Below are positions 1-64,000 of a stretch of 64,000 nucleotides of DNA, in pieces. The DNA lies in the NCBI RefSeq assembly GCF_027947595.1, contig NZ_CP116257.1, positions 1,178,001 to 1,242,000 on the forward strand, in the 5' to 3' direction. The stretch is from Streptomyces lienomycini (lineage in GTDB: Bacteria; Actinomycetota; Actinomycetes; Streptomycetales; Streptomycetaceae). The translations under genes were made by a program, and so were the position numbers. Under the pieces are notes generated by a model, which saw only the letters and a program-made list of their open reading frames with translations, was not told the origin of the DNA and ran no database searches. Numbering within the stretch: the first letter of the stretch is position 1; each line of letters begins with the position of its first letter.

Positions 1-147
1 TCTTCCGCTCCCTGCCCCGCGTGGCCAGAGTCGTGACTTCGACGCATCTGGGAGTGCTTTCACTTGTTTGCCAGGAAACCGATGCTGCCCCGGCTAGTAG
101 CCAGGCACAGCACAGCAATATGAGGCATACTCCGGCATGCTTGCCTT

Positions 148-396
148 GTGTCCTCAACGACTCGCATCACCGTCACGCTTCCCAGCGATCAGGTGGCGGA
201 GCTCCGCAAGCTCACGGACAACGTCTCCGGCTACGTAGCCGAAGCCGTGGCCCGCCAGATCCGGCACCAGCTCCTGGGCGACGATCTTCGCCGCCACCAG
301 GAGGAGCACGGGCCCCTCAGCGACGAAGAGCTCGCTGAGGCTCGCGCGAAGATCTTCGGCGACGCCGGCACCTCAGAGGACGCGGACGCCGCGTGA
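148..396 (+). CDS. Ribbon-helix-helix type antitoxin
   Basis: An 82-residue protein with a GTG start. The N-terminus (TRITVTLPSDQVAELRKL) has the alternating hydrophobic strand and following helices of ribbon-helix-helix (CopG/MetJ-fold) DNA-binding antitoxins; the C-terminal half is acidic and helical, as expected of a toxin-neutralising tail. Its TGA stop overlaps the GTG start of the next gene (GTGA), so the two are translationally coupled. By analogy with such pairs it should bind its own promoter and the PIN toxin. The family assignment comes from the residue pattern and context, not an alignment. Confidence 0.75.
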   Translation: MSSTTRITVTLPSDQVAELRKLTDNVSGYVAEAVARQIRHQLLGDDLRRHQEEHGPLSDEELAEARAKIFGDAGTSEDADAA

Positions 397-794
397 GCGA
401 GCGCATCGAAACCGTTGTCCTGGACTCGGCAGGGCTCTCCGCCTGGATCGCGCAGGATCGCAAGTTCCTCGCGATGTTGCAGATCTTCCACGACATGGGA
501 GCCGACCTCGTGATCGGGGCGAACAGCATCGTCGAAGTCAGCCACTCCCGTACCACCATCCCCCGCCTGGACTGGACCCTGTCCTGCATCAAGGTGGAGC
601 CGGTCACCGAGCAAGCAGCCAGAGCGGCAGCAGAGCTCTTCCAAGGCGCCGGGCTGCACGGACACGAGTACGCCATCGACGCCACGGTCGCCGAGGTCGC
701 GCTCCGCCAGCCGAAACCGGTCGCCCTGCTGACCTCCGACGGCGACGACATGGCCAAGCTCTGGGGCAGCCAGGTCCGCATCGTCCCTCTTTGA
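393..794 (+). CDS. PIN-domain toxin (VapC-like ribonuclease)
   Basis: A 133-residue protein of typical VapC length. It carries the acidic residues of a PIN metal-dependent nuclease: Asp11 in LDSAGLSAW, Glu48, Asp96 in AIDATVAEVA, and Asp116/118 in LTSDGDD near the C-terminus. The GTG start overlaps the antitoxin stop by four bases, which gives the classic antitoxin-first toxin-antitoxin order. The expected activity is RNA cleavage restrained by the upstream protein. Many streptomycete PIN pairs have no known target, so the substrate is unknown. The pair lies beside a decayed ATPase gene, suggesting an accessory patch. Confidence 0.75.
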   Translation: MSERIETVVLDSAGLSAWIAQDRKFLAMLQIFHDMGADLVIGANSIVEVSHSRTTIPRLDWTLSCIKVEPVTEQAARAAAELFQGAGLHGHEYAIDATVAEVALRQPKPVALLTSDGDDMAKLWGSQVRIVPL

Positions 795-950
795 CCCTCC
801 AGCCCACCCGGAGCATGAACCCCAGCACGTTCTGTTGCGGGCCGGAGGCCTGCGGAAGCAGTTCTGCCCCGCACGCGGCCCAGCACCCGTCACCCACTAC
901 TGCGGCCGAGTGTCCGCTGTCCACCAGGCCGAGCCGCGAGAGCCGCTCCC

Positions 951-1187
951 ACGTCGCCGCTGTACCTGCCCTTCAGGCTCTCCTTCATCGGGCCCGGCAT
1001 CCCCATGATCGAGCGGGGGCGCGGAGACCCTGTGCTCGAGTCGATCCGCACCAGTTGGACATCCTGGCGGGGCCGCGCCGTCGAACCCGTGATCCGCGAG
1101 GCCCTGTGGCGCGTGACCGACGACCTCGCCCGCCCCGTCACCCACCGCTCACGACTGCCCGGCACGCCCCATGACGCCTGGACCTGA
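951..1187 (+). pseudogene. C-terminal relic of a DUF234-type ATPase
   Basis: Reading in the frame that ends at the TGA at 1185-1187 gives a stretch containing YLPFRLSFIGPGIPMIERGR, then GDPVLESIRTSWTSWRGRAV and EPVIREALWRV. This is the conserved end of the archaeal-type/DUF234 AAA ATPases found in actinomycetes, whose usual text is close to LRFWLRFIGP, then IERGRGD and WRGRAVEPVVREAL. No Walker motifs or N-terminal domain lie upstream; bases 795-950 have no recognisable coding content. An ATG at 1005 could give a 60-residue product, but I regard this as a decayed fragment. Confidence 0.6.
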
Positions 1188-1240
1188 ACCTGTGACCAGC
1201 CGTGTCCGTGCGGGTGACGGGTCAGGGCGCCGTCGGCGTG

Positions 1241-3364
1241 CTACGAGGGTGCGGGCAACGACCGCTTCAGGAAGTCCACCTGGAGCAGCAGCAGGTTCTC
1301 GGCGACCGACTCCTGCGGGGTCATGTGCGTGACGCCGGACAGCGGCAGAACCTCGTGCGGGCGGCCGGCCGCCAGCAGGGCCGAGGACAGGCGCAGCGAG
1401 TGGGCGACCACCACGTTGTCGTCCGCGAGGCCGTGGATGACCATCATGGGCCGGTGCGGCTCGGCGGCGTCGACCAGTCCGGCGTCGTCGATCACCGAGT
1501 TGCGGCGGTAGACGTCCGGCTGCTCACCGGGATGCCCGACGTACCGCTCCTGGTAGTGGGTGTCGTAGAGCCGCAGGTCGGTCACCGGGGCGCCCACGAC
1601 GGCGGCGTGGAAGACGTCGGGCCGGCGCAGTGCCGCGAGGGCGGCCAGGTAGCCGCCGAAGGACCAGCCGCGGATGGCGACGCGGTCCAGGTCCAGCGGG
1701 AAGTCGGCGGCGAGCGCCTGGAGGGCGTCCACCTGGTCCTGGAGTACGACGGCGGCGATGTCGTCCTTGACGGCCTTCTCCCAGGCGGGGGACCGTCCCG
1801 GAGTGCCCCGGCCGTCGGCGACGACCACCGCGAAGCCCTGGTCCGCGAACCACTGCGAGGTGAGGTGGGCGTTGTGCGCGGCCACGACGCGCTGGCCGTG
1901 CGGGCCACCGTACGGGTCCAGGAGGACGGGGAGGGGGGTGTCACCGTGGTAGTCCGTTGGCATAAGCACGGCGCACGGGACGCGCCGTGCGCCCCCCTGG
2001 GTGAGCGTCACGCGCGGGGACAAACCGGGGTCTTCCGCGTACGAGGTGACAGTCCCCGTCGGCTTCCCGTCCCGCAGCACCCGGACCCGCGCCCCCGGCC
2101 GGTCTAGCGTCGCGGAGACGAGTACGGTCACCCCTCCCGCGCGCACCGCCGAGTGCACGCCGGGCTCCCCCGACACGCGCTCCACGCCGAGTTCGTTCAC
2201 CCGGTAGACGTGCACCTCGCCGGTCTCCGGGTCGGCCGCCTCCTCGCCCGCCGAAGCGGAGACCAGCACGTCGTCGGCGCCGACGTCCAGCACCGCACGC
2301 AGATGCAACTGGGCTCCCGTGAGCGGGCGTTCACCGACCGCGAGCACACGCGCGCCGCCCTCGTCGGCGATCCGCACGAGCTGCCCGGAAGGGCTCCAGC
2401 AGGGCACACCGGGGAAGAGTTCCAGCCAAATTGGATCTTCGTCGGCGTGCACCATCCGGGTCGTCCCGGACTCGGTGTCCACCGCCAGGATCAGCTGGCT
2501 GCGCTGGTCGCGCGCTTGTACGAGAAGGAGCGGGGCCCCCGCCGCCGACCAGTGCACTCGCGCCAGATACGGGTACCGCGCCCGGTCCCAGAGGACCTCC
2601 GTGCGCCCCCCGTCGAGACCGATCGCGAACAGCCGCACGTCCGCGTTGGGGGTGCCCGCCGCCGGGTACGGAACGTGTTGTGGATCACGTTCGGGGTGGG
2701 CCGGGTCGGAGATCCACCACCGCTGGACCGGTGTGTCGTCCACCCGCGCGACCAGCAGCCGGTCCGACTCCGGACCCCACCAGAAGCCCCGGCTGCGCGA
2801 CATCTCCTCGGCCGCGACGAACTCCGCGAGACCGTACGTGACCCCCTCGCCGTCCGCCTCGGCCAGCGCCCTGTCCCCGTCCCCCTCGGCGCCCACGACG
2901 CGCAGCGCACCCCGGGCGACGTAGGCGATGTGCCGGCCGTCGGGGGAGGGGCGGGGGTCGATCACCGGACCCGGCGTGGCCACCTCGCGCGCGGTGCCGG
3001 CCCGTAGCTCGGCCGTGTGGAGCCGCCCCGACAGGGCGAAGGCGGCCAGTTCGACCGCCGAGTCGGTGGCGTAGCCGACGATGCCGGCACCGCCCTCACG
3101 GCTGCGCTCGCGCCGTGCCCGCTCCTCGGGCGACAGGCGCTCCTCGGCGCCGCCCAGGAGGGCGCGCGGGTCGGCCGCGACGCGTTCCTCACCCGCGTCG
3201 ACGTCAAGGATCCAGAGGGAGTTGGCCCGGTCGGTGCCGGTGCCGGAGCGCAGGAAGGCGACCCGTGAACCGTCGGGCGCCACGGTGAACGAACGCGGCG
3301 CTCCGAGCGTGAACCGCTGGGTGCGCGCGTGCCGTTTGGGGAAGGAGTCGGACTCGGTCGTCAT
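1241..3364 (-). CDS. S9 family prolyl oligopeptidase / dipeptidyl peptidase IV-like
   Basis: A 707-residue protein. Residues about 30-480 form the WD-like beta-propeller typical of dipeptidyl peptidase IV N-domains, and the C-terminal third is an alpha/beta-hydrolase peptidase. The catalytic serine is Ser568 in RGWSFGGYLAALAALRRP, with Asp649 in LADDNVVVAH and His680 in GVTHMT, in the correct order and spacing for clan SC. There is no signal peptide, so it is probably cytoplasmic and cleaves peptides with penultimate proline or similar. The ATG at 3364 was preferred to longer in-frame extensions because a TATGGT -10 element ends six bases before it, which fits a leaderless mRNA. Confidence 0.88.
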   Translation of the reverse strand: MTTESDSFPKRHARTQRFTLGAPRSFTVAPDGSRVAFLRSGTGTDRANSLWILDVDAGEERVAADPRALLGGAEERLSPEERARRERSREGGAGIVGYATDSAVELAAFALSGRLHTAELRAGTAREVATPGPVIDPRPSPDGRHIAYVARGALRVVGAEGDGDRALAEADGEGVTYGLAEFVAAEEMSRSRGFWWGPESDRLLVARVDDTPVQRWWISDPAHPERDPQHVPYPAAGTPNADVRLFAIGLDGGRTEVLWDRARYPYLARVHWSAAGAPLLLVQARDQRSQLILAVDTESGTTRMVHADEDPIWLELFPGVPCWSPSGQLVRIADEGGARVLAVGERPLTGAQLHLRAVLDVGADDVLVSASAGEEAADPETGEVHVYRVNELGVERVSGEPGVHSAVRAGGVTVLVSATLDRPGARVRVLRDGKPTGTVTSYAEDPGLSPRVTLTQGGARRVPCAVLMPTDYHGDTPLPVLLDPYGGPHGQRVVAAHNAHLTSQWFADQGFAVVVADGRGTPGRSPAWEKAVKDDIAAVVLQDQVDALQALAADFPLDLDRVAIRGWSFGGYLAALAALRRPDVFHAAVVGAPVTDLRLYDTHYQERYVGHPGEQPDVYRRNSVIDDAGLVDAAEPHRPMMVIHGLADDNVVVAHSLRLSSALLAAGRPHEVLPLSGVTHMTPQESVAENLLLLQVDFLKRSLPAPS

Positions 3365-3370
3365 GCCTTG

Positions 3371-3376
3371 ACCATA
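3371..3376 (-). promoter_or_regulatory. -10 hexamer of the S9 peptidase gene
   Basis: On the minus strand TATGGT is followed by six bases and then the ATG at 3364, the arrangement of a leaderless transcript. No convincing -35 element was seen. Confidence 0.4.
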
Positions 3377-3433
3377 TTGGCCATGCGCCCCCTTGTGCGG
3401 CCGTGCGCCGAGAGATGCGCGCGCACGGATAGT

Positions 3434-3454
3434 TATGATCACTAGCGCATAGTG
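3434..3454 (+). promoter_or_regulatory. Possible promoter with inverted repeat
   Basis: TATGAT (3434-3439) is followed at once by the inverted repeat CACTA-GCGCA-TAGTG (3440-3454). It faces the small membrane protein gene at 3552. The -35 region is poor, so this is only a candidate promoter/operator. Confidence 0.25.
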
Positions 3455-3551
3455 GGTATCAACCAGGTGCTCGCTGTGTGGATTTATCTGCCCCAAGCTT
3501 CGACTGCGACCGACCCCCCCATGTCCCTGGGCTTATTGGAGGTGAGCCGCC

Positions 3552-3746
3552 GTGGCACTCTCGATTTCGGCGGTTGTGCTGCTGGCGATCATCGTCTTCC
3601 TGCTGGTCAGGAAATCGGGCCTGAAGGCGGGGCACGCGGTGGTGTGCATGCTCCTCGGCTTCTACCTGGCCTCGTCGACGATCGCACCCACGATCAGCGA
3701 GCTGACGACCAACATCGCGGGGATGATCGGGAGCATCAACTTCTAG
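3552..3746 (+). CDS. Small two-helix membrane protein
   Basis: A 64-residue protein with a GTG start preceded by GGAGGTGA at good spacing. It has one clear transmembrane helix at residues 5-18 (AVVLLAIIVFLL), a short basic loop (RKSGLK), and a second hydrophobic segment at about 27-43, leaving a polar tail. No enzymatic motif is visible. It sits 78 bases ahead of a DUF3592 membrane protein and may be cotranscribed with it. Function unknown. Confidence 0.7.
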   Translation: MALSISAVVLLAIIVFLLVRKSGLKAGHAVVCMLLGFYLASSTIAPTISELTTNIAGMIGSINF

Positions 3747-3824
3747 GCCGCAACCGACCGGCACGCCGACGGCGTCCCTGTACCCGGAGCCCGAAGGACC
3801 CCGGGGAGACGGAGGCGCCGAGGC

Positions 3825-4232
3825 ATGTCGAACGTGATGGGTGCCCTGTTGTGCGGCCTGGCCGGGGCGCTGCTCCTGTGGGCCGGTCTGCACGACGCCG
3901 CACGGGTGCGCCGACTGCGCCACCACGGGGTCCGCACCGTCGGCATGGTGGTCGACAACGTCCGGGTGCGCGACAGCGACAGCGGCCCCACATGGGCGCC
4001 GATCATCGCCTTCGCCGACCAGCACGGGTACCGCGTGGAGTTCACCCCGAGCATGCGCGGGTCCGGCATGGGCCTCGCGACCGGCCGCGAGGTCACCGTG
4101 GTCTACCTCCCCCACGACCCGCAGACGGCGCGTGTGTTCACCCGGCGCCACATGACCGGCCCGGTGGTGTTCGTGCTCGCCGGGGCCCTGGTGTTCCTGG
4201 GCATCGGCGCGGCGATCGCCGTGACGGGCTGA
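3825..4232 (+). CDS. DUF3592 domain membrane protein
   Basis: A 135-residue protein with an N-terminal transmembrane helix (residues 3-20), a central extracytoplasmic or cytoplasmic beta domain of about 80 residues, and a C-terminal helix (about 112-133). The middle domain has the DUF3592 pattern: a G-x-V motif (RTVGMVVDNVRV), then a P-I-I-AF strand, an EFTP segment and a G-x-x-V-T-V-V-Y-L-P-H-D-P strand. The family is widespread in actinomycetes with no established biochemical role. A strong terminator follows. Confidence 0.8.
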   Translation: MSNVMGALLCGLAGALLLWAGLHDAARVRRLRHHGVRTVGMVVDNVRVRDSDSGPTWAPIIAFADQHGYRVEFTPSMRGSGMGLATGREVTVVYLPHDPQTARVFTRRHMTGPVVFVLAGALVFLGIGAAIAVTG

Positions 4233-4264
4233 CCGCCTGCCGGATCAGAAAGGCGTGAGCACTC

Positions 4265-4326
4265 TGGCCCCTGCTGTCATCGGTGCGCTCATCTGAGCGT
4301 GCCGATGACAGTGGGGGCCATTTGTT
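4265..4326 (+). terminator. Rho-independent terminator
   Basis: A long hairpin pairs TGGCCCC..CTGTCATCGG with CCGATGACAG..GGGGCCA, extended inward by GCGCTCA/TGAGCG(T) with G-U pairs, and is followed by TTTGTT. It lies between the DUF3592 gene and the convergent DUF397 gene and could act in both directions. Confidence 0.85.
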
Positions 4327-4347
4327 CACGGGTTGCGGGAGGGTGGG

Positions 4348-4557
4348 TCAGTCCTGGGCTGCGTAGGGCAGGAAGTCGGCCCACGTGGCGGGGGCGAAGG
4401 CGAGCCGGGGACCGTTGAGGTTCTTGGAGTCGCGCACGTGCACGGTGGCGGTTTCGGTGGCGATCTCGACGCAGGAGTCGCCTTCACTGCCGCTGCTGTA
4501 GCTGCTCTTGAACCAGGCCAGGTCGGAGGCGCCTCCGGACGAGGGCTTACGGCTCAT
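4348..4557 (-). CDS. DUF397 family protein
   Basis: A 69-residue protein with the DUF397 signature: LAWFKSSYSSG, then SCVEIA, then VHVRDSKN and an F-x-x-x-x-W-x-x-F end. Its ATG overlaps the stop of the upstream XRE regulator (ATGA at 4554-4557), so they are one operon. Such XRE/DUF397 pairs are abundant in Streptomyces (the WhiJ-type modules and the Scr1/Scr2 pair) and influence development or antibiotic production. The DUF397 protein is thought to modulate its partner regulator. No DNA-binding motif is seen in this small protein. Confidence 0.9.
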   Translation of the reverse strand: MSRKPSSGGASDLAWFKSSYSSGSEGDSCVEIATETATVHVRDSKNLNGPRLAFAPATWADFLPYAAQD

Positions 4558-5438
4558 GTCTCCCCCAGCAGTTGTTCGATGAAGGCAGTCGACTCACGTG
4601 GCGTGAGCGCCTGCGCTCGGATGATGCCATACCGAAGTTCCAGGATACGGAGTTGTCGTGGTTCGGAAACCGGTCGGCCGTTGGCCACTGCTGGCGAGCG
4701 TCCGACCGCCGAACCGTCCTCGAACTTGAGCACCTCGATGCCGCCGTCCACTCCCGCGTGTTCGAAGCGCTCCAGAGGCATTACTTGAAGCTCGACGTTA
4801 CACAACTGCGCCGTTTCGAGCAGGTGTTCAAGCTGGCCGCGCAGGACGCTCCTCCCGCCCAGTGGACGGCGAAGGGTCCACTCCTCCAGGACGAAGCTGA
4901 GGTCGGGTACCGGATCTCGCTCGAAGATCGTCTTGCGGGCGATGCGTGCCGCGATGAAGCGCTCCACTTCCTCCGCAGAGTAGGTCGGGCGCCGCATGGA
5001 CAGGAGTGCACGCGCGTACTCCGAGGTCTGCAACAGGCCGTGGACGTGCAGGGGATCGTAGAGCTGAAGCTCAACCGCCCGTGCCTCCAACTGTGCGAGA
5101 TCCCGAACCTTCTTCGGATACCGGACCTTCTTGACGTCCTCCCGCATCGCCGCGATGAGACCCCCGGCGTTCAGGACCTCGTCCGCCTTGTCCAGGTACT
5201 CGGGCCTGGGGATGCGCTTCCCCGTCTCGATCTTGTACACCAGATCCGCCCCGTACCCGGCGGCCACGGCGAAGTCACCGACCCGCAGGCCGGCTGCCTC
5301 CCGGCGGAGCCTCAACTGCCGTCCCACCGTGGCCACCACGGCCAGGGCCCAGTCGTCGTCCGGGTCGACCTCCCAGCCCGGCTCGTCCGTCCGGTCGGAC
5401 TCCGCCCCGGTCCGCACCGCCTCATCGCTCACCGACAT
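4554..5438 (-). CDS. XRE family regulator with DUF5753 domain
   Basis: A 294-residue protein. Residues about 37-95 form the helix-turn-helix (GRQLRLRREAAGLRVGDFAV, then YKIETGKRIPRPEYLDKADE), and the remaining 180 residues match DUF5753, with the typical YDPLHVHGLLQTSEYARALL segment. This is the WhiJ/Scr class of developmental regulators. The gene overlaps the DUF397 gene and is divergent from an HATPase gene 108 bases away, reproducing the streptomycete three-gene module. The ATG at 5438 was chosen as the first Met before the conserved region; longer in-frame upstream sequence has no family-like content. Confidence 0.88.
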   Translation of the reverse strand: MSVSDEAVRTGAESDRTDEPGWEVDPDDDWALAVVATVGRQLRLRREAAGLRVGDFAVAAGYGADLVYKIETGKRIPRPEYLDKADEVLNAGGLIAAMREDVKKVRYPKKVRDLAQLEARAVELQLYDPLHVHGLLQTSEYARALLSMRRPTYSAEEVERFIAARIARKTIFERDPVPDLSFVLEEWTLRRPLGGRSVLRGQLEHLLETAQLCNVELQVMPLERFEHAGVDGGIEVLKFEDGSAVGRSPAVANGRPVSEPRQLRILELRYGIIRAQALTPRESTAFIEQLLGET

Positions 5439-5546
5439 GTGTGCCCCTTCGACAGCTTGGACAGGGCCCGTTGGACCTTGGACCGTAGCTCTACGTAACG
5501 GAATGGTGACCGGATTCAGTATGTCCGGTCGGCCACGCTCGGTGAT

Positions 5547-6029
5547 GTGAATCAGCGAACTCAGCGAACCTCCGAGCACGGGACACGACCCGAACCGGGC
5601 GACTCCGTGCGGAACTTCAGCATGCTGCTGTCGTCCACCCCGCGCGGTGCCCGCCTGGCCCGCCTGCTCACCGTGGACACGCTCCGGAGCTGGGGGCTGC
5701 CGCACGAGGGGGCGAGTCACGTCGTCGCGGAACTGGCCGCCAACGCGGCCACCCACGGACGCCTCCCCGGCCGCAGCTTCCGGCTCACGCTCTACGTGAT
5801 CGGCACGGCACTCCGTATCGAGGTCACGGACACGCGCGGTGACCGGTTGCCCGCTCCGCAAGTACCCCAGGCGGAAGGTGAGTCGGGGAGGGGGCTGCTG
5901 CTCGTCGAGGCTCTGGCGGACCGTTGGGGCGTGACCGGGGAGCGGTTCCCGCGCAAGACCGTCTGGGCGGAGCTGGACCTTTCGGCGCCGGAACCCGGGA
6001 CCTCGCGCTCCGGTGTCCTCGGCGACTGA
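5547..6029 (+). CDS. ATP-binding HATPase_c protein (SpoIIAB/RsbW-like)
   Basis: A 160-residue GHKL ATPase domain protein. The N-box is VVAELAANAATHG, the G1 box is IEVTDTRGDRLP and the G2 box is GESGRGLLLVEALADRWGV. Such stand-alone domains are anti-sigma factor-like kinases or ATP-binding partners, and in Streptomyces they commonly lie beside XRE/DUF397 pairs, as here. A GTG start at 5547 is used; an internal GTG near 5610 (before NFSMLLSSTP) would also give a full domain. The real partner is unknown. Confidence 0.85.
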   Translation: MNQRTQRTSEHGTRPEPGDSVRNFSMLLSSTPRGARLARLLTVDTLRSWGLPHEGASHVVAELAANAATHGRLPGRSFRLTLYVIGTALRIEVTDTRGDRLPAPQVPQAEGESGRGLLLVEALADRWGVTGERFPRKTVWAELDLSAPEPGTSRSGVLGD

Positions 6030-6074
6030 AAGACAAAGAACCCCTGGGAGAACACCCCCACCAAACCCGACCCT

Positions 6075-6104
6075 CCCGCCCGTGGCCGCACTCACTCGGG
6101 CGGG
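6075..6104 (+). terminator. GC-rich hairpin after the HATPase gene
   Basis: CCCGCCCG (6075-6082) pairs with CGGGCGGG (6097-6104) across a 14-base loop, 45 bases after the HATPase stop. There is no U tract. Confidence 0.5.
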
Positions 6105-6267
6105 TGAACATCGCCGTTCCGGCTGGATTTTCGCACCTCTGAGGCCCGACGCTCAGCCCAACGCACCACCACGACCACCGAAGACAACCGCAGACATGAG
6201 ACGGCCCCCGCCGGGACGGGAATCCCAAAGCGAGGGCCTCACCACCAAGGAAGAAGAGAGCTTCCAG

Positions 6268-7188
6268 ATGGGTACCAAGAACCCTAGCGTGCCGCCGCAC
6301 GCCCAGTCCCGCCCTGCGGGCAACAAGCACCCCCACACGCACCGGCACCGCATTGGTGGCGGGATCGTCCACGACAACACCCGCCACGCCACCCGCTTCA
6401 CGGTGATCGGCAACCACCTGGCCCAGCACCGGGAGCTGTCGCTCCTCGCCATCGGGCTCGGCACGCATCTCCAGTCGTTGCCCAAGGGCGCCCCCGCCGA
6501 CATCAAGACGCTCACCGGCCGGTTCCCCGAGGGCGCCACCCGGATCGCCGCCGCCCTGCGCGAACTGGAGACGCACGGCTACCTGCGCCGCGAACGCCAC
6601 CGCACTCCCTCCGGCCGCATCGTCACCCGCACGGTCTCCTGCAACCAGCCCGCCGCCACCCCCGGCCGCCCCGAGGAGGCCGCCGAGACCCAACCGGAGC
6701 CCCGGCGTCCCCGGCAGCCAGTCGAGCAGGGCAGGGCGGTGCCCGAAGCGCCCGTGCGGCGCCCGCGCCAGGCACTCCCCGCCGTCCCACGTCCGGCGTA
6801 CTCCGGCCCGGGGATCCTCCAGGCCGCCACCGACCTCCTCGCGAGCCTGCGCCGCCACGACCCGGGCCTGCTCCTCTCCGCCTGCGACACGGCCCACCTG
6901 GCTCCCGGCGTCGCCGCGTGGCTGGAGCGCGACGTCACCCCCGCCGCCGTACGCCGCGCCCTGACCGCCGACCTGCCCACCGAGGGCGTACGACGACCCG
7001 CCGCCCTCCTGGCCCACCGGCTCACCGTCCAGCTCCCGCCCCCGGCCCCCTACCGGGCTCCGGCCGCCGCCCCTTCGTCGCCGGTACGCCACCCGATGCA
7101 GAACTGCGACGCCTGCGACCGCGGATTCCGCGCGCCCCACCCCGGCCGCTGCCGTGACTGCCGGACCACCCACCCGGAGGCCGCCTAG
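6268..7188 (+). CDS. Helix-turn-helix DNA-binding protein with C-terminal zinc-ribbon-like tail
   Basis: A 306-residue protein. Residues about 30-120 form a winged-helix/HTH region (LSLLAIGLGTHLQSLP, then IKTLTGRFPEGATRIAAAL and RELETHGYLRRERHRTPSG) like the replication-initiator/MarR-type domain of many actinomycete proteins. A proline/arginine-rich linker follows. The end has four cysteines in CDACDRGF and CRDCR, which probably bind zinc. The ATG at 6268 follows GGAAGAAGAGAG at workable spacing; an earlier ATG at 6196 is possible. The family is common in Streptomyces and its target is unknown. Confidence 0.75.
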   Translation: MGTKNPSVPPHAQSRPAGNKHPHTHRHRIGGGIVHDNTRHATRFTVIGNHLAQHRELSLLAIGLGTHLQSLPKGAPADIKTLTGRFPEGATRIAAALRELETHGYLRRERHRTPSGRIVTRTVSCNQPAATPGRPEEAAETQPEPRRPRQPVEQGRAVPEAPVRRPRQALPAVPRPAYSGPGILQAATDLLASLRRHDPGLLLSACDTAHLAPGVAAWLERDVTPAAVRRALTADLPTEGVRRPAALLAHRLTVQLPPPAPYRAPAAAPSSPVRHPMQNCDACDRGFRAPHPGRCRDCRTTHPEAA

Positions 7189-7242
7189 CGGGCCGAAGCC
7201 GTCGTCGTCGTCCCGCAGTACATGGACGGCCCCGCGGCCTCA

Positions 7243-7248
7243 TAGGGT
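7243..7248 (+). promoter_or_regulatory. -10 hexamer of mshB (leaderless)
   Basis: TAGGGT ends seven bases before the mshB ATG, consistent with transcription starting at or next to the start codon. No Shine-Dalgarno sequence precedes the gene. Confidence 0.5.
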
Positions 7249-7254
7249 GGACCC

Positions 7255-8121
7255 ATGACGGATCTCCCCGGCCGGCGTCTGCTGCTGGTGCACGCGCACC
7301 CGGACGACGAGTCGATCAACAACGGCGTCACCATGGCCCGCTACGCCGCCGAAGGCGCCCACGTGACGCTGGTGACCTGCACCCTCGGTGAGCGGGGCGA
7401 GGTCATTCCGCCCGAGCTGGCCCACCTGTCCGGAGCCGCCCTGGGCGGCCACCGCAGGGGTGAGCTGACGGCCGCGATGCGGGCGCTCGGCGTCGACGAC
7501 TTCCGGCTGCTCGGGGGGCCCGGCCGCTTCTCCGACTCCGGGATGACGGGCCTGCCCGACAACGACGACCCCGGCTGCCTGTGGCAGGCCGACCTCGACC
7601 GGGCCGCCGGACTGCTCGTCGAGGTGATCCGCGAGGTGCGTCCCCAGGTGCTGGTCACCTACGACCCGAACGGCGGCTACGGCCACCCCGACCACATCCA
7701 GGCCCACCGCATCGCCATGCGGGCGGTGGAGCTGGCCGCCGACGCCGGGTGCCCCGTCGCGAAGGTCTACTGGAACCGCGTACCGCGCTCCCACGCCGAG
7801 GACGCCTTCGCCCGGCTCCGCGCCGATCTGCCCGGCCTGCCGTTCGAGAGGGCGGCCGGCGTCGAGGACGTACCGGGCGTCGTCGAGGACGAGCGGATCA
7901 CCACCGAGATCCACGGCGAGGGCACCGCGTACGCCGCCGCCAAGGCCGCCGCGATGCGCGCGCACGCCACCCAGATCACGGTCGCCGAGCCGTACTTCGT
8001 GCTCTCCAACGACCTGGCCCAGCCCATCCTCACCACCGAGTACTACGAACTGGTGCGCGGCGAGCGTGCCGGGGACGGGCCCGAGCGGGATCTGTTCGCG
8101 GGGATCGAGGAGACGCCGTGA
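7255..8121 (+). CDS. mshB: GlcNAc-Ins deacetylase of mycothiol biosynthesis
   Basis: A 288-residue LmbE/PIG-L family deacetylase. MshB removes the acetyl group from N-acetyl-1-D-myo-inosityl-2-amino-2-deoxy-alpha-D-glucopyranoside, the second step of mycothiol synthesis. The zinc-site motifs are AHPDDE (residues 14-19) and GHPDHIQAH (143-151), matching the ligand positions known from the M. tuberculosis enzyme. It is full length. The stop overlaps the start of the next gene (GTGA). The close relative Mca (mycothiol S-conjugate amidase) shares the motifs, but the length and N-terminal text fit MshB. Confidence 0.92.
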
Positions 8122-8540
8122 GCAGGCGCGACGAACCGGCCACCTCCGCGTTGGCCCAGCCGCTGAGCGCGCCCTCCCTCGGCCGGGCCGCGCTCTACCT
8201 GGGGCTCTTCGTACTCGGCGCCGTCGTCGGGGTGGCGGGTGCGCTGGTGCAGCCCGCCTGGTTCCCGGGCGGACTCCTGCTCGCGCTGGCCGCCGAGGCC
8301 GGGCTGTGCGTCGGCGCGGGCCGGGCCGCGGGGCGCCGGGGAGGCGCCGTCGCGCCCGCCGCGGGCTGGGCACTCGCCGTGGTGCTGCTCACCACCAGCC
8401 GACCGGAGGGCGACTTCCTCTTCGCCGCCGGCAGCGGCTCCTACCTCTTCCTGCTCGGCGGGATCGCCGTCGCTGTGATCTGCGCCACCCTGGCGCCGGT
8501 GCGGCAACCGGACGGCGGCTCCGCCCGACTTCGCAAGTGA
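8118..8540 (+). CDS. DUF6113-like small integral membrane protein
   Basis: A 140-residue protein with about four transmembrane helices (roughly residues 23-43, 48-65, 78-93 and 107-127). The GTG start overlaps the mshB stop by four bases, so it is translated by coupling from mshB; this pairing is common in Streptomyces. No catalytic motif is seen. A role with mycothiol would be inference from position only. Confidence 0.8.
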
Positions 8541-8697
8541 CGTACTACTTCGCCGTGCCGCGGGCGTGCGAGTCCGGTGTGGGTTTCCCCGGCGGTCACG
8601 GGATACGCGTAAGAAGTGGCCAGTATGGTGGTGCGCGCCGCCGAGCCGCCCGCTTTGAAGGTGTGACGGGCGGCGGAGCCAACCGGGAGAACCTGCC

Positions 8698-9396
8698 TTG
8701 AGTCGTGAAACTGACAGTTCGTCCTCCGGGCCCCACGGGCGCGGCGGAGCCGCATACCCCTCGGGCACCCCGCCCTACGGGACACCCACGGCTTCCGACG
8801 CCGGTGCGGACGCGGACCGTTCGGCCGCGCGTCCGGAGGAGCGCAAGACCGAGACGACGTTGACGACCCGTATCCGGATCAACATCCCCGGGTCGCGGCC
8901 CATTCCGCCGGTCGTCGTGCGCAAGCCCGTCGCGGACGCCGAGGGCGCCGGCGACCCGGAGACCACGGCCGAACGGCCCGCCCCCGCACCCGCGCCGAGC
9001 GCCGCCGCGCCCACGAGCGCCCCCGAGGCTCCCGTCGAGCCCGCTCGGCCGGACCAGGCCGAGCGACCGGCGCAGTCGGCCGAGGAGAAGCCGACCAGCG
9101 ACTGGTTCGCGCCCCGCAAGTCCGGTCCGGGCAAGGGCGCCCAGGGCGGCGGTTCCACCAACGGCGCGGGTCTGCCCGGCGGTTCCGCGGCGCCCTCCGG
9201 TGGTACCGGCGCCGGTGCCGCGGGCACGGGTGCCGGTGCCGGTGCGCGACCGGGCGGCGGGAGTGGCCGTCCCGGTGGCGTCGTCGGCTCCATGAGCACC
9301 CCGGAGGCCCCGGGGCCGGTGCCGCGGGCCGCTCCGGAGCGACCGGCGGTCCCGTGGCGCCCGGCCACGGCGGCGGCACCGGATCCTTCGACGTGA
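8698..9396 (+). CDS. N-terminal part of a frameshifted surface protein
   Basis: A 232-residue frame with a TTG start preceded by GGGAGAA. It contains RKTETTLTTRIRINIPGSRP and IPPVVVRKPV, then a Pro/Ala/Gly-rich stretch with SDWFAPRKSG. In related streptomycetes this is the cytoplasmic N-terminus of a single long membrane protein. Here the frame ends at 9394-9396 in atypical text (WRPATAAAPDPST) after the C-run at 9299-9302. Adding one C there joins STP to GGPGAGAAGRSGATGGP in the next frame and continues into the second part (from 9354). Treat this as one interrupted gene with the following entry. Confidence 0.7.
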   Translation: MSRETDSSSSGPHGRGGAAYPSGTPPYGTPTASDAGADADRSAARPEERKTETTLTTRIRINIPGSRPIPPVVVRKPVADAEGAGDPETTAERPAPAPAPSAAAPTSAPEAPVEPARPDQAERPAQSAEEKPTSDWFAPRKSGPGKGAQGGGSTNGAGLPGGSAAPSGGTGAGAAGTGAGAGARPGGGSGRPGGVVGSMSTPEAPGPVPRAAPERPAVPWRPATAAAPDPST

Positions 9397-10949
9397 CCGA
9401 GGCGCTGGCGGCCGGCCCGCTGGGCGGCAACGGCAACGGCAACGGCAACGGCGCCCGCCCGGGCGGCGATGCCGGTACCGAGCCGCGCCGCGACGACCTG
9501 CCGTACTTCGCGGGGGAGGGGCAGGGAGCCCAGGGCCCCGGCGTCCCGGACGGCCACCGGAACGGCCCGAACGGGCAGTCCCCGTACGGCGGCGGCACCC
9601 AGGGCCCCGCGGGCCCGACGAGTGGCCCGGCCACCGGCGAGGGCCGACTGGCGCCGCCCCCGGCCGGCGACCTCGGCGTCCCCGGAATGCCGGGCGGCCC
9701 CGGCAGGCGCCAGGGCACCGGTCCCGGCGCGGGCCCCGACGCCGCCCGCCTCGGCCCCGGCGGCGGACTCAGCGACGACACCGCGATCCTCACCCCCCAG
9801 CGGCCGGTCCCGTCCGGCCCGGGCAACCCGGACAACGTCTCAGGGAACACGGTCACCAGCGGCATCCCCGTCGTACCCGGCGGGCGCGACGCCCCGTTCC
9901 CGGCCGGATCCGGCGACGGACCGCCGCCGCACACGCCGCCCGGGCTGTCCGAGCCCGCCCCCGTGCCGGCGGCGAGCACCGCCAAACCGGCCAAGCCCGC
10001 CAAGAAGAAGGGGCGCAGGAAGCTTCCGCTGCTCGTCGGCGGCCTGGTCGTCGTCGCCGGTGTCACCTACGGCGCCGGTCTGCTCATGAACCGCTCCGAC
10101 GTGCCGAAGGGCACCACCGTGCTCGGCGTCGACATCGGCGGCAGCACGCGCGACGACGCCGTCGAGAAGCTGGACAAGGCCCTCGGCGCCCGCGCGGCCA
10201 AGCCGCTCAAGCTCACCGTCGGCGGCGAGACCGTCTCCCTGAAGCCGGACCAGGCGGGCCTCCAGCTCGACACGCAGGCCACCGCCAGCGACGCGGCGAC
10301 CAGCGACTACAACCCGATGTCCGTGATCGGCTCGCTCTTCGGCCAGAAGAGGGTCGTCGAGGCCGTCATGCCCGTCGACGAGGAGAAGCTGCACGCCGCC
10401 CTCGAGAACGCCGCCGGCGGCGCCGGGTCGGCGACCGAGGGATCGATCAGGTTCGAGTCCGGCAAGGCCGTCCCCGTGTACGGCAAGGCCGGCCAGGGCA
10501 TAGACGTCGCCAAGTCGACCGAGGCCGTCCAGGCCGCCTACCGCGCCCAGGTCGAGACCGGCGCCGCCACCGCGGTGAGCGTGCCGACGACCACCAAGCA
10601 GCCCACGGTCTCCAAGGCCGAGGTCGACCGGATGCTGAAGGAGTTCGCCGAACCGGCGATGTCGGACCGCGTGACCGTCCAGACGGACGCGGCGCACTCC
10701 ATTCCGCTCAGTCCCGAGAAGTCGCTCTGGAAGTTCCTCAGGGTCACCGCCGTCGACGGCAAGCTCGTCGACAAGCCCGACCTGAACGCCCTCAAGGAGC
10801 TGTACGGCCAGACCTTCGACGGCGTGCTCATCACCCGCGCCAACGGCGAGAAGACCGCCGTCACCCCCCAGGACGTCTACGGCGCCATGCGCCAGGCGCT
10901 GAAGAGCAAGACCGACCGGGTGGCGGTCATCGACACCAACCCCAGCTGA
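9354..10949 (+). CDS. C-terminal part of the frameshifted surface protein (peptidoglycan-binding-like domains)
   Basis: A 531-residue frame, in the phase one base before that of the preceding part. It has a Gly/Pro-rich linker (TGSFDVTEALAAGPLGG, GNGNGNG), a basic stretch and one transmembrane helix (about residues 225-245, LPLLVGGLVVVAGVTYGAGL). Two extracellular beta-domains follow, of the type found before VanW/L,D-transpeptidase modules (VPKGTTVLGVDIGGSTRDDA, VEKL). It is therefore likely a wall-contacting bitopic protein. The start used is the first Met in frame; if the gene is intact in the organism the true start is 8698. No catalytic Cys motif of YkuD transpeptidases is present. Confidence 0.75.
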   Translation: MAPGHGGGTGSFDVTEALAAGPLGGNGNGNGNGARPGGDAGTEPRRDDLPYFAGEGQGAQGPGVPDGHRNGPNGQSPYGGGTQGPAGPTSGPATGEGRLAPPPAGDLGVPGMPGGPGRRQGTGPGAGPDAARLGPGGGLSDDTAILTPQRPVPSGPGNPDNVSGNTVTSGIPVVPGGRDAPFPAGSGDGPPPHTPPGLSEPAPVPAASTAKPAKPAKKKGRRKLPLLVGGLVVVAGVTYGAGLLMNRSDVPKGTTVLGVDIGGSTRDDAVEKLDKALGARAAKPLKLTVGGETVSLKPDQAGLQLDTQATASDAATSDYNPMSVIGSLFGQKRVVEAVMPVDEEKLHAALENAAGGAGSATEGSIRFESGKAVPVYGKAGQGIDVAKSTEAVQAAYRAQVETGAATAVSVPTTTKQPTVSKAEVDRMLKEFAEPAMSDRVTVQTDAAHSIPLSPEKSLWKFLRVTAVDGKLVDKPDLNALKELYGQTFDGVLITRANGEKTAVTPQDVYGAMRQALKSKTDRVAVIDTNPS

Positions 10950-10970
10950 CACCGCGTCACCTCGTCACCT

Positions 10971-11008
10971 CGTCAGGGGCGCCCGGCACTCGCCGGGCGC
11001 CCCTGACG
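10971..11008 (+). terminator. Perfect 17-bp stem terminator
   Basis: CGTCAGGGGCGCCCGGC pairs perfectly with GCCGGGCGCCCCTGACG around an ACTC loop, 22 bases after the stop of the surface-protein gene. No U tract follows, as is usual in Streptomyces. Confidence 0.88.
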
Positions 11009-11023
11009 TACGCACACGACCCC

Positions 11024-11146
11024 GCCGTCCGCGCTCGCCTCTCCCAGGGCGCCGTTCGCGACTACCTGTCCACGGCCATCCGGAAATTGGCGGTCAGGAA
11101 CCGGGCGGAGGCGGTACGGACGGCGAGAGAGAAGGGCTGGCCGTAA
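11024..11146 (+). pseudogene. C-terminal relic of a LuxR-type response regulator
   Basis: Bases 11024-11146 read AVRARLSQGAVRDYLSTAIR, then KLAVRNRAEAVRTAREKGWP and stop. This is the recognition helix and end of NarL/FixJ-class (DesR-like) response regulators, whose usual form is LSEGTVRNYLS.AI.KLGARNRAEA. Nothing of the receiver domain or of the first part of the HTH is present upstream, where the sequence is the terminator of the preceding gene. It appears to be a leftover of a deletion between two neighbouring genes. Confidence 0.65.
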
Positions 11147-11150
11147 CGCA

Positions 11151-11181
11151 CCCCCGCGGGCTGCGGGGAACCGCGCGGGGG
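11151..11181 (-). terminator. Hairpin downstream of the SirB1-like gene
   Basis: CCCCCGCG (11151-11158) pairs with CGCGGGGG (11174-11181), eight bases past the end of the minus-strand SirB1-like gene. Confidence 0.55.
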
Positions 11182-11188
11182 CGGGACT

Positions 11189-12073
11189 TCAGTTGAGCAT
11201 GGCGCGAGCCACCCGCGCCTCCCCCCGCACCTGCTCCGCGGCGCCGTCGTCGACCACCTCCACCACCTCCGCGTACGCGTCCAACTCCCGGGCACCCGCC
11301 AGGAACTCACCCCGCCGCACCAGCAACCGCGCCCGCTCGTACCGCAACCGGGCCGCGTGCGCGGGCAGCAGCAGAGCCAGCTCGATCGCCCACAGCCCCA
11401 CCGCCGACTGCTCCGGCCGCCCCGCCGCCCACGCCCGGACGTTGTTCAGCACCCGCGACACCACGTCCAACGGCGCCGCCGGCTCCAGCATCGAGGGCCG
11501 CAGCTCCGCCCCCGTCGCCCCGGCGACCAGCACCTCCGCGTCCTTCCCGCCGAGCACCCGGCCCCCGTCGTACGGATCGACCAGCACCCGCTCCTCCAAC
11601 GACCCGGACTCCGGCCCCGACCCCGCCCCGAGCCCGACCACGAAGTGCCCCGGCAACGCGACCCCGTACACCGGCGCCCCCGCCCGCCGTGCGACCTCCA
11701 GCCACACCACCGACAGCAGGATCGGCAACCCGCGCCGCCGCCGCAGCACCTCGTGCAGCAACGACGACTCCAGCCGCCGGTAGTCCGCCGCGGCCCCGTG
11801 GAACCCGTACCGCTCGCCCAGCAGGTCCCGCAGCGCCGTCGCCCAGGCCAGTGGCGTACCCGGCCGGAACGGCAGCTGCCCGGCCAGCCGGTCCAGCTCC
11901 ACCTGCACGCCGTCCATGCCCGCCTCGTCCAGCGTCCCGTCCGCCACCGCGCCAACCAGCAGGCACAGCGTGGCCAGGTCCGGCCGCTCGGAGCGGGCCT
12001 CCTCGGCGAAGCGCCGCCGCAGTTCGGCCGAGCGTTCCGGTGACGGGGGCCGGGGAGGACGAGGATGACGCAT
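11189..12073 (-). CDS. SirB1 / transglutaminase-like family protein
   Basis: A 294-residue soluble protein. After a proline-rich start it has the SirB1-N transglutaminase-like domain: LRDLLGERYGFHGAAADY, then SSLLHEVLRRRRGLPILLSV and VYGVALPGHFVVG with a following DPYDGG. It ends in a TPR-like helical tail (ERARLLVRRGEFLAGARELD). The family lacks a proven reaction. The ATG at 12073 is the first Met ahead of conserved text. It is 17 bases from the upstream acetyltransferase stop and probably shares its mRNA. Confidence 0.8.
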   Translation of the reverse strand: MRHPRPPRPPSPERSAELRRRFAEEARSERPDLATLCLLVGAVADGTLDEAGMDGVQVELDRLAGQLPFRPGTPLAWATALRDLLGERYGFHGAAADYRRLESSLLHEVLRRRRGLPILLSVVWLEVARRAGAPVYGVALPGHFVVGLGAGSGPESGSLEERVLVDPYDGGRVLGGKDAEVLVAGATGAELRPSMLEPAAPLDVVSRVLNNVRAWAAGRPEQSAVGLWAIELALLLPAHAARLRYERARLLVRRGEFLAGARELDAYAEVVEVVDDGAAEQVRGEARVARAMLN

Positions 12074-12090
12074 GGCCGGATCGTGCCCCT

Positions 12091-13131
12091 TCACCGTGCC
12101 GTCGAGGTGGTCGGCCACCGGTCCGCCCCGGCGGCCCCGGGCTCCCGGTAGTGGTGGTAGGCGTGGTGCGCCGCGAAGCCCGCACCGGCGTACAGCGCAC
12201 GGGCCCCGGCGTTGTCCGTCTCCACCTGGAGCCACGCCGCCGAGGCGCCCTCGTCGAGCGCCCGCCGGGCCAGCGCGGCCAGCACGGCGGTCGCCAGCCC
12301 CCGGCGCCGCCGGGCCGGGTCGACCTCGACGGCCGCGAAGGACGCCCAGCGCCCGTCCACGACGCACCGTCCGATCGCCGCCACGGAGCCCGGGCCGTCC
12401 GCGCCGGGCACCGTCGCGAACCACACCGACGGCCCCGAGCCCAGCACCCGAAGGGCCACCCCGCTCACGCCCCTGCGCCCGTAACGGGCCAGCCAGGCGT
12501 CGTCGGCCTCCCGCGACAGCAGCACACCGGTGCCCTCGGCCAGATCGGCGACCGGCGCCAGTCCGCCGGTCCACACCTCGGCCGTCACCTCCCTGACCCA
12601 GCCCCGCCGCTCCAGCTCCGCGCACAGCAGCTCCTGCGTGCCGGCGGCGCCCGTCGCGGTCTGGACGTACGCCGGCAGCCCGCGTGCGCCGTACCAGCGC
12701 CGTACGGCCGTCAGCGCCTCGTCCAGCGGCAGCCCCGGATCGCCGAGCGGCAGCACGGAGTTGGCCCGCCGGGTGAAACCGCCGGCGGCCCGCAGCTCCC
12801 ACTCGCCCAGCCACTCGCTCTCCACCGGACGCCATGCCCGGGCGGCGACCCGCGCCAGCTCCTCGTAGGACGCGGCGGGACCGCGGCGGCGGGCGGGCGC
12901 GGGCGGCACGACCTTCCCGGCGACCAGGGCCGACTCCGCGACACGCACGGATTCGCCACCCTTTCGTGTGATCAGCAGCACACCATCGGTCCATGATGTG
13001 AGAACGCCCACCGTGTCGGTGAACTTCTCACCCCCGGCACCAGCTTCGCTCAAGCGCCGCACGGAGACTCGTTTGCCCACGTCAGCAGTGGTGATACGGA
13101 CCTCAAGACGCCCGGCGGCAGAGATTTCCAC
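12091..13131 (-). CDS. GNAT family N-acetyltransferase
   Basis: A 346-residue protein. The first 75 residues form a small beta-barrel-like domain (LEVRITTADVGKRVSVRRL), then a linker region, then a C-terminal GNAT domain with the acetyl-CoA loop (VEVDPARRRRGLATAVLAAL) and the ALYAGAGF end motif. The substrate is unknown. The GTG at 13131 (before EISAAGRLEV) was chosen because AGGAGGGG lies 11-13 bases upstream; an ATG at 13161 would add ten residues. The neighbouring SirB1-like gene is likely in the same operon. Confidence 0.82.
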   Translation of the reverse strand: MEISAAGRLEVRITTADVGKRVSVRRLSEAGAGGEKFTDTVGVLTSWTDGVLLITRKGGESVRVAESALVAGKVVPPAPARRRGPAASYEELARVAARAWRPVESEWLGEWELRAAGGFTRRANSVLPLGDPGLPLDEALTAVRRWYGARGLPAYVQTATGAAGTQELLCAELERRGWVREVTAEVWTGGLAPVADLAEGTGVLLSREADDAWLARYGRRGVSGVALRVLGSGPSVWFATVPGADGPGSVAAIGRCVVDGRWASFAAVEVDPARRRRGLATAVLAALARRALDEGASAAWLQVETDNAGARALYAGAGFAAHHAYHHYREPGAAGADRWPTTSTAR

Positions 13132-13271
13132 GGGTCTGTCCACCCCTCCTGTTCGGATCATGCCCAAGAACGGAGATACTAGGGGCGGGCATCGACGACG
13201 CCGCGCTCCCGCGCGCCAGGCGGCGGAGCCTACGGAGGCCCGCCAGCGCCCAATCGAGGAGGAACGACAGC

Positions 13272-13592
13272 GTGACCTACGTCATCGCGCAGCCTTGTGT
13301 CGACGTGAAGGACAAGGCGTGCATCGAGGAGTGCCCGGTCGACTGCATCTACGAGGGCCAGCGGTCCTTGTACATCCACCCGGACGAATGCGTCGACTGT
13401 GGTGCCTGTGAGCCGGTCTGCCCGGTCGAGGCGATCTTCTACGAAGACGACACTCCCGAGGAGTGGAAGGACTACTACAAGGCGAACGTCGAGTTCTTCG
13501 ACGAACTCGGTTCGCCCGGCGGCGCCAGCAAGCTGGGCCTGATCGAGCGCGACCACCCCTTCGTCGCCGCGCTGCCGCCGCAGAACCAGTAA
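13272..13592 (+). CDS. fdxA: 7Fe ferredoxin
   Basis: A 106-residue ferredoxin carrying one [3Fe-4S] and one [4Fe-4S] cluster. The eight cysteines at 9, 17, 21, 25, 40, 43, 46 and 50 match the 7Fe (Azotobacter FdI-type) pattern offset by one residue. By that alignment Cys9/17/50 hold the 3Fe cluster, Cys21/40/43/46 the 4Fe cluster, and Cys25 is free. The GTG start follows AGGAGGAACGACAGC. It transfers electrons in the cytoplasm, for example to cytochromes P450 or oxidoreductases. Position directly before dapC is conserved in actinomycetes (fdxC-dapC in M. tuberculosis). Confidence 0.95.
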   Translation: MTYVIAQPCVDVKDKACIEECPVDCIYEGQRSLYIHPDECVDCGACEPVCPVEAIFYEDDTPEEWKDYYKANVEFFDELGSPGGASKLGLIERDHPFVAALPPQNQ

Positions 13593-13616
13593 GAGCGGCC
13601 CGCACACGCGCCGCCC

Positions 13617-13661
13617 CGGTCCCGTGCGGCCCGATCACCCGATCGGCGCCGCACGGGACCG
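13617..13661 (+). terminator. Strong terminator of fdxA
   Basis: CGGTCCCGTGCGGC pairs with GCCGCACGGGACCG, continued inside by CCGATC/GATCGG around an ACCC loop, making about 20 pairs. It separates fdxA from dapC. Confidence 0.85.
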
Positions 13662-13711
13662 AGGCGTTTGCCGCAGCACCGGGCGCCGACGAGGAAAGGG
13701 AGCCACCCACC

Positions 13712-14809
13712 GTGTCCGCAGTCTCCGACCGCCTTCCCACCTTCCCCTGGGACAAGCTGGAGCCGTACAAGAAGACGGCCGCGGCCCACCCCGACGGCAT
13801 CGTCGACCTCTCGGTCGGCACCCCCGTCGACCCGGTCCCCGAGCTGATCCAGAAGGCCCTGGTCGACGCGGCGGACTCCCCGGGCTACCCGACCGTCTGG
13901 GGCACCCCCGCACTGCGCGACGCCCTCACCGGCTGGGTGGAGCGCCGCCTCGGCGCCCGCGACATCACCCACCGGCACGTGCTGCCCGTCGTCGGCTCCA
14001 AGGAACTCGTCGCCTGGCTCCCGACCCAGCTGGGCCTCGGCCCCGGCGACCGAGTGGCCCTCCCGCGCCTGGCCTACCCGACGTACGAGGTCGGCGCCCG
14101 CCTGGCCGGCGCGCGGTACGAGGCGTACGAGGACCCGACCGACCTCGACCCGGCCGGCCTGAAGCTCCTCTGGCTCAACTCCCCGTCGAACCCGACCGGC
14201 AAGGTCCTCTCCAAGGCCGACCTGGCCCGCATCGTGGCGTGGGCGCGCGAGCACGGCGTCCTCGTCGTCTCCGACGAGTGCTACCTGGAGCTGGGCTGGG
14301 AGGCCGCCCCGGTCTCGGTACTGCACCCGGACGTCAACGGCGGTTCCCACGACGGCCTGGTCGCCGTGCACTCCCTCTCCAAGCGCTCCAACCTCGCGGG
14401 CTACCGCGCGGCCTTCCTCGCCGGTGACCCGGCGGTCCTGGGGCCCCTGCTGGAGATCCGCAAGCACGGCGGCATGATGACCTCGGCGCCGACCCAGGCG
14501 GCCGTCGTGGCGGCCCTCGGCGACGACGAGCACGTCCGCGTCCAGCGCGAGCGTTACGCGGCCCGCCGCGCGGTCCTGCGGGACGCCCTGCTCGGGCACG
14601 GCTTCCGCATCGAGCACAGCGAGGCCGGCCTCTACCTCTGGGCGACCCGCGACGAGTCCTGCTGGGACACGGTCGCCCACCTCGCCGAACGCGGCGTCCT
14701 GGTGGCCCCCGGCGACTTCTACGGCCCGGCGGGCGAGCGGTTCGTCCGCGTGGCCCTGACGGCGACGGACGAACGCGTACAGGCGGCGGCACGGCGCCTG
14801 AAGGCCTGA
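13712..14809 (+). CDS. dapC: Succinyldiaminopimelate transaminase
   Basis: A 365-residue fold-type I PLP aminotransferase. It has the SPSNPTG motif (about 157-163), Asp188 in VVSDECYLELGW, the PLP lysine Lys224 in SLSKRSNLAGYR, and a C-terminal Arg in GERFVRVALT. It converts N-succinyl-2-amino-6-ketopimelate to succinyl-diaminopimelate in lysine and peptidoglycan precursor synthesis. dapE, acting next in the pathway, lies 2 kb away. The GTG start is preceded by GAGGAAAGGGA. Full length. Confidence 0.93.
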   Translation: MSAVSDRLPTFPWDKLEPYKKTAAAHPDGIVDLSVGTPVDPVPELIQKALVDAADSPGYPTVWGTPALRDALTGWVERRLGARDITHRHVLPVVGSKELVAWLPTQLGLGPGDRVALPRLAYPTYEVGARLAGARYEAYEDPTDLDPAGLKLLWLNSPSNPTGKVLSKADLARIVAWAREHGVLVVSDECYLELGWEAAPVSVLHPDVNGGSHDGLVAVHSLSKRSNLAGYRAAFLAGDPAVLGPLLEIRKHGGMMTSAPTQAAVVAALGDDEHVRVQRERYAARRAVLRDALLGHGFRIEHSEAGLYLWATRDESCWDTVAHLAERGVLVAPGDFYGPAGERFVRVALTATDERVQAAARRLKA

Positions 14810-14886
14810 CGGCCGGGCCACCCGCCGGTCCACGCCCACCGCACCGGCGCACGCACGGGCGCACACACCGGCGCGGGCAAGCAGAA

Positions 14887-14917
14887 CGCCGGGGCCGGGA
14901 ATCCCCGGACCCCGGCG
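14887..14917. terminator. Hairpin between convergent genes
   Basis: CGCCGGGG..CCGGG pairs with CCCGG..CCCCGGCG around an AAT-containing loop, between dapC and the convergent secreted-protein gene, and may serve both. Confidence 0.65.
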
Positions 14918-14933
14918 TCGTACCGGTCAGGCC

Positions 14934-15365
14934 TCAGCCGACCGGCAGGCCCTGCACCGGCAGACCGCCCTTGCCCAGGGCGTCCGTCGGCAGGCCGCCC
15001 TCCGTGGCGGTCGCCGCCGTGTCGCCGACGATGTCCCCGGCGGTGCCCGCCGCGTCCCCGGCGGCGTTCTGCGCGGCCGGAGTGGCCTTCTTGACGACCG
15101 ATCCACCGGTCTTGCCGGCGGCCGGCACGGCCTTCTTGACGGCCTTGCCGCCGGTGTCGCCCGCGGTCCCGGTGACGCTCTGGGCCGCGGAGTCCACGGT
15201 GTTGCCGACGTTCGCCCCGTCCAGGGCGGTCAGTCCCCCGAGGTTCGGGGCGGCCGGCAGTTCGGGAGCCGCGCTGGCGGAGCCGGCCGCACCGACCCCG
15301 GCAGCCGCTCCCGCAGCGACGAGCAGCGCGGCACGGGCGATCCGGCGGGTCAGGGGGAGGGACAT
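14934..15365 (-). CDS. Small secreted Ala/Gly-rich protein
   Basis: A 143-residue protein with a typical signal peptide: MSLPLTRRIARAALLVAAG, then an Ala-rich core and a cleavage site near ASA-AP at about residue 33. The mature part is low-complexity, with Thr/Ala/Gly-rich segments and repeated lysine-pair motifs (GGKAVKKAVPAAGKTGG, GSVVKKATPAA) and a GGLPTDALGKGGLPVQGLPVG end. It is exported and probably wall-associated. No catalytic motif is visible. The ATG is preceded by GAAGGAG. The 340-base upstream region holds a 21-base palindrome. Confidence 0.8.
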   Translation of the reverse strand: MSLPLTRRIARAALLVAAGAAAGVGAAGSASAAPELPAAPNLGGLTALDGANVGNTVDSAAQSVTGTAGDTGGKAVKKAVPAAGKTGGSVVKKATPAAQNAAGDAAGTAGDIVGDTAATATEGGLPTDALGKGGLPVQGLPVG

Positions 15366-15704
15366 GATGCTCCTTCGACGGAAGACAACGACTACGAGGG
15401 TGAATCCGACCGTGCCCGGCGAGTGATCGAAGAGCGATCGGCCGTGCTCGGACGCAGTGACTACCGCTCGAGAGCCACGAAGGTTGCGGCGACCCGACGT
15501 AAAGAGTTGGTAATGCGTCGCATTATCAGGTGCACAGAAAAACGGGCAAAAGGACGCTGGTCGGAAAGTCTGCTGAATCCTTACGGCCCTTGATTTTCCC
15601 GGGGTTCGGCGCATCCGGGGGCGCGGTCGCGACAACGCGCGCGCCGCGTCGACCCCACGCCGACGCGGGTCACCCCCAGGGGCGACGGTTCGTACGGGCG
15701 AGCG
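15366..15704. other. 339-base intergenic region, upstream of the secreted protein gene
   Basis: No credible gene. It contains the start-site region of the minus-strand secreted-protein gene, the palindrome at 15508-15528, and an A/T-richer stretch (15529-15600) with AAAAACGGGCAAAAGG. The other half is the downstream side of the lysozyme-like gene. Confidence 0.6.
15508..15528. promoter_or_regulatory. 21-base palindromic operator candidate
   Basis: TGGTAATGCG-T-CGCATTATCA is palindromic except for one position, with a perfect 15-base core TAATGCG-T-CGCATTA. It lies 143 bases upstream of the secreted protein start. The form resembles a Fur/Zur-superfamily or other dimeric repressor site; the regulator is unknown. 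Confidence 0.5.
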
Positions 15705-16718
15705 CTACCAGGCGGACGTGATCCGCACCGACCCCGCCGCCCGCTCCGCGTCCGCGGCGGCCCGGGTGCCCGTCGGATACCACTTGCTGTCCGTGTTGCC
15801 CGCGGTCCACTCCCGGCCCGCGTACGAGACCCGCTGGAGGTGGAGCGAGGAGGCGTTGGCGACCGCCCAGTGCGCCAGCTGCCAGCCGCGTCGCGCCGTC
15901 TCCCGCTCCGCCTCCGGGCCGGTGCCGCCGGTCACGGGCAGCGTCACGGTCCGCTCGTCGGAGGCGGAGGCGGAGGCGGAGGCGGAGGCGGACGTGGTCG
16001 CGGCCGCGGGCCGGGGCGAGGTGCCGCCGTCGCCCACCACGGCCGCGGCCGGTTCGAGCACGCCGTGTCCGAAGTCCCGTACCAGCGCCGCGCGTACCGC
16101 GTCCGGTCCCTTCTCCCGGGTCGCCCCGGGGCGCCCGTCGCACGTCAGCGTCGCCGCGGACCGGCCGGTGAGCGCGGCGGCGAGCAGCTCGGCGTCCGGC
16201 TCGTGCTTCGCGTACGCGTCCGGGAAGCCGCTGCGCTGCACACGCTGGGCGGCGACGGTCAGCGGCAGGTCCAGGTAGCCGTCCACCTTGGCCAGGTGGT
16301 CGTAGAAGGCGCCGGCCGAGTACGCCGGGTCCATGATCTCCTCCGGCGTGCCCCAGCCCCACGAGGGCCGCTGCTGGAACAGGCCGAGCGAGTCCTTGTC
16401 GCCGTGGTCGAGGTTGCGCAGCGCCGACTCCTGCATCGCGGTCGCCAGCGCGATCGCCACCGCCCGGTCGGGCAGCCCGCGCGCCGTACCCACGGCGGTG
16501 ATCGTCGCCGCGTTCACCGCCTGCTCCGGCGTGAACTCGTAGGCCGTCCGCGCGCCGTCGCCGACGGCGGGCGAGGCCACCTTGCAACCCGGAGCGCCCG
16601 CGCCTCCGGTGACGTACTGCACCGCCAGGTAACCGGCGACCGCGAGCAGGACCATGGAGGCGGCGCCCGAACGGGCGAGGCGGCCACGGCGTTTGCGGGG
16701 TGGGGACGGCTGAAGCAC
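15705..16718 (-). CDS. Membrane-anchored lysozyme-like protein
   Basis: A 337-residue protein. A basic N-terminus (PSPPRKRRGRLARSG) precedes one transmembrane helix (about residues 22-37). Then comes a transglycosylase-like helical domain with IALATAMQESALRNLDHGDK, DSLGLFQQRPSWGWG and AYSAGAFYDHL, where Glu in MQES is the expected catalytic or structural acid. A Ser/Ala linker (SASASASASASDE) leads to a C-terminal domain. The same arrangement is common in Streptomyces cell-wall proteins. The GTG at 16718 was chosen because TACCTT ends six bases before it; a longer start at 16766 is possible. Confidence 0.75.
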   Translation of the reverse strand: MLQPSPPRKRRGRLARSGAASMVLLAVAGYLAVQYVTGGAGAPGCKVASPAVGDGARTAYEFTPEQAVNAATITAVGTARGLPDRAVAIALATAMQESALRNLDHGDKDSLGLFQQRPSWGWGTPEEIMDPAYSAGAFYDHLAKVDGYLDLPLTVAAQRVQRSGFPDAYAKHEPDAELLAAALTGRSAATLTCDGRPGATREKGPDAVRAALVRDFGHGVLEPAAAVVGDGGTSPRPAAATTSASASASASASDERTVTLPVTGGTGPEAERETARRGWQLAHWAVANASSLHLQRVSYAGREWTAGNTDSKWYPTGTRAAADAERAAGSVRITSAW

Positions 16719-16724
16719 GCGTAC

Positions 16725-16730
16725 AAGGTA
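16725..16730 (-). promoter_or_regulatory. -10 hexamer of the lysozyme-like gene
   Basis: TACCTT on the minus strand ends six bases before the GTG at 16718. Together with the +strand TAGGGT at 16789 it makes a compact divergent pair. Confidence 0.35.
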
Positions 16731-16788
16731 CTGGAGGGTAGGGTCCGGTGTCCGCCGGGTACGCACACTGCCCCCAAGGGCAGGGCGC

Positions 16789-16794
16789 TAGGGT
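16789..16794 (+). promoter_or_regulatory. -10 hexamer of dapE (leaderless)
   Basis: TAGGGT ends seven bases before the dapE ATG at 16802. There is no Shine-Dalgarno sequence. Confidence 0.5.
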
Positions 16795-16801
16795 CGAGAC
16801 C

Positions 16802-17881
16802 ATGGCCGATACCCCGCTTGACCTCACGCTGGACGCCGCGGAGCTTACCGCGCGGCTCGTCGACTTCCCGTCCGAGAGCGGCACCGAGAAGCCGTTGGCG
16901 GACGCGGTCGAGAGCGCGCTGCGCGGCCTGCCCCACCTGTCGGTCGAGCGGTACGGCAACAACGTCGTCGCGCGTACGGAACTGGGCCGCGCGGAACGCG
17001 TGATCCTGGCCGGCCACATCGACACGGTGCCGATCGCGGACAACGTCCCCTCCCGCCTGGACGAGGACGGGGTCCTGTGGGGCTGCGGCACCTGCGACAT
17101 GAAGGCGGGCGTCGCGGTCCAGCTGCGCATCGCGGCCACCGTCCCCGCCCCCAACCGCGACCTGACCTTCGTCTTCTACGACAACGAGGAGGTCGCCGCC
17201 GAGCTGAACGGCCTGAAGCACGTCGCCGAGGCCCACCCCGAGTGGCTGGAGGGCGACTTCGCGGTGCTCCTCGAACCGTCCGACGGCCAGGTGGAGGGCG
17301 GCTGCCAAGGGACCCTGCGGGTGCTGCTGAGGACGGCGGGGGAGCGGGCGCACTCGGCGCGCTCCTGGATGGGCTCCAACGCCATCCACGCCGCCGCCCC
17401 GATCCTCGCGCGCCTGGCGGCCTACGAGCCCCGCTACCCGGTCATCGACGGCCTGGAGTACCGCGAGGGCCTCAACGCGGTCGGCATCACGGGCGGGGTG
17501 GCCGGCAACGTCATCCCCGACGCGTGCACGGTCACCGTCAACTTCCGCTACGCCCCGGACCGGAGCCCTGAGGAGGCCCTCGCCCACGTGCGCGAGGTCT
17601 TCGCGGACTGCGGGGTGGCCGAGTTCGTGGTCGACGACCACAGCGGCGCGGCCCTGCCCGGCCTGTCCCACCCGGCGGCGGCCGCCTTCATCGAGGCGGT
17701 GGGCGGCACCCCGCAGCCCAAGTACGGCTGGACGGACGTGTCGCGCTTCTCCGCGCTCGGCGTCCCGGCGGTCAACTACGGCCCGGGCAACCCGCACCTG
17801 GCGCACAAGCGCGACGAGCGGGTCGAGGTGGCGAAGGTCCTGGCCGGCGAGGAGCGCCTGCGGTCGTGGCTGACGGCATGA
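16802..17881 (+). CDS. dapE: Succinyl-diaminopimelate desuccinylase
   Basis: A 359-residue M20 metallohydrolase. The metal and catalytic motifs are LAGHIDTVPIADN (His72, Asp74), WGCGTCDMKAGVA, YDNEEVAAELNG and LEPSDGQVEGGCQGTLR, with a terminal HLAHKRDERV supplying the last His ligand. It hydrolyses succinyl-LL-diaminopimelate to LL-DAP, the step after DapC. Start at ATG with a leaderless promoter. The order dapE, LOG, folP matches M. tuberculosis Rv1202-Rv1207. Confidence 0.93.
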   Translation: MADTPLDLTLDAAELTARLVDFPSESGTEKPLADAVESALRGLPHLSVERYGNNVVARTELGRAERVILAGHIDTVPIADNVPSRLDEDGVLWGCGTCDMKAGVAVQLRIAATVPAPNRDLTFVFYDNEEVAAELNGLKHVAEAHPEWLEGDFAVLLEPSDGQVEGGCQGTLRVLLRTAGERAHSARSWMGSNAIHAAAPILARLAAYEPRYPVIDGLEYREGLNAVGITGGVAGNVIPDACTVTVNFRYAPDRSPEEALAHVREVFADCGVAEFVVDDHSGAALPGLSHPAAAAFIEAVGGTPQPKYGWTDVSRFSALGVPAVNYGPGNPHLAHKRDERVEVAKVLAGEERLRSWLTA

Positions 17882-17989
17882 TCCGCGGCGGGTTTGTGCC
17901 GCTGCGCGGCGGACATGCTGAGGTCCCTCGCACGTAACCCGCGTGGATCTACGCTGAGGTGGAAGAACCTGCAACTGGAGGGAGCGCAC

Positions 17990-18748
17990 ATGGCTACCGG
18001 CAACCCCGAGGGCAAGAAGCGGCCACCGGAGGAACAGCGCCTGGGCCCTGTCCTCCGGCGGCGTGACAAGGTGCAGCGGAGCACCACGGACCAGCGCCTG
18101 CTGGACGAGCGCGCTCCGACCGACTGGGTGCACACCGACCCGTGGCGCGTGCTGCGCATCCAGTCGGAGTTCATCGAGGGCTTCGGCACGCTGGCCGAAC
18201 TGCCGCCCGCCATCAGCGTCTTCGGTTCCGCCCGCACCCCGGCGGACTCACCGGAGTACGAGGCGGGCGTGCGGCTCGGCCGCGGCCTGGTGGAGGCGGG
18301 CTTCGCGGTCATCACCGGCGGCGGACCCGGCGCCATGGAGGCGGCCAACAAGGGCGCCCTGGAGGCGAAGGGCACATCGGTCGGCCTCGGCATCGAACTG
18401 CCCTTCGAGCAGGGGCTGAACGCCTACGTCGACATCGGCCTGAACTTCCGGTACTTCTTCGTCCGCAAGATGATGTTCGTGAAGTACGCGCAGGGCTTCG
18501 TCGTCCTGCCCGGCGGCCTCGGCACCCTCGACGAACTGTTCGAGGCCCTCACCCTGGTGCAGACCCAGAAGGTGACCCGCTTCCCCATCGTCCTCTTCGG
18601 CTCCGAGTACTGGGGCGGCCTGGTCGACTGGCTCCGCGGCACCCTGGTCGCCCAGGGCAAGGCGGCGGAGAAGGACCTCCTGCTCTTCCACGTCACGGAC
18701 GACGTGGACGAGGCGGTCGCCCTGGTCTCCAAGGAGGCGGGCCGGTAG
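17990..18748 (+). CDS. LOG family protein (TIGR00730)
   Basis: A 252-residue Rossmann-fold protein with the two LOG hallmarks, GGGPGAMEAANKGA (about 104-117) and PGGLGTLDELFE (about 173-184). Family members hydrolyse the ribosyl bond of cytokinin riboside or adenosine 5'-monophosphates (phosphoribohydrolase), releasing the base. The M. tuberculosis homologue Rv1205 makes cytokinins. The ATG follows GGAGGGAGCGCAC. An N-terminal basic extension (KKRPPEEQR) of about 45 residues is usual in actinomycetes. Confidence 0.9.
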   Translation: MATGNPEGKKRPPEEQRLGPVLRRRDKVQRSTTDQRLLDERAPTDWVHTDPWRVLRIQSEFIEGFGTLAELPPAISVFGSARTPADSPEYEAGVRLGRGLVEAGFAVITGGGPGAMEAANKGALEAKGTSVGLGIELPFEQGLNAYVDIGLNFRYFFVRKMMFVKYAQGFVVLPGGLGTLDELFEALTLVQTQKVTRFPIVLFGSEYWGGLVDWLRGTLVAQGKAAEKDLLLFHVTDDVDEAVALVSKEAGR

Positions 18749-18789
18749 AGCGGCCGGCCGCGGGACGGGGTGCGGGCGGGGCCGGGGGC

Positions 18790-19674
18790 CTACGCCAGCC
18801 CCCGTCGGGCCACCGTCGGTGCCCGGTGCCCGGCGATCGTCGCCACCATGTCCAGGACCTGCCGCGTCTCCGCCACCTCGTGCACCCGGTACACCCGCGC
18901 CCCCAGCCACGCCGACACCGCCGTCGTCGCTAGCGTGCCGATCAGCCGCTCCTTCACCGGCCGGTCCAGCGTCTCCCCGACGAAGTCCTTGTTGGACAGG
19001 GACACCAGCACCGGCCACCCCGTCTCCACCATCTCCCCGAGCCGCCGCGTCGCCTCCAGGCTGTGCCGCGTGTTCTTCCCGAAGTCGTGCCCGGGATCGA
19101 TCAGCACCGACTCCCGCGGCACCCCCAGCCCCACCGCCCGCTCGGCCAGCCCCAGCGTCACGCGCAGGATGTCGTCCATGACGTCGTCGTACGTCACCCG
19201 GTGCGGCCGCGTCCGCGGCTCGGCGCCGCCCGCGTGCGTGCACACCAGCCCCGCCCCGTACCGCGCCGCCACCTCGGCGAGCTTCGGGTCGACACCGCCC
19301 CACGCGTCGTTCAGCAGGTCCGCGCCCACCTCGCACACGGCCTCGCCGACCTCGTGCCGCCAGGTGTCCACGCTGATCACGACGTCCGGGAAGCGTCGCC
19401 GCACCTCCGCGACGAACCCCACCGTCCGCCGCGCCTCCTCCGCCGCCGACACCTCGTCCCCGGGGCCCGCCTTCACCCCGCCGACGTCGATGATCGCGGC
19501 GCCCTCGGCCACCGCCTGCTCCACGCGTGCGAGGGCGGGCTCGTCGCGGAAGGTCGCCCCCTGGTCGTAGAAGGAGTCCGGGGTCCGGTTCACGATCGCC
19601 ATGACCACCGGCTCGTGCGCCGCGAACTCACGCCTGCCCAGCCTGAGCGTCCCCTGTGACATCTTCTCGTCCAT
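18790..19674 (-). CDS. folP: Dihydropteroate synthase family protein (FolP2-like)
   Basis: A 294-residue TIM-barrel protein. It has AIVNRTPDSFYDQGA (the pterin-site start), AAIIDVGGVKAGPG, ISVDTWRHEV, LNDAWGG, DPGHDFGKNT and an HEVAETRQ end. Canonical DHPS joins pterin pyrophosphate and p-aminobenzoate. Its position between LOG and the DivIVA-like gene matches M. tuberculosis folP2 (Rv1207), whose product was reported not to be a functional DHPS, so activity here is uncertain. Alternative start MSQGTLRLG at 19662. Convergent with the LOG gene. Confidence 0.85.
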   Translation of the reverse strand: MDEKMSQGTLRLGRREFAAHEPVVMAIVNRTPDSFYDQGATFRDEPALARVEQAVAEGAAIIDVGGVKAGPGDEVSAAEEARRTVGFVAEVRRRFPDVVISVDTWRHEVGEAVCEVGADLLNDAWGGVDPKLAEVAARYGAGLVCTHAGGAEPRTRPHRVTYDDVMDDILRVTLGLAERAVGLGVPRESVLIDPGHDFGKNTRHSLEATRRLGEMVETGWPVLVSLSNKDFVGETLDRPVKERLIGTLATTAVSAWLGARVYRVHEVAETRQVLDMVATIAGHRAPTVARRGLA

Positions 19675-19830
19675 ACCCGTTCTCTCGTCCCGCTTCCGGC
19701 CCCGGGGCGGCGGTCCTTCGACGACCGCGGCCCCGACTGTCAGACTCGCATGGCACGATCGGACCCGACACAACCGACTCCGAAACAACCGACTCGGACC
19801 GGACTCCGACCCGACCATGGGGGCCCAGCG

Positions 19831-20193
19831 ATGGTCATGTTCCTGTTCCTCGTCATCGCGCTGGCCGTCGTCGTGGCCGCCGTGACGCTCGCCGTGGTGG
19901 GCGGCGGCGACAGTGGGCCGCTGCCGGAGGCCCCGCCCGAGCGGGTACGGGACTCACTGCCCCCGGACCGCCCGGTGGGCCGCGGCGACGTGGAGCGGCT
20001 GCGCTTCCCGCTCGTCGTCCGCGGCTACCGCATGGCGGAGGTCGACGACGCCCTCGGCCGCCTCGGCGCCGAACTGGCCGAGCGCGACGCCCGGATCGCC
20101 GACCTGGAGTCCGCGCTGGCGGGCGCCCGGGCCGCGGCGAGCCACCAGCACGTCGTCATGGACAAGCCGGCCCGGCAGGAGGAGCAGCAGTGA
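19831..20193 (+). CDS. DivIVA-domain-containing membrane protein
   Basis: A 120-residue protein with an N-terminal transmembrane helix (FLFLVIALAVVVAAVTLAVV), then a DivIVA-type motif (LRFPLVVRGYRMAEVDDALG) and a short coiled coil (LGAELAERDARIADLESALA). The family corresponds to M. tuberculosis Rv1209. It may recruit cell-wall proteins, but the role is unproven. The ATG at 19831 directly precedes the membrane helix; a longer start (19750) would add a hydrophilic tail. The stop overlaps the tag start by GTGA. Confidence 0.82.
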   Translation: MVMFLFLVIALAVVVAAVTLAVVGGGDSGPLPEAPPERVRDSLPPDRPVGRGDVERLRFPLVVRGYRMAEVDDALGRLGAELAERDARIADLESALAGARAAASHQHVVMDKPARQEEQQ

Positions 20194-20774
20194 GCGCCGG
20201 GGAGGCCGCCGCGGGCCCCGACGGCGCGCTGCGCTGCCCCTGGGCCCTGTCCACCGCGGACTACGTCACGTACCACGACGACGAGTGGGGCCGCCCGGTC
20301 CACGGCGACGACGCCCTGTACGAGCGGCTCAGCCTGGAAGCCTTCCAGTCCGGACTGTCCTGGATCACCATCCTGCGCCGCCGGGCCGGCTTCCGCAGCG
20401 CCTTCGCCGGCTTCGAGATCGCCAAGGTGGCGGCCTACACCGACGAGGACCGCGACCGCCTGCTCGCCGACACCGGCATCATCCGCAACCGCGCCAAGAT
20501 CGACGCGACCCTCGCCAACGCGCGCGTGCTCGCCGAGTGGGCCCCCGGCGACCTGGACGAGCTGATCTGGTCGCACGCCCCGGACGCGGCCGGACGACCG
20601 GTCCCGAAGACCCTCACCGACGTCCCGGCCGTCACACCGGAGTCCACGGCCCTGTCCAAGGCCCTCAAGAAGCGCGGCCTGCGCTTCGTCGGCCCGACCA
20701 CCGCGTACGCGCTGATGCAGGCCTGCGGACTGGTCGACGACCACCTGGCGACGTGCGTGGCCCGCCGGACCTGA
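20190..20774 (+). CDS. tag: DNA-3-methyladenine glycosylase I
   Basis: A 194-residue HhH-superfamily glycosylase that excises 3-methyladenine in base-excision repair. It shows the Tag signature RCPWAL with a Cys, YHDDEWGRPVHGDD, LEAFQSGLSWITILRRR, RNRAKI and the terminal DDHLATC, where Cys/His residues bind zinc. It is coupled to the upstream DivIVA-like gene by a GTGA overlap, the same order as Rv1209-Rv1210. Confidence 0.93.
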   Translation: MSAGEAAAGPDGALRCPWALSTADYVTYHDDEWGRPVHGDDALYERLSLEAFQSGLSWITILRRRAGFRSAFAGFEIAKVAAYTDEDRDRLLADTGIIRNRAKIDATLANARVLAEWAPGDLDELIWSHAPDAAGRPVPKTLTDVPAVTPESTALSKALKKRGLRFVGPTTAYALMQACGLVDDHLATCVARRT

Positions 20775-20834
20775 GCGGGCGGACCGCACGCCACGGGCCG
20801 TCCGCCACCGGCCTACCGTCGGTCTGCGGGCCGT

Positions 20835-21638
20835 CTACCGGCCCAGGTACTTCGGCTTCTCCTTCTCGACGAACGCGCGCACCGCGATCGCGTGGTCCTG
20901 CGAGGCACCGGCCCGCGACTGCAGCTCGTCCTCCTTGTCCAGCGTCTCGGAGAGCGAGTGCGTCAGTCCGTACGCGATCGACTCCTTCAGCGCCGCGTAC
21001 GCCACCGTCGGCCCCTCGGCCAGCGTCCGCGCCGTCTTCTCGGCCTCGGCGCGCAGCTCGGCGGCGGGGACTACCCGGTTGGCGATGCCCAGCTCGTACG
21101 CCTCCTGCGCGCCGATGCTGCGCGGGAAGAGCAGGAGGTCACCGGCGCGTCCGGGGCCGACGACGCGCGGCAGCGTCCAGGAGACGCCGGAGTCGGCGGT
21201 GAGCGCCACCCCCGCGAAGGAGGTGTTGAAGGCCGCGGTGTCCGCGACGATCCGGTAGTCCGCCGCGAGCGCGAAACCGAGGCCCGCCCCGGCCGCCACG
21301 CCGTTCACGGCGGCGACCACCGGCTTCCCGGCGCCGGCGAGCGCCCGCACGATCGGGTTGTAGTGCTCGCTCACCGTGCTCATGGTGTCGGCCGACCCCG
21401 TCTCCCGGTCGGCGGCCAGCAGCCCGATGTGCTCCTTGAGGTCCTGGCCGACGCAGAAGGCCCGCTCCCCGGCCGCGGTCAGCAGCACCGCCCGCACGGC
21501 GTCGTCCGCGGCCGCGGAACGCACCGCCTCCCGGAGGGCGACCTTCGTCTCGGTGTTCATCGCGTTCATCGCCCCGGGGCGGTTCAGCGTGATCGTCGCG
21601 AGTCCGTCGCTCACCTCGTAGAGCACGGTGTCGGCCAT
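20835..21638 (-). CDS. Enoyl-CoA hydratase/isomerase family protein
   Basis: A 267-residue crotonase-fold protein (PaaG-like). It has the oxyanion-hole segments FCVGQDLKEH and AAVNGVAAGAGLGFALAAD, and the TADSGVSWTLPRVVG segment typical of PaaG/2-(1,2-epoxyphenylacetyl)-CoA isomerase-like proteins. The second catalytic glutamate of true enoyl-CoA hydratases is replaced by Asp in this motif, so isomerase activity is more likely than hydration. The ATG is preceded by GGAGGGGATTTCC. Convergent with tag. Confidence 0.88.
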   Translation of the reverse strand: MADTVLYEVSDGLATITLNRPGAMNAMNTETKVALREAVRSAAADDAVRAVLLTAAGERAFCVGQDLKEHIGLLAADRETGSADTMSTVSEHYNPIVRALAGAGKPVVAAVNGVAAGAGLGFALAADYRIVADTAAFNTSFAGVALTADSGVSWTLPRVVGPGRAGDLLLFPRSIGAQEAYELGIANRVVPAAELRAEAEKTARTLAEGPTVAYAALKESIAYGLTHSLSETLDKEDELQSRAGASQDHAIAVRAFVEKEKPKYLGR

Positions 21639-21998
21639 GGAAATCCCCTCCGCGTAGTGACAGGCAGTGGCTTGTGTCCGTCAGACAGCATGACGGAGAT
21701 CACCGGGAACGGATCGCTCGGGAGATGTGACCTGCGTCAAAGAATTCCGGTCCGTATCCATTCGGTGGAAGTGGGCGAGGGCGCGCAGTATCGCAGTCAC
21801 ATCGCCGAATTGAGTGGTTTTGCTCGCGCGCGTTGCCCAAGCGATGCCGACCGATGTTGGTCATCGGGTCCTGGGATGCGGGATAATGGCTGGGAAGCAA
21901 TGTGTTCGATGCCGGTGTCGCGCGTCCAAGCCGGACTGCGCGTGCCCTCACGGGCCGTCGGCTGTGACGGTGAGCTGGTATCAGGAAGGGGAACGAGC
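21639..21998. other. 360-base intergenic region upstream of the DUF3117 gene
   Basis: No gene. It holds divergent regulatory sequence, with several lower-GC stretches (AAGAATTCCGG at about 21741; GATAATGG at 21882) and the candidate promoter at 21857-21887. Confidence 0.6.
21857..21887 (+). promoter_or_regulatory. Candidate vegetative promoter for the DUF3117 gene
   Basis: TTGGTC (21857-21862) and GATAAT (21882-21887) are separated by 19 bases, about 110 bases upstream of the DUF3117 start. Confidence 0.45.
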
Positions 21999-22166
21999 AT
22001 GGCGGCCATGAAGCCGCGGACGGGTGATGGCCCGCTCGAGGTGACCAAGGAGGGGCGGGGCATCGTCATGCGCGTTCCGCTCGAAGGCGGCGGTCGACTC
22101 GTCGTCGAGCTGACCCCCGACGAGGCCGACGCGCTCGGCGACGCCCTCAAGAAGGTCGTCGGCTGA
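21999..22166 (+). CDS. DUF3117 domain protein
   Basis: A 55-residue protein (MAAMKPRTGDGPLEVTKEGR, then a basic/hydrophobic strand and ELTPDEADALGDALKKVVG). It is almost invariant across actinobacteria; the homologue Rv1211 also follows the tag gene. No function is established. The ATG follows AGGAAGGGG. Confidence 0.92.
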   Translation: MAAMKPRTGDGPLEVTKEGRGIVMRVPLEGGGRLVVELTPDEADALGDALKKVVG

Positions 22167-22194
22167 CGCGCGATCGACCACAACCATTCAGTCG

Positions 22195-22220
22195 CCCCGG
22201 TACCGCACATGGTGCCGGGG
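22195..22220. terminator. Bidirectional terminator
   Basis: CCCCGGTACC pairs with GGTGCCGGGG (one G-U pair) around GCACAT, followed on the plus strand by TGATTGTTCT. It lies between the DUF3117 gene and the convergent O-methyltransferase gene. Confidence 0.85.
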
Positions 22221-22282
22221 TGATTGTTCTACGGCTTTCCCGGGCGACCGGTCCTTTCCCCGGCGGCGCCCGCCGCAATTCC

Positions 22283-22915
22283 TCAGCGCTTCACGGCGCA
22301 CAGCAGCCCGTCGCCGACCGGAAGCAGTGACGGCACCAGCTCCTGGCTCTCCCGCACCGCGCGCAGCAGTTCCCTCACCCGCAGCACCTCGGTGGGCTGC
22401 GGACCGGAGTCGATCGTCCGGCCGGCGCCGAAGACGCCCTCGAAGGCGACGAGACCTCCGGGACGCAGCAGGCGCAACGATTCGGCGAGGTAGTCCTGGT
22501 ACTCCAGCCGGTCTCCGTCGCAGAAGACGAGGTCGTAGCCGGCGTCCGCGAGGCGGGGCAGCACTTCCAGGGCACGCCCGGGAATGAACCGGGCCCGGTT
22601 GCTGGCGAAGCCCGCGGCCCGGAAGGCCTGGCGGGCGAACTGCTGGTGCTCCGGCTCCGGGTCGACCGTGGTCAGTACCCCGTCCGGCCGCATGCCCTGC
22701 AGCAGATGTATCCCGGAGACGCCGCAGCCGGTGCCGATCTCCGCGACCGCCTTGGCGTCCACGGCGGCGGCGAGCAACCCCAGGGCGGAGCCCGTACCCG
22801 GGGTCACCGAGCGCAGACCCGCCTCGCGGGCCCGGTCGCGTGCCCAGAGCAGCGCGTCGTCCTCGGCGACATAGGCGTCGGCGAACGCCCAGCTCGTCTG
22901 CCGGTTGCCGGTAAT
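22283..22915 (-). CDS. SAM-dependent O-methyltransferase, likely ATT start
   Basis: A 210-residue class I methyltransferase (catechol O-methyltransferase type). The SAM motif is [42 protein letters not shown] and [14 protein letters not shown] follow. The homologue Rv1220c also lies divergent to sigE. No ATG, GTG or TTG is in frame before the conserved [20 protein letters not shown] region. An ATT at 22915 lies six bases after AGGAG, so I take it as the start. The first standard start candidate inside the frame is a GTG at 22807 and would delete the conserved N-terminal 36 residues. Confidence 0.75.
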
Positions 22916-22968
22916 GACCCTCTCCTGTCCCCGTCGTTGCCTCGGCGTGACTGTATCCGTTGGCGTCG

Positions 22969-22994
22969 GGAACCCGCAGATGGGACCAGTCGTT
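22969..22994 (+). promoter_or_regulatory. ECF-type promoter upstream of sigE
   Basis: GGAACC (22969-22974), a 16-base spacer and CGTT (22991-22994) match the generic ECF consensus GGAAC-N16/17-CGTT. It is oriented toward sigE, leaving a leader of about 150 bases, and suggests the sigma factor drives its own gene or is under another ECF factor. Confidence 0.6.
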
Positions 22995-23155
22995 TGAAGG
23001 GGAGAGCAAAGAGACGACTGAGCGGCCTGGGCTGCGACGGGGGGCGGCGGATGGACCAGCGTGCCGAGCAGGTGCTGACGCAGCCGTACGAGCCGTACCG
23101 GCCCAGATCAAATTCTCGTAAAACCGCTTATCCGGAGCTAACGGGCGAGGTGGCT

Positions 23156-23941
23156 ATGGTAGGGGCTCCACTGGACACCACCAGAGCCGACAGGGGAGGT
23201 GCGGCCGCACCCGCGGATCGGGGTGGAGTGCTGCGGCGCTTCCTCGGATCGGCAGGCAGGCCGAAATCCGTGAACGACACCGCTGCTGACCACAGCCACG
23301 CCGACCGTCCCACCACGGGACACACCCAGACCGCGACCTTCTCCGGCGACGCGGACGGGCAGGCGTGGACTCCGCCCACCTGGGAGGAGATCGTCAGCAC
23401 CCACAGCGGCCGGGTCTACCGCCTCGCCTACCGCCTCACGGGCAACCAGCACGACGCCGAGGACCTCACCCAGGAGGTGTTCGTCCGCGTCTTCCGTTCC
23501 CTGTCGACGTACACACCGGGCACCTTCGAGGGCTGGCTGCACCGCATCACCACCAATCTCTTCCTGGACATGGTGCGCCGCAAGCAGCGGATCAGGTTCG
23601 ACGCGCTCGGCGACGACGCGGCCGAGCGGCTGCCCAGCAAGGAGCCCACCCCGCAGCAGCTCTTCCACGACGCCCACTTCGACGCGGACGTCCAGCAGGC
23701 CCTGGACACCCTCGCGCCCGAGTTCCGCGCCGCGGTCGTCCTGTGCGACATCGAGGGGCTGTCCTACGAGGAGATCGCCGCGACCCTCGGCGTCAAGCTG
23801 GGCACGGTGCGCTCCCGTATCCACCGCGGCCGTTCCCAGCTGCGCAAGGCGCTCGCGCACCGTTCCCCCAAGGCGCGCGCCGAGCGTCGCTCGTTCGCGG
23901 CCGGTGTTCCCGCACTGGGAGGAGGGGGCACGAGCGCGTGA
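23156..23941 (+). CDS. sigE: ECF RNA polymerase sigma factor SigE
   Basis: A 261-residue sigma-70 family protein. After a 75-residue N-terminal tail, region 2 spans about residues 80-150 ([54 protein letters not shown]) and region 4 about 180-235 ([40 protein letters not shown]). This is the orthologue of M. tuberculosis SigE by gene order (rseA, htrA and tatB follow), not of S. coelicolor SigE of SCO3356. The ATG at 23156 was chosen; GTG at 23270 and ATG at 23051 are alternatives. The stop overlaps the anti-sigma gene (GTGA). Confidence 0.9.
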
Positions 23942-24915
23942 GTGGGTCACGGCCTGAGTCCGAGGGACACCTCGCAGAGCAGCATCTGGGAGACCGACTC
24001 TCCGCCCTGGTGGACGGAGAGCTCGGTCATGACGCGCGCGAGCGCGTGCTGGCGCACGTGGCCACCTGCCCGAAGTGCAAGGCGGAGGTCGACGCGCAGC
24101 GCCGGTTGAAGAACGTCTTCGCACAAGCGGCCCCACCGGCCCCCTCCGAGAGCTTCCTGGCCCGCCTGCAGGGGCTTCCCGGGGGCGGTGACACGGACGG
24201 CGGCGGCTCCCCGTTCGCCGGCCTGCCCGGAGGGTTCGGGGCCTCCGCGGGTTCCGGCGTCTTCGGGACCAAGCGCGGCGAGCGGTTCGAGTTCGACTAC
24301 GTCCCCGCCGGGACGCACGCCCCGGTGCTGCCACCCTCCTCGTCGGGGCGGGGCTTCCGCATCCACGACGTGGGCCGGACGGAGTCCGAGCGCTCGGCCT
24401 CGCGCGGCCTGCGGTTCGCGTTCGCCGCCGCCGGGGCGGTGTCGCTGGCCGCGATCGCGCTGGGCGGAGTCACCCTCGGCACGCCGGACACCACCACCGA
24501 GGCACGCGGCTCGGGCACCGGCAGCAATGTGACGCCGCTGCGCACCCAGGGTGCGGGAGCGGCCACCGGCTCCGAGAGCCAGCGCCGCCGCACGGCCGGT
24601 CCGCTGCTCGGGCAGGGCCATCGGGTGCTGGGCGACACCCCCGCCGCGCCCACCACGGCCTCCGCGCCGCTGCTGCCCGGGATGCCGGCCCCCGCCGGGG
24701 ACGATGCGCGGCAGCAGGCGGTCCGTGCCCTGACCACTCCGGTGACGGCCGGTGCCGCCGCGATGTCCCCGCTGATACGTCCGCTGGAAGCAGTTCCGCC
24801 GCTCGCCCTGACCTCCTGGGCGGCGGCTCCCGAGGTCAGGCCGCCCGCCCTGCTCGCCGCCCCCGGCCCGGCCCTGTCCCCCTACCCGGCGGCTTCCCGC
24901 CCTCCGGTTCGCTGA
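23938..24915 (+). CDS. Zinc-binding anti-sigma factor (RseA-like)
   Basis: A 325-residue protein. The N-terminus is a zf-HC2 domain: [20 protein letters not shown] then [10 protein letters not shown], giving the H-x3-C-x2-C zinc site (His40, Cys44, Cys47) that binds and inhibits ECF factors. A central linker follows, then one transmembrane helix (about residues 158-180, [20 protein letters not shown]) and a Pro/Ala-rich extracytoplasmic tail. Translation is coupled to sigE by GTGA. It is longer and clearly membrane-anchored, unlike the shorter soluble mycobacterial RseA, so regulation by membrane proteolysis is plausible. Confidence 0.88.
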
Positions 24916-24925
24916 CGGGATCTGC

Positions 24926-24963
24926 GCGCCACCCCGCGGACCTGATTGAATCCGGGGTGGCGC
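24926..24963 (+). terminator. Hairpin between the anti-sigma and htrA genes
   Basis: GCGCCACCCC pairs perfectly with GGGGTGGCGC across an 18-base loop. It may end or attenuate the sigE mRNA before the protease gene. Confidence 0.6.
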
Positions 24964-25009
24964 CAGAGCCCTTGGAGCCGACGATCTGCGGCCGGTTGCG
25001 GGGGAGAGC

Positions 25010-27409
25010 ATGAACGAGGGGAAGCCCACGAAGGCGAAGTGGTGGAGTCGTCCCCGCTCGTCCGAGGACGCCTCCGACGCGCCCGACGCACTCGGCGGCG
25101 ACTTCGAACTGGAACGCCCCCGCCCGGCCCCCGGCACGGACCCCGGCGACCGGGAGGCCGACGGGGGCGACTTCGAGCTGGACCGCCCGGTGCCACCCCG
25201 CGCGGGCGACGCGGGGGACTACGAACTGGACCGGCCCCTGACCGGCCGACCCGACGCCCCCACGGCTCAGAACACCACCGTGCCGCCCGCCACGGACGCC
25301 GCCCCGGTGGCGGACACGGACGCGCGTCGGCACGGGAGTCCCGAGCACGCCCCGGTGGCGGACGCGGGGCCCCGTCGACAGCCCGGGCCCGACGCAGACG
25401 CAGCCCCGGCGACGGTTGCGGGCCGGCCCGCACAGACGGGTCCCGACGCCGCCCCCGCCGTGGACGCGGGCGGGCAGCCGCTTCCGGGTGTCGGTACCGT
25501 CCCGGGGGCCGACGGCACGCCGGGTGGTGAGACCGCCGCCGAGCGCCCCAGGCCCCTGCACGAACCCGACCCGTACAGCACCCCGCCGTACGGTGAACCG
25601 GGCCCCTGGGCGCCCGCCCCGCCGGTCCAGCACCCGGCGGCCACACCGCCACACGGCACGGCGACGGCGGCATCGCCCACACCGACGCCTCCTGTGCCTA
25701 CGGTGCCTGTACCGGCGTCTCCTGTGCCGACGGTGCCTGTGCCGACGGTGCCTGTGCCGACGCCGCCTGTGCCGACGCCGCCTGTGCCGACGGTGCCTGC
25801 GCAGACCGTGTCCGACCCGGCTGCGCCCAGGTCGGCGTCCGCGCCTGCCGGGGCGGTGCCCGACCCCGCGTTCGCGGACGCGCCGCCGCCGGCACCGCCG
25901 ACGGGGCATCCGACGCCGTCACCGGCGTACGACACGGCATCCCACACCGCTGCGGCTGCGGCTGCCGCGCCTGCCGTTCCGGCTCCCGGGGTGTCCTCCG
26001 ACCCGTCCCACGCGGGCGCCCCGTCCTCCGATCCGTCGTCGGCGGGAGTGCCCGGCCCGTGGGTGGGGCCCGCGGTCCCGGAGTCGGCTGCCGCGCCTGC
26101 CGTTCCGGCTCCCGGGGTGTCCTCCGACCCGTCCCACGCGGGCGCCCCGCTCTCCGATCCGTCGTCGGCGGGAGTGCCCGGCCCCTGGGCAGGGGCCGCC
26201 GCGGACCCCTGGGGGCGTTACGACCCCTGGGCCGCCTCTGCCGCGGCCTCGCTCCAGCACGACGACGCCGGCGGCCGGAGGCCCGAGCAGCGCCGTGGAC
26301 GGGCGACGAGGACGCTCGTCGGCGGGGCGCTCCTCATCGCCCTGGTCTCCGGCGGCATCGGCGGCGCCGTGGGCGCGTGCCTGGAACGGAACGGCGGCGT
26401 GGGGACGGTCGAGTTGCCGCAGGCCGGACACGAGGCGGCCGAACGGGCCCCGGACACCGTCGCCGGCATCGCCGCGCGGGCCCTGCCCAGCGTGGTGACC
26501 CTGCACGTGAGCGGCAGCGAGGCGGCCGGGACCGGCACCGGGTTCGTACTCGACGGCCGCGGTCACATCCTGACCAACAACCACGTCGTCGAGCCCGCAG
26601 GCTCCGGCGGCGAGATCACCGTGACCTTCAACAGCGGCGACACCGCCGAGGCCACGGTCGTCGGCCGGGACAGCGGCTACGACCTCGCCGTGGTCCAGGT
26701 CAAGGGCGTCAGCGGCCTCACCCCCCTGCCCCTCGGCAACTCCGACAACGTGCGCGTGGGCGACCCCGTCGTCGCCATCGGCGCCCCCTTCGACCTGGCC
26801 GGCACGGTCACCTCCGGCATCATCAGCGCCAGGGAACGTCCCATCACCGCGGGCGGCGAGGAGGGCGACGGCAGCGACGTCTCGTACGTCGACGCCCTGC
26901 AGACCGACGCGCCCATCAACCCCGGCAACTCCGGCGGCCCCCTCCTGGACGCCCGGGGCCGGGCCATCGGCATCAACTCCGCCATCCGCTCCGCCGACAG
27001 CGGCGGCGCCGAGTCGGACGGCGGCCAGGCCGGTTCCATAGGGCTCGGCTTCGCCATCCCCATCAACCAGGGCAAGCGCGTCGCCGAGGAACTGATCAAC
27101 ACCGGCAAGGCCACCCACCCGGTCATCGGCGTCACCCTCGACATGAGCTACGCGGGCGACGGCGCCCGCGTGGGCGACAAGGGCGGCGACGGCGGACCCG
27201 CGGTCACCACGGGCGGCCCCGGCGCCCTGGCCGGCATCAGGCCGGGGGACGTGATCACGGCGGTCGACGGACAACGCGTGCACTCCGGCGAGGAACTCAT
27301 CGTCAAGACCCGCGCCCACCGCCCCGGTGACCGCCTGGAACTGACCCTGGAACGCGGCGGCAAGGAGACGAAGGTCTCGCTGGTGCTCGGCTCCTCCGGC
27401 GGCGGCTGA
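25010..27409 (+). CDS. htrA: HtrA/DegP-type membrane serine protease with PDZ domain
   Basis: A 799-residue protein. The cytoplasmic N-terminal 430 residues are low-complexity: three FELDRP-type repeats, then Pro-rich tandem repeats (VPTVP/VPTPP) and a duplicated 42-residue unit. A transmembrane helix at about 440-460 follows. The trypsin-like domain carries the full triad His525 (TNNHVV), Asp558 (GYDLAVVQVKG) and Ser641 (GNSGGPLLDA), and a C-terminal PDZ domain spans about 705-795. It is expected to degrade misfolded envelope proteins; its place after sigE/rseA parallels Rv1223. ATG start after GGGGGAGAGC. Confidence 0.9.
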   Translation: MNEGKPTKAKWWSRPRSSEDASDAPDALGGDFELERPRPAPGTDPGDREADGGDFELDRPVPPRAGDAGDYELDRPLTGRPDAPTAQNTTVPPATDAAPVADTDARRHGSPEHAPVADAGPRRQPGPDADAAPATVAGRPAQTGPDAAPAVDAGGQPLPGVGTVPGADGTPGGETAAERPRPLHEPDPYSTPPYGEPGPWAPAPPVQHPAATPPHGTATAASPTPTPPVPTVPVPASPVPTVPVPTVPVPTPPVPTPPVPTVPAQTVSDPAAPRSASAPAGAVPDPAFADAPPPAPPTGHPTPSPAYDTASHTAAAAAAAPAVPAPGVSSDPSHAGAPSSDPSSAGVPGPWVGPAVPESAAAPAVPAPGVSSDPSHAGAPLSDPSSAGVPGPWAGAAADPWGRYDPWAASAAASLQHDDAGGRRPEQRRGRATRTLVGGALLIALVSGGIGGAVGACLERNGGVGTVELPQAGHEAAERAPDTVAGIAARALPSVVTLHVSGSEAAGTGTGFVLDGRGHILTNNHVVEPAGSGGEITVTFNSGDTAEATVVGRDSGYDLAVVQVKGVSGLTPLPLGNSDNVRVGDPVVAIGAPFDLAGTVTSGIISARERPITAGGEEGDGSDVSYVDALQTDAPINPGNSGGPLLDARGRAIGINSAIRSADSGGAESDGGQAGSIGLGFAIPINQGKRVAEELINTGKATHPVIGVTLDMSYAGDGARVGDKGGDGGPAVTTGGPGALAGIRPGDVITAVDGQRVHSGEELIVKTRAHRPGDRLELTLERGGKETKVSLVLGSSGGG
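25681..25800 (+). repeat. 15-base tandem repeats in htrA
   Basis: Imperfect tandem copies of CCTGTGCCGACGGTG / CCTGTGCCGACGCCG encode VPTVP and VPTPP units. The repetitiveness makes this stretch likely to vary in copy number. Confidence 0.8.
25960..26186 (+). repeat. 126-base in-frame duplication in htrA
   Basis: About 100 bases from 25960 recur from 26086 with very few differences. The period of 126 bases equals 42 codons, so the frame is kept (APAVPAPGVSSDPSHAGAP occurs twice). Confidence 0.85.
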
Positions 27410-27564
27410 CCGTCCGACCGCCGCACACGTCCCGACAAGGCGCCAGGAAGGCAAACAATTCGGAAAGCGCTCGCGTACACGCACTCAGGGCTCACGGGAC
27501 GGTACCGGTCGGACGGGATCGGCGGGTACCGTGGTGGCGGCCCGGACATCCCAAGGAGCTTCAG

Positions 27565-28044
27565 GTGTTCAATGACATAGGCGCACTAGAGCTGGTGACG
27601 CTCGTCGTCCTCGCCGTGCTCGTGTTCGGTCCGGACAAGCTCCCCAAGGTCATCCAGGACGTGACCCGCACCATCCGGAAGATCCGGGAGTTCTCGGACA
27701 GCGCCAAGCAGGACATCCGCCAGGAGCTGGGCCCCGAGTTCAAGGACTTCGAGTTCGAGGACCTCAACCCCAAGACGTTCCTCCGCAAGCAGCTGGACAA
27801 CGACGAGCTGGGGCTCAAGGAGATCCGCAACGGCTTCGACCTGAAGAAGGAGATGGCCGAGGTCACCGACGCGGTCCACAGCCGCGACGCGGAACCCTCG
27901 TCGTCCGGTTCGTCGTCCTCCGGATCCTCGTCGTCCTCCGGTTCCGCGTCCGGCGGCGGCCGAGTCGACATGTCGAAGAAGCCCGAGAACCCCGGCAAGC
28001 CCGCAGCCGAAGACCGCCCGCCCTTCGACATGGACGCCACCTGA
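27565..28044 (+). CDS. tatB: Sec-independent protein translocase TatB
   Basis: A 159-residue protein. It has the short TatB/TatA N-terminal membrane helix (MFNDIGALELVTLVVLAVLV with FGPDKLPK hinge), an amphipathic helix (VTRTIRKIREFSDSAKQDIR) and a charged tail with a Ser-rich segment (SSSGSSSSGSSSSSGSASGG). TatB forms the receptor with TatC for folded twin-arginine substrates. The GTG start is preceded by AAGGAG. Position after the HtrA gene matches Rv1224. Confidence 0.94.
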   Translation: MFNDIGALELVTLVVLAVLVFGPDKLPKVIQDVTRTIRKIREFSDSAKQDIRQELGPEFKDFEFEDLNPKTFLRKQLDNDELGLKEIRNGFDLKKEMAEVTDAVHSRDAEPSSSGSSSSGSSSSSGSASGGGRVDMSKKPENPGKPAAEDRPPFDMDAT

Positions 28045-28316
28045 CCCCGGAACCCTGACCCCAGAGTCCCGAACCGGGCCTCCCGGTCCCGGCTTCCGCA
28101 TCCGGCCCCCGGACGCCCCCGAACGTGACGCGTCTCATACTCCGGACGGGGCGCACACGCCCCGCGGACGACGCCCGCGCGACCCACGCGCCGGGCGATT
28201 CCCCGGCTGCCGCCGACGGTGTGGCTATGCTGCCCCAGTTGTTGTGCGGACCGGACGAGTGCGCCCGAAGGGGGGCGGGCCTCCGGTTCGACGAGAGCGA
28301 GGAGGCGTCCGGGCAC

Positions 28317-28988
28317 ATGGAGACGACGAGTCGGGCAGTCGCGCAGACGCCGGCCCCGGAGGGTGGACAGGAAACCGCCCCCGGCCGGCGTACCGTCGAC
28401 GGCTACCTGCGTGCGCCCTTCCCCTGGTACGGCCTCGACGAGGCCTTCACGGGACCGCGCCGGCTGATGCAGCTCGGTACGGCCGCCGACGGGGCGGTGG
28501 AACACGGTTCGATCGGGCACGGCGACGAACCGTCGGTGCGCAACGAGCACGTGGCGGGCGACGAGCAGGACGCCAAGGAGAAGTTCGCGGTCGTCGTGAC
28601 CGTCGCGGCCAACCCCGACCGGCGCAGCGCCGACGGAACGGGACTGCTGGAGGCCACCTCGGTCTCCTCGGCGGCCTGGCTGGCCGGCGTGGGGCTGCTG
28701 TCCTTCACCTGGCCGGGGCAGATGGACCACTCACTGCGCGACGACTGGCTGGAGCAGCAGACGGAGACCGCCTGGGTCCTCGCCGACGACCTCGACGGCG
28801 AGGACTGGACGACGCTGTCCCTCCCCGTGGACGGCGTGCCGACGCCCTTCCACTACCGGGAGTCCGAGTTCGGCTGGGTGCTGGCCGGATCGACCGAGCA
28901 GGGTGTCCACCTCGGCGCCTACGGGCGCGGCATGAGCGCCTACGGGCTGGCCTTCGCCGTGGTCAAGGACATCGCCGCGTACGCCTAG
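28317..28988 (+). CDS. Conserved actinobacterial protein of unknown function
   Basis: A 223-residue protein without signal peptide or membrane helix. The conserved text is VDGYLRAPFPWYGLDEAFTG, then VTVAANPDRRSADGTGLLEA, GVGLLSFTWPGQ and FHYRESEFGWVLAG. It is a mixed alpha/beta protein; no catalytic motif is recognised. The ATG at 28317 follows GAGGAGG. Between tatB and the convergent mrp gene. Confidence 0.75.
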   Translation: METTSRAVAQTPAPEGGQETAPGRRTVDGYLRAPFPWYGLDEAFTGPRRLMQLGTAADGAVEHGSIGHGDEPSVRNEHVAGDEQDAKEKFAVVVTVAANPDRRSADGTGLLEATSVSSAAWLAGVGLLSFTWPGQMDHSLRDDWLEQQTETAWVLADDLDGEDWTTLSLPVDGVPTPFHYRESEFGWVLAGSTEQGVHLGAYGRGMSAYGLAFAVVKDIAAYA

Positions 28989-29012
28989 GCGGGGCAGGCC
29001 CGGCAGCCGGGC

Positions 29013-29062
29013 GTACGACGAGGGGCGCCGTCCCGGCGGACAGCGCCCCCACTGCCGTACGC
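29013..29062. terminator. Bidirectional hairpin between convergent genes
   Basis: CGTACG and GGGGCGC on the left pair with GCGCCCC and CGTACG on the right, interrupted by short bulges. It ends the convergent gene pair. Confidence 0.7.
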
Positions 29063-29066
29063 AACG

Positions 29067-30200
29067 TCAGAACTTGTTCCTCGGCGTGAGGCCCAGCGAG
29101 AGGCCCGACAGGCCGCGCTGCCGGCCGCCCAGCTTGCCCGCGATCGAGCGCAGGGCCGCGCCCGCCGGGGAGTCCGGGTCGGACAGGACGACGGGCTTGC
29201 CCTCGTCGCCGCCCTCGCGCAGGCGGACGTCGATCGGGATGGAGCCGAGGACCGGGACCGACGCGCCCGTGGTGCGGGTCAGGCCGTCGGCGACCGACTG
29301 GCCGCCGCCGGTGCCGAAGACGTCGACCATCTCGCCGCAGTGCGGACAGGGCAGCCCCGACATGTTCTCGACCACGCCGACGATCTTCTGGTGGGTCTGG
29401 ACGGCGATCGCACCCGCCCGCTCGGCCACCTCGGCCGCGGCCTGCTGAGGCGTCGTCACGACCAGGATCTCGGCGTTCGGCACGAGCTGCGCCACCGAGA
29501 TCGCGATGTCACCGGTGCCCGGCGGCAGGTCGAGCAGCAGGACGTCCAGGTCGCCCCAGTACACGTCCGCGAGGAACTGCTGGAGCGCGCGGTGCAGCAT
29601 CGGGCCGCGCCAGACGACCGGCGCGTTGCCCGGGGTGAACATGCCGATCGAGATGACCTTCACGCCGTTGGCCGAGGGCGGCATGATCATGTTCTCGACC
29701 TGGGTGGGACGCCCGTCGGCGCCCAGCATGCGCGGCACGGAGTGGCCGTAGATGTCGGCGTCGACGACACCGACCTTCAGACCGTCCGCCGCCATCGAGG
29801 CCGCCAGGTTCACCGTCACCGACGACTTGCCGACGCCGCCCTTGCCGGACGCGACCGCGTACACCCGGGTCAGACTGCCCGGCTTGGCGAAGGGCACCTC
29901 GCGCTCGGTCTGGCCGCCGCGCAGGGCGGTGGCCAGCTCCTTGCGCTGCTCGTCGCTCATCACGTCCAGCTCGACGTCGACGCGCGTGACACCCTCGACC
30001 GCCGCCACCGCGTCCGTCACGCGCTGCGTGATGGTGTCCCGCATGGGGCAGCCGGAGACCGTCAGGTACACGGCGACCGCGACCGCTCCGTCCGCGCCGA
30101 TGTCCACCGACTTGACCATCCCCAGCTCGGTGATGGGCCGGTTGATCTCGGGGTCGTTCACCGTCGCCAGTGCTTCGCGCACCGCGTCTTCCGTAGCCAT
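29067..30200 (-). CDS. mrp: Mrp/NBP35-type Fe-S cluster carrier ATPase
   Basis: A 377-residue protein with an N-terminal MIP18/DUF59-type domain (about residues 1-90, including SGCPMRDTI) and a MinD-like ATPase domain with P-loop GKGGVGKSS (119-127). A CPHC motif follows (VENMSGLPCPHCGEM). The family assembles and transfers [4Fe-4S] clusters to apo-proteins in an ATP-dependent way. The ATG at 30200 was chosen over a GTG two codons earlier. The homologue is Rv1229c at the same relative position. Confidence 0.93.
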   Translation of the reverse strand: MATEDAVREALATVNDPEINRPITELGMVKSVDIGADGAVAVAVYLTVSGCPMRDTITQRVTDAVAAVEGVTRVDVELDVMSDEQRKELATALRGGQTEREVPFAKPGSLTRVYAVASGKGGVGKSSVTVNLAASMAADGLKVGVVDADIYGHSVPRMLGADGRPTQVENMIMPPSANGVKVISIGMFTPGNAPVVWRGPMLHRALQQFLADVYWGDLDVLLLDLPPGTGDIAISVAQLVPNAEILVVTTPQQAAAEVAERAGAIAVQTHQKIVGVVENMSGLPCPHCGEMVDVFGTGGGQSVADGLTRTTGASVPVLGSIPIDVRLREGGDEGKPVVLSDPDSPAGAALRSIAGKLGGRQRGLSGLSLGLTPRNKF

Positions 30201-30244
30201 GGACACGATGGTACGGCGCCGCCCACGGGTCGCGGAAAGCCCCG

Positions 30245-30844
30245 TCAGCGGTCGTGTACGTCACGTCCCGGCGACCGATCCGCCGGGAACACCCCGCGGT
30301 CGGGGTGGTGGCCGTTCTGCCGCTCCTCCAGGTCCCTGAGCACGTCCTGCAGCTCGGAGCGGATCCAGTCCCGCGTCGCGACCTCGCCGAGACCGATGCG
30401 CAGGGCGGCGATCTCCCGGGTCAGGTACTCGGTGTCGGCGATCGACCGCTCGTTCTGCTTGCGGTCCTGCTCCAGGTTGACCCGGTCCCGGTCGTCCTGC
30501 CGGTTCTGCGCGAGCAGGATCAGCGGGGCGGCGTAGGAGGCCTGGAGCGACAGGGCCAGGGTCAGGAAGATGAACGGGTACTCGTCGAACCGCAGGGCGC
30601 TCGGGACCGAGACGTTCCACAGCACCCACAGGATGATGACGACCGTCATCCAGACGATGAACCGCCCGGTGCCCAGGAAACGCGCGACGCGCTCCGACAG
30701 TCGGCCGAAGGACTCCGGGTCCCACTCGGGCAGCAGCCGGCGGCGCGGCGGCCGGGGCTGGTCGAGGCGGGCCCGGGCCCGGGAGGACGCGGTCGCCCCC
30801 GACGTGGCCCGCTCCCGGGGCGTCGTCTCGCGCTCAGGCGCCAT
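30245..30844 (-). CDS. DUF1003 domain membrane protein
   Basis: A 199-residue protein. An Arg-rich N-terminus precedes two transmembrane helices (about residues 62-78 and 88-113; FIVWMTVVIILWVLWNVSVP, then FIFLTLALSLQASYAAPLIL). It is followed by a basic/acidic coiled region LLAQNRQDDRDRVNLEQDRK that identifies DUF1003. The function is unknown but it is linked to the adjacent CBS/MgtE_N gene: its start overlaps that gene's end by 11 bases. The same pair occurs at Rv1231c-Rv1232c. Confidence 0.88.
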   Translation of the reverse strand: MAPERETTPRERATSGATASSRARARLDQPRPPRRRLLPEWDPESFGRLSERVARFLGTGRFIVWMTVVIILWVLWNVSVPSALRFDEYPFIFLTLALSLQASYAAPLILLAQNRQDDRDRVNLEQDRKQNERSIADTEYLTREIAALRIGLGEVATRDWIRSELQDVLRDLEERQNGHHPDRGVFPADRSPGRDVHDR

Positions 30845-32138
30845 CGGAGCCCACCTCCCCGGTCGCCGTCCCCGTCGTCTCGTCCAGGTGGTACTCGGTC
30901 TCCCGCCAGTCGTCGGGCAGCATGTGGTCCAGTACGTCGTCCACGGTGACCGCGCCCAGCAGCGCCCCCGAGTCGTCGACGACGGGCGCCGCGACCATGT
31001 CGTACGCGGCGAAGAACCCGGCGACCACGGGCAGCGCGGCGTCCGGCTCCAGGGGTTGCAGGTCGTCGTCGAGGATCGAGCCGACCAGCGTGTACGGGGG
31101 GTCGCGCAGCAGCCGCTGGAAGTGCACCGTGCCCAGGTACTTGCCGGTCGGGGTCTCCTCGGGCGGGCGGCACACGTAGATCTGCGCGGCGTGCGCCGGG
31201 GACAGGTCGGGGTTGCGGATGTGGGCCAGGGCGTCGGCGACGGTCGCGTCGGGCCGCAGCACGATCGGCTCGGTCGTCATCAGACCGCCCGCCGTGTGCT
31301 CCTCGTACGCCATCAGCCGGCGCATGTCGGCGGCGTCGGAGGGCTGCATCAGGCTCAGCAGCCGCTCCTTGTCCGCCTCGGGCAGCTCGCCCAGCAGGTC
31401 GGCCGCGTCGTCGGGGTCCATCGCCTCCAGGACGTCCGCGGCGCGCTCCTCCTTCAGCTTGCCGAGGATCTCGATCTGGTCGTCCTCGGGCAGCTCCTCC
31501 AGCACGTCGGCCAGGCGGTCGTCGTCGAGGGCGGCGGCGACCTCCGCGCGGCGCTTGGCGGACAGGTGGTGCAGGACGTTGGCCAGGTCGGCGGGGCGCA
31601 GCTGCTCGAAGGTGGCGAGGAGGTTCTCGGCGCCCTGCCCCTGCTCCTCGACGGAGAAGCCGGTGACGCCGGACCACTCGACGGTCAGCGTCTCGCCCTT
31701 GCTGCGCCGGAACGCGCCGCCCTTCCTGCCCTTGCGGACGAAGACCTTGTCGATCTCCCAGTCCCGGCGGGCGGGCAGCTGCTGCACCGACAGGTCCAGG
31801 ACCGTGACCTCCTCGCCGGTCTCGGTGAGCGCGACCCGCCGGTCGAGCAGCTCGCCGAAGACGAGGCGCTCGGTGGGCCGCTGCTCGAAGCGCCGGACGT
31901 TGACCACGCCGGTGGTGATGACCTGGCCGGACTCGATGCCGGTGACCCGGGTCATGGGCAGGAAGATCCGGCGGCGGGTGGTGAGTTCGACGACCAGCCC
32001 GAGGACGCGCGGGGGTTTGCGGCCGACGCGGAGCATGACGACCAGATCGCGTACGCGTCCCACCTGGTCACCGGCCGGGTCGAACACGGCGATGCCGGAG
32101 AGGTGGGAGACGAAGATCCGGGGGGCGCCCGCTGCCAT
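30834..32138 (-). CDS. CBS/MgtE_N-domain protein without transporter domain
   Basis: A 434-residue soluble protein. Residues 1-150 have two PRC-barrel-like segments (IFVSHLSGIAVFDPAGDQVG, RVRDLVVML). Residues about 185-290 are the MgtE_N superhelix (LRPADLANVLHHLSAKRRAE, LEELPEDDQIEILGKLKEER, MDPDDAADLLGELPEADK). The last 150 residues are a CBS pair (MTTEPIVLRPDATVADALAH; VVAGFFAAYDMVAAPVVDDS). It has the regulatory half of the MgtE channel but no transmembrane helices, so it should be a Mg-sensing regulator. The ATG at 32138 follows AAGGAG. Homologue of Rv1232c. Confidence 0.87.
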   Translation of the reverse strand: MAAGAPRIFVSHLSGIAVFDPAGDQVGRVRDLVVMLRVGRKPPRVLGLVVELTTRRRIFLPMTRVTGIESGQVITTGVVNVRRFEQRPTERLVFGELLDRRVALTETGEEVTVLDLSVQQLPARRDWEIDKVFVRKGRKGGAFRRSKGETLTVEWSGVTGFSVEEQGQGAENLLATFEQLRPADLANVLHHLSAKRRAEVAAALDDDRLADVLEELPEDDQIEILGKLKEERAADVLEAMDPDDAADLLGELPEADKERLLSLMQPSDAADMRRLMAYEEHTAGGLMTTEPIVLRPDATVADALAHIRNPDLSPAHAAQIYVCRPPEETPTGKYLGTVHFQRLLRDPPYTLVGSILDDDLQPLEPDAALPVVAGFFAAYDMVAAPVVDDSGALLGAVTVDDVLDHMLPDDWRETEYHLDETTGTATGEVGSDGA

Positions 32139-32220
32139 GGCCGCGGCTCCTTTCCGCACGCTCCGCGGAGCCGGGCGAACGTGCGTGAGAGTCGAAGAGT
32201 CGAGTGAGGGTGCGTGTGAA

Positions 32221-32256
32221 GGCTGGTTCGGCTGGTTCGGCTGGTTCGGCTGGTTC
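32221..32256. repeat. Four 9-base tandem repeats (GGCTGGTTC)
   Basis: Four perfect copies of GGCTGGTTC fill 32221-32256, in the intergenic space between the CBS-protein start and the lipoprotein gene. No function is known. Confidence 0.9.
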
Positions 32257-32457
32257 GTACGGTGTCTGTTTCCCGAATTGCCCGCTCAGACGCGCTTCAG
32301 GCTAGCCCGTCCCGATCGGCCTCGCCCTGGTGGCCGGTCCGGACGGACTGGCTCCGTTCGCCGCCGACCGCCCCGGTACGCTGCGCCCTGGCCCGGTCGG
32401 CTCGCCGCCGACGCCCGTCGGCCTCGTGTCAGCCCTGTCAGAAAGGCAGTCCCACCT

Positions 32458-33192
32458 GTGTCTGTGACTTCCCGGCGCCGAATCCGCAGGGCCGCTTGGA
32501 CGGGCGCGCTGTGCGTCCTGGCGGTGGGGGCCGGCCTGACGGGATGCGGCGGCGAGGACCCCGACGCGGGCACCAACGGGGTCGGGAAACTCCCGGCCGA
32601 CAAGATCCAGGCGAAGGCCGGTGCGGCCGCCGAAACCGCCGGTACGGTGCGCCTGCACGGCACGGTGGACGCCGGCGGGAACAGATACACCCTCGACATG
32701 CGGCTGAAGGCCGACGGAGGGACCGGTTCGGTCGCCGCCGAGGGGACGACGTTCGGGCTGCTGCGCGTCGGCGACCAGCTCTTTCTCAAGGCCGACGCCG
32801 GGTTCTGGAGCCACGACGGCGGCGACGCCAAGGCGGCCGACAAGCTGGCCGGCAAGTACGTGAAGGTGCCGAAGAGCGACCCGGTGTACAAGAAGTTCAG
32901 CGGATTCACGGACAAGGACGTCCTCCTCGGCGGCCTGCTCACCCTGCACGGCACGGTGAAGACGGACGGCCGCCACGAGCAGGCGGGCGTCCGCACCATC
33001 CGCGTCACCGGTGACGACGGCGCGGGCGGTTCGCTGGACGTCTCCCTGGAGGGCACGCCGTACCCGCTGCGCCTGGTGCGGGCGGGGAGCGCGGGCACGC
33101 TCACCTTCTCCGACTGGAACAAGGACTTCGCGCTGGAGCAGCCGGCGAAGGACGACACCCTGGACTACGGCAAGCAGCTGCCGGAGTCCTGA
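32458..33192 (+). CDS. Lipoprotein of LppX/LprG type
   Basis: A 244-residue protein. The N-terminus is a lipoprotein signal (SRRRIRRAAWTGALCVLAVG, then LTGCGGE with Cys as the lipidated residue near 27). The mature part resembles LppX_LprAFG lipid-binding lipoproteins: repeated antiparallel strands with VRLHGTVDAGGNRYTLDMRL, GLLRVGDQLFLKADAGFW and FTDKDVLLGGLLTL. These carry lipids or glycolipids across the envelope in mycobacteria. GTG start. Divergent from the CBS protein gene. Confidence 0.85.
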   Translation: MSVTSRRRIRRAAWTGALCVLAVGAGLTGCGGEDPDAGTNGVGKLPADKIQAKAGAAAETAGTVRLHGTVDAGGNRYTLDMRLKADGGTGSVAAEGTTFGLLRVGDQLFLKADAGFWSHDGGDAKAADKLAGKYVKVPKSDPVYKKFSGFTDKDVLLGGLLTLHGTVKTDGRHEQAGVRTIRVTGDDGAGGSLDVSLEGTPYPLRLVRAGSAGTLTFSDWNKDFALEQPAKDDTLDYGKQLPES

Positions 33193-33210
33193 GGTGGGCC
33201 CGGAGGCCCG

Positions 33211-33723
33211 TCAGCGGCGCCCCCGGCGCTTCAGCAGCAGGCGCGGCAGCCCCGCGGGTGCGGGCCGCCGGGTCGTCGCCGGGCTCGGCAGCGGCGCCTC
33301 GGCCAGCGAGGTGTCGGGCAGCGGCGCCGTGCTCCCCGTCGGCTCCAGCCGCAGCACCCGGCACTCACGGGCCCAGCGGTCGGTCATCGCCTCGCCGTCC
33401 GGGGCGTTGAGCCGCTTGCCCTTGAGGTCGCCGACCGCCGCCCGCCACGCCTCGGAACCGGACGGCAGCTCCACGACCCGCGCGGCCCAGGAGACCAGCC
33501 GGCCGCCCTTGTCCTTGCTGCGCACCGTCACCTCGGCAGCGGCCCCGTCGGCCAGCCCGGGCAGCGGCTGCTCGCCGGGGCCGTCGCCGACGACGCAGGC
33601 CGCGCCCTCGTGCCAGACGTGCCACAGCGCCCGCGCGGGCACCCCGGCGCCCCCGACCCAGATGAGGCCGGACTTCTTCGTGGCCTCCTCGACGAGGGCC
33701 TGGCCGAGCAGCTCGCTTGTCAT
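33211..33723 (-). CDS. Conserved protein, possible FMN-binding split barrel
   Basis: A 170-residue protein. It starts MTSELLGQALVEEATKKSGL, then ALWHVWHEGAACVVGDGPGE, AEVTVRSKDKGGRLVSWAAR and a conserved ARECRVLRLEPTG. The strand pattern with WHV.H and V-G-D-G-P-G suggests a pyridoxamine-oxidase-like split barrel, but I see no decisive motif. The tail is Arg-rich. Convergent with the lipoprotein gene and 33 bases beyond the corA stop; not clearly in one operon. Confidence 0.6.
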   Translation of the reverse strand: MTSELLGQALVEEATKKSGLIWVGGAGVPARALWHVWHEGAACVVGDGPGEQPLPGLADGAAAEVTVRSKDKGGRLVSWAARVVELPSGSEAWRAAVGDLKGKRLNAPDGEAMTDRWARECRVLRLEPTGSTAPLPDTSLAEAPLPSPATTRRPAPAGLPRLLLKRRGRR

Positions 33724-33756
33724 GCGGTCAGCCTATCCAGGAGCCCGGGGCCGGTC

Positions 33757-34872
33757 TCAGAGCCAGCCGTTGCGCTTGAGCGTGCGGTGGATGCCCAGGC
33801 ACATGCCCACCGTGATCGACAGGACCAGCGGGTAGCCGAACTTCCAGTGCGTCTCCGGCATGTAGTCGAAGTTCATGCCGTACACGCCGCACACCATCGT
33901 CGGTACGGCGATGATCGCCGCCCACGAGGTGATCTTGCGCATGTCCTCGTTCTGCGCGACCGACGCCTGGGCGAGGTTGGCCTGGAGGATGGAGTTCAGC
34001 AGCTCGTCGAAGCCGATGACCTGCTCCTGCACCCGCACCACGTGGTCGGCCACGTCCCGGAAGTACTTCTGGATCTCCGGGTCGATCAGCCGCATCGGCC
34101 GCTCGCTGAGCAACTGCATGGGCCGCAGCAGCGGCGCCACCGCCCGCTTGAACTCCAGCACCTCGCGCTTGAGTTGGTAGATCCGGCCGGCGTCCGTGCC
34201 GCGCGGGCTGCCCTTGCGGCCCGGGGAGAACACCTCCGTCTCCACCTCGTCGATGTCGTCCTGCACCGCGTCGGCGACCGCGATGTAGCCGTCGACGACG
34301 TGGTCGGCGATGGCGTGCAGCACCGCCGAGGGGCCCTTGAGCAGCAGCTCCGGATCCTCCTGGAGCCGGTGCCGCAGGGCGCGCAGCGAGCCCTGCCCGC
34401 CGTGCCGGACGGTGATGAAGAAGTCCCGCCCGGTGAAGCACATGACCTCGCCGGTCTCGACGACCTCGCTGTTGGCGGTGAGCTGGTCGTGGTCGACGTA
34501 GTGGACGGTCTTGAAGACCGTGAACAGGGAGTCGTCGTAGCGCTCCAGCTTGGGCCGCTGGTGGGCCTGGACCGCGTCCTCCACGGCCAGTGGGTGCAGC
34601 CCGAACTCCCGGGCGATTCCGGCGAATTCGTCTTCGGTGGGCTCGTGCAGGCCGATCCACACGAAGCCGCCGTCGCGGCGCACCTGGCGCATCGCCGTGT
34701 GCGGGGTCAGCGGTGTGTCGGTCTCGACGCGGGTGCCGTCGCGGTAGACGGCGCAGTCGACCACGGCGGAGGTGGTCCCCGGGTCGCGGGTGGTGTCGTA
34801 GGCGCCGCTGTCCTTGCGCAGCGAGACGCGGGACGGGCGGACCGCGGCGCGCAGGTCACGGATCATCGACAT
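33757..34872 (-). CDS. corA: Magnesium/cobalt channel CorA
   Basis: A 371-residue CorA-family channel. The large cytoplasmic domain spans residues 1-310, with HPLAVEDAVQAHQRPKLERY conserved, and ends in the long helix. Two terminal transmembrane helices carry the signature YGMNF (GMN) selectivity motif between them. It imports Mg2+ along the membrane potential. The start ATG at 34872 follows AAGGAGCCCGCC. The nearby CBS/MgtE_N and DUF1003 genes suggest a magnesium-related cluster; homologue Rv1239c is in the same larger neighbourhood. Confidence 0.93.
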   Translation of the reverse strand: MSMIRDLRAAVRPSRVSLRKDSGAYDTTRDPGTTSAVVDCAVYRDGTRVETDTPLTPHTAMRQVRRDGGFVWIGLHEPTEDEFAGIAREFGLHPLAVEDAVQAHQRPKLERYDDSLFTVFKTVHYVDHDQLTANSEVVETGEVMCFTGRDFFITVRHGGQGSLRALRHRLQEDPELLLKGPSAVLHAIADHVVDGYIAVADAVQDDIDEVETEVFSPGRKGSPRGTDAGRIYQLKREVLEFKRAVAPLLRPMQLLSERPMRLIDPEIQKYFRDVADHVVRVQEQVIGFDELLNSILQANLAQASVAQNEDMRKITSWAAIIAVPTMVCGVYGMNFDYMPETHWKFGYPLVLSITVGMCLGIHRTLKRNGWL

Positions 34873-35416
34873 GGCGGGCTCCTTCGCGACGGGCAGCGAA
34901 CGGGGCCGGTGACGGGTGGAACCACCCGGAATGAGGACGTCCTGGCTACGCGTGTGCGGCGCGTCCACAAAGCGGGGGGCACCGCACCGTCGCGGTGGCC
35001 GACTTCGCTGCTGATTCAGCTGCTGACACGGACCGGCGCGGATCGACAGCGATCGCGTCCGTGGATCGGATCAGGCAAAAGATCAGGCAAAACGAGACGA
35101 AGTGCTCTTCGGTGGGAAAGCGCGCGGACGGAGAGCGGTAGCGGGAGGACCCGGTACGGCTGCGTCAGCGGCCGGAAGAGCGGGTGGTACTGCACGGTCG
35201 ACTTCGGTCCATGCCGCCCACCTCCTCCGGCCGGTCCCTCGTGAGGGACGATCCATTCCCCTTGTTTGGAGGGGTTCCCCGTAGGGGAGTGTTCACAGCG
35301 TCGGGGTTTGATCGCGATGCCCTGCGTGCTGCCCCGAACCGCTGGGCCAGAGTACCAGTCACCCGACGTGTCAAGGCGCCGCTTTGCCTCTTCGCGACGA
35401 GTTCTATGCTCGCGGC
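34873..35416. other. 540-base intergenic region
   Basis: No gene supported. It holds the divergent upstream regions of corA (minus) and the suppressor-of-fused gene (plus), a tandem 12-base repeat GATCAGGCAAAA (35069-35092) and a run of short hairpins (GGAGGGGTTCCCCGTAGGGG at about 35270). I looked for an M-box riboswitch before corA and could not support one. Confidence 0.5.
35405..35410 (+). promoter_or_regulatory. -10 hexamer of the suppressor-of-fused gene
   Basis: TATGCT ends six bases before the ATG at 35417, consistent with a leaderless mRNA; a weak -35 (TTTGCC-like) lies about 17 bases upstream. Confidence 0.5.
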
Positions 35417-36013
35417 ATGGCTGATGTTCTTCCTCTGGTCGAGGCCCGGTTGCACAGCGCGCTGGGTGCGCCGGACGCGCGCGCCGCGGTCACCTTCCTC
35501 GGCACCGACCGCATCGAGGTGCTGCGCTTCCCCGCCGCCGGCCAGGAGGGCGACGTCGTCCGCTACGCCACCCTCGGCATGTCGGCCCAGCCCATGGCGG
35601 ACCCCACGGCCGCGCTCGCCGACCCGGTCAAGGGCCCCCGTGCCGAGCTGGTCCTCTCCGTGCGGGCCGGGGCGGCCGACACCGACAAGGTGCTGCGCCC
35701 CCTCGCCGTACTGGCCGCGTCCCCGCAGGTCGAGGGCGTGATCGTGGCGCCCGGCGCCTCGCTGGACGTCGGTGAGCCGCTGTGGCCGGGGGCCCCGTTC
35801 ACCTCGGTCCTGGTCGCCGAGCCGGGCGGCCTGGTCGAGGACCTGGAGCTGGACGCCCCGCTGGACCCCGTGCGGTTCCTGCCGCTGCTGCCGATGACGC
35901 CGAACGAGGCCGCCTGGAAGCGCGTGCACGGGGCGCCCGCCCTCCAGGAACGCTGGCTGACGCACGGAACGGACCTGCGCGATCCGTCCCGCAGGTCCGT
36001 TCCCCTGGACTGA
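35417..36013 (+). CDS. Suppressor of fused (SUFU) domain protein
   Basis: A 198-residue protein with the bacterial SUFU-like domain: VEARLHSALGAPDARAAVTF, FPAAGQEGDVVRYATLGMSA, GPRAELVLSVRAG and PFTSVLVAEPGGL, then LPLLPMTPNEAAWKR. SUFU-like domains occur as immunity or regulatory proteins in bacterial polymorphic-toxin systems, but no toxin gene is adjacent, so this is an orphan. The length is normal for the streptomycete family. Leaderless promoter. Confidence 0.85.
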   Translation: MADVLPLVEARLHSALGAPDARAAVTFLGTDRIEVLRFPAAGQEGDVVRYATLGMSAQPMADPTAALADPVKGPRAELVLSVRAGAADTDKVLRPLAVLAASPQVEGVIVAPGASLDVGEPLWPGAPFTSVLVAEPGGLVEDLELDAPLDPVRFLPLLPMTPNEAAWKRVHGAPALQERWLTHGTDLRDPSRRSVPLD

Positions 36014-36128
36014 CGCACCGGCGCGACACGACTCACCGGGCCGCCCGGTCGGTTGGCGCCGGCCGGTCCCGGTAGGCACCAGTAGGCACCCGTCGGTGTC
36101 CGTCGGTGTCCGTCGACGTCTGCCGGTG

Positions 36129-37352
36129 TCAGTCGGCGAAGACCGTGACCGAGTCCTCGGTCGCGTGCTTCGGCTCCAGTTCCTCTGCCTCGTGAGTGAG
36201 CGCGCGGCGTCGTACGACGACCACGACCGCGCCGAGCGCGGCGGTCACCGCCGCCACCACGAACGGGATGTGGACGTCGGTCCACTCCTCGATCTTCGGC
36301 GCGAAGAACGGGGCGGCCGCCGCGGCGAACCAGCGGACGAAGTTGTAGCCCGCGCTCGCCACCGGACGCGGCGCGTCCGAGACCCCGAGGGCCAGCTCGG
36401 TGTAGACGGTGTTGTTCACGCCGATGAACGCGCCGGACAGGATCGTGCAGACGATCGCCGTCGTGTGGTTGCCGTAGCCGAGGACCAGCACGTCGGCCGC
36501 GAGCAGCACCAGTGAGCCGCCGAGCACCTTCAGCGAGCCGAAGCGCCTCTGCATGCGCGGTGCCACCAGCACCGAGAAGACGGCGAGCAGCACGCCCCAG
36601 GCGAAGAACACGGCGCCCGACTTGTAGGGGGTCATGTTCAGCACGAACGGGGTGAAGGCCAGCACGGTGAAGAACGTGTAGTTGTAGAAGAACGCCGAGA
36701 CCGCGGCGGAGGCGAGGCCGCCGTGCCCCAGGGCCCTGATCGGGTCGAGCAGCGAGGTCTTGCGGGCCGGCTTCGGCTGCTCCTTCAGGAACACCGTGAT
36801 GCACAGGAAGCCGATCGCCATCAGGAAGGCCGTGCCGAAGAACGGGTAGCGCCAGCTGGCGTCGCCGAGCACGGCGCCCAGCAGCGGGCCGCAGGCCATG
36901 CCGAGGCCGAGCGCGGACTCGTAGAGGAGGATCGCGGCGGCGCTGCCGCCGGCCGCCGCGCCGACGATGACGGCGAGGGCCGTCGAGACGAACAGCGCGT
37001 TGCCCAGTCCCCAGCCCGCCCGGTAGCCGACGAGCTGTCCGACGGTGTCGGAGGTGCCGGCGAGGCCCGCGAAGACGACGACGAACGCCAGGCCCAGCAG
37101 CAGGGTCTTGCGGCCGCCGATGCGGCTGGAGACGAAGCCGGTGACCAGCATCGCCAGCGCGGTGATCAGGAAGTACGAGGTGAACAGGAGGGAGACCTGG
37201 CCGGCGGTGGCGTCCAGGCCCTCGGCGATGGACGGGAGGATCGGGTCGACGAGCCCGATGCCCATGAAGGCCACGACGGACGCGCCGGCGGTCGCCCACA
37301 CGGCCTTGGGCTGCCGCAGGATGCCGCTCGCACCCGCGTCGAAGGAATCCAT
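36129..37352 (-). CDS. MFS transporter, DHA1-like
   Basis: A 407-residue multi-pass membrane protein with about 12 helices. It includes the DHA motif A (VTGFVSSRIGGRKTLL) between helices 2 and 3, and LLGAVLGDASWRYPFFGTAF in the motif C region. It is probably a drug or metabolite exporter. The ATG at 37352 follows GGAGCAAGC; a GTG at 37415 would extend it. The promoter upstream contains an inverted repeat in its spacer. The substrate is unknown. Confidence 0.87.
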   Translation of the reverse strand: MDSFDAGASGILRQPKAVWATAGASVVAFMGIGLVDPILPSIAEGLDATAGQVSLLFTSYFLITALAMLVTGFVSSRIGGRKTLLLGLAFVVVFAGLAGTSDTVGQLVGYRAGWGLGNALFVSTALAVIVGAAAGGSAAAILLYESALGLGMACGPLLGAVLGDASWRYPFFGTAFLMAIGFLCITVFLKEQPKPARKTSLLDPIRALGHGGLASAAVSAFFYNYTFFTVLAFTPFVLNMTPYKSGAVFFAWGVLLAVFSVLVAPRMQRRFGSLKVLGGSLVLLAADVLVLGYGNHTTAIVCTILSGAFIGVNNTVYTELALGVSDAPRPVASAGYNFVRWFAAAAAPFFAPKIEEWTDVHIPFVVAAVTAALGAVVVVVRRRALTHEAEELEPKHATEDSVTVFAD

Positions 37353-37415
37353 GCTTGCTCCAATACCGACGGGACGGTCGGGCGACTCGTCGGGGTGAAT
37401 GGTTGGTGTTTGCAC

Positions 37416-37445
37416 ATAGTAAGTTAGCCCTGCTAATTAATGCAA
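37416..37445 (-). promoter_or_regulatory. Promoter with operator-like inverted repeat
   Basis: On the minus strand TTGCAT (37440-37445) and TACTAT (37416-37421) are separated by 18 bases. Within the spacer is the inverted repeat TTAGC-N3-GCTAA (37424-37436). A repressor there would block the MFS gene promoter. It resembles only half of the IdeR/DmdR iron box. Confidence 0.6.
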
Positions 37446-37536
37446 CATGCACCTAGTTTTGGCCGGTCAGCCCCCGTCCCTCCGGATGGGTGATCGTCCT
37501 TGACGTGGGGGAGCGGGGGTAGGACCGTGGGGCTCT

Positions 37537-38187
37537 ATGAGGGGCGAACCCAGTTGCCCGAAGTGCGGTGGCCGGGTCAGGGCTCCCGGTCTCTTCGCCG
37601 ACTCCTGGCAGTGCGACCTGCACGGCACCGTCCACCCGGTGCAGCCCGTACTCCCGCCCAGCGTCGAAGCGCTCGGCGTCGTGGTGCACCGCACGCAGGT
37701 CCCGGTGTGGATGCCCTGGCCGCTGCCGGTCGGCTGGCTGTTCACCGGCGTGGCCTGCGCCGGCGACGACCGCAGCGGCGGCAGGGCGACCGCCGTCGCC
37801 TGCTCCGGACCCGGCCCGCTCGGCGGCATCGGTGAGCTGATCCTGGTGGCCGAGGAACTCGGCGTCGGCCTCGGCGCGCGGTACGCGGGCCTCGACGCCC
37901 CGGACCCCGGGCCGTACATGGAGGTCGAGAAGCCGCCCCAGGCCAAGGTCCTGGCCGCAGGCCGGCCGACCCCCCTCTGGCATGTCTCCGGCGCCCCCGT
38001 CGACCGCGCCGTCTTCGCCGGGGAGGCCCTCGGGATGTGGCTGTGGGCCGTCGTCTGGCCCGAGCGGGCGGGGCTGCTGATGTACGAGGAGCTGGTGCTG
38101 ACCGACCTGCGGGACGCGGGCGCCGAGGTGGACCTGGTGCCGTGCGGGGCGCTGTCGCCGCGGCTGATCGAGCCGACGGTGCCGTGA
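37537..38187 (+). CDS. DUF6758-like protein with N-terminal zinc ribbon
   Basis: A 216-residue protein. The start has CPKCGGRV, then a second Cys/His pair (QCDLHG), a small treble-clef or ribbon. The rest is an alpha/beta domain of unknown role with PWPLPVGWLFTGVACAGDDR, YMEVEKPPQAKVLAAGRPTP and LPLI-like C-terminus (EELVLTDLRDAGAEVDLVP). The family is common beside the PHP gene in Streptomyces. ATG start; no clear Shine-Dalgarno. Confidence 0.72.
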   Translation: MRGEPSCPKCGGRVRAPGLFADSWQCDLHGTVHPVQPVLPPSVEALGVVVHRTQVPVWMPWPLPVGWLFTGVACAGDDRSGGRATAVACSGPGPLGGIGELILVAEELGVGLGARYAGLDAPDPGPYMEVEKPPQAKVLAAGRPTPLWHVSGAPVDRAVFAGEALGMWLWAVVWPERAGLLMYEELVLTDLRDAGAEVDLVPCGALSPRLIEPTVP

Positions 38188-38322
38188 CCCGCAGGGCGCG
38201 ACCGCGGGGCGCGGCGGTCCGCGTAGGGGGCGCAGGGCTACTGCGGGTGTGACGGCGGGGGGTCGGGTTCCGGTTATCCTTGAGCGTCCCCCTCCGTCCC
38301 GTCACCGCTTGGAGTCAGCGTC

Positions 38323-39180
38323 GTGCGCATCGATCTGCACACCCACTCCACCGCGTCCGACGGCACGGACACCCCGGCCCAGCTGGTGCGCAAGGCCGCC
38401 GCGACCGGTCTCGACGTCGTCGCGCTGACCGACCACGACACCACCCGCGGATACGCCGAGGCCGTGGCCGCGCTGCCCGAGGGGCTGACCCTGGTCACCG
38501 GCGCCGAACTCTCCTGCCGTCTCGACGGCGTCAGCATGCACATGCTGGCCTACCTCTTCGACCCGGAGGAGCCCGCCCTGCTCGCCGAGCGCGAACTGGT
38601 CCGGGACGACCGCGTGCCGCGGGCCCGGGCGATGGTCGCCGGGCTCAACGAACTGGGCGTGCCCATCACCTGGGAGCAGGTCGCCAGGATCGCCGGTGAC
38701 GGATCGGTCGGCCGGCCGCACGTGGCCTCCGCCCTCGTGGAACTCGGCGTCGTGCCGACCGTGAGCGACGCCTTCACCCAGGACTGGCTGGCCGACGGCG
38801 GCCGGGTCTTCGTGGAGAAGCACGAGACGGACCCCTTCGAGGCCCTCCGGCTGATCAAGGGGGCCGGCGGCGTCGCCGTGTTCGCGCACCCGGCCGCCGC
38901 CAAGCGCGGCCGTACCGTGCCGCAGGCCGCGATCGCGGACCTGGCGGCCGCCGGGCTCGACGGCATCGAGGTCGACCACATGGACCACGACGCGGAGACC
39001 CGGGCGCGGCTGCGCGGGACGGCGAGGGAGCTGGGGCTCCTGGTCACGGGCTCGAGCGACTACCACGGCAGCCGGAAGACCTGTGTGCTCGGCGAGTACA
39101 CGACCGACCCCGAGGTGTACGGGGAGATCACGCGACGGGCGTTCGGGGCGTTCCCCGTGCCGGGGGCCGGCGGAGCCTGA
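38323..39180 (+). CDS. PHP-domain phosphoesterase (RNase AM / TrpH-like)
   Basis: A 285-residue PHP protein. The metal motifs are RIDLHTHSTASDGTD, ALTDHDTTRG, TGAELSC, VFAHPAA and GSSDYHG, covering all metal-binding sites. Relatives (TrpH/RNase AM/YciV) hydrolyse 3',5'-nucleoside bisphosphates or 5' RNA ends. GTG start after TTGGAG. It faces the MarC gene downstream with a 64-base gap. Confidence 0.9.
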   Translation: MRIDLHTHSTASDGTDTPAQLVRKAAATGLDVVALTDHDTTRGYAEAVAALPEGLTLVTGAELSCRLDGVSMHMLAYLFDPEEPALLAERELVRDDRVPRARAMVAGLNELGVPITWEQVARIAGDGSVGRPHVASALVELGVVPTVSDAFTQDWLADGGRVFVEKHETDPFEALRLIKGAGGVAVFAHPAAAKRGRTVPQAAIADLAAAGLDGIEVDHMDHDAETRARLRGTARELGLLVTGSSDYHGSRKTCVLGEYTTDPEVYGEITRRAFGAFPVPGAGGA

Positions 39181-39244
39181 ACCGCACCCTCCGCGCGACC
39201 TCCTTCCACTCTTCCCCCTCCTCCGCAAGGCCAGTAGCTCACCC

Positions 39245-39850
39245 ATGTTCGACGTCGCCGTCTTCGGCTCTCTCTTCCTGACCCTTTTCGTCATCATGGA
39301 TCCCCCCGGGATCACCCCGATCTTCCTGGCACTGACCGCCGGCCGCCCCGCCAAGGTGCAGCGCCGGATGGCCTTCCAGGCCGTCTGCGTCGCCGGTGGC
39401 GTGATCACGGTGTTCGGTCTGCTCGGGCACCAGATCCTGGACTACCTGCACGTGTCCGTGCCCGCCCTGATGATCGCGGGCGGGCTGCTGCTCCTGCTGA
39501 TCGCGCTGGACCTGCTCACCGGCAAGACGGACGAGCCGAAGCAGACCAAGGACGTCAACGTCGCGCTCGTACCGCTGGGCATGCCGCTGCTCGCCGGACC
39601 CGGGGCGATCGTGTCGGTCATCCTGGCCGTGCAGAAGGCGGACAGCGCGACCACGCAGGTCTCGGTGTGGGTGGCGATCCTCGCCATCCACGTGGTGCTG
39701 TGGCTGGTGATGCGGTACTCACTGCTGATCATCCGGGTCATCAAGGACGGCGGCGTGGTCCTGGTGACCCGCCTCGCCGGCATGATGCTCTCCGCGATCG
39801 CCGTCCAGCAGATCATCAACGGCGTCACCCAGGTGATCCAGGGCGCGTGA
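39245..39850 (+). CDS. MarC family integral membrane protein
   Basis: A 201-residue protein with about six membrane helices, the MarC signature FVIMDPPGITPIFLALTAG near the N-terminus, and PLLAGPGAIVSVIL. MarC was once thought a multiple-antibiotic-resistance protein but has no proven function. ATG start. A terminator follows. Confidence 0.9.
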   Translation: MFDVAVFGSLFLTLFVIMDPPGITPIFLALTAGRPAKVQRRMAFQAVCVAGGVITVFGLLGHQILDYLHVSVPALMIAGGLLLLLIALDLLTGKTDEPKQTKDVNVALVPLGMPLLAGPGAIVSVILAVQKADSATTQVSVWVAILAIHVVLWLVMRYSLLIIRVIKDGGVVLVTRLAGMMLSAIAVQQIINGVTQVIQGA

Positions 39851-39860
39851 CACGACGGCA

Positions 39861-39896
39861 GGGCCCCCGCACGGTGTTGTTCCGTACGGGGGCCCC
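39861..39896 (+). terminator. Terminator of the MarC gene
   Basis: GGGCCCCCGcACGG pairs with CCGTaCGGGGGCCC around TGTTGTT. It also lies at the end of the convergent small gene. Confidence 0.85.
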
Positions 39897-39919
39897 GCGG
39901 TGTGTGCGAAGGGTCCGCG

Positions 39920-40072
39920 CTACAAGGCCGAGGTGTCGGCCGGGCGGATCCACAGGCGCTGCCCTATGGCGGCGGCCTGCTGAACGATGCGGTTCACGGA
40001 GGCGGCGTCCACGACAGTCGTGTCCACGGGGGTCCCGTCGACGTCGTCGAGTCGCATGACTTCAAAGCGCAT
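39920..40072 (-). CDS. 50-residue conserved small protein
   Basis: A 50-residue ORF (MRFEVMRLDDVDGTPVDTTV, VDAASVNRIVQQAAAIGQRL, WIRPADTSAL). The ATG at 40072 is preceded by GGGAGAGG. The composition is normal for a coding sequence, with third-position GC bias, and I believe close homologues are annotated as hypothetical proteins in streptomycetes. No known function. Convergent with MarC and divergent from the NYN gene. Confidence 0.8.
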   Translation of the reverse strand: MRFEVMRLDDVDGTPVDTTVVDAASVNRIVQQAAAIGQRLWIRPADTSAL

Positions 40073-40233
40073 GGCCTCTCCCTTGATCTGGTCATCCTCC
40101 TGCGGAGAACTACTGGTGTGGCTCCTGGGTCGTCGGTGCCCGGGCTTCCGTAGTGCTCAACGGGTTGCCCGCTACAAACATTCCCTACGCTAAGGAAATT
40201 TTTCGCACGTCTAATTACTGACAGGTAAGTCGC

Positions 40234-40262
40234 TTGTTACCGCGCGATAGGTGTCCGATACA
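40234..40262 (+). promoter_or_regulatory. Candidate promoter for the NYN gene
   Basis: TTGTTA (40234-40239) and GATACA (40257-40262) are separated by 17 bases. A second candidate, TGACCG (40266) and TAGCGT (40289) with 17 bases between, lies closer to the start. Confidence 0.45.
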
Positions 40263-40307
40263 AGACTGACCGGGACCGGTTGTGTTCGTAGCGTGACCGC
40301 CGGGAGA

Positions 40308-41213
40308 ATGGAGGTGATGAACGACGACCACGCGTCCCTGAACGCTCGCATCGATCGCACGAACGAGCTGCTCCACCGCATGCTCGCCGAGGTGGCCAAG
40401 ACGCCCTCCACCCACGCGATCTTCGTCGACGCCGGCTACCTCTACGCGGCGGCGGGGCGACTGGTCGCCGGGACCGAGGACCGCCGGGCCTTCGACCTGG
40501 ACGCCGAGGGCCTGATCGAGGCGCTCATCGACAAGGCCCGCACCATCTTCGCGGACAGCCGCCTGCTGCGCGTCTACTGGTACGACGGCGCCCGCCGCCG
40601 CATCCACACCGCCGAGCAGCAGTCCATCGCGGAACTCCCCGACGTCAAGGTGCGCCTGGGCAACCTCAACGCCAACAACCAGCAGAAGGGCGTCGACTCC
40701 CTCATCCGCTCCGACCTGGAGTCCCTCGCCCGGCACCGCGCCATCAGCGACGCGGCCCTCCTCGGCGGCGACGAGGACCTCGTCTCGGCGGTCGAGGCCG
40801 CCCAGGGGTACGGCGCCCGCGTCCACCTGTGGGGCATCGAGGCCCCCGAGGGCCGCAACCAGGCCGACCCGCTGCTCTGGGAGGTCGACAGCCAGCGCAC
40901 CTTCGACCTCGACTTCTTCAAGCCGTACGTCTCCCGGCGCGCGGCGCACGCCTTCGAGGCGGCGGGCGTCTCGCGTCCGGCCCGCGAGGACGTCCGCTTC
41001 GTGGGCGCGCAGATCGCGGCGAAGTGGCTGGCGGCCCGGGGGCGCGAGTCACTGGTGGAACTGCTCCCGGGGCACCCCTACCTCCCCGGTTCGGTCGACC
41101 AGGACCTGCTGGTGGAGGCCGAGGGGCTGCTGCAGTACTCGCTGCGCGGCCAGGCCGACCTGCGCCGGGCGCTGCGGGACGGCTTCTGGGAGCACTTGCG
41201 GGCGCAGTACTAG
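40308..41213 (+). CDS. NYN-domain (PIN-like) protein
   Basis: A 301-residue protein. The NYN nuclease-like domain has the acidic core AIFVDAGYLYAAAGR, RVYWYDGARRR, QKGVDSLIRSDLESLARHRA and ALLGGDEDLVSAVEAAQ with the expected aspartates. NYN proteins cleave RNA in known cases. The C-terminal 90 residues form an added helical region. Starts at 40308 (ATG), 40314 (GTG) or 40317 (ATG) are all possible. Confidence 0.85.
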   Translation: MEVMNDDHASLNARIDRTNELLHRMLAEVAKTPSTHAIFVDAGYLYAAAGRLVAGTEDRRAFDLDAEGLIEALIDKARTIFADSRLLRVYWYDGARRRIHTAEQQSIAELPDVKVRLGNLNANNQQKGVDSLIRSDLESLARHRAISDAALLGGDEDLVSAVEAAQGYGARVHLWGIEAPEGRNQADPLLWEVDSQRTFDLDFFKPYVSRRAAHAFEAAGVSRPAREDVRFVGAQIAAKWLAARGRESLVELLPGHPYLPGSVDQDLLVEAEGLLQYSLRGQADLRRALRDGFWEHLRAQY

Positions 41214-41227
41214 GAGCCCGCCGGCCT

Positions 41228-42124
41228 TCAGGGAGCGTGCGGCAGGGGTGACGCGGGGTGGTCGTCCCAGAAGTCGGCGAGGGCGCGTGCGGTGGGCAGG
41301 GGCCGGTCGGTGTTGGGGGAGTGCTCGGCGCCGGTGACCACCGTCCGGCGCGCGTCCAGCCGCAGGGCCATCTCGTCCAGGAGGGGCACGGGCCAGGTGT
41401 CGTCGTAGGTGCCCGACAGCACGTGACACGGCAGCGCCAGGGCGGCCAGCTCTGCGACGCGGTCCGGTTCGGTGCACAACTGGTGACCGGTGGCGAGCAG
41501 TTGGGCCGGTCTGGTGCCCAGCCAGCGCTCGCGCAGCCGTTCCGGGTCCGCCGGGCCGTGGGCGGGGGCCGGGGCGCCGGCCTCCTCGGGCGGGCCCATG
41601 GTCTGCATGACCTCCCAGACCTGCGCCATCGTCATCGTGTCGAGACCGTCCCGCAGCAGCTTCACGCGCTGCCGCTGGGACTCGGAGATCCGCGCCGGAC
41701 CCGAGGACATCAGGGTGAGGGACACGAACGGGGCCTGGTCGAGCAGGACGGCGGACCGCGCGATCTGGCCGCCCAGGGAGTGCCCGACGAGATGTACGCG
41801 CGTCCCGAGCGCGGCGACCTGCGCGAGCACGTCCCGTGCCAACTCGGGCCGGGCGTACACCGCTTCGTCGTGCTCGGGCCCGTCCGACTCGTACTGCCCC
41901 CGCCCGTCCACGGCGACCGTGCGGTAGCCGCGCGCACCGAGCGGCCGGTGCAGCAGCGTGAAGTCCTCCTTGCTTCCCGTGAACCCGGGCAGCATCACCA
42001 CCACACCCCTCGGCGCGGCCCCGTCCGCCACGGGCGAGTCGACGACGGCGAACTCACCGCGCGCGGTACGCAACCGGTACGCACGGGCGTCCGGCGGCGG
42101 GCTGAAGGCGGCGTTCCTGCTCAC
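41228..42124 (-). CDS. Alpha/beta hydrolase
   Basis: A 298-residue alpha/beta-hydrolase. The oxyanion region is VVMLPGFTGSKEDFTLLHRP, the nucleophile elbow is LVGHSLGGQIARSA, and the C-terminal His lies in VVTGAEHSPNTDRP. Asp in GTYDDTWPVPLLDEM is the likely acid. The substrate is unknown. GTG start at 42124; convergent with the NYN gene. Confidence 0.87.
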   Translation of the reverse strand: MSRNAAFSPPPDARAYRLRTARGEFAVVDSPVADGAAPRGVVVMLPGFTGSKEDFTLLHRPLGARGYRTVAVDGRGQYESDGPEHDEAVYARPELARDVLAQVAALGTRVHLVGHSLGGQIARSAVLLDQAPFVSLTLMSSGPARISESQRQRVKLLRDGLDTMTMAQVWEVMQTMGPPEEAGAPAPAHGPADPERLRERWLGTRPAQLLATGHQLCTEPDRVAELAALALPCHVLSGTYDDTWPVPLLDEMALRLDARRTVVTGAEHSPNTDRPLPTARALADFWDDHPASPLPHAP

Positions 42125-42224
42125 GGGCAGAGGCTATCGGGCGGAGCGGACGGGTGGAGAGGGCGGCTGGGCCGTGAAGGTGGTGGGAGGTGCGAGAGCC
42201 GCCGGGTGCGGGGTCGCGGGGCAG

Positions 42225-42271
42225 GGCCGCGGGGTGGGGCCGCGGGGTGAGGCCGCGGGGTGGGGCCGCGG
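42225..42271. repeat. 13-base tandem repeats GGCCGCGGGGTGR
   Basis: Three and a half tandem copies, between the hydrolase and the helicase tail, in a G-rich stretch where no gene is seen. Confidence 0.8.
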
Positions 42272-42389
42272 TCGGTCGAGGGGCGCGGCGGGGTGGGCGG
42301 GGTGGGGCGGGGCGGACGCGGAACGGCCGTCGGCCCGGCCCCGCGCAGGTGGCGGGACCGGGCCGACGGCCGGACGAGCGGCGCGAGGA

Positions 42390-43256
42390 TCAGCTCTCGC
42401 CGGTCTCCGCGGGCTGTGCGGCAGCCGTGGCCGCCTTGCGGGTGCGACGCGCCTTCGGCTTCGTCTCCGCCGCGTCGACGGCCTCGGCGGGCGCCTCGAC
42501 GACGGCCGCGGCCTTCCGGGTCCGGCGCCGCGGCGCGGCCTCGGGCTCCTGCGAGACCTGAGCCGGAATCCCGGCGGCGGTCTCGGCGGCCTCGGCTGCC
42601 GGGGTGGCCTTGCGGGTGCGGCGGGCCTTCGGCTTGGCCTCCGCGGCCTCCGCGGCCTCGGCGGTGTCGACGGCGGTCTCCGCCTTGGCGGCGGCCGTCT
42701 TCCGCGTCCGGCGAGGCTTGGCCTCGACCTCCGCCTCCGCCTCGGGAGCCGCTTCGGCCGCGGGCTGGGTGGCCTTGCGGGTGCGGCGGGCCTTCGGCTT
42801 GGCCTCGGCGGTGTCCACGGCGGCCTCGGCCTTGGCGGCGGCCGTCTTCCGCGTCCGGCGGGGCTTGGCCTCGGTGGCTTCCGGCTCCTGAGCCGTCTGC
42901 GCCGGGATGTCGGCCGCGGTCTCGGCGGCCTCGGCTGCCGGGGTGGCCTTGCGGGTGCGGCGGGCCTTCGGCTTGGCCTCCGCGGCCTCGGCGGTGTCCA
43001 CGGCGGTCTCCGCCTTGGCGGCGGCCGTCTTCCGGGCCCGGCGGGGCTTGGCCTCCGCCTCCGGGGCCGACGCCTCCTCGGTGACGGCGGCGGCCTTGCG
43101 CGTACGGCGCCGCGGCTTGGTCTCCGTCGGCTCGGAGGCGGGCTCGGTCACCTGCTGCTCGGCCGTGTCCACCGCCGTCTCGGCGGCGGTGGCCTTGCGG
43201 GTGCGGCGGCGCGGCTTCTCGGCGGGCGCCTCGGCCGCCGGGCTCTCCACGACCGC
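42390..43256 (-). pseudogene. Displaced C-terminal tail of the DEAD-box helicase
   Basis: An open frame of about 285 residues downstream of the helicase's premature stop. It consists of repeats such as KARRTRKA, PRRTRKTAAAKAE, AVDTAEAAEAKPKARRTRKA and ends TAAAQPAETGES. It continues the RTRK-type tail of the helicase: adding one C to the G-run at 43257-43260 (C-run on the coding strand) joins it in frame as VVEAPAVVESPAAEAPAEKP. I therefore treat it as one gene with the helicase entry. The repeats resemble Lys/Arg-rich DNA/RNA-binding tails. Confidence 0.7.
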
Positions 43257-45124
43257 GGGGCTTCCACGACCGCCGCCGGCGCGGTGGCCGGGGTGGTCTC
43301 CAGCGGGGCCGCCGGGGCCTCCGCCGCCTTGCGGGTACGGCGGCGACGCGCCTTCGCCGGGGCTTCCACGACCTCGGCGGTCTCGGCGACGGCGGTGACC
43401 GCGACCTCGGACACCGCGAGCGCGGTGTCCTCGGCGTTCCGTACCGCGTCGGCGGCCGGAGCGTCGGACGGCGCGGTCGGCACGGACGTCGCGGACGTCG
43501 AGGACGTCTCCGGCAGGCGCGACGGCTCGCCGTTGCGCGTACGGCGTCGACGGCGCAGGGTGCGCGGGCCCTTGGCGGCGTCGGTGCTCGCGTCGGCGGC
43601 GCTGTCCCCACCGCCGGTCACGGCCTCGGCCGGGGTGGTCGCGGCAGTCGCGGTGGTCTCCGCGTCCACCGGCGCACCGCCGCGCATCCGACGCCGGCGG
43701 CGCGGCGTCGTACGGGACGAACGGTCGCCGTCGCGGTCACGGTCACGGTCGCGGTCGCGGTCGCCGGAGCGCGACTCGCCGCGGCCACCCCGTCCACCGC
43801 GGTCGCCGCGGTCGCCGCGGGTACGGCCACCGCGGCCGCCCGGCTCGCCCAGGTCCTCGAGCTCCTCCGCGTCGAGCCCGGCGCGGGTGCGCTCCGAGCG
43901 CGGCAGGATGCCCTTGGTGCCCTCGGGGATACCGAGGTCGGTGTAGAAGTGCGGGGAGGTGGAGTAGGTCTCCGCAGGGTCGTTGAAACCGAGGTCCAGC
44001 GCCTTGTTGATCAGCTGCCAGCGCGGGATGTCGTCCCAGTCGACCAGCGTGATCGCCGTACCCTTCGCGCCCGCGCGGCCGGTGCGGCCGATGCGGTGCA
44101 GGTACGTCTTCTCCTCTTCCGGCGACTGGTAGTTGATGACGTGCGTCACGCCCTCGACGTCGATGCCGCGGGCGGCGACGTCGGTGCAGACGAGCACGTC
44201 CACCTTGCCGTTGCGGAAGGCGCGCAGGGCCTGCTCGCGGGCGCCCTGGCCGAGGTCGCCGTGGACCGCGCCGGAGGCGAAGCCGCGCTGCTTGAGCTGG
44301 TCGGCCAGGTCGGCCGCGGTGCGCTTGGTGCGGCAGAAGACCATGGCCAGTCCCCGGCCGTCGGCCTGCAGTATGCGGGCCACCATCTCGGGCTTGTCCA
44401 TGTTGTGCGCGCGGTAGACGAACTGCTTCGTGTTCGCGACCGTCGCGCCCGCGTCGTCCGGCGAGGTGGCGCGGATGTGCGTGGGCTGCGACATGTAACG
44501 GCGGGCGAGTCCGATGACCGCGCCCGGCATGGTGGCCGAGAACAGCATGGTCTGGCGCCGGGGCGGCAGCATGTTGATGATCTTCTCGACGTCGGGCAGG
44601 AAGCCCAGGTCGAGCATCTCGTCGGCCTCGTCCAGGACCAGGCTCTTGATGTGCTTCAGGCTCAGCTTCTTCTGGCCCGCGAGGTCCAGCAGGCGGCCCG
44701 GGGTGCCGACGATCACGTCGACGCCCTTCTTCAGGGCCTCCACCTGCGGCTCGTAGGCGCGGCCGCCGTAGATGGCGAGGACGCGCACGTTGCGGACCTT
44801 GCCGGCGGTCAGGAGGTCGTTGGTGACCTGCTGGCACAGCTCGCGCGTCGGGACGACGACGAGGGCCTGCGGGGCGTCGGTCAGGGACTCGGGCGCGGCC
44901 CGGCCCGCCTCGACGTCGGCGGGGACGGTGACGCGCTCGAGGAGCGGGAGGCCGAAGCCCAGCGTCTTGCCGGTGCCGGTCTTGGCCTGGCCGATCACAT
45001 CCGTGCCCGAGAGGGCCACGGGGAGCGTCAGCTCCTGGATCGGGAAGGGAGTGGTGATGCCGACGGCTTCGAGGGCTTCGGCGGTCTCGGGGAGGATCCC
45101 GAGGGATCGGAACGTCGTAGTCAG
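43148..45124 (-). CDS. DEAD-box RNA helicase, C-terminus broken
   Basis: A 658-residue product as read. It has all motifs of RhlE-type helicases: Q motif (TPFPIQELTLP), GQAKTGTGKT, PTRELCQQ, TPGRLLDL, DEAD in LVLDEADEML, SAT in LFSATMP, HGDLGQGAR and HRIGRTGRAGAKGTA. The core spans about residues 1-420; a Gly/Arg- and RTRK-rich tail follows. A frameshift near 43257 makes residues after about 620 atypical (WRARRPRRPPRS). CTG at 45124, 7 bases after GAGG, is the only start candidate before TTTFRSLG. It unwinds RNA duplexes. Homologue Rv3211. Confidence 0.85.
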   Translation of the reverse strand: MTTTFRSLGILPETAEALEAVGITTPFPIQELTLPVALSGTDVIGQAKTGTGKTLGFGLPLLERVTVPADVEAGRAAPESLTDAPQALVVVPTRELCQQVTNDLLTAGKVRNVRVLAIYGGRAYEPQVEALKKGVDVIVGTPGRLLDLAGQKKLSLKHIKSLVLDEADEMLDLGFLPDVEKIINMLPPRRQTMLFSATMPGAVIGLARRYMSQPTHIRATSPDDAGATVANTKQFVYRAHNMDKPEMVARILQADGRGLAMVFCRTKRTAADLADQLKQRGFASGAVHGDLGQGAREQALRAFRNGKVDVLVCTDVAARGIDVEGVTHVINYQSPEEEKTYLHRIGRTGRAGAKGTAITLVDWDDIPRWQLINKALDLGFNDPAETYSTSPHFYTDLGIPEGTKGILPRSERTRAGLDAEELEDLGEPGGRGGRTRGDRGDRGGRGGRGESRSGDRDRDRDRDRDGDRSSRTTPRRRRRMRGGAPVDAETTATAATTPAEAVTGGGDSAADASTDAAKGPRTLRRRRRTRNGEPSRLPETSSTSATSVPTAPSDAPAADAVRNAEDTALAVSEVAVTAVAETAEVVEAPAKARRRRTRKAAEAPAAPLETTPATAPAAVVEAPRSWRARRPRRPPRSRAAAPARPPPPRRRWTRPSSR

Positions 45125-45522
45125 GGTGCTGCCTCTTCTGTGTACGTGGTGCGAGGCGAGCGCGCGGGTCGTGCCGGACCGTGTCGGGGACGTCGGCTGC
45201 CTTACGGGTGAGCCGTAGGACACGGGACCTCTGTCGACGCTCCAGCGCTCGTACCACTGAGGGTCCCCCTCCGGGCTCCGTACGCAATGCGGCGTACGGC
45301 GGGAGGGCTGTCGGGTCGGAGCCGATCGGGCCACCGACCGGGCATCCTCATGCGTGCGGCCCGACGACGATGTCACGTACCCGTACGTCACATACTCGGC
45401 AGGCGCATTACCACCATACCCCGGATTCACGCACACGCGATGGCCGATTTGCTCACGTAGTCGTCGTCACACTCACTGACCAGGGCCTTACCACCGCCGA
45501 AGAGCCGACTATTGTGCGCTGC
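45125..45522. other. 398-base intergenic region between helicase and ferritin-like genes
   Basis: No gene supported. It contains divergent regulatory sequence: the palindromic segment ACGTAC-CC-GTACGT (45375-45388), an A/T-poor leader on the helicase side, and the -10 element of the ferritin-like gene. Long leaders before helicase genes can carry cold-shock or feedback control, but none could be demonstrated. Confidence 0.5.
45510..45515 (+). promoter_or_regulatory. -10 hexamer of the ferritin-like gene
   Basis: TATTGT ends seven bases before the ATG at 45523, with CTTACC 17 bases upstream of it. Confidence 0.45.
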
Positions 45523-46296
45523 ATGACGAGCTCTGACAAGCCTGGCACCGCCGCAGCCGCCCCCTCCGACTCCGCCGAGAACGCCGGAAACGCCGGAGCC
45601 ACCTCGATCGCCGCCCGCGACTGGTCGTCGGCCGCGGCCGACCCGCAGTACCGCGCCGCGGTCGTGGACCTCCTCGGCGCGCTCGCGTACGGCGAGCTGG
45701 CCGCGTTCGAGCGGCTCGCGGAGGACGCCAAGCTGGCGCCCACGCTGGCGGACAAGGCGGAGCTGGCGAAGATGGCCTCCGCGGAGTTCCACCACTTCGA
45801 GCGGCTGCGCGATCGGCTGGCCGAGGTCGGCGAGGAGCCGACGGGCGCCATGGAGCCGTTCGTGGCCGCCTACGACGGCTTCCACAAGCAGACCGACCCC
45901 TCCGACTGGCTGGAGGGGCTCGTCAAGGCCTACGTCGGCGACTCCATCGCCAGTGACTTCTACCGCGAGGTCGCCGCCCGCCTCGACACGGACACCCGTG
46001 AGCTGGTCCTCGCCGTGCTCGACGACACCGGGCACGCCGAATTCGCCGTGGAGAAGGTGCGCGCGGCGATCGACGCCGACCCCCGCGTGGGCGGGCGGCT
46101 CGCGCTGTGGGCGCGGCGGCTGATGGGGGAGGCGCTCTCGCAGTCCCAGCGGGTGGTGGCCGACCGGGACGCGCTGTCCACGATGCTCGTGGGCGGGGTC
46201 GCGGACGGTTTCGACCTCGCCGAGGTCGGCCGGATGTTCTCCCGGATCACCGAGGCGCACACCAAGCGGATGGCGGCGCTGGGGCTGGCCGCCTGA
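45523..46296 (+). CDS. Ferritin-like fold protein (MiaE-like family)
   Basis: A 257-residue helical protein. It shows ferritin-like carboxylate/His segments: GALAYGELAAFERLAEDAKL, AEFHHFERLRDRLAE, DWLEGLVKAYVGDSIASDFY, and VLDDTGHAEFAVEK. This is the ferritin-like 'conserved hypothetical' next to rhlE in actinobacteria (Rv3210c). It probably holds a di-iron site, but the E-x-x-H ligands were judged only by eye and no substrate is known. ATG start. Confidence 0.82.
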   Translation: MTSSDKPGTAAAAPSDSAENAGNAGATSIAARDWSSAAADPQYRAAVVDLLGALAYGELAAFERLAEDAKLAPTLADKAELAKMASAEFHHFERLRDRLAEVGEEPTGAMEPFVAAYDGFHKQTDPSDWLEGLVKAYVGDSIASDFYREVAARLDTDTRELVLAVLDDTGHAEFAVEKVRAAIDADPRVGGRLALWARRLMGEALSQSQRVVADRDALSTMLVGGVADGFDLAEVGRMFSRITEAHTKRMAALGLAA

Positions 46297-46366
46297 CCTC
46301 CGCCGGAGCGGGGCGTCGGCCCCGTACGGCGGCTGCCGTCAGCCGGTCACCGTCAGCCGGTCACCG

Positions 46367-46636
46367 TCAGGCGGGTGCCGAACTGCGCCGGAGTCTTCCC
46401 GCGGGGCGCAGCAGCAGGGACAGCGAGGCCGCGGAGAGCGTCGCCGAACCCAGCAGCACCAGGGCGAGCCCCCCGGCGCCCAGCGCGGTGTGCGTGACGA
46501 ACGCCCCGAAGAGGGCGCCGGCGATCCCCGTCGGCAGGACCAGGAGGCGGGCGGGGAGGCGGTGGCGCAGACGATGTGCCGCGGCCCAGGCCAGAGCGAG
46601 GCCGAGGATTGTGGCGCTGATCGCTTCCAAGAGCAT
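46367..46636 (-). CDS. Small integral membrane protein
   Basis: An 89-residue protein with about three hydrophobic segments (residues 5-18, 28-48 and 52-75) and an Arg-rich end (RPAGRLRRSS). The ATG at 46636 follows GGGAGGGACC. It is a conserved streptomycete family of unknown role. Confidence 0.7.
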   Translation of the reverse strand: MLLEAISATILGLALAWAAAHRLRHRLPARLLVLPTGIAGALFGAFVTHTALGAGGLALVLLGSATLSAASLSLLLRPAGRLRRSSAPA

Positions 46637-46806
46637 GTCGGGGTCCCTCCCAGATGGCCGGCGTGCCCCAAACGGTCACTGCCGTCTTACCCCTGACCTG
46701 CGGAATGCAATCCTCCCCCTGTGGGTGAACTGTGCTCCACCCGTGAACGGCAAACGGGGAAGGGCCGCGCGGCGGACGGGGGAGTGAACGAGGAGGGGGA
46801 ACGCGC

Positions 46807-46853
46807 GAACGGGTGGGGCCCGGCGGTGCATCACCGCCGGGCCCCACCCGTTC
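46807..46853 (-). terminator. Perfect 22-bp stem terminator
   Basis: Bases 46807-46828 pair without mismatch with 46832-46853 around a CAT loop. It is downstream of the minus-strand DUF3107 gene. Confidence 0.92.
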
Positions 46854-46879
46854 TGCGTCCGTCGTCCAGCGCCCGCCGG

Positions 46880-47107
46880 CTACAGCGCGCCGAAGCCCAC
46901 CTTGCGGGGGGCCGGCTCGCCGATCTCGACGTAGGCCAGACGGTCGGCCGGCACCAGGACCTTGCGGCCGTGTTCGTCCACGAGGCTCAGCAGCTGCGAC
47001 TTGCCGGCCAGTGCCTCGCCCACCACGCGCTCGACCTCCTCGGCGCTCTGACCGCTCTCCAGAACGATCTCGCGAGGCGCGTGCTGCACGCCGATCTTGA
47101 CCTCCAC
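46880..47107 (-). CDS. DUF3107 family protein (TB9.4-like)
   Basis: A 75-residue protein (MEVKIGVQHAPREIVLESGQ, SAEEVERVVGEALA, then KVLVPADRLAYVEIGEPAPR and KVGFGAL). It matches the short conserved protein TB9.4 (Rv3208A), which lies next to a TetR gene in M. tuberculosis. The GTG at 47107 follows GGAGGGACATAGCC. Role unknown. Confidence 0.93.
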   Translation of the reverse strand: MEVKIGVQHAPREIVLESGQSAEEVERVVGEALAGKSQLLSLVDEHGRKVLVPADRLAYVEIGEPAPRKVGFGAL

Positions 47108-47234
47108 GGCTATGTCCCTCCGACGGTCATCAAGTGCGCGATCTTCCGCGCCGTACCAGCACACATTAGCCCGGTGAGGGGACGTACACGCTGCGTCGGA
47201 GAACGCCAGGAGCGAACAGCCGGCGGGAACACGC

Positions 47235-47876
47235 TCAGTGCTGGTCGGTGCCGTGCAGCGGGAAGCCGGCGATGCCGCGCCAGGCCAGCGAGGTCAGCAG
47301 CTGGACCGCCTGGTCGCGCGGCACGCTGCGGTCGCTGTGCAGCCAGGAACGCGCCACCACCTGCGCGAGGCCGCCCAGGCCCGAGGCCAGCAGCATCGAC
47401 TCGGCGCGCGAGAGGCCGGTGTCCTCGGCGATGACGTCGCAGATCGCCTCGGCGCACTCGTTGGTGACCTTGTCCACGCGCTCGCGCACCGCGGGCTCGT
47501 TGGTCAGATCCGACTCGAACACCAGACGGAAGGCGCCGCCGTCGTCCTCGACGTACGCGAAGTACGCGTCCATCGTCGCCCGGACGCGCTGCTTGTTGTC
47601 GGAGGTCGACGCGAGCGCGCTGCGCACGGACTGGATCAGCGCCTCGCAGTGCTGGTCCAGCAGGGCGAGGTAGAGGTCGAGCTTGCCGGGGAAGTGCTGG
47701 TAGAGCACCGGCTTGCTGACGCCGGCGCGCTCGGCGATGTCGTCCATCGCGGCCGCGTGGTAGCCCTGGGCCACGAACACTTCCTGTGCGGCGCCCAGCA
47801 GCTGATTGCGTCGGGCTCGGCGGGGAAGGCGTGTGCCCCGCGGGCGTACCGCCTCTGTCTGCTCGATGGCTGTCAC
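47235..47876 (-). CDS. TetR family regulator
   Basis: A 213-residue protein. The HTH (GAAQEVFVAQGYHAAAMDDI, AERAGVSKPVLYQHFPGKLD) is near the N-terminus, followed by a variable ligand-binding helical domain. Homologue of Rv3208, one gene from DUF3107. GTG at 47876 was chosen because GGGAGG lies four bases upstream; ATG at 47888 is an alternative. The operator and inducer are unknown. Confidence 0.9.
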   Translation of the reverse strand: MTAIEQTEAVRPRGTRLPRRARRNQLLGAAQEVFVAQGYHAAAMDDIAERAGVSKPVLYQHFPGKLDLYLALLDQHCEALIQSVRSALASTSDNKQRVRATMDAYFAYVEDDGGAFRLVFESDLTNEPAVRERVDKVTNECAEAICDVIAEDTGLSRAESMLLASGLGGLAQVVARSWLHSDRSVPRDQAVQLLTSLAWRGIAGFPLHGTDQH

Positions 47877-48085
47877 GCCGCCTCCCATAGTCGTCCTCGT
47901 GCGGTGTGCGCCGCGTAGCCATCGTACTTTTCGGTAACCGTGGTGTGTGTGCTGCGAGCGCAGAATTTCACGGACCGGACGGTGGCGAAAGCCGCACAAC
48001 AGGTTTCAAAAGGGTTCAGGCCGGGCAGAAGTCGGCCTTCGTTCTCGGCGGTGGTCGGCCTGCCTCGTCTCAGCGTCTCAGCGTC

Positions 48086-48307
48086 TCAGCGGTAGTCGTC
48101 CTCGTCGTTCGAGACGACCCGGGCCTGTTCGGCCAGATCGGCCTCGTTGGCGCTGTCCGGCTCGACGCCGGTCAGCGGCTCGTCGCGCTCCTGCCCGATG
48201 TCCGCCCGCTGCTCGGCCGCGTCGGCGTCGGGCGCTTCGACGTCGCGTTCCTCGGGGTCCGGTCCCTCGTCGTCGAAGGTCTCCGGGTCGGTCGGGTCGA
48301 CGGTCAT
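48086..48307 (-). CDS. Small acidic protein
   Basis: A 73-residue, Asp/Glu-rich protein (MTVDPTDPETFDDEGPDPEE, DVEAPDADAAEQRADIGQER). The ATG is preceded by GGAAGGGAG. It is probably disordered; a conserved streptomycete family of unknown role. Confidence 0.78.
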   Translation of the reverse strand: MTVDPTDPETFDDEGPDPEERDVEAPDADAAEQRADIGQERDEPLTGVEPDSANEADLAEQARVVSNDEDDYR

Positions 48308-48485
48308 GCTGGGCTCCCTTCCTACGAACGTCCCCGGGATGCGGGGGTCCCACGCGGGTGCCCACTTCACGAGCCTAGGAGACACCCGATTCGGACGCCA
48401 TGTGTCGCCCGGTCCGGTTGGCGGACCGTCGGCATCCGTACCCCGGTGCGCCCCTCTCGCAGCCCCGCCTGTGACGGCGAACACA

Positions 48486-48514
48486 TGAACCACTGCGTGA
48501 TCGTCTCGTAACAT
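48486..48514 (+). promoter_or_regulatory. Vegetative-type promoter (leaderless)
   Basis: TGAACC (48486-48491), 17 bases, TAACAT (48509-48514), then six bases to the ATG at 48521. Confidence 0.6.
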
Positions 48515-48520
48515 TGCCGC

Positions 48521-49561
48521 ATGCCTTCGCCCGAGCCGCCCTCCGTGCCGCCCGCCAACGTTCTGCCGAAGGTCGCGGCGGTCAAGGTCGCGGACGGCGA
48601 GCGGTTGAGGTCGGTCCACCTCCCCGGCATCACCCTGACGGTGCGCTCGAGGCGACCCGCCCGCGAGGGCCTGCCCCCCGCCCTCCACGTCCACGGCCTC
48701 GGCGGCTCCTCGCAGAACTGGTCCGCGCTCATGCCGTTGCTGGACGACGTCGTCCACAGCGAGGCCCTCGACCTGCCGGGCTTCGGCGACTCCCCGCCAC
48801 CGGACGACGGCGACTACTCGATCACGGGCCACGCGCGCGCGGTCGTCCGCTACCTCGACTCCGCCGGGCGCGGCCCCACGCACCTCTTCGCGAACTCGCT
48901 CGGCGGTGCCGTCGTCACCCGCGTCGCCGCGGCGCGGCCCGACCTGGTGCGGACGCTGACCCTCGTGTCGCCCGCGCTGCCGGAGATCCGCGTGCAGCGC
49001 AGCGCCGTGCCGACGGGGCTGCTGGCGCTGCCGGGGGTCGTGACGCTCTTCACCCGGATCACCCGGGAGTGGACGGCGGAGCAGCGGGTCCGCGGTGTGA
49101 CGGCGCTCTGCTACGGCGATCCGGGGCGGGTGACGCCGGAAGGCTTCCGCAACGCGGTGGAGGAGATGGAGCGGCGGCTGCGACTGCCGTACTTCTGGGA
49201 CGCGATGGCGCGGTCCACCCGCGGACTCGTCAACGCGTACACGGTGGGTGGCCAGCACGGACTGTGGAGACAGGCCGGGCGGGTTCTCGCACCCACGCTC
49301 CTGGTCTACGGTGGACGGGACCAACTCGTCGGCTACCGCATGGCCCAGCGGGCTGCCCGCGCCTTCCGTGACTCCCGGCTGCTGACCCTGCCGGACGCGG
49401 GGCACGTGGCGATGATGGAGTACCCGGAGGCCGTGGCCACGGCGTTCCGTGAGCTCCTCGCGGACACCGCGGACACCGCTGCTGGTGGAGAGCCGGCGGT
49501 CGGCGAGAGGACCGATGGGGTCGTCGACGACGAGCCCGCCAACCAGATCACAGGAGGCTGA
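48521..49561 (+). CDS. Alpha/beta hydrolase
   Basis: A 346-residue hydrolase with VHGLGGSSQNWSALMPLLDD, the nucleophile elbow FANSLGGAVVTRVAAARPDL (Asn-Ser-Leu-Gly-Gly), Asp in LVYGGRDQLVGYRMA and His in PDAGHVAMMEYPE. It has an additional disordered C-terminus. It is eight bases from the DUF3152 gene and probably cotranscribed. The substrate is unknown. Confidence 0.87.
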   Translation: MPSPEPPSVPPANVLPKVAAVKVADGERLRSVHLPGITLTVRSRRPAREGLPPALHVHGLGGSSQNWSALMPLLDDVVHSEALDLPGFGDSPPPDDGDYSITGHARAVVRYLDSAGRGPTHLFANSLGGAVVTRVAAARPDLVRTLTLVSPALPEIRVQRSAVPTGLLALPGVVTLFTRITREWTAEQRVRGVTALCYGDPGRVTPEGFRNAVEEMERRLRLPYFWDAMARSTRGLVNAYTVGGQHGLWRQAGRVLAPTLLVYGGRDQLVGYRMAQRAARAFRDSRLLTLPDAGHVAMMEYPEAVATAFRELLADTADTAAGGEPAVGERTDGVVDDEPANQITGG

Positions 49562-49569
49562 GGCGCGAC

Positions 49570-51135
49570 GTGGGACGCCACAGCCGCCGCGGACCCGCCC
49601 CCAAGGCCGACGCGGCGGACACCGCCACAGCACGCGAGAACCCGACCGCATGGCAGGCCCGCCGCCGAACTACCGGCCCCTCTCAGGGGCCTCAGGGGTC
49701 GCCGACCGCGCCGACGGGGGGCGTGCCCGGTGGGCCGTCTCGTGGGCCTCAGGGGCCGGGTCAAGGCCCGGGCCAGGGTTCGGGTCCCGGCCCGGGTCAA
49801 GGCGCACGGTTCCCGGACGGTACGCCCGCCCAGGGGGCGCCCGGGCGTCCCGCCGGCACGCCCGCCCACGGAGTCCCCAGGTTCACCGACGGCACTCCGG
49901 CGCGTGGTGTGCCGCAGGCCCGTGGCGGTCACCCCGAGCAGCGTGAACCCGGCGGTGGCTGGGGCGAGTTGAGTGGACGTCCCGGCACCGGGCACGGCGC
50001 CGCCGCGGGACCGCCCCCCGGCGCCCCGGCGGCTCCCGGCCGGTCGCCCCGGCCCGGTACGCCCTTCCCCAGGCAGCGACAGGTGCCCCCCGGCGGGCCG
50101 CGGCAGGAGTACCTGGACGCCTTCGGCGCGGACCACGACGTCGCAGGCGCGGACCACGACGTCTTCGCGGCCCGCCCCCCGCGTCGAACCCCCGGCCCCG
50201 AGCGGCCCGCCGACCCGTACGCCTCCGTCACCGACTGGAGCGCCGACGACGGGGGCGGCGGTACCCCCGCCCGCCCCGACACGGGCGCCGACGAAGAGCC
50301 GCCCACGGGTGATCCCGCGCCGGTCAAGGGCGCCAAGGGCCGGACGTTCACCGGCATCGCGGCGGCCGCCGTCACCACCGTGCTGGCCGTCGTCGTGGCC
50401 GGTCAGGTCGCCGACGGGTCGGACGGGGGCGACGTGCGCTCGCAGTCCGCCACCGACCAGGCCCGGGGCGCCCACGACTCCGCGTCACGGGACGACGAAC
50501 GGCCGACGCCCGCCGCGTCCGGGGCCCCGGCGCCGCTGACGTACGAACAGAAGATGGGTAAGACCTACCCGCTCAGTGCCACGCTCAAGGGCTCGGGGAA
50601 GTTCGACGCCATCCCTGGCATCGCCAAGGGGACCGGGAAGGGGCAGCGGTACACCTACCGCATCGACGTGGAGCAGGGGCTCGGCCTCGACGGCGAACTC
50701 TTCGCCGACGCCGTGCAGAAGACGCTCAACGACGACCGGAGCTGGTCCCACAACGGAGCCCGCACCTTCGAGCGCATCGAGTCGGGCCAGCCCAACTTCG
50801 TCATCACGCTGGCCAGTCCGGGCACGACTGCCGAGTGGTGCGCCAAGTCCGGCCTGGACACCACCGAGGACAACGTGTCCTGCGACTCGGCCGCCACCGC
50901 ACGCGTGATGATCAACGCCTATCGATGGGCGCAGGGTGCCGCGCCGTACGGCGACGCGATCTACGCGTACCGGCAGATGCTGATCAACCACGAGGTCGGT
51001 CACCGCATCGGCTACAACCACGTCACCTGCGACAAGGACGGCGAACTCGCGCCGGTCATGCAGCAGCAGACGAAGTTCGTCGACCACGACGGAATCGACT
51101 GCCGCCCCAACGCCTGGGCCTACCCGAACAACTGA
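49570..51135 (+). CDS. DUF3152 protein, putative metalloprotease
   Basis: A 521-residue protein. It has a disordered Gly/Pro-rich N-terminus (about 260 residues), one transmembrane helix (FTGIAAAAVTTVLAVVVAGQ), a linker and a conserved C-terminal DUF3152 domain (from about residue 325). The domain ends with His474, Glu475, His478 and His484 in INHEVGHRIGYNHVTC, the HExxHxxGxxH zinc motif of metzincins, and cysteines at 444, 457 and 488 nearby. Homologue Rv3207c lies between moeB1 and the TetR gene. GTG start after AGGAGG. Proteolysis is inference from the motif. Confidence 0.85.
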   Translation: MGRHSRRGPAPKADAADTATARENPTAWQARRRTTGPSQGPQGSPTAPTGGVPGGPSRGPQGPGQGPGQGSGPGPGQGARFPDGTPAQGAPGRPAGTPAHGVPRFTDGTPARGVPQARGGHPEQREPGGGWGELSGRPGTGHGAAAGPPPGAPAAPGRSPRPGTPFPRQRQVPPGGPRQEYLDAFGADHDVAGADHDVFAARPPRRTPGPERPADPYASVTDWSADDGGGGTPARPDTGADEEPPTGDPAPVKGAKGRTFTGIAAAAVTTVLAVVVAGQVADGSDGGDVRSQSATDQARGAHDSASRDDERPTPAASGAPAPLTYEQKMGKTYPLSATLKGSGKFDAIPGIAKGTGKGQRYTYRIDVEQGLGLDGELFADAVQKTLNDDRSWSHNGARTFERIESGQPNFVITLASPGTTAEWCAKSGLDTTEDNVSCDSAATARVMINAYRWAQGAAPYGDAIYAYRQMLINHEVGHRIGYNHVTCDKDGELAPVMQQQTKFVDHDGIDCRPNAWAYPNN

Positions 51136-51349
51136 CGGACAGGGCAGGCCCATGCGTCACGTGTGGTGACCGCATGATCCCTTAGCGCGACCAAACGCGC
51201 CCCGCACGGGAAAGTTACGACCGTTCACCCCTTTCGGTGGTGCGATGGACAACCGTCCATCGCACCACCTCCTTGTCCGCATACGTTCGTCCCGCTGCGA
51301 GCCGCCGGGCCAACGGTGGCTCCCCAAACGGGAGATCGGGGGTGCGCGC

Positions 51350-53185
51350 GTGCGCATCGGACTGCTTGCGGAGGGTGGCTATCCGTATGTGAGCGGTGAG
51401 GCCGGGCTCTGGTGCGACCGGCTCGTACGCGGGCTGGAGCAGCACGAGTTCGACGTCTACGCGCTCAGCCGCAGTGAGCGCCAGGAGGCCGAGGGGTGGG
51501 TCCCGCTGCCGCCGCAGGTCGGCCGCGTGCGTACCGGCTCGCTGTGGGAGGACGTGGACGACGGAATCGTCCACGGGCGGCGCACGCGCCGGCGCTTCGC
51601 GGAGTGCTACGGCGAGCTGGCCGCGGCCCTGTGCGCCACCGCCCCCGGACAACCCTCCGAGAGCTCGGCGAAGGAGTCCCGGAGCGAGTCGTCCCTTGAG
51701 GCGGACCGTTTCGCCAGTGCCCTGTACGGCCTCGCCGAACTCGCCCGCGAGGAGGGCGGACTGCCCGCCGCGCTCCGCTCCGAGACGGCGGTACGCGCCC
51801 TGGAACGCGCCTGTCGCGCGCCCGGCGCCCACCGATCCGCACGCCAGGCGCGCGTCCCCGATCTGCTCACCGTCGCCGCACGCCTCGAACGCGCCCTGCG
51901 CCCCCTGTCGTTCGACTGGTACGAGGACGACGACCTCGGCTCGGTGGACCTGTGCCACGCTGCCTCCGGCGGCACGGCTGCCCTGCCGGGCCTGCTCGCC
52001 CGGCACTTCTGCGACATCCCCCTGCTGGTGACCGAGTACGGCGTGCGGCTGCGGACCCACTACCTGACGGAACCCGATTCCTCGCCCGCGATACGGTCCC
52101 TGCTCGCCGCCTTCCACGGACGGCTGACCGCCGAGACCTACCGCCGCGCGGCGATGATCACACCCGGCAACTCGCACGCCCGACGCTGGCAGGAGCGCTG
52201 CGGGGCCGATCGCGTCAAGCTGCGCACGGTCCCCCCGGGCATGGACGCCGCGCCCTTCGCGGAGGCGGGGGAGTCCCCGGAGCACGGTGACCCGCAGACC
52301 CTCGTCTGGGTCGGCCGCGTGGAGCCGGCCAAGGACCTGGTCTCGCTGCTGCACGCCTTCGCGGAGATCCGCAGGGCCGAGCCGGGCGCGCGCCTCAGGA
52401 TCGTCGGCGCCCCGCGAGGCCCCGAGGGCGCCGCGTACCTGGCCCACTGCAAGGGACTGGCCGCGCAGCTCTTTCCCGACGAGGCCGACGGGCCGCACGC
52501 CGTCGGCCGCAACCCGGTGTCCTTCGAGGAGACCGGCGGACCCGAACTGCCGTCCCGCGCCGACGCGTACGCCTCGGGGGCCCTGGTGGTCCTCTCCAGC
52601 GTCGTCGAGGGATTCCCGGCCGGGCTCGTCGAGGCCATGTTCTGCGGCCGCGCGACGGTGTCCACGGACGTCGGGGCGGTGGTGGAGGCCATCGGGGGCA
52701 CCGGACTCGTCGTGCCCCCGCGCAATCCGAGGGCGCTCGCCGAAGCGTGTGTCGCGCTGTTGCGCGACCGGGAGCGCCGTGAACGCCTGGGCGCCGCCGC
52801 GCGCGCCCGCGCGCTGGAGTTGTTCACCGTCGAGCAGAACGTCACGGCATTCCACGGCATCTACCTGGAGATCCTCTCGCGCACCCCGGTCCGCCGTGTC
52901 GTCCTCGACGACACCGGCGAACCCCTCCCCTTCGCCGTCCCCGCCGAGGCCCACGTCCCCGGCCGCTGGAGCGATTCCACGGCCCGTGTCGCGGCCAGGG
53001 GAGGCCCCCAAACGATCGGGGGAGGCTCCCAAGCGGTCGGGGGAGGCCTCCAAGCGGTTGGTGGTGGTCCCGGCGCGGTCCGTCGTGGTTCCGGTCCCGG
53101 CTGGGCGCAGGACGCCCCCGTCCGGGCCACGGCCCCGGCTTCGGCCCCGGCTTCGGCTTCGGCGACCAAGGGAGCGGTTCGATGA
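51350..53185 (+). CDS. PelF-like glycosyltransferase (DUF3492 + GT4)
   Basis: A 611-residue protein. The start (MRIGLLAEGGYPYVSGEAGL, WCDRLVRGLEQHEFDVYAL) and PLLVTEYGVRLRTHYLTE are DUF3492 features of PelF. The C-terminal GT4 half has WVGRVEPAKDLVSLLHAFAE, SSVVEGFPAGLVEAMFCGRA and STDVGAVVEAIGGTGLVVPP. PelF polymerises UDP-GalNAc/GlcNAc units of Pel polysaccharide in other bacteria; substrate use here is unknown. After about residue 520 the tail is low complexity with 21-base tandem repeats. Its stop overlaps the next start (ATGA). GTG at 51350 precedes the first conserved strand. Confidence 0.85.
   Translation: MRIGLLAEGGYPYVSGEAGLWCDRLVRGLEQHEFDVYALSRSERQEAEGWVPLPPQVGRVRTGSLWEDVDDGIVHGRRTRRRFAECYGELAAALCATAPGQPSESSAKESRSESSLEADRFASALYGLAELAREEGGLPAALRSETAVRALERACRAPGAHRSARQARVPDLLTVAARLERALRPLSFDWYEDDDLGSVDLCHAASGGTAALPGLLARHFCDIPLLVTEYGVRLRTHYLTEPDSSPAIRSLLAAFHGRLTAETYRRAAMITPGNSHARRWQERCGADRVKLRTVPPGMDAAPFAEAGESPEHGDPQTLVWVGRVEPAKDLVSLLHAFAEIRRAEPGARLRIVGAPRGPEGAAYLAHCKGLAAQLFPDEADGPHAVGRNPVSFEETGGPELPSRADAYASGALVVLSSVVEGFPAGLVEAMFCGRATVSTDVGAVVEAIGGTGLVVPPRNPRALAEACVALLRDRERRERLGAAARARALELFTVEQNVTAFHGIYLEILSRTPVRRVVLDDTGEPLPFAVPAEAHVPGRWSDSTARVAARGGPQTIGGGSQAVGGGLQAVGGGPGAVRRGSGPGWAQDAPVRATAPASAPASASATKGAVR
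52998..53059 (+). repeat. Three imperfect 21-base repeats in the glycosyltransferase tail
   Basis: GGGGGAGGCTCCCAAGCGGTC-type units occur three times in tandem and encode GGxxQxV-G repeats in the disordered tail. Confidence 0.75.
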
Positions 53186-54492
53186 GCGGCCTCGGCGAAC
53201 TGGACCGGCCCGAAACCCCACAGAGCCCCGGTGCCTGGGACGAACGCTCCCGCAGGTCCCTGGCCGACACGGCGGACACGGCGGACACGGCGGACACGGC
53301 GGCTCGGGCCAGTGGGACCGATGGGACCGATGGGGCCGATGGGACCGGTGGAGCCGAGGGGTCCGCCGTCGGCGGAGGGGCTCGCGACGGCAGGCAGCCG
53401 CCGTCCGCACCCGTCGGCCGCCGCGCCGCCGACCCGGTGAAAGGGCTGCTGCACCGGCACCGCGAACTGTGCGAACGCGCCGTGGACCCGCTCGAGATCG
53501 CCGCGGGCCTGGAGGCACACGGCGTCACCGACCGGACCGCCGCTCGCTTCCGCCACCGGGACGTCTTCTCCCTCGCCGAGGAGATGTACGCGCGCGTCCC
53601 GCGCCACGGCGATGCCCCCGCGCGCGCCGCGGACGCGCCGACCCCCCGGCCGCGTACCACCTGGATCGTCCTCGCACTGCTGCCCGGCGTGCTGTGCGCC
53701 GCAGCCGTGGCCGGACTGCGTCTCACCGAGGGCCGGCCCCGTCTGCTCGTGGCCCTCGTCGGCGTCCTCGCGGTGAGCCTGGCCCTGGGCGCGGCACTGC
53801 GCCGCGGGCCGCTGAGCGCCGCGACGCGCACCACCAGCACCTGGACCTGCTGGCTCGTCGGCTACGCCCTCCTCGGAGACGGGCTCCTGCGCACCGCCGT
53901 CAGCGGCGGCCCCGACGGCCTGCCCGACGGCACCGCCGACGGCGCCTGGCCCCTCACCCTCGCCCCCGTCCTGGCGCTCGCGCTGTCCTGCGCGCCCGCG
54001 ACCGTGTGCGCCCACCTCTTCGCCGTCCGCGCCCGCCGCAAACTGACGTCCAGCCGGGGCCTGGCCGACTTCTCCGCCTCCGTACGCCCCCTGCTGCTCG
54101 GCACGTTCGCCCTGTACACGGTCGTCCTCGCCGCCCTGCTCACGCTGACGGGCGCGGTGCTCGGCGAGTCCGCGGCCCATCCCCAGGGCCTCACCCTGGG
54201 CGTACTGCTGCTGCTCGCCCGTCTGCTCACGGTGCACGGCCACACCCACGCCACCACGCTCGTCCTCACCGCCTCGGCCACCGCCGAGGCAGCGGCCCTG
54301 GCCACGCTCTTCGCCGGCCGCCTCCCCGGCTGCGGCTTCCTGGCCGCCCCCGTCGACGCCCTGGTCGCCGCCTGCGGCCCGGCCGGTGTTCCGACGGCCG
54401 CCTGCGGCATCGGGGCACTGACCCTCCTCGTCCACGCGTGCCGCCGCCTGACCAGGGCCTCGGCCCACGCGTCGACGGAGCGGCCGTGGTGA
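53182..54492 (+). CDS. Multi-pass membrane protein of the PelF-like cluster
   Basis: A 436-residue protein. The N-terminal 90 residues are low complexity (TADTADTADTA and GTDGTDGADGTGG), then a helical part with PLEIAAGLEAHGVTDRTAARF, followed by about eight transmembrane helices between residues 155 and 430 (for example TWIVLALLPGVLCAAAVAGL). It is translated by ATGA overlap with the glycosyltransferase. It could have the role of PelG or another export/flippase component, but sequence identity to PelG cannot be judged here. No known domain was recognised. Confidence 0.78.
   Translation: MSGLGELDRPETPQSPGAWDERSRRSLADTADTADTADTAARASGTDGTDGADGTGGAEGSAVGGGARDGRQPPSAPVGRRAADPVKGLLHRHRELCERAVDPLEIAAGLEAHGVTDRTAARFRHRDVFSLAEEMYARVPRHGDAPARAADAPTPRPRTTWIVLALLPGVLCAAAVAGLRLTEGRPRLLVALVGVLAVSLALGAALRRGPLSAATRTTSTWTCWLVGYALLGDGLLRTAVSGGPDGLPDGTADGAWPLTLAPVLALALSCAPATVCAHLFAVRARRKLTSSRGLADFSASVRPLLLGTFALYTVVLAALLTLTGAVLGESAAHPQGLTLGVLLLLARLLTVHGHTHATTLVLTASATAEAAALATLFAGRLPGCGFLAAPVDALVAACGPAGVPTAACGIGALTLLVHACRRLTRASAHASTERPW
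53266..53349 (+). repeat. Two 9-base tandem arrays in the membrane-protein N-terminus
   Basis: Four copies of GACACGGCG (53266-53301) and, after a short gap, four copies of GGGACCGAT-type units (53314-53349). Both keep the reading frame. Confidence 0.85.
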
Positions 54493-54560
54493 ACACGCGC
54501 ACGGACAGCCCCGCACGCGTCCGCAACACCCCCGCATCACCCCTCTGAAGGAGCCCCCAG

Positions 54561-54608
54561 ATGACCACCTCCCGACCCGACGCCTCGGCACCGGGAGCCG
54601 CCCGATGA
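54561..54608 (+). CDS. 15-codon leader ORF before the epimerase
   Basis: ATG at 54561 is placed seven bases after AAGGAG and reads MTTSRPDASAPGAAR, then TGA. The stop shares ATGA with the epimerase start at 54605. The epimerase lacks its own good Shine-Dalgarno, so this ORF probably couples its translation. It may be a leader peptide or merely a coupling device. Confidence 0.5.
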   Translation: MTTSRPDASAPGAAR

Positions 54609-55663
54609 GAGTCCTGCTGATCGGAGCCAACGGCTACATCGGCCGCTTCGTCGCCGACCGTCTGCTCGCCGACCCCGCCGTCCAGCTCACCGCTCTCGGC
54701 CGCGGCGACGACGCCGACGTCCGCTTCGACCTCGCCACCGGCAGCCCCGGCGCACTCACCCGCTTCCTCGACGCGGTCCACCCCGGCGTCGTCGTCAACT
54801 GCGCGGGCGCCACCCGGGGCGGCGCCCGCGAACTCACCCGGCACAACACCGTCGCCGTCGCCACGGTCTGCGAGGCCCTGCGGCGCAGCGGCTGCGGCGC
54901 GCGCCTCGTGCAGGTCGGCTGCAGCGCGGAGTACGGCCCCAGCCAGCCCGGCTCCTCCACCGCGGAGGACGCCGTGCCCCGCCCAGGCGGCCCCTACGGC
55001 GTCAGCAAGCTCGCCGCGACGGAACTCGTCCTCGGCTCCGGCCTCGACGCCGTCGTCCTCCGCGTCTTCTCGCCCGCGGGGCCCGGCACGCCCGCCGGCT
55101 CCCCGCTCGGCCGGCTCGCCGAGGCGATGCGGCGCGCGATGCAGTCGGGCGACGGCGAACTGCGGCTCGGCGGCCTCGGCGCCCAGCGCGACTTCATCGA
55201 CGTCCGTGACGTCGCCCGCGCGGTGCACGCCGCCTCTCTCTCCGCCGCACAGGGCGTCATCAACATCGGCTCCGGCCGCGCCGTCCGCCTGCGCGACGCC
55301 GCAGCCACCCTCGCCCGGGTCGCCGGATACGGCGGCGCCCTGCACGAACTGGACGGCCCCCCCGGCGCGCTCCGGCCCACCATCGGCCACCCCCGCACCG
55401 AATCCGTCGGCCACCGCCTCGACGCCCTCGGCCACCACCGGACCGACGCCCTCGGCCACCACCGCCCGGACCCGCTCGGGAACCGGGGCGAGCGCCCCGA
55501 CGCCGACCACGCCGCGCCGGCCCCGCATCCCTACCCGGACGGCTGCGGCAGCTGGCAGCAGGCCGACGTACGCACCGCCCGCGACCGGCTCGGCTGGCGA
55601 CCCCGGATCGCCCTCGAAGAGTCCCTCGCCGACATCTGGATGGAGGCGGCATGCCGTATCTGA
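54605..55663 (+). CDS. NAD-dependent epimerase/dehydratase (SDR)
   Basis: A 352-residue extended SDR. The NAD-binding motif is VLLIGANGYIGRFVADRLL, and the catalytic Tyr-x3-Lys is in GPYGVSKLAATE with Ser in QVGCSAEYGPSQPGSS. The conserved FSPAGPG and GAQRDFIDVRDVARAVHAAS are typical of UDP-sugar epimerases/reductases. A tandem His/Asp-rich insertion (residues about 258-315, with repeats SVGHRLDALGHHRTDALGHH) is unusual. It probably supplies or modifies the nucleotide sugar for the neighbouring PelF-like enzyme; the exact substrate is unknown. Confidence 0.83.
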   Translation: MRVLLIGANGYIGRFVADRLLADPAVQLTALGRGDDADVRFDLATGSPGALTRFLDAVHPGVVVNCAGATRGGARELTRHNTVAVATVCEALRRSGCGARLVQVGCSAEYGPSQPGSSTAEDAVPRPGGPYGVSKLAATELVLGSGLDAVVLRVFSPAGPGTPAGSPLGRLAEAMRRAMQSGDGELRLGGLGAQRDFIDVRDVARAVHAASLSAAQGVINIGSGRAVRLRDAAATLARVAGYGGALHELDGPPGALRPTIGHPRTESVGHRLDALGHHRTDALGHHRPDPLGNRGERPDADHAAPAPHPYPDGCGSWQQADVRTARDRLGWRPRIALEESLADIWMEAACRI

Positions 55664-56400
55664 CCAGTACCAGAGCGGGCACCGCGGGCACCGCCGTCCG
55701 CACCGGCATCGGTGTCCCGGGACTGGCCCACCCCCTCGTCGCCCCCGACGAGTGGGCCGGCCTCACCTGCCCCGGCACCCCCCTGCACTGGGTCGTCCTC
55801 AACATCGCCGCCGGCCCCGGCACCCGCCCCGACCCGCGCTGCCTGGAGGCCGCGGGGCACCTGCGCAACGCGGGCATCCGCGTCCTCGGCCATCTCGACG
55901 CCGCGTACGGAGCCCGCAGCCTCGGCGAGCAGATCTCCGACGCCCACCGGTATCTCGACTGGTACCAGGCCGACGGATTCCTCCTCGACCGCTGCCCGTC
56001 CGAACGAGCCGCCCTCCCCGAGGTCCGCCGCACGGTCACCACGCTCCGCGCGATCCGTGACGACGCCCACATCGTCCTGGGCCACGGCACTCACCCCCAC
56101 CCCGGCTACACCGAGAACGCCGACCAGCTCGTCACCTTCTCCGGCACCTGGGCCGACTACCGCTGGTCCCAGGCCGCCGAGTGGAGCGCCGACCATCCGC
56201 CCGACCGCTTCTGCCACTTCGTCCACGGCGTGCCGCGCGGACATCTGGAGGAGGCGCTGCGCATCGCCCGCTGGCAGGGAGCGGCGACGATCTACTTCAC
56301 CGACCGCACGGACCGCGGCGGCCGGGCCGACCCCTGGGAGACACTGCCCGGCTACTGGGACGAAATCGTCTCGCGGGTCGGGACGGGTGTCTCGGAATGA
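55651..56400 (+). CDS. Spherulation-specific family 4 (spherulin-4/GH114-like) protein
   Basis: A 249-residue TIM-barrel protein. It has GIGVPGLAHPLVAPDEW, LHWVVLNIAAGPGTR, GHLDAAYGARSLGEQISDAH, YLDWYQADGFLLDRCPS and VLGHGTHPHPGY. This family includes spherulin-4 of Physarum and bacterial proteins related to GH114 alpha-1,4-galactosaminidases (PelA). No signal peptide is obvious, so any hydrolase role would be cytoplasmic or depend on another export route. It overlaps the epimerase end by 13 bases and is tightly coupled. Confidence 0.85.
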   Translation: MPYLTSTRAGTAGTAVRTGIGVPGLAHPLVAPDEWAGLTCPGTPLHWVVLNIAAGPGTRPDPRCLEAAGHLRNAGIRVLGHLDAAYGARSLGEQISDAHRYLDWYQADGFLLDRCPSERAALPEVRRTVTTLRAIRDDAHIVLGHGTHPHPGYTENADQLVTFSGTWADYRWSQAAEWSADHPPDRFCHFVHGVPRGHLEEALRIARWQGAATIYFTDRTDRGGRADPWETLPGYWDEIVSRVGTGVSE

Positions 56401-56463
56401 AAAAGGCCGTGGCAGTGTTACTTGGAGAACAACCGTAATTACTGACCGACCAACGGAGTCTTC

Positions 56464-57642
56464 GTGTCGCTGCCACCCCTGGTCGAGCCGGCCGCCGAGC
56501 TCACCGTAGACGAGGTCCGCAGGTACTCCCGCCACCTGATCATCCCCGATGTGGGGATGGACGGGCAGAAGCGGCTGAAGAACGCCAAGGTGCTCGCCGT
56601 GGGCGCGGGCGGCCTCGGTTCGCCGACGCTGATGTACCTGGCGGCAGCCGGTGTCGGCACGCTCGGCATCATCGAGTTCGACGAGGTCGACGAGTCGAAC
56701 CTGCAGCGGCAGGTCATCCACAGCCAGGCCGACATCGGCCGGCCCAAGGCCGAGTCCGCCCGTGACACCATCAAGGGCATCAACCCGCTGGTTGACGTGA
56801 TCCTTCACCAGGAGCGGCTCGAGGCCGACAACGTGATGGACATCTTCAGCCAGTACGACCTGATCGTCGACGGTACGGACAACTTCGCGACCCGCTACCT
56901 GGTCAACGACGCCTGCGTGCTGCTGAACAAGCCCTACGTGTGGGGTTCGATCTACCGCTTCGACGGCCAGGCCTCCGTCTTCTGGTCCGAGCACGGCCCC
57001 TGCTACCGCTGCCTCTACCCGGAGCCCCCGCCCCCCGGCATGGTCCCCTCCTGCGCCGAGGGCGGCGTGCTGGGCGTGCTGTGCGCGTCCATCGGCTCCA
57101 TCCAGACCAACGAGGCCATCAAGCTCCTCGCGGGCATCGGCGAGCCGCTGGTCGGCCGACTGATGATCTACGACGCCCTGGAGATGACGTACCGCCAGGT
57201 CAAGGTCCGCAAGGACCCCGACTGCGCGGTCTGCGGCGAGAACCCCACCGTCACCGAACTCATCGACTACGAGGCTTTCTGCGGCGTCGTGTCCGAGGAG
57301 GCCCAGGCGGCGGCCGCCGACTCCACGATCACTCCCAAGCAGCTCAAGGAGTGGATCGACGACGGTGAGAACATCGAGCTCATCGACGTCCGCGAGCCGA
57401 ACGAGTTCGAGATCGTCTCCATCCCGGGTGCCAAGCTGATCCCGAAGAACGAGTTCCTCATGGGCTCGGCCCTCGAGAGCCTCCCGCAGGACAAGAAGAT
57501 CGTCTTGAACTGCAAGACGGGTGTCCGCAGTGCGGAAGTCCTCGCCGTCCTCAAGTCCGCCGGCTTCTCGGACGCCGTCCACGTCGGCGGCGGCGTGGTC
57601 GGCTGGGTCAACCAGATCGAACCGGAGAAGCCCGTCTACTGA
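56464..57642 (+). CDS. moeZ: Adenylyltransferase/sulfurtransferase MoeZ
   Basis: A 392-residue fusion of a ThiF/MoeB-type E1 domain (GAGGLGSPTLMYLAAAGVGT, with DEVDESNLQRQVIHS) and a C-terminal rhodanese domain with active-site Cys350 in LNCKTGVRS. CxxC zinc pairs are in CYRCLYP and CAVCGEN. MoeZ adenylates and thiolates sulfur-carrier proteins such as MoaD, CysO and ThiS-like proteins for molybdopterin, cysteine and secondary-metabolite sulfur. GTG start after GGAG. Homologue Rv3206c. Confidence 0.94.
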   Translation: MSLPPLVEPAAELTVDEVRRYSRHLIIPDVGMDGQKRLKNAKVLAVGAGGLGSPTLMYLAAAGVGTLGIIEFDEVDESNLQRQVIHSQADIGRPKAESARDTIKGINPLVDVILHQERLEADNVMDIFSQYDLIVDGTDNFATRYLVNDACVLLNKPYVWGSIYRFDGQASVFWSEHGPCYRCLYPEPPPPGMVPSCAEGGVLGVLCASIGSIQTNEAIKLLAGIGEPLVGRLMIYDALEMTYRQVKVRKDPDCAVCGENPTVTELIDYEAFCGVVSEEAQAAAADSTITPKQLKEWIDDGENIELIDVREPNEFEIVSIPGAKLIPKNEFLMGSALESLPQDKKIVLNCKTGVRSAEVLAVLKSAGFSDAVHVGGGVVGWVNQIEPEKPVY

Positions 57643-57668
57643 CCGGCTCCCGGCCCCGCTTCCCGGCC

Positions 57669-57709
57669 GGCGGGGGTTTCGCGCACCACAGGTGCCCGAA
57701 GCCCCCGCC
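57669..57709. terminator. Bidirectional terminator after moeZ
   Basis: GGCGGGGGTTTCG pairs with CGAAGCCCCCGCC (one bulge), with an inner CACC/GGTG pair. It separates the convergent moeZ and lipoprotein peptidase genes. Confidence 0.85.
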
Positions 57710-57713
57710 GCCG

Positions 57714-59255
57714 TCATGAGCAGACCTTGCCGTCCTTCGGCACCGTCCCCTTCAGCAGGTAGGCGTCCACCGCGGAGTCGACACAGTCGCTCCCGCTCCC
57801 GTAGGCGCCGTGCCCCTCGCCCTTCCAGGTCAGCACCACGCCTACGTCCTTGCCCAGCTCGTCCGCCATCCTGCGGGCGCCCTCGTAGGGCGTGGCCGGA
57901 TCGCCCGTGTTGCCGACCACCAGGATCGGAGCCGCGCCGGGTGCGCTCACCTCCGGCGTCTCGTGCTGTCCGGCCACCGGCCAGTCGTGGCACCAGCCCG
58001 CCGTGTCCCAGCCGAGGAAGTCGCCGAAGACGGGCGAGACCTTCTCGAATTCCGGCAGCAGCTTCCTCGTCTCCTCGAGGGTCGGCCGCTGCTTGTCGTC
58101 CAGGCACGATATGACCCGTTGCGAGTGGGTCGTCGTGCCGTAGCGGCCCGAGGGATCACGCTCGTTGTAACCGTCGGCCAGCGCCAGCAGCTCGGACCCG
58201 TCGCCCTCCTCGGCCGCCGCCAGCGCACTGGTCAGGGTCGACCAGCCGCTCTTGCTGTAGAGGGGAAGCACGATCCCGGTGAGCGCGAGCGACTGCGTCA
58301 GCTTGCGCCCCGGCGAGGAGGTCGGCAGCGGCTTCCCGTCCAGCCGGTCCAGCAGGTCGGAGATCTTCCGCGACCCCACCTCGGGTTCCTGCCCGGTCGA
58401 CTTCAGGTAGTCGTCCAGCGCGCGTTGGAAGCCCCTGGCCTGGTTCTCGGCGTGGCCCATCGTGTCGGCGCTCGGGTCCACGACGGCGTCGAGAATCACG
58501 CGGCCCACCCGCTCGGGGAACAGGTGGGCGTAGACACCGCCCAGTTCGGTGCCGTAGGAGATGCCGAAGTAGTGCATCCTCTCGTCGCCCAGCACGTGCC
58601 GCATCAGGTCCATGTCGCGGGCGGTGTCGGTGGTCGACACGTGGTGCATGAGCTGGCCGGCGGCCTTCTCGCAGCCCTTCCCGAAGTCGGCGGCGTCCTG
58701 CAGATACGCCCGCTCCTCGGCCGGGGTGTCGGGTGTGGAGTCCACCGTTTCGGCGGCCTCGATGGCCTCGTCGTCGCGGCAGCGGACGCCCTCGCTGGCC
58801 GCCACTCCGCGCGGGTCCCAGCTCACCAGGTCGTACCGCTCGTGCAGCGAGGAGACGGTGTCGGCGTAGGACGGCATCGTGGAAACACCGGAACCGCCGG
58901 GGCCGCCGAAGTTGAACAGCAGGGACCCGATGCGCTCGCCCCCGGTCGCCTTGGCCCGAATCAACGCGAGGTCGATCGTCTCGCCGTCCGGGGCGGACCA
59001 GTCCAGCGGTGCCCTGAGCGTGGCGCACTGCCAGTCGCCGCCCGGTGCGGGCGCCTCGGCGGTGCCCTTGCAGCCGGCCCACTCCAGCGTCTGGGAGGCC
59101 AGCGCCGCGGGCACTCCCGACGGTGCCGGCGCCGAAGGCCCCGCGCTGCTCCTTCCCCCGTCGTCCCTGTCGTCGCCGGACGAGCCGCCGCTGCAGCCCG
59201 CCGTCAGCAGTGCGGCGGCGGCCGTCAGAGCCGTCCACCGGACGAGACGCGCCAT
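57714..59255 (-). CDS. Tap-type tripeptidyl aminopeptidase lipoprotein
   Basis: A 513-residue alpha/beta-hydrolase (MEROPS S33 type, TAP-like). The N-terminus is a lipoprotein signal with LTAGCSGG; the lipidated Cys is about residue 21. The oxyanion segment is FNFGGPGGSGVSTMPSYADT, the nucleophile is HYFGISYGTELGGVYAHLFP, and the triad is completed by VVGNTGDPATPYE and GEGHGAYG. It removes tripeptides from N-termini of secreted peptides. The downstream gene (59446-60996) is a clear paralogue. ATG start after GGGGGAGAGGAC. Confidence 0.9.
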   Translation of the reverse strand: MARLVRWTALTAAAALLTAGCSGGSSGDDRDDGGRSSAGPSAPAPSGVPAALASQTLEWAGCKGTAEAPAPGGDWQCATLRAPLDWSAPDGETIDLALIRAKATGGERIGSLLFNFGGPGGSGVSTMPSYADTVSSLHERYDLVSWDPRGVAASEGVRCRDDEAIEAAETVDSTPDTPAEERAYLQDAADFGKGCEKAAGQLMHHVSTTDTARDMDLMRHVLGDERMHYFGISYGTELGGVYAHLFPERVGRVILDAVVDPSADTMGHAENQARGFQRALDDYLKSTGQEPEVGSRKISDLLDRLDGKPLPTSSPGRKLTQSLALTGIVLPLYSKSGWSTLTSALAAAEEGDGSELLALADGYNERDPSGRYGTTTHSQRVISCLDDKQRPTLEETRKLLPEFEKVSPVFGDFLGWDTAGWCHDWPVAGQHETPEVSAPGAAPILVVGNTGDPATPYEGARRMADELGKDVGVVLTWKGEGHGAYGSGSDCVDSAVDAYLLKGTVPKDGKVCS

Positions 59256-59422
59256 GTCCTCTCCCCCCTGGCAAGCCGTCCGCGCCGTGCGGCGGATGGC
59301 GGTCATGCCATGGTAGGTGGATTCATCAGCGGCCGCCGAGCCCTGTGGATAACCCTCTGACCTGCAATTTCTTCGAGGATCGACGGGGCCGGTGGTCAGG
59401 ATCGGACGGCGTCGGCGGTCAA

Positions 59423-59449
59423 GACGGTCAGGACGGTCAGGACGGTCAG
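59423..59449. repeat. Three 9-base tandem repeats GACGGTCAG
   Basis: Three perfect copies at the 3' end of the second Tap gene; the last copy contains its stop codon. Confidence 0.85.
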
Positions 59450-60996
59450 GAGCAGACGGTTCCGGCCTTCGGTACCTTGCCGTCCAGCAGGTAGCCGTGC
59501 ACCGCATCCTGCACGCACCCGTTCTTGCTGTCGTAGGCGCCGTGTCCCTGGCCCTTGTAGGTCAGCTCCACCCCGACGCCCCCGCCCAGCGCCTCCACCA
59601 TCCTCCCCGCGCCCTCGTACGGTGTCGCGGGGTCGCCGGTGTTGCCGATCACCAGGATCGGCGGCGCACCGGGCGCGCTCACGTCCGGATGGTCGGCGGC
59701 TCCGGCGACCGGCCAGTCGGTGCAACTGAGCAGGGACCAGGCCAGGTAGTCCCCGAACAGCGCGGAGGCCTTCCGGAACTCGGGCAGCTTGCGCTCCACG
59801 TAGGCGGAGTCGTACCGCGGCTTGTCGTCGGCGCAGTTGATGGCGACGTTGGCCGCGGTGATGTTGCTGTACTGACCGTTCTCGTTGCGCCCGTTCAACG
59901 CGTCCGACAGCACCATGAGGACCCGCCCGTCACCGTCGTACGCCTGCTCCAGGCCCTCGGTGAGGTACTCCCAGAAGTCCTTGGAGTACAGCGCCTGCGC
60001 GATGCCGCCGGTCGCGGCGGTCTCGGTGAGTTCTCGGGGGTAGACGCCGGGGATCGGTGTGCGGTCGAGGTCCTTCAGCAGCCGTGCGATGCGCGCCTTG
60101 ACGTCCTCGGCCGTGTCCCCGACGGGGCAGTCCTCGACTTTCGACACGCAGTCCTCGGCGAAGTTGTCGAGCGCCAGCTGAAAGCCCCTGGCCTGGCCCA
60201 GCGAGCCCTGCTCGGCGGTCTGCGTGGGGTCCACGACCGCGTCGAAGACGGCGCGGCCCACGTGCTTCGGGAACAGGTGGGCGTAGACGCCGCCCAGTTC
60301 GGTGCCGTAGGAGATGCCGAAGTAGTGCAGCTTCGCGTCGCCGAGGACCTGACGCATCAGGTCCATGTCGCGGGCCGCGTCGGTGGTGCGGACGTGCGGC
60401 AGGACGTCCTTCGAGTGCTTCTCGCAGGCCGCGTTGAACTTCTCCGTGTTGTCCACCAACTCGGTGCGCTCGGCCTGGTCGTCGGGGGTGGCGTCCTGCT
60501 GGAAGTAGGTGTCGAGCTGCTTGTGGTCCAGGCACTCCACGGGGTCGCTGCGGCCTACGCCGCGCGGATCGAAACTGACCAGGTCGTAGCGTGTGCGCAG
60601 TTTCGCGTAGTCCTGCCCGAAAGCCGGCAGGGTGGTGACGCCCGATCCGCCCGGTCCGCCGAAGTTGAAGACGAGCGATCCGATCCGCCGGTCCGCCGCA
60701 CCGCTGGCCTCGGCCCGGATCAGCGCGAGGTCGATCGTGTCCCCCTTCGGGTCGGCCCAGTCGAGCGGTGCCTTCATGGTGGCGCACTGCCACTTGTCGC
60801 CGTCCGGCAACGGGGAGGGCGCGGCGCCGCCGCCCTCGGCCTCGGACGGGGCCGGGCAGGTCTTCCAGCCGAGCTTCTGGCCCGTCAGGTCCTTGTCGTC
60901 CTCCCGCGATCCGCCGCCGCAGCCCGCCAGCAGGAGGGACAGCGTGGCGGCGGTGGCGGTGAGGGCGGCGGCGCGCAGCGGGAAGGGATTCGGCAT
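59446..60996 (-). CDS. Second Tap-type tripeptidyl aminopeptidase lipoprotein
   Basis: A 516-residue paralogue of the neighbouring gene. The lipobox is LLLAGCGGG; the same motifs occur as FNFGGPGGSGVTTLPAFG, HYFGISYGTELGGVYAHLFP, VIGNTGDPATPYE and GQGHGAYD. The two proteins are similar throughout, so they are a tandem duplication with diverged N-terminal linkers. ATG at 60996. The two genes are separately promoted or cotranscribed; 190 bases lie between them. Confidence 0.9.
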   Translation of the reverse strand: MPNPFPLRAAALTATAATLSLLLAGCGGGSREDDKDLTGQKLGWKTCPAPSEAEGGGAAPSPLPDGDKWQCATMKAPLDWADPKGDTIDLALIRAEASGAADRRIGSLVFNFGGPGGSGVTTLPAFGQDYAKLRTRYDLVSFDPRGVGRSDPVECLDHKQLDTYFQQDATPDDQAERTELVDNTEKFNAACEKHSKDVLPHVRTTDAARDMDLMRQVLGDAKLHYFGISYGTELGGVYAHLFPKHVGRAVFDAVVDPTQTAEQGSLGQARGFQLALDNFAEDCVSKVEDCPVGDTAEDVKARIARLLKDLDRTPIPGVYPRELTETAATGGIAQALYSKDFWEYLTEGLEQAYDGDGRVLMVLSDALNGRNENGQYSNITAANVAINCADDKPRYDSAYVERKLPEFRKASALFGDYLAWSLLSCTDWPVAGAADHPDVSAPGAPPILVIGNTGDPATPYEGAGRMVEALGGGVGVELTYKGQGHGAYDSKNGCVQDAVHGYLLDGKVPKAGTVCS

Positions 60997-61075
60997 GCGT
61001 CCATCGTGCGGTCGCGGCGGGCGCTGCGCTCGGGGCAGGGGCCGTACGAGGTACGAGGGGCGTACGCGCGTCCGG

Positions 61076-63916
61076 TTACAGCGCCCCTTTGCGCGTCAGG
61101 TGGTTGAAGACCAGCCAGCCCGGCAGTACCGGCAGCCACAGGGTCAGCAGTCGGTAGAGCAGCACCGCCGGCGCGGCGACCTCCTTGGGGAGGCCGACGG
61201 CGATCAGACCGACCGTCAGCGTCGCCTCCACCGCGCCCACACCGCCGGGCGTCGGAGCCGCGGACCCCAGGGCGTTGCCCGCGAGGAAGACGACCGCGAC
61301 GCTCGCCAGACTGATCGACGAGGAGTCGTCGCCGAACGCGCGGATCGAGGCGTCCAGGCACATCACGAAACAGGCGGTGAGCAGCAGCATGCCGCCGATA
61401 CCGGTGATCAGCTTCTGCGGCCGCTGCAGGACGTCCAGCATGCGCGGCACGACCCCGGCGAAGAGCGACCGCACGCGCGTGACGACGAACTTGCGCAGGA
61501 ACGGCACCGACGTCACCACGAGCACCAGCACCGCCACGGTCAGCAGGCCGGCGATGACCGTGCGGGACGGCGACAGCGACGGCGTCTTCTCGGTGCCGGT
61601 GAGATAGCCGAAGGACAGCAGCATCAGGATGTGGCAGCCGAGCCCGAACAGCTGGGACGCGCCGACACTCGCCACCGCGAGCCCCGGGCGCACGCCCGCG
61701 CGCTGCAGGAAGCGGGTGTTCAGGGCGACGCCGCCGACCGCGGCGGGGGCGACGATCTTCACGAACGATCCGGCGACCTGCGCGGCCACGGTCCGCAGGA
61801 ACGGCACTCTTTCGGGTACGAACCCCAGCAGGGACATCGCCGCCGCGACATAGCTCGCCGCGGAGAACAGCACGGCCGCGGCCACCCAGCCCCACTGGGC
61901 GTTCGAGATCAGGGGTCCGAACTCGATGTGGGTGAGCTGCGTCAGCAGGAAGTAGGCGCCGATCGCGCCGGCGATGAAGCTGATCAGTGTGCGCGGACGC
62001 ACCCGCTCCAGGCGGGCCGGTTCGACGGGGGCCTGCGGCCTGATGCGCAGCACCGCGTGGCGGATCTGGGTGAGCAGGTCCTCCTCGCGCGCCTCCTCCA
62101 GCGCCTCGTCGACGGCCCTCTTCTCGGCCCGCTGCTCGGCCCGCACGGCCTTCTTGTCGAGCTTGTCTGTCTTGTCGGCTTTGTCGGGCCTGTCGGGCTT
62201 CCTGTCTGGCTTGCTCAGTGTGCCGGGCTTGTCGGTGGCGGTCTCGTCGGTCTGCTCGGCGGCTGGGCTCGCGTCGTCACTGCCGGCCGCTTCCGCGCGG
62301 GCCAGTTTGGCCTGCCGGTACGACTCCAGCACCGCCTCGCGCTCGCGCTGGGACCGTTCGCGCGCCAGCTTGCGCAGCGTCGCGCGCGTGGAGCGGCTGA
62401 GCGCGATGGGCTGGAGCATGGGCAGGCAGTCCGCCACGGCGTCGGGGCCGAGTACGCCCACCGCCGACGCGACCGCGCGCTCGGCGCCCACTCGCAGGCC
62501 CAGCGTCACCAGGAGCTGGGAGATGTCCATCCGCAGCAGCAGGTCCCCGGCGGCGATCTCGCCGATGCGCAGGTCGGTGAGGATCACCGTGCCGGAACGA
62601 TCCACCAGGATCGCGTCGCCCACCAGCCTGCGGTGCGCGATCCGCCGGGACTGCAGGGCCCGTACCTGCTCCCAGGTGTCGCGCAGCAGGTCGTCGGTGA
62701 TCTCCTCGTCCGCCAGCGAGTCCAGGGAGCGCCCCCCGGTGTGCTCGTAGACGAGCATCACGGCGTCGGGGCCCAGCTCCGAGGTCGCGATCAGCTTGGG
62801 CGCGTTGGCACCGGCCGCGATGGCCGCGTAGGCGAGCAGCGCCTCCTGTTCCAGGGCCTGGCGCAAGGAGGGGAGGCTGCTGCGGGTGGCGAAGCCGCGC
62901 AGGGTCAGATTCCGCCACGCGCGGTAGAAGAAGCCCTGCGCCTGCTGTTCCCGGTCCACCACCGTCACGTCGAGCGGCCGACCGTCCTCCAGGGTGACGA
63001 AGTAGCGGCGTCCGCGGTCACCGGTCTCCACGGTGTCCGCCGGCGCTTCCTGCCGGGCGGCGGTCACCGGGCGGAAGCCGACGTGCCGCAGGCCCGCCAT
63101 CAGGGTCCGGCCGGTGGGGCGGACGTTGGGGGAGCCGACCGCGTACAGCGTGCCGTAGGCGACGGTCCAGCCGATGAGGACCGTCAGGATGATCGAGAAC
63201 GGCGTCGTGTAGCCGGTGACGAGCATCGAGAAGGCGTCGAGGAGCAGCACGATCCAGAGCACCGCGCGCCAACGGGGCCTGCGGGACATGCCGACGGCCG
63301 TCATGTACGCGATGACCGGCGCCAGATAGCCGTGCACGGGGTCGGTCAGCGCGTGGACGTCGCCCGGCGACGGCTGGGTGAGCGCCTCCTGGATGGAGCC
63401 GGGGGCGGCCTTGGCGACCCACAGGTCGGTGGCGAGGGTCACCCCGTGCGCGAGGACCGCCGCCAGCACCCCGTCGGCGATCCGCAGCCCGTCCCGTTTG
63501 ATCAGCCGCTCGATCGCGAAGGCGACCGGCACCAGGAGGATCGCGATGCTGGAGGCCAGCCCCGCGATCTTGATGAGCAGGTCGGGTGCCTGTCCGGTGC
63601 CCTTGTTGATGTCCTGTTCGAGGCCCGAGGTGGTGCCGTGGGCGAAGGCCGCGATGGCGAGCAGCACGACGACGGCGAGCACGCCCACCAAGAGGCGCAT
63701 CAGGTCCGACGGACGGTGCACGCGCGCGGGGAGCAGCGGTTCGTCGCCCTCCACCTCGTCGATGTGCGCCACGTCGTCGGGGTCGGCGGCCGTCGCGGAC
63801 GGGCCCTCGGTCGGCTGCGCGTCGCTCTTCCCGTCACCGGTGTCGGCGGTGCCCGGGCGCGTCGAAGCGTCAGAGGTGCCCTCGGCGTCCTCGGGGTGCA
63901 CACCCTGCTGCTTCAT
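61076..63916 (-). CDS. Kinase-like domain fused to a YbhN/LPG-synthase-type membrane domain
   Basis: A 946-residue protein. Residues 80-260 hold several transmembrane helices. Residues about 290-470 resemble an aminoglycoside-phosphotransferase/ABC1-type kinase fold (RYFVTLEDGRPLDVTVVDRE, AYAAIAAGANAPKLIATSEL, VYEHTGGRSLDSLADEEITD, IAHRRLVGDAILVDRSGTVI, LTDLRIGEIAAGDLLLRMDI). A charged linker follows, then eight or so helices (about 620-940) of the lysylphosphatidylglycerol-synthase-TM/UPF0104 flippase family with SAAPTPGGVGAVEATLTVGL near the end. The role is unknown. ATG at 63916 chosen; a GTG at 63940 is possible. Confidence 0.82.
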   Translation of the reverse strand: MKQQGVHPEDAEGTSDASTRPGTADTGDGKSDAQPTEGPSATAADPDDVAHIDEVEGDEPLLPARVHRPSDLMRLLVGVLAVVVLLAIAAFAHGTTSGLEQDINKGTGQAPDLLIKIAGLASSIAILLVPVAFAIERLIKRDGLRIADGVLAAVLAHGVTLATDLWVAKAAPGSIQEALTQPSPGDVHALTDPVHGYLAPVIAYMTAVGMSRRPRWRAVLWIVLLLDAFSMLVTGYTTPFSIILTVLIGWTVAYGTLYAVGSPNVRPTGRTLMAGLRHVGFRPVTAARQEAPADTVETGDRGRRYFVTLEDGRPLDVTVVDREQQAQGFFYRAWRNLTLRGFATRSSLPSLRQALEQEALLAYAAIAAGANAPKLIATSELGPDAVMLVYEHTGGRSLDSLADEEITDDLLRDTWEQVRALQSRRIAHRRLVGDAILVDRSGTVILTDLRIGEIAAGDLLLRMDISQLLVTLGLRVGAERAVASAVGVLGPDAVADCLPMLQPIALSRSTRATLRKLARERSQREREAVLESYRQAKLARAEAAGSDDASPAAEQTDETATDKPGTLSKPDRKPDRPDKADKTDKLDKKAVRAEQRAEKRAVDEALEEAREEDLLTQIRHAVLRIRPQAPVEPARLERVRPRTLISFIAGAIGAYFLLTQLTHIEFGPLISNAQWGWVAAAVLFSAASYVAAAMSLLGFVPERVPFLRTVAAQVAGSFVKIVAPAAVGGVALNTRFLQRAGVRPGLAVASVGASQLFGLGCHILMLLSFGYLTGTEKTPSLSPSRTVIAGLLTVAVLVLVVTSVPFLRKFVVTRVRSLFAGVVPRMLDVLQRPQKLITGIGGMLLLTACFVMCLDASIRAFGDDSSSISLASVAVVFLAGNALGSAAPTPGGVGAVEATLTVGLIAVGLPKEVAAPAVLLYRLLTLWLPVLPGWLVFNHLTRKGAL

Positions 63917-64000
63917 CGCCTCTTCTTGCTCTCGTATCACTGGTCACCGCCCGCACGATGGTGGCATGCCGTGTCGGCCTCGGCAGGCATCAGGGTGCCC

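Follow-up and report, generated by a model that had tools for sequence, protein, structure and literature searches.

Gene content and conservation at the locus

The window is a 64,000-nucleotide stretch of the Streptomyces lienomycini genome (contig NZ_CP116257.1, positions 1,178,001 to 1,242,000), and the locus described here lies ahead of the housekeeping gene moeZ. Its features, in window coordinates and with the evidence for each, are:

49570..51135, plus strand: gene for a DUF3152 protein, a common upstream neighbour (Pfam; synteny)
51350..53185, plus strand: GT4 glycosyltransferase (GT) with a DUF3492 N-terminal domain, PelF-like, GTG start, 611 aa (Pfam, NCBIfam PelF, motifs, tree)
53182..54492, plus strand: membrane protein (MEM), ~8 transmembrane (TM) helices (alignment, AlphaFold2, fold searches, TM counts)
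54489..54548, plus strand: mini-ORF, 19 aa (4-base overlap with the membrane protein gene)
54561..54608, plus strand: leader mini-ORF, 15 aa (AGGAG ribosome site upstream; ATGA overlap of 4 bases with the SDR start)
54605..55663, plus strand: SDR, or EPI (Pfam Epimerase, PDB relatives, YxxxK, dN/dS)
55651..56400, plus strand: Spherulin4/GH135-type protein (SPH) (Pfam Spherulin4, Sph3 match, residue alignment)
56464..57642, plus strand: moeZ, the fixed housekeeping neighbour (NCBIfam-type annotation; neighbour in 148/148 stretches)

An earlier note, made from the sequence alone, had reported four tightly coupled genes at 51350-56400 with overlaps of 4, 4 and 13 bases around one leader ORF, and the ORFs, Pfam matches and coordinates confirm this set. 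The GT and MEM genes overlap by 4 bases and the SDR and SPH genes by 13, and the ORF at 54561-54608, with its AGGAG site and ATGA coupling, is the likely leader. Pfam E-values are 2.8e-28 (DUF3492), 4.6e-22 (GT4), 9.4e-38 (Epimerase) and 5.6e-22 (Spherulin4), and MEM matched zero families in the Pfam scan. The DUF3152 gene is likely a separate unit. A promoter/terminator scan, which is uninformative at such GC, gave 0 sites of either kind, and Rfam at gathering thresholds gave zero matches across 51-57 kb. Elsewhere in the window, positions 6006-6267 match the scr4677 sRNA (RF02673) at 170.6 bits.

Conservation was assessed in 148 stretches fetched around SDR matches, i.e., 68 from Streptomyces (hereafter the genus) and 80 from 14 other genus labels of the family, together a subset of the matching genomes. 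The SDR is accompanied by moeZ in 148/148 stretches, so their linkage is beyond chance. GT was found at 68, MEM at 66 and SPH at 62 of the 68 genus loci, and SPH at 32 of the 80 others. In a class sample, GT, MEM and SDR occur together in 28/28 genus genomes and SPH in 25/28 (one frame broken), with the SDR/SPH overlap being exactly 13 bases at 22 of the 25 loci that have SPH and the GT/MEM overlap being 4 bases at 14/28 (automatic start choice). The earlier note had proposed neighbourhood conservation as a check, and the genes proved to be conserved together in both the 28 genus genomes and the 148 stretches.

A leader with a ribosome site and an ATGA overlap is present at 64/68 genus loci, compared with 74/296 for two control frames at each of the 148 loci. 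Among loci of the other genus labels it occurs in 17/80, including 0/24 in group g127. An ATGA-coupled in-frame ORF lies ahead of the SDR at 28/28 genus loci, one being only 2-4 aa. The leader peptide is short, and GAAR is a frequent ending.

Properties of the four proteins

The likeness of the GT to PelF holds in part. The window GT barely passes the NCBIfam PelF model (NF038011; 104.6 bits with a cut-off of 100), and the GTs of three intact relatives (see below) score 165-167 bits. In a GT tree that took in 12 of the 28 genus GTs of the class sample, it is split at 100/100 from the PelG-linked PelFs, of which the tree holds only three; the tool flags long branches. The GTs of L325, L326 and L327 lie on the far side of this split, joined by that of L057 (long branch). 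The window GT falls in the sister group, whose GTs are partnered by a Pfam-less 12-TM protein. The earlier note had made its reading depend on clustering with PelF and on the four genes staying together; the GT lies outside the PelG-linked PelFs, yet the genes are conserved together. Its statement that PelD, PelE and a recognisable PelG are absent is borne out by Pfam: PelD, PelE and PelA were not found among the 8 neighbourhood proteins scanned, and PF16933 (PelG) has 0 matches in the window's own genome and none for MEM. PF16933 exceeds its cut-off in 3/296 genomes of a phylum sample, none from the genus. A scan of named genomes with the GT kept 80 loci, 79 from Streptomyces and one from Kitasatospora aureofaciens; this result and the names of close relatives are the basis for calling the genus Streptomyces.

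The window GT retains both Glu residues of the EX7E motif (E420 and E428) as well as R323 and K328, so it is probably active. The Glu pair is intact at 62/68 genus loci, broken at 4 and unresolved at 2, and a few genus loci hold disrupted GT copies. Five other groups (g116, g117, g124, g125 and g127) have a broken motif at 41/42 loci (1 unresolved) and lack SPH at 42/42. Over the 148 loci (four unresolved for EX7E, six without a GT match), SPH lies beside 85/93 intact-motif GTs versus 3/45 broken ones (all resolved loci; Fisher p 1e-23, with clades non-independent); within the genus, the figures are 57/62 and 3/4. For GTs without the motif, dN/dS was measured in two of these groups and is 0.42 in g127 and 0.45 in g116.

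MEM has ~8 TM helices and a conserved N-terminal helical domain, which we infer to be cytosolic. An AlphaFold2 model of a MEM relative has, by fold searches, a MATE/MurJ-like (MOP) fold. We therefore suggest that MEM is a shortened relative of 12-TM MOP-fold proteins, a claim that rests on the relative, the window MEM's own fold match being weak. Median TM counts of 11 versus 8 count in favour of shortening and support a loss of about one-third of the TM helices in Streptomyces. Because of the relative's fold, a shortened PelG-like part may exist at the locus; PelG is unnamed among the fold matches listed, which carries no weight either way. Bacterial GAG-like operons encode such a Pfam-less membrane protein, for which a likely fold is thereby available.

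The solved relatives of the SDR are GDP-4-keto-6-deoxy-hexose reductases first and epimerases next, and the nearest chain (2pk3, E 7.8e-21) gives a hint at its substrate. YxxxK is intact in the window SDR and is kept at 47 of the 48 moeZ-side loci examined (the exception being L125, with Phe in place of Tyr), as well as in 3/4 SDRs of the second kind of locus described below (L076 has His for Lys). Median dN/dS values in the genus are 0.145 (SDR), 0.146 (moeZ), 0.342 (SPH), 0.385 (GT) and 0.608 (MEM). The SDR is thus as constrained as moeZ and the most constrained of the four genes. It persists at loci that yielded neither GT nor MEM (L124, L125, L141 and L170), and strong matches occur in 112/121 family genomes (E <1e-90) and 95/101 genus genomes (E <1e-130). 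The His-rich insertion that the earlier note remarked on is present, being a 24-base tandem repeat of 4.2 copies, but its reading as a functional feature was set aside: SDR length ranges from 304 to 352 aa over 28 genus loci, so the stretch is a variable linker.

SPH matches Pfam Spherulin4 at 78.9 bits and the Sph3 structure 5c5g at E 1.8e-7. It is therefore a GH135-type barrel, so its earlier description as spherulin-4-like stands and the alternative GH114 identity is rejected. One source gives the putative catalytic residues of Sph3 as Asp166, Glu167 and Glu222 (PMC10485009), and another prints them as Asp196/Glu222 (PMC12054363). Window SPH has Ser at the Glu222 position and Arg at Glu167, and retains Asp166. 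GH135 proteins away from moeZ (24 examined of 27 matches, the other three having no locus) have Asp166, Glu222, the LGY Tyr and the HNPG Asn in 24/24 and Glu167 in 1/24. At moeZ loci, Glu222 is kept in 2/94 (L130 and L142); in the genus it is kept in 0/62 and Asp166 in 41/62. PF12138 missed divergent SPH copies, so these counts use our own profile; some of the loci used to build it were also scored with it. Glu222 is replaced in the genus by Ser (39), Arg (11), Ala (6), Gln (3), Cys (2) or Thr (1), a spread that fits catalysis no longer being under selection. SPH is nonetheless under purifying selection despite the lost Glu222 (dN/dS 0.34). These residues lead us to reject SPH as a predicted active hydrolase, and they support genus SPH being a retained pseudoenzyme. 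Its N-terminus is not strongly hydrophobic (best 15-residue mean 0.98; in L071, 2.59 for GH114, 2.29 for the Agd3-like protein and 0.43 for GH135), so SPH is probably cytosolic, as is the L071 GH135.

Intact relatives and loss of parts

The genus also holds a second kind of locus, with stronger DUF3492 matches (190-214 bits). Its gene set by Pfam and NCBIfam is an Agd3-like protein, PelF-like GT, MEM, 4,6-dehydratase (LegB-like at 449 bits, under the cut-off of 475), sugar-1-phosphate nucleotidyltransferase, SDR and GH135. The L071 form has GH114 (290.6 bits) and is without the dehydratase, nucleotidyltransferase and SDR. The Agd3-like label is based on a sub-threshold match to Pfam Agd3_CE (18.2 bits in L071 with a cut-off of 27.6; none in L073), and the protein has zero PDB sequence matches. 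Besides this weak match and the context, the naming leans on what we take to be the look of its motifs.

The Agd3-like gene is present in 12/28 genus genomes, exactly those with a second-kind GT, and in 0/16 with the moeZ-locus GT only, including the window's genome. Two Agd3-like (CE18) queries gave 0 matches in the window's genome, the second of which matched 12/28 genomes. The second-kind dehydratase (at least 85% identity) and nucleotidyltransferase (at least 82%) occur in only 6/22 genomes, all of them included as carriers. The remaining 16 have dehydratase relatives of 51-53% in 2 (threshold E 1e-70) and nucleotidyltransferase relatives of 35-37% in 14 (threshold E 1e-40).

Several second-kind Agd3-like matches hold one to three internal stops (e.g., G182:C1:6162698-6164791), so the second operon may be decaying too, or these may be frame shifts. 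Both GT kinds (moeZ-locus plus one or two intact-kind) are present in 12 genus genomes altogether: G057, G073, G101, G133, G143, G173, G182, G216, G243, G269, G277 and G293. They offer a natural setting in which to look for a division of labour.

GH114 is absent from the window locus, and the window's genome has two GH114 genes, both elsewhere. An orphan GH114 at G000:C1:6055733-6056386 (L328:5719-7002, minus strand) sits between leucyl-aminopeptidase-like and cobS-like genes. These neighbours, compared by eye through their N-termini, resemble the flanks of the L071 operon, and the gene may be the final trace of that second operon in this genome.

Locus L130, from the single genome fetched of group g128, has all eight genes consecutively, with its Agd3-like gene clipped by the start of the stretch. 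Identities to the second-kind proteins are 52% (Agd3-like), 58% (GT), 40% (MEM), 68% (dehydratase), 72% (nucleotidyltransferase), 51% (SDR), 50% (GH135) and 62% (GH114). Its GH135 active site is intact, and moeZ lies ~2.5 kb beyond the operon with one opposite-strand ORF between. At the other 147/148 moeZ-side loci (5-16 kb stretches), the Agd3-like gene, nucleotidyltransferase and GH114 were not found, and the dehydratase query matched the SDR alone. In the GT tree, L130 diverges first within the moeZ-locus clade (100/98), and this clade is sister to the genus second-kind clade (100/99).

The most economical account has a complete operon at moeZ that then lost genes stepwise, and synteny, tree and motifs support it. 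An ancestor within Streptomycetaceae would have had a complete galactosaminoglycan operon beside moeZ, comprising the Agd3-like protein, PelF-like GT4, MOP-fold protein, NDP-sugar 4,6-dehydratase, nucleotidyltransferase, SDR, GH135 and GH114, and this would then have been dismantled step by step. Alternatively, g128 may have acquired the complete set by transfer to this very position.

Two further arrangements were seen. L076:12243-15267 is an operon relative that carries, besides another epimerase, a gene resembling UDP-sugar dehydrogenases (by eye) and a protein weakly like GH114; the L076 stretch has no GH135 match. L326:5447-12139 and L327:5321-12078 have PelF, PF16933 PelG, an Agd3-like protein and GH135 (with a hydrophobic N-terminus) adjoining. 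The latter two are Pel/GAG hybrid operons from another actinobacterial family, so parts of the Pel and GAG types do combine in nature.

Interpretation and comparison with known systems

We hold with moderate confidence that the four genes are a dismantled GAG/Pel-type operon, repurposed as a GT plus SDR module with non-catalytic partners and no polymer secretion. The set is kept at the same housekeeping gene despite its lost parts, so its role is probably something other than polymer secretion. The earlier note's reduced or variant Pel-like surface polysaccharide system is partly upheld: the locus is a reduced Pel-type relative, but its intact relatives are GAG-like (Agd3-like, GH135, GH114). 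A surface-polysaccharide role is doubtful because, in the genus, the GH135 has lost its catalytic Glu and MEM is shortened.

In Streptomyces, most GT4 and SDR sequences still appear fit for catalysis. The shortened MEM would anchor GT4 to the inner face of the membrane, where GT4 would transfer one or a few sugars to an acceptor. The cytosolic pseudo-GH135 would help as a scaffold that binds sugar or sets chain length. The SDR would supply, reduce or sense an NDP-sugar. Polymer secretion, deacetylation and hydrolysis would no longer run through the locus.

More tentatively, the synthase may have become a conserved, non-secreting sensor or regulator around the SDR (e.g., of NDP-sugar or NAD(P)H state) at moeZ, with GH135 turned scaffold, the exporter turned anchor, and the GT in five genus groups motif-less yet selected.

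A decaying operon, with the SDR alone strongly selected for an unrelated moeZ-linked task (NDP-sugar or redox) and GT, MEM and SPH as slowly drifting leftovers, seems rather unlikely to us. It would explain why the SDR matches moeZ in dN/dS, outlasts GT and MEM at some loci, has strong matches in most family and genus genomes, and is coupled to the leader ORF in the genus, as well as the few disrupted GT copies. However, GT and SPH have dN/dS well below 1 genus-wide, and EX7E is mostly kept.

These last two points, along with the tight gene coupling, would also suit a still-working minimal surface-polysaccharide system, in which the GT polymerises UDP-HexNAc, MEM exports the product and the GH135-type protein binds the chain without cutting it. 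Low galactosamine-polymer levels in Streptomyces walls, cited in the PMC7229062 discussion, favour it as well. We consider it unlikely, as MEM has ~8 TM helices and not 12, the Agd3-like gene is missing from the genome, and the locus is without dedicated sugar-supply genes and GH114. A true Pel cluster (pelDEADAFG-type), for which only the PelF score just over the cut-off speaks, is rejected as very improbable and largely refuted by the GT tree and the absence of PelG, PelD, PelE and PelA noted above.

Our preferred reading, a dismantled and repurposed operon, touches two poorly understood fields, Streptomyces surface glycans and bacterial pseudoenzymes. Across the family, one fixed locus forms a series: a complete GAG-like operon, a remnant of four genes and, after that, one of three. 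This lets one ask why a polysaccharide synthase persists once polymer export and trimming are gone. As annotation, the labels PelF, spherulation protein and (in some records) phage tail protein mislead. In S. coelicolor, if SCO5178 is moeZ, as we presume, this locus may include SCO5177. SCO5177 is a hypothetical gene listed at 2.6-3.3 in a table of mycelium transcriptome values (PMC3610822).

The open-access literature gave no account of a moeZ-linked remnant, of GH135 active-site loss or of a MOP fold for the partner, and print beyond it may differ. Relative to the MOP superfamily (MATE, MurJ, WzxE), MEM has an extra N-terminal helical domain, ~8 TM helices and no Pfam match. Gtb3 of Aspergillus has a GT family likeness and a fused membrane part. 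The Aspergillus galactosaminogalactan cluster (gtb3, agd3, sph3, ega3, uge3; PMC10485009) shares with the window locus a GT, an epimerase-type SDR and Spherulin4/GH135. The window locus differs in having no deacetylase or GH114, a barrel without Glu222 or an obvious signal peptide, and an SDR closer to 4-keto-reductases than to GalE, epimerases matching too. The Gram-positive Pel operon pelDEADAFG (PMC7112168) likewise has a DUF3492/GT4 PelF-like enzyme adjoining a membrane protein, but the window locus is without PelD, PelE, PelA and PF16933 PelG, and its GT is from another clade.

The closest counterparts are the bacterial Agd3-containing GAG-like operons that Bamford et al. 2020 reported as putative (PMC7229062). 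In that paper they have a cytoplasmic GT, a multi-spanning membrane protein and, in some Actinobacteria, a Spherulin-4 gene, i.e., the same gene kinds as the intact relatives found here. The window locus differs from them in being without the Agd3-like gene and GH114, in having a Spherulin4 without the catalytic Glu, and in being fixed at moeZ. Intact bacterial operons were thus already known as putative, and the dismantled, selectively kept form did not come up in the literature searched.
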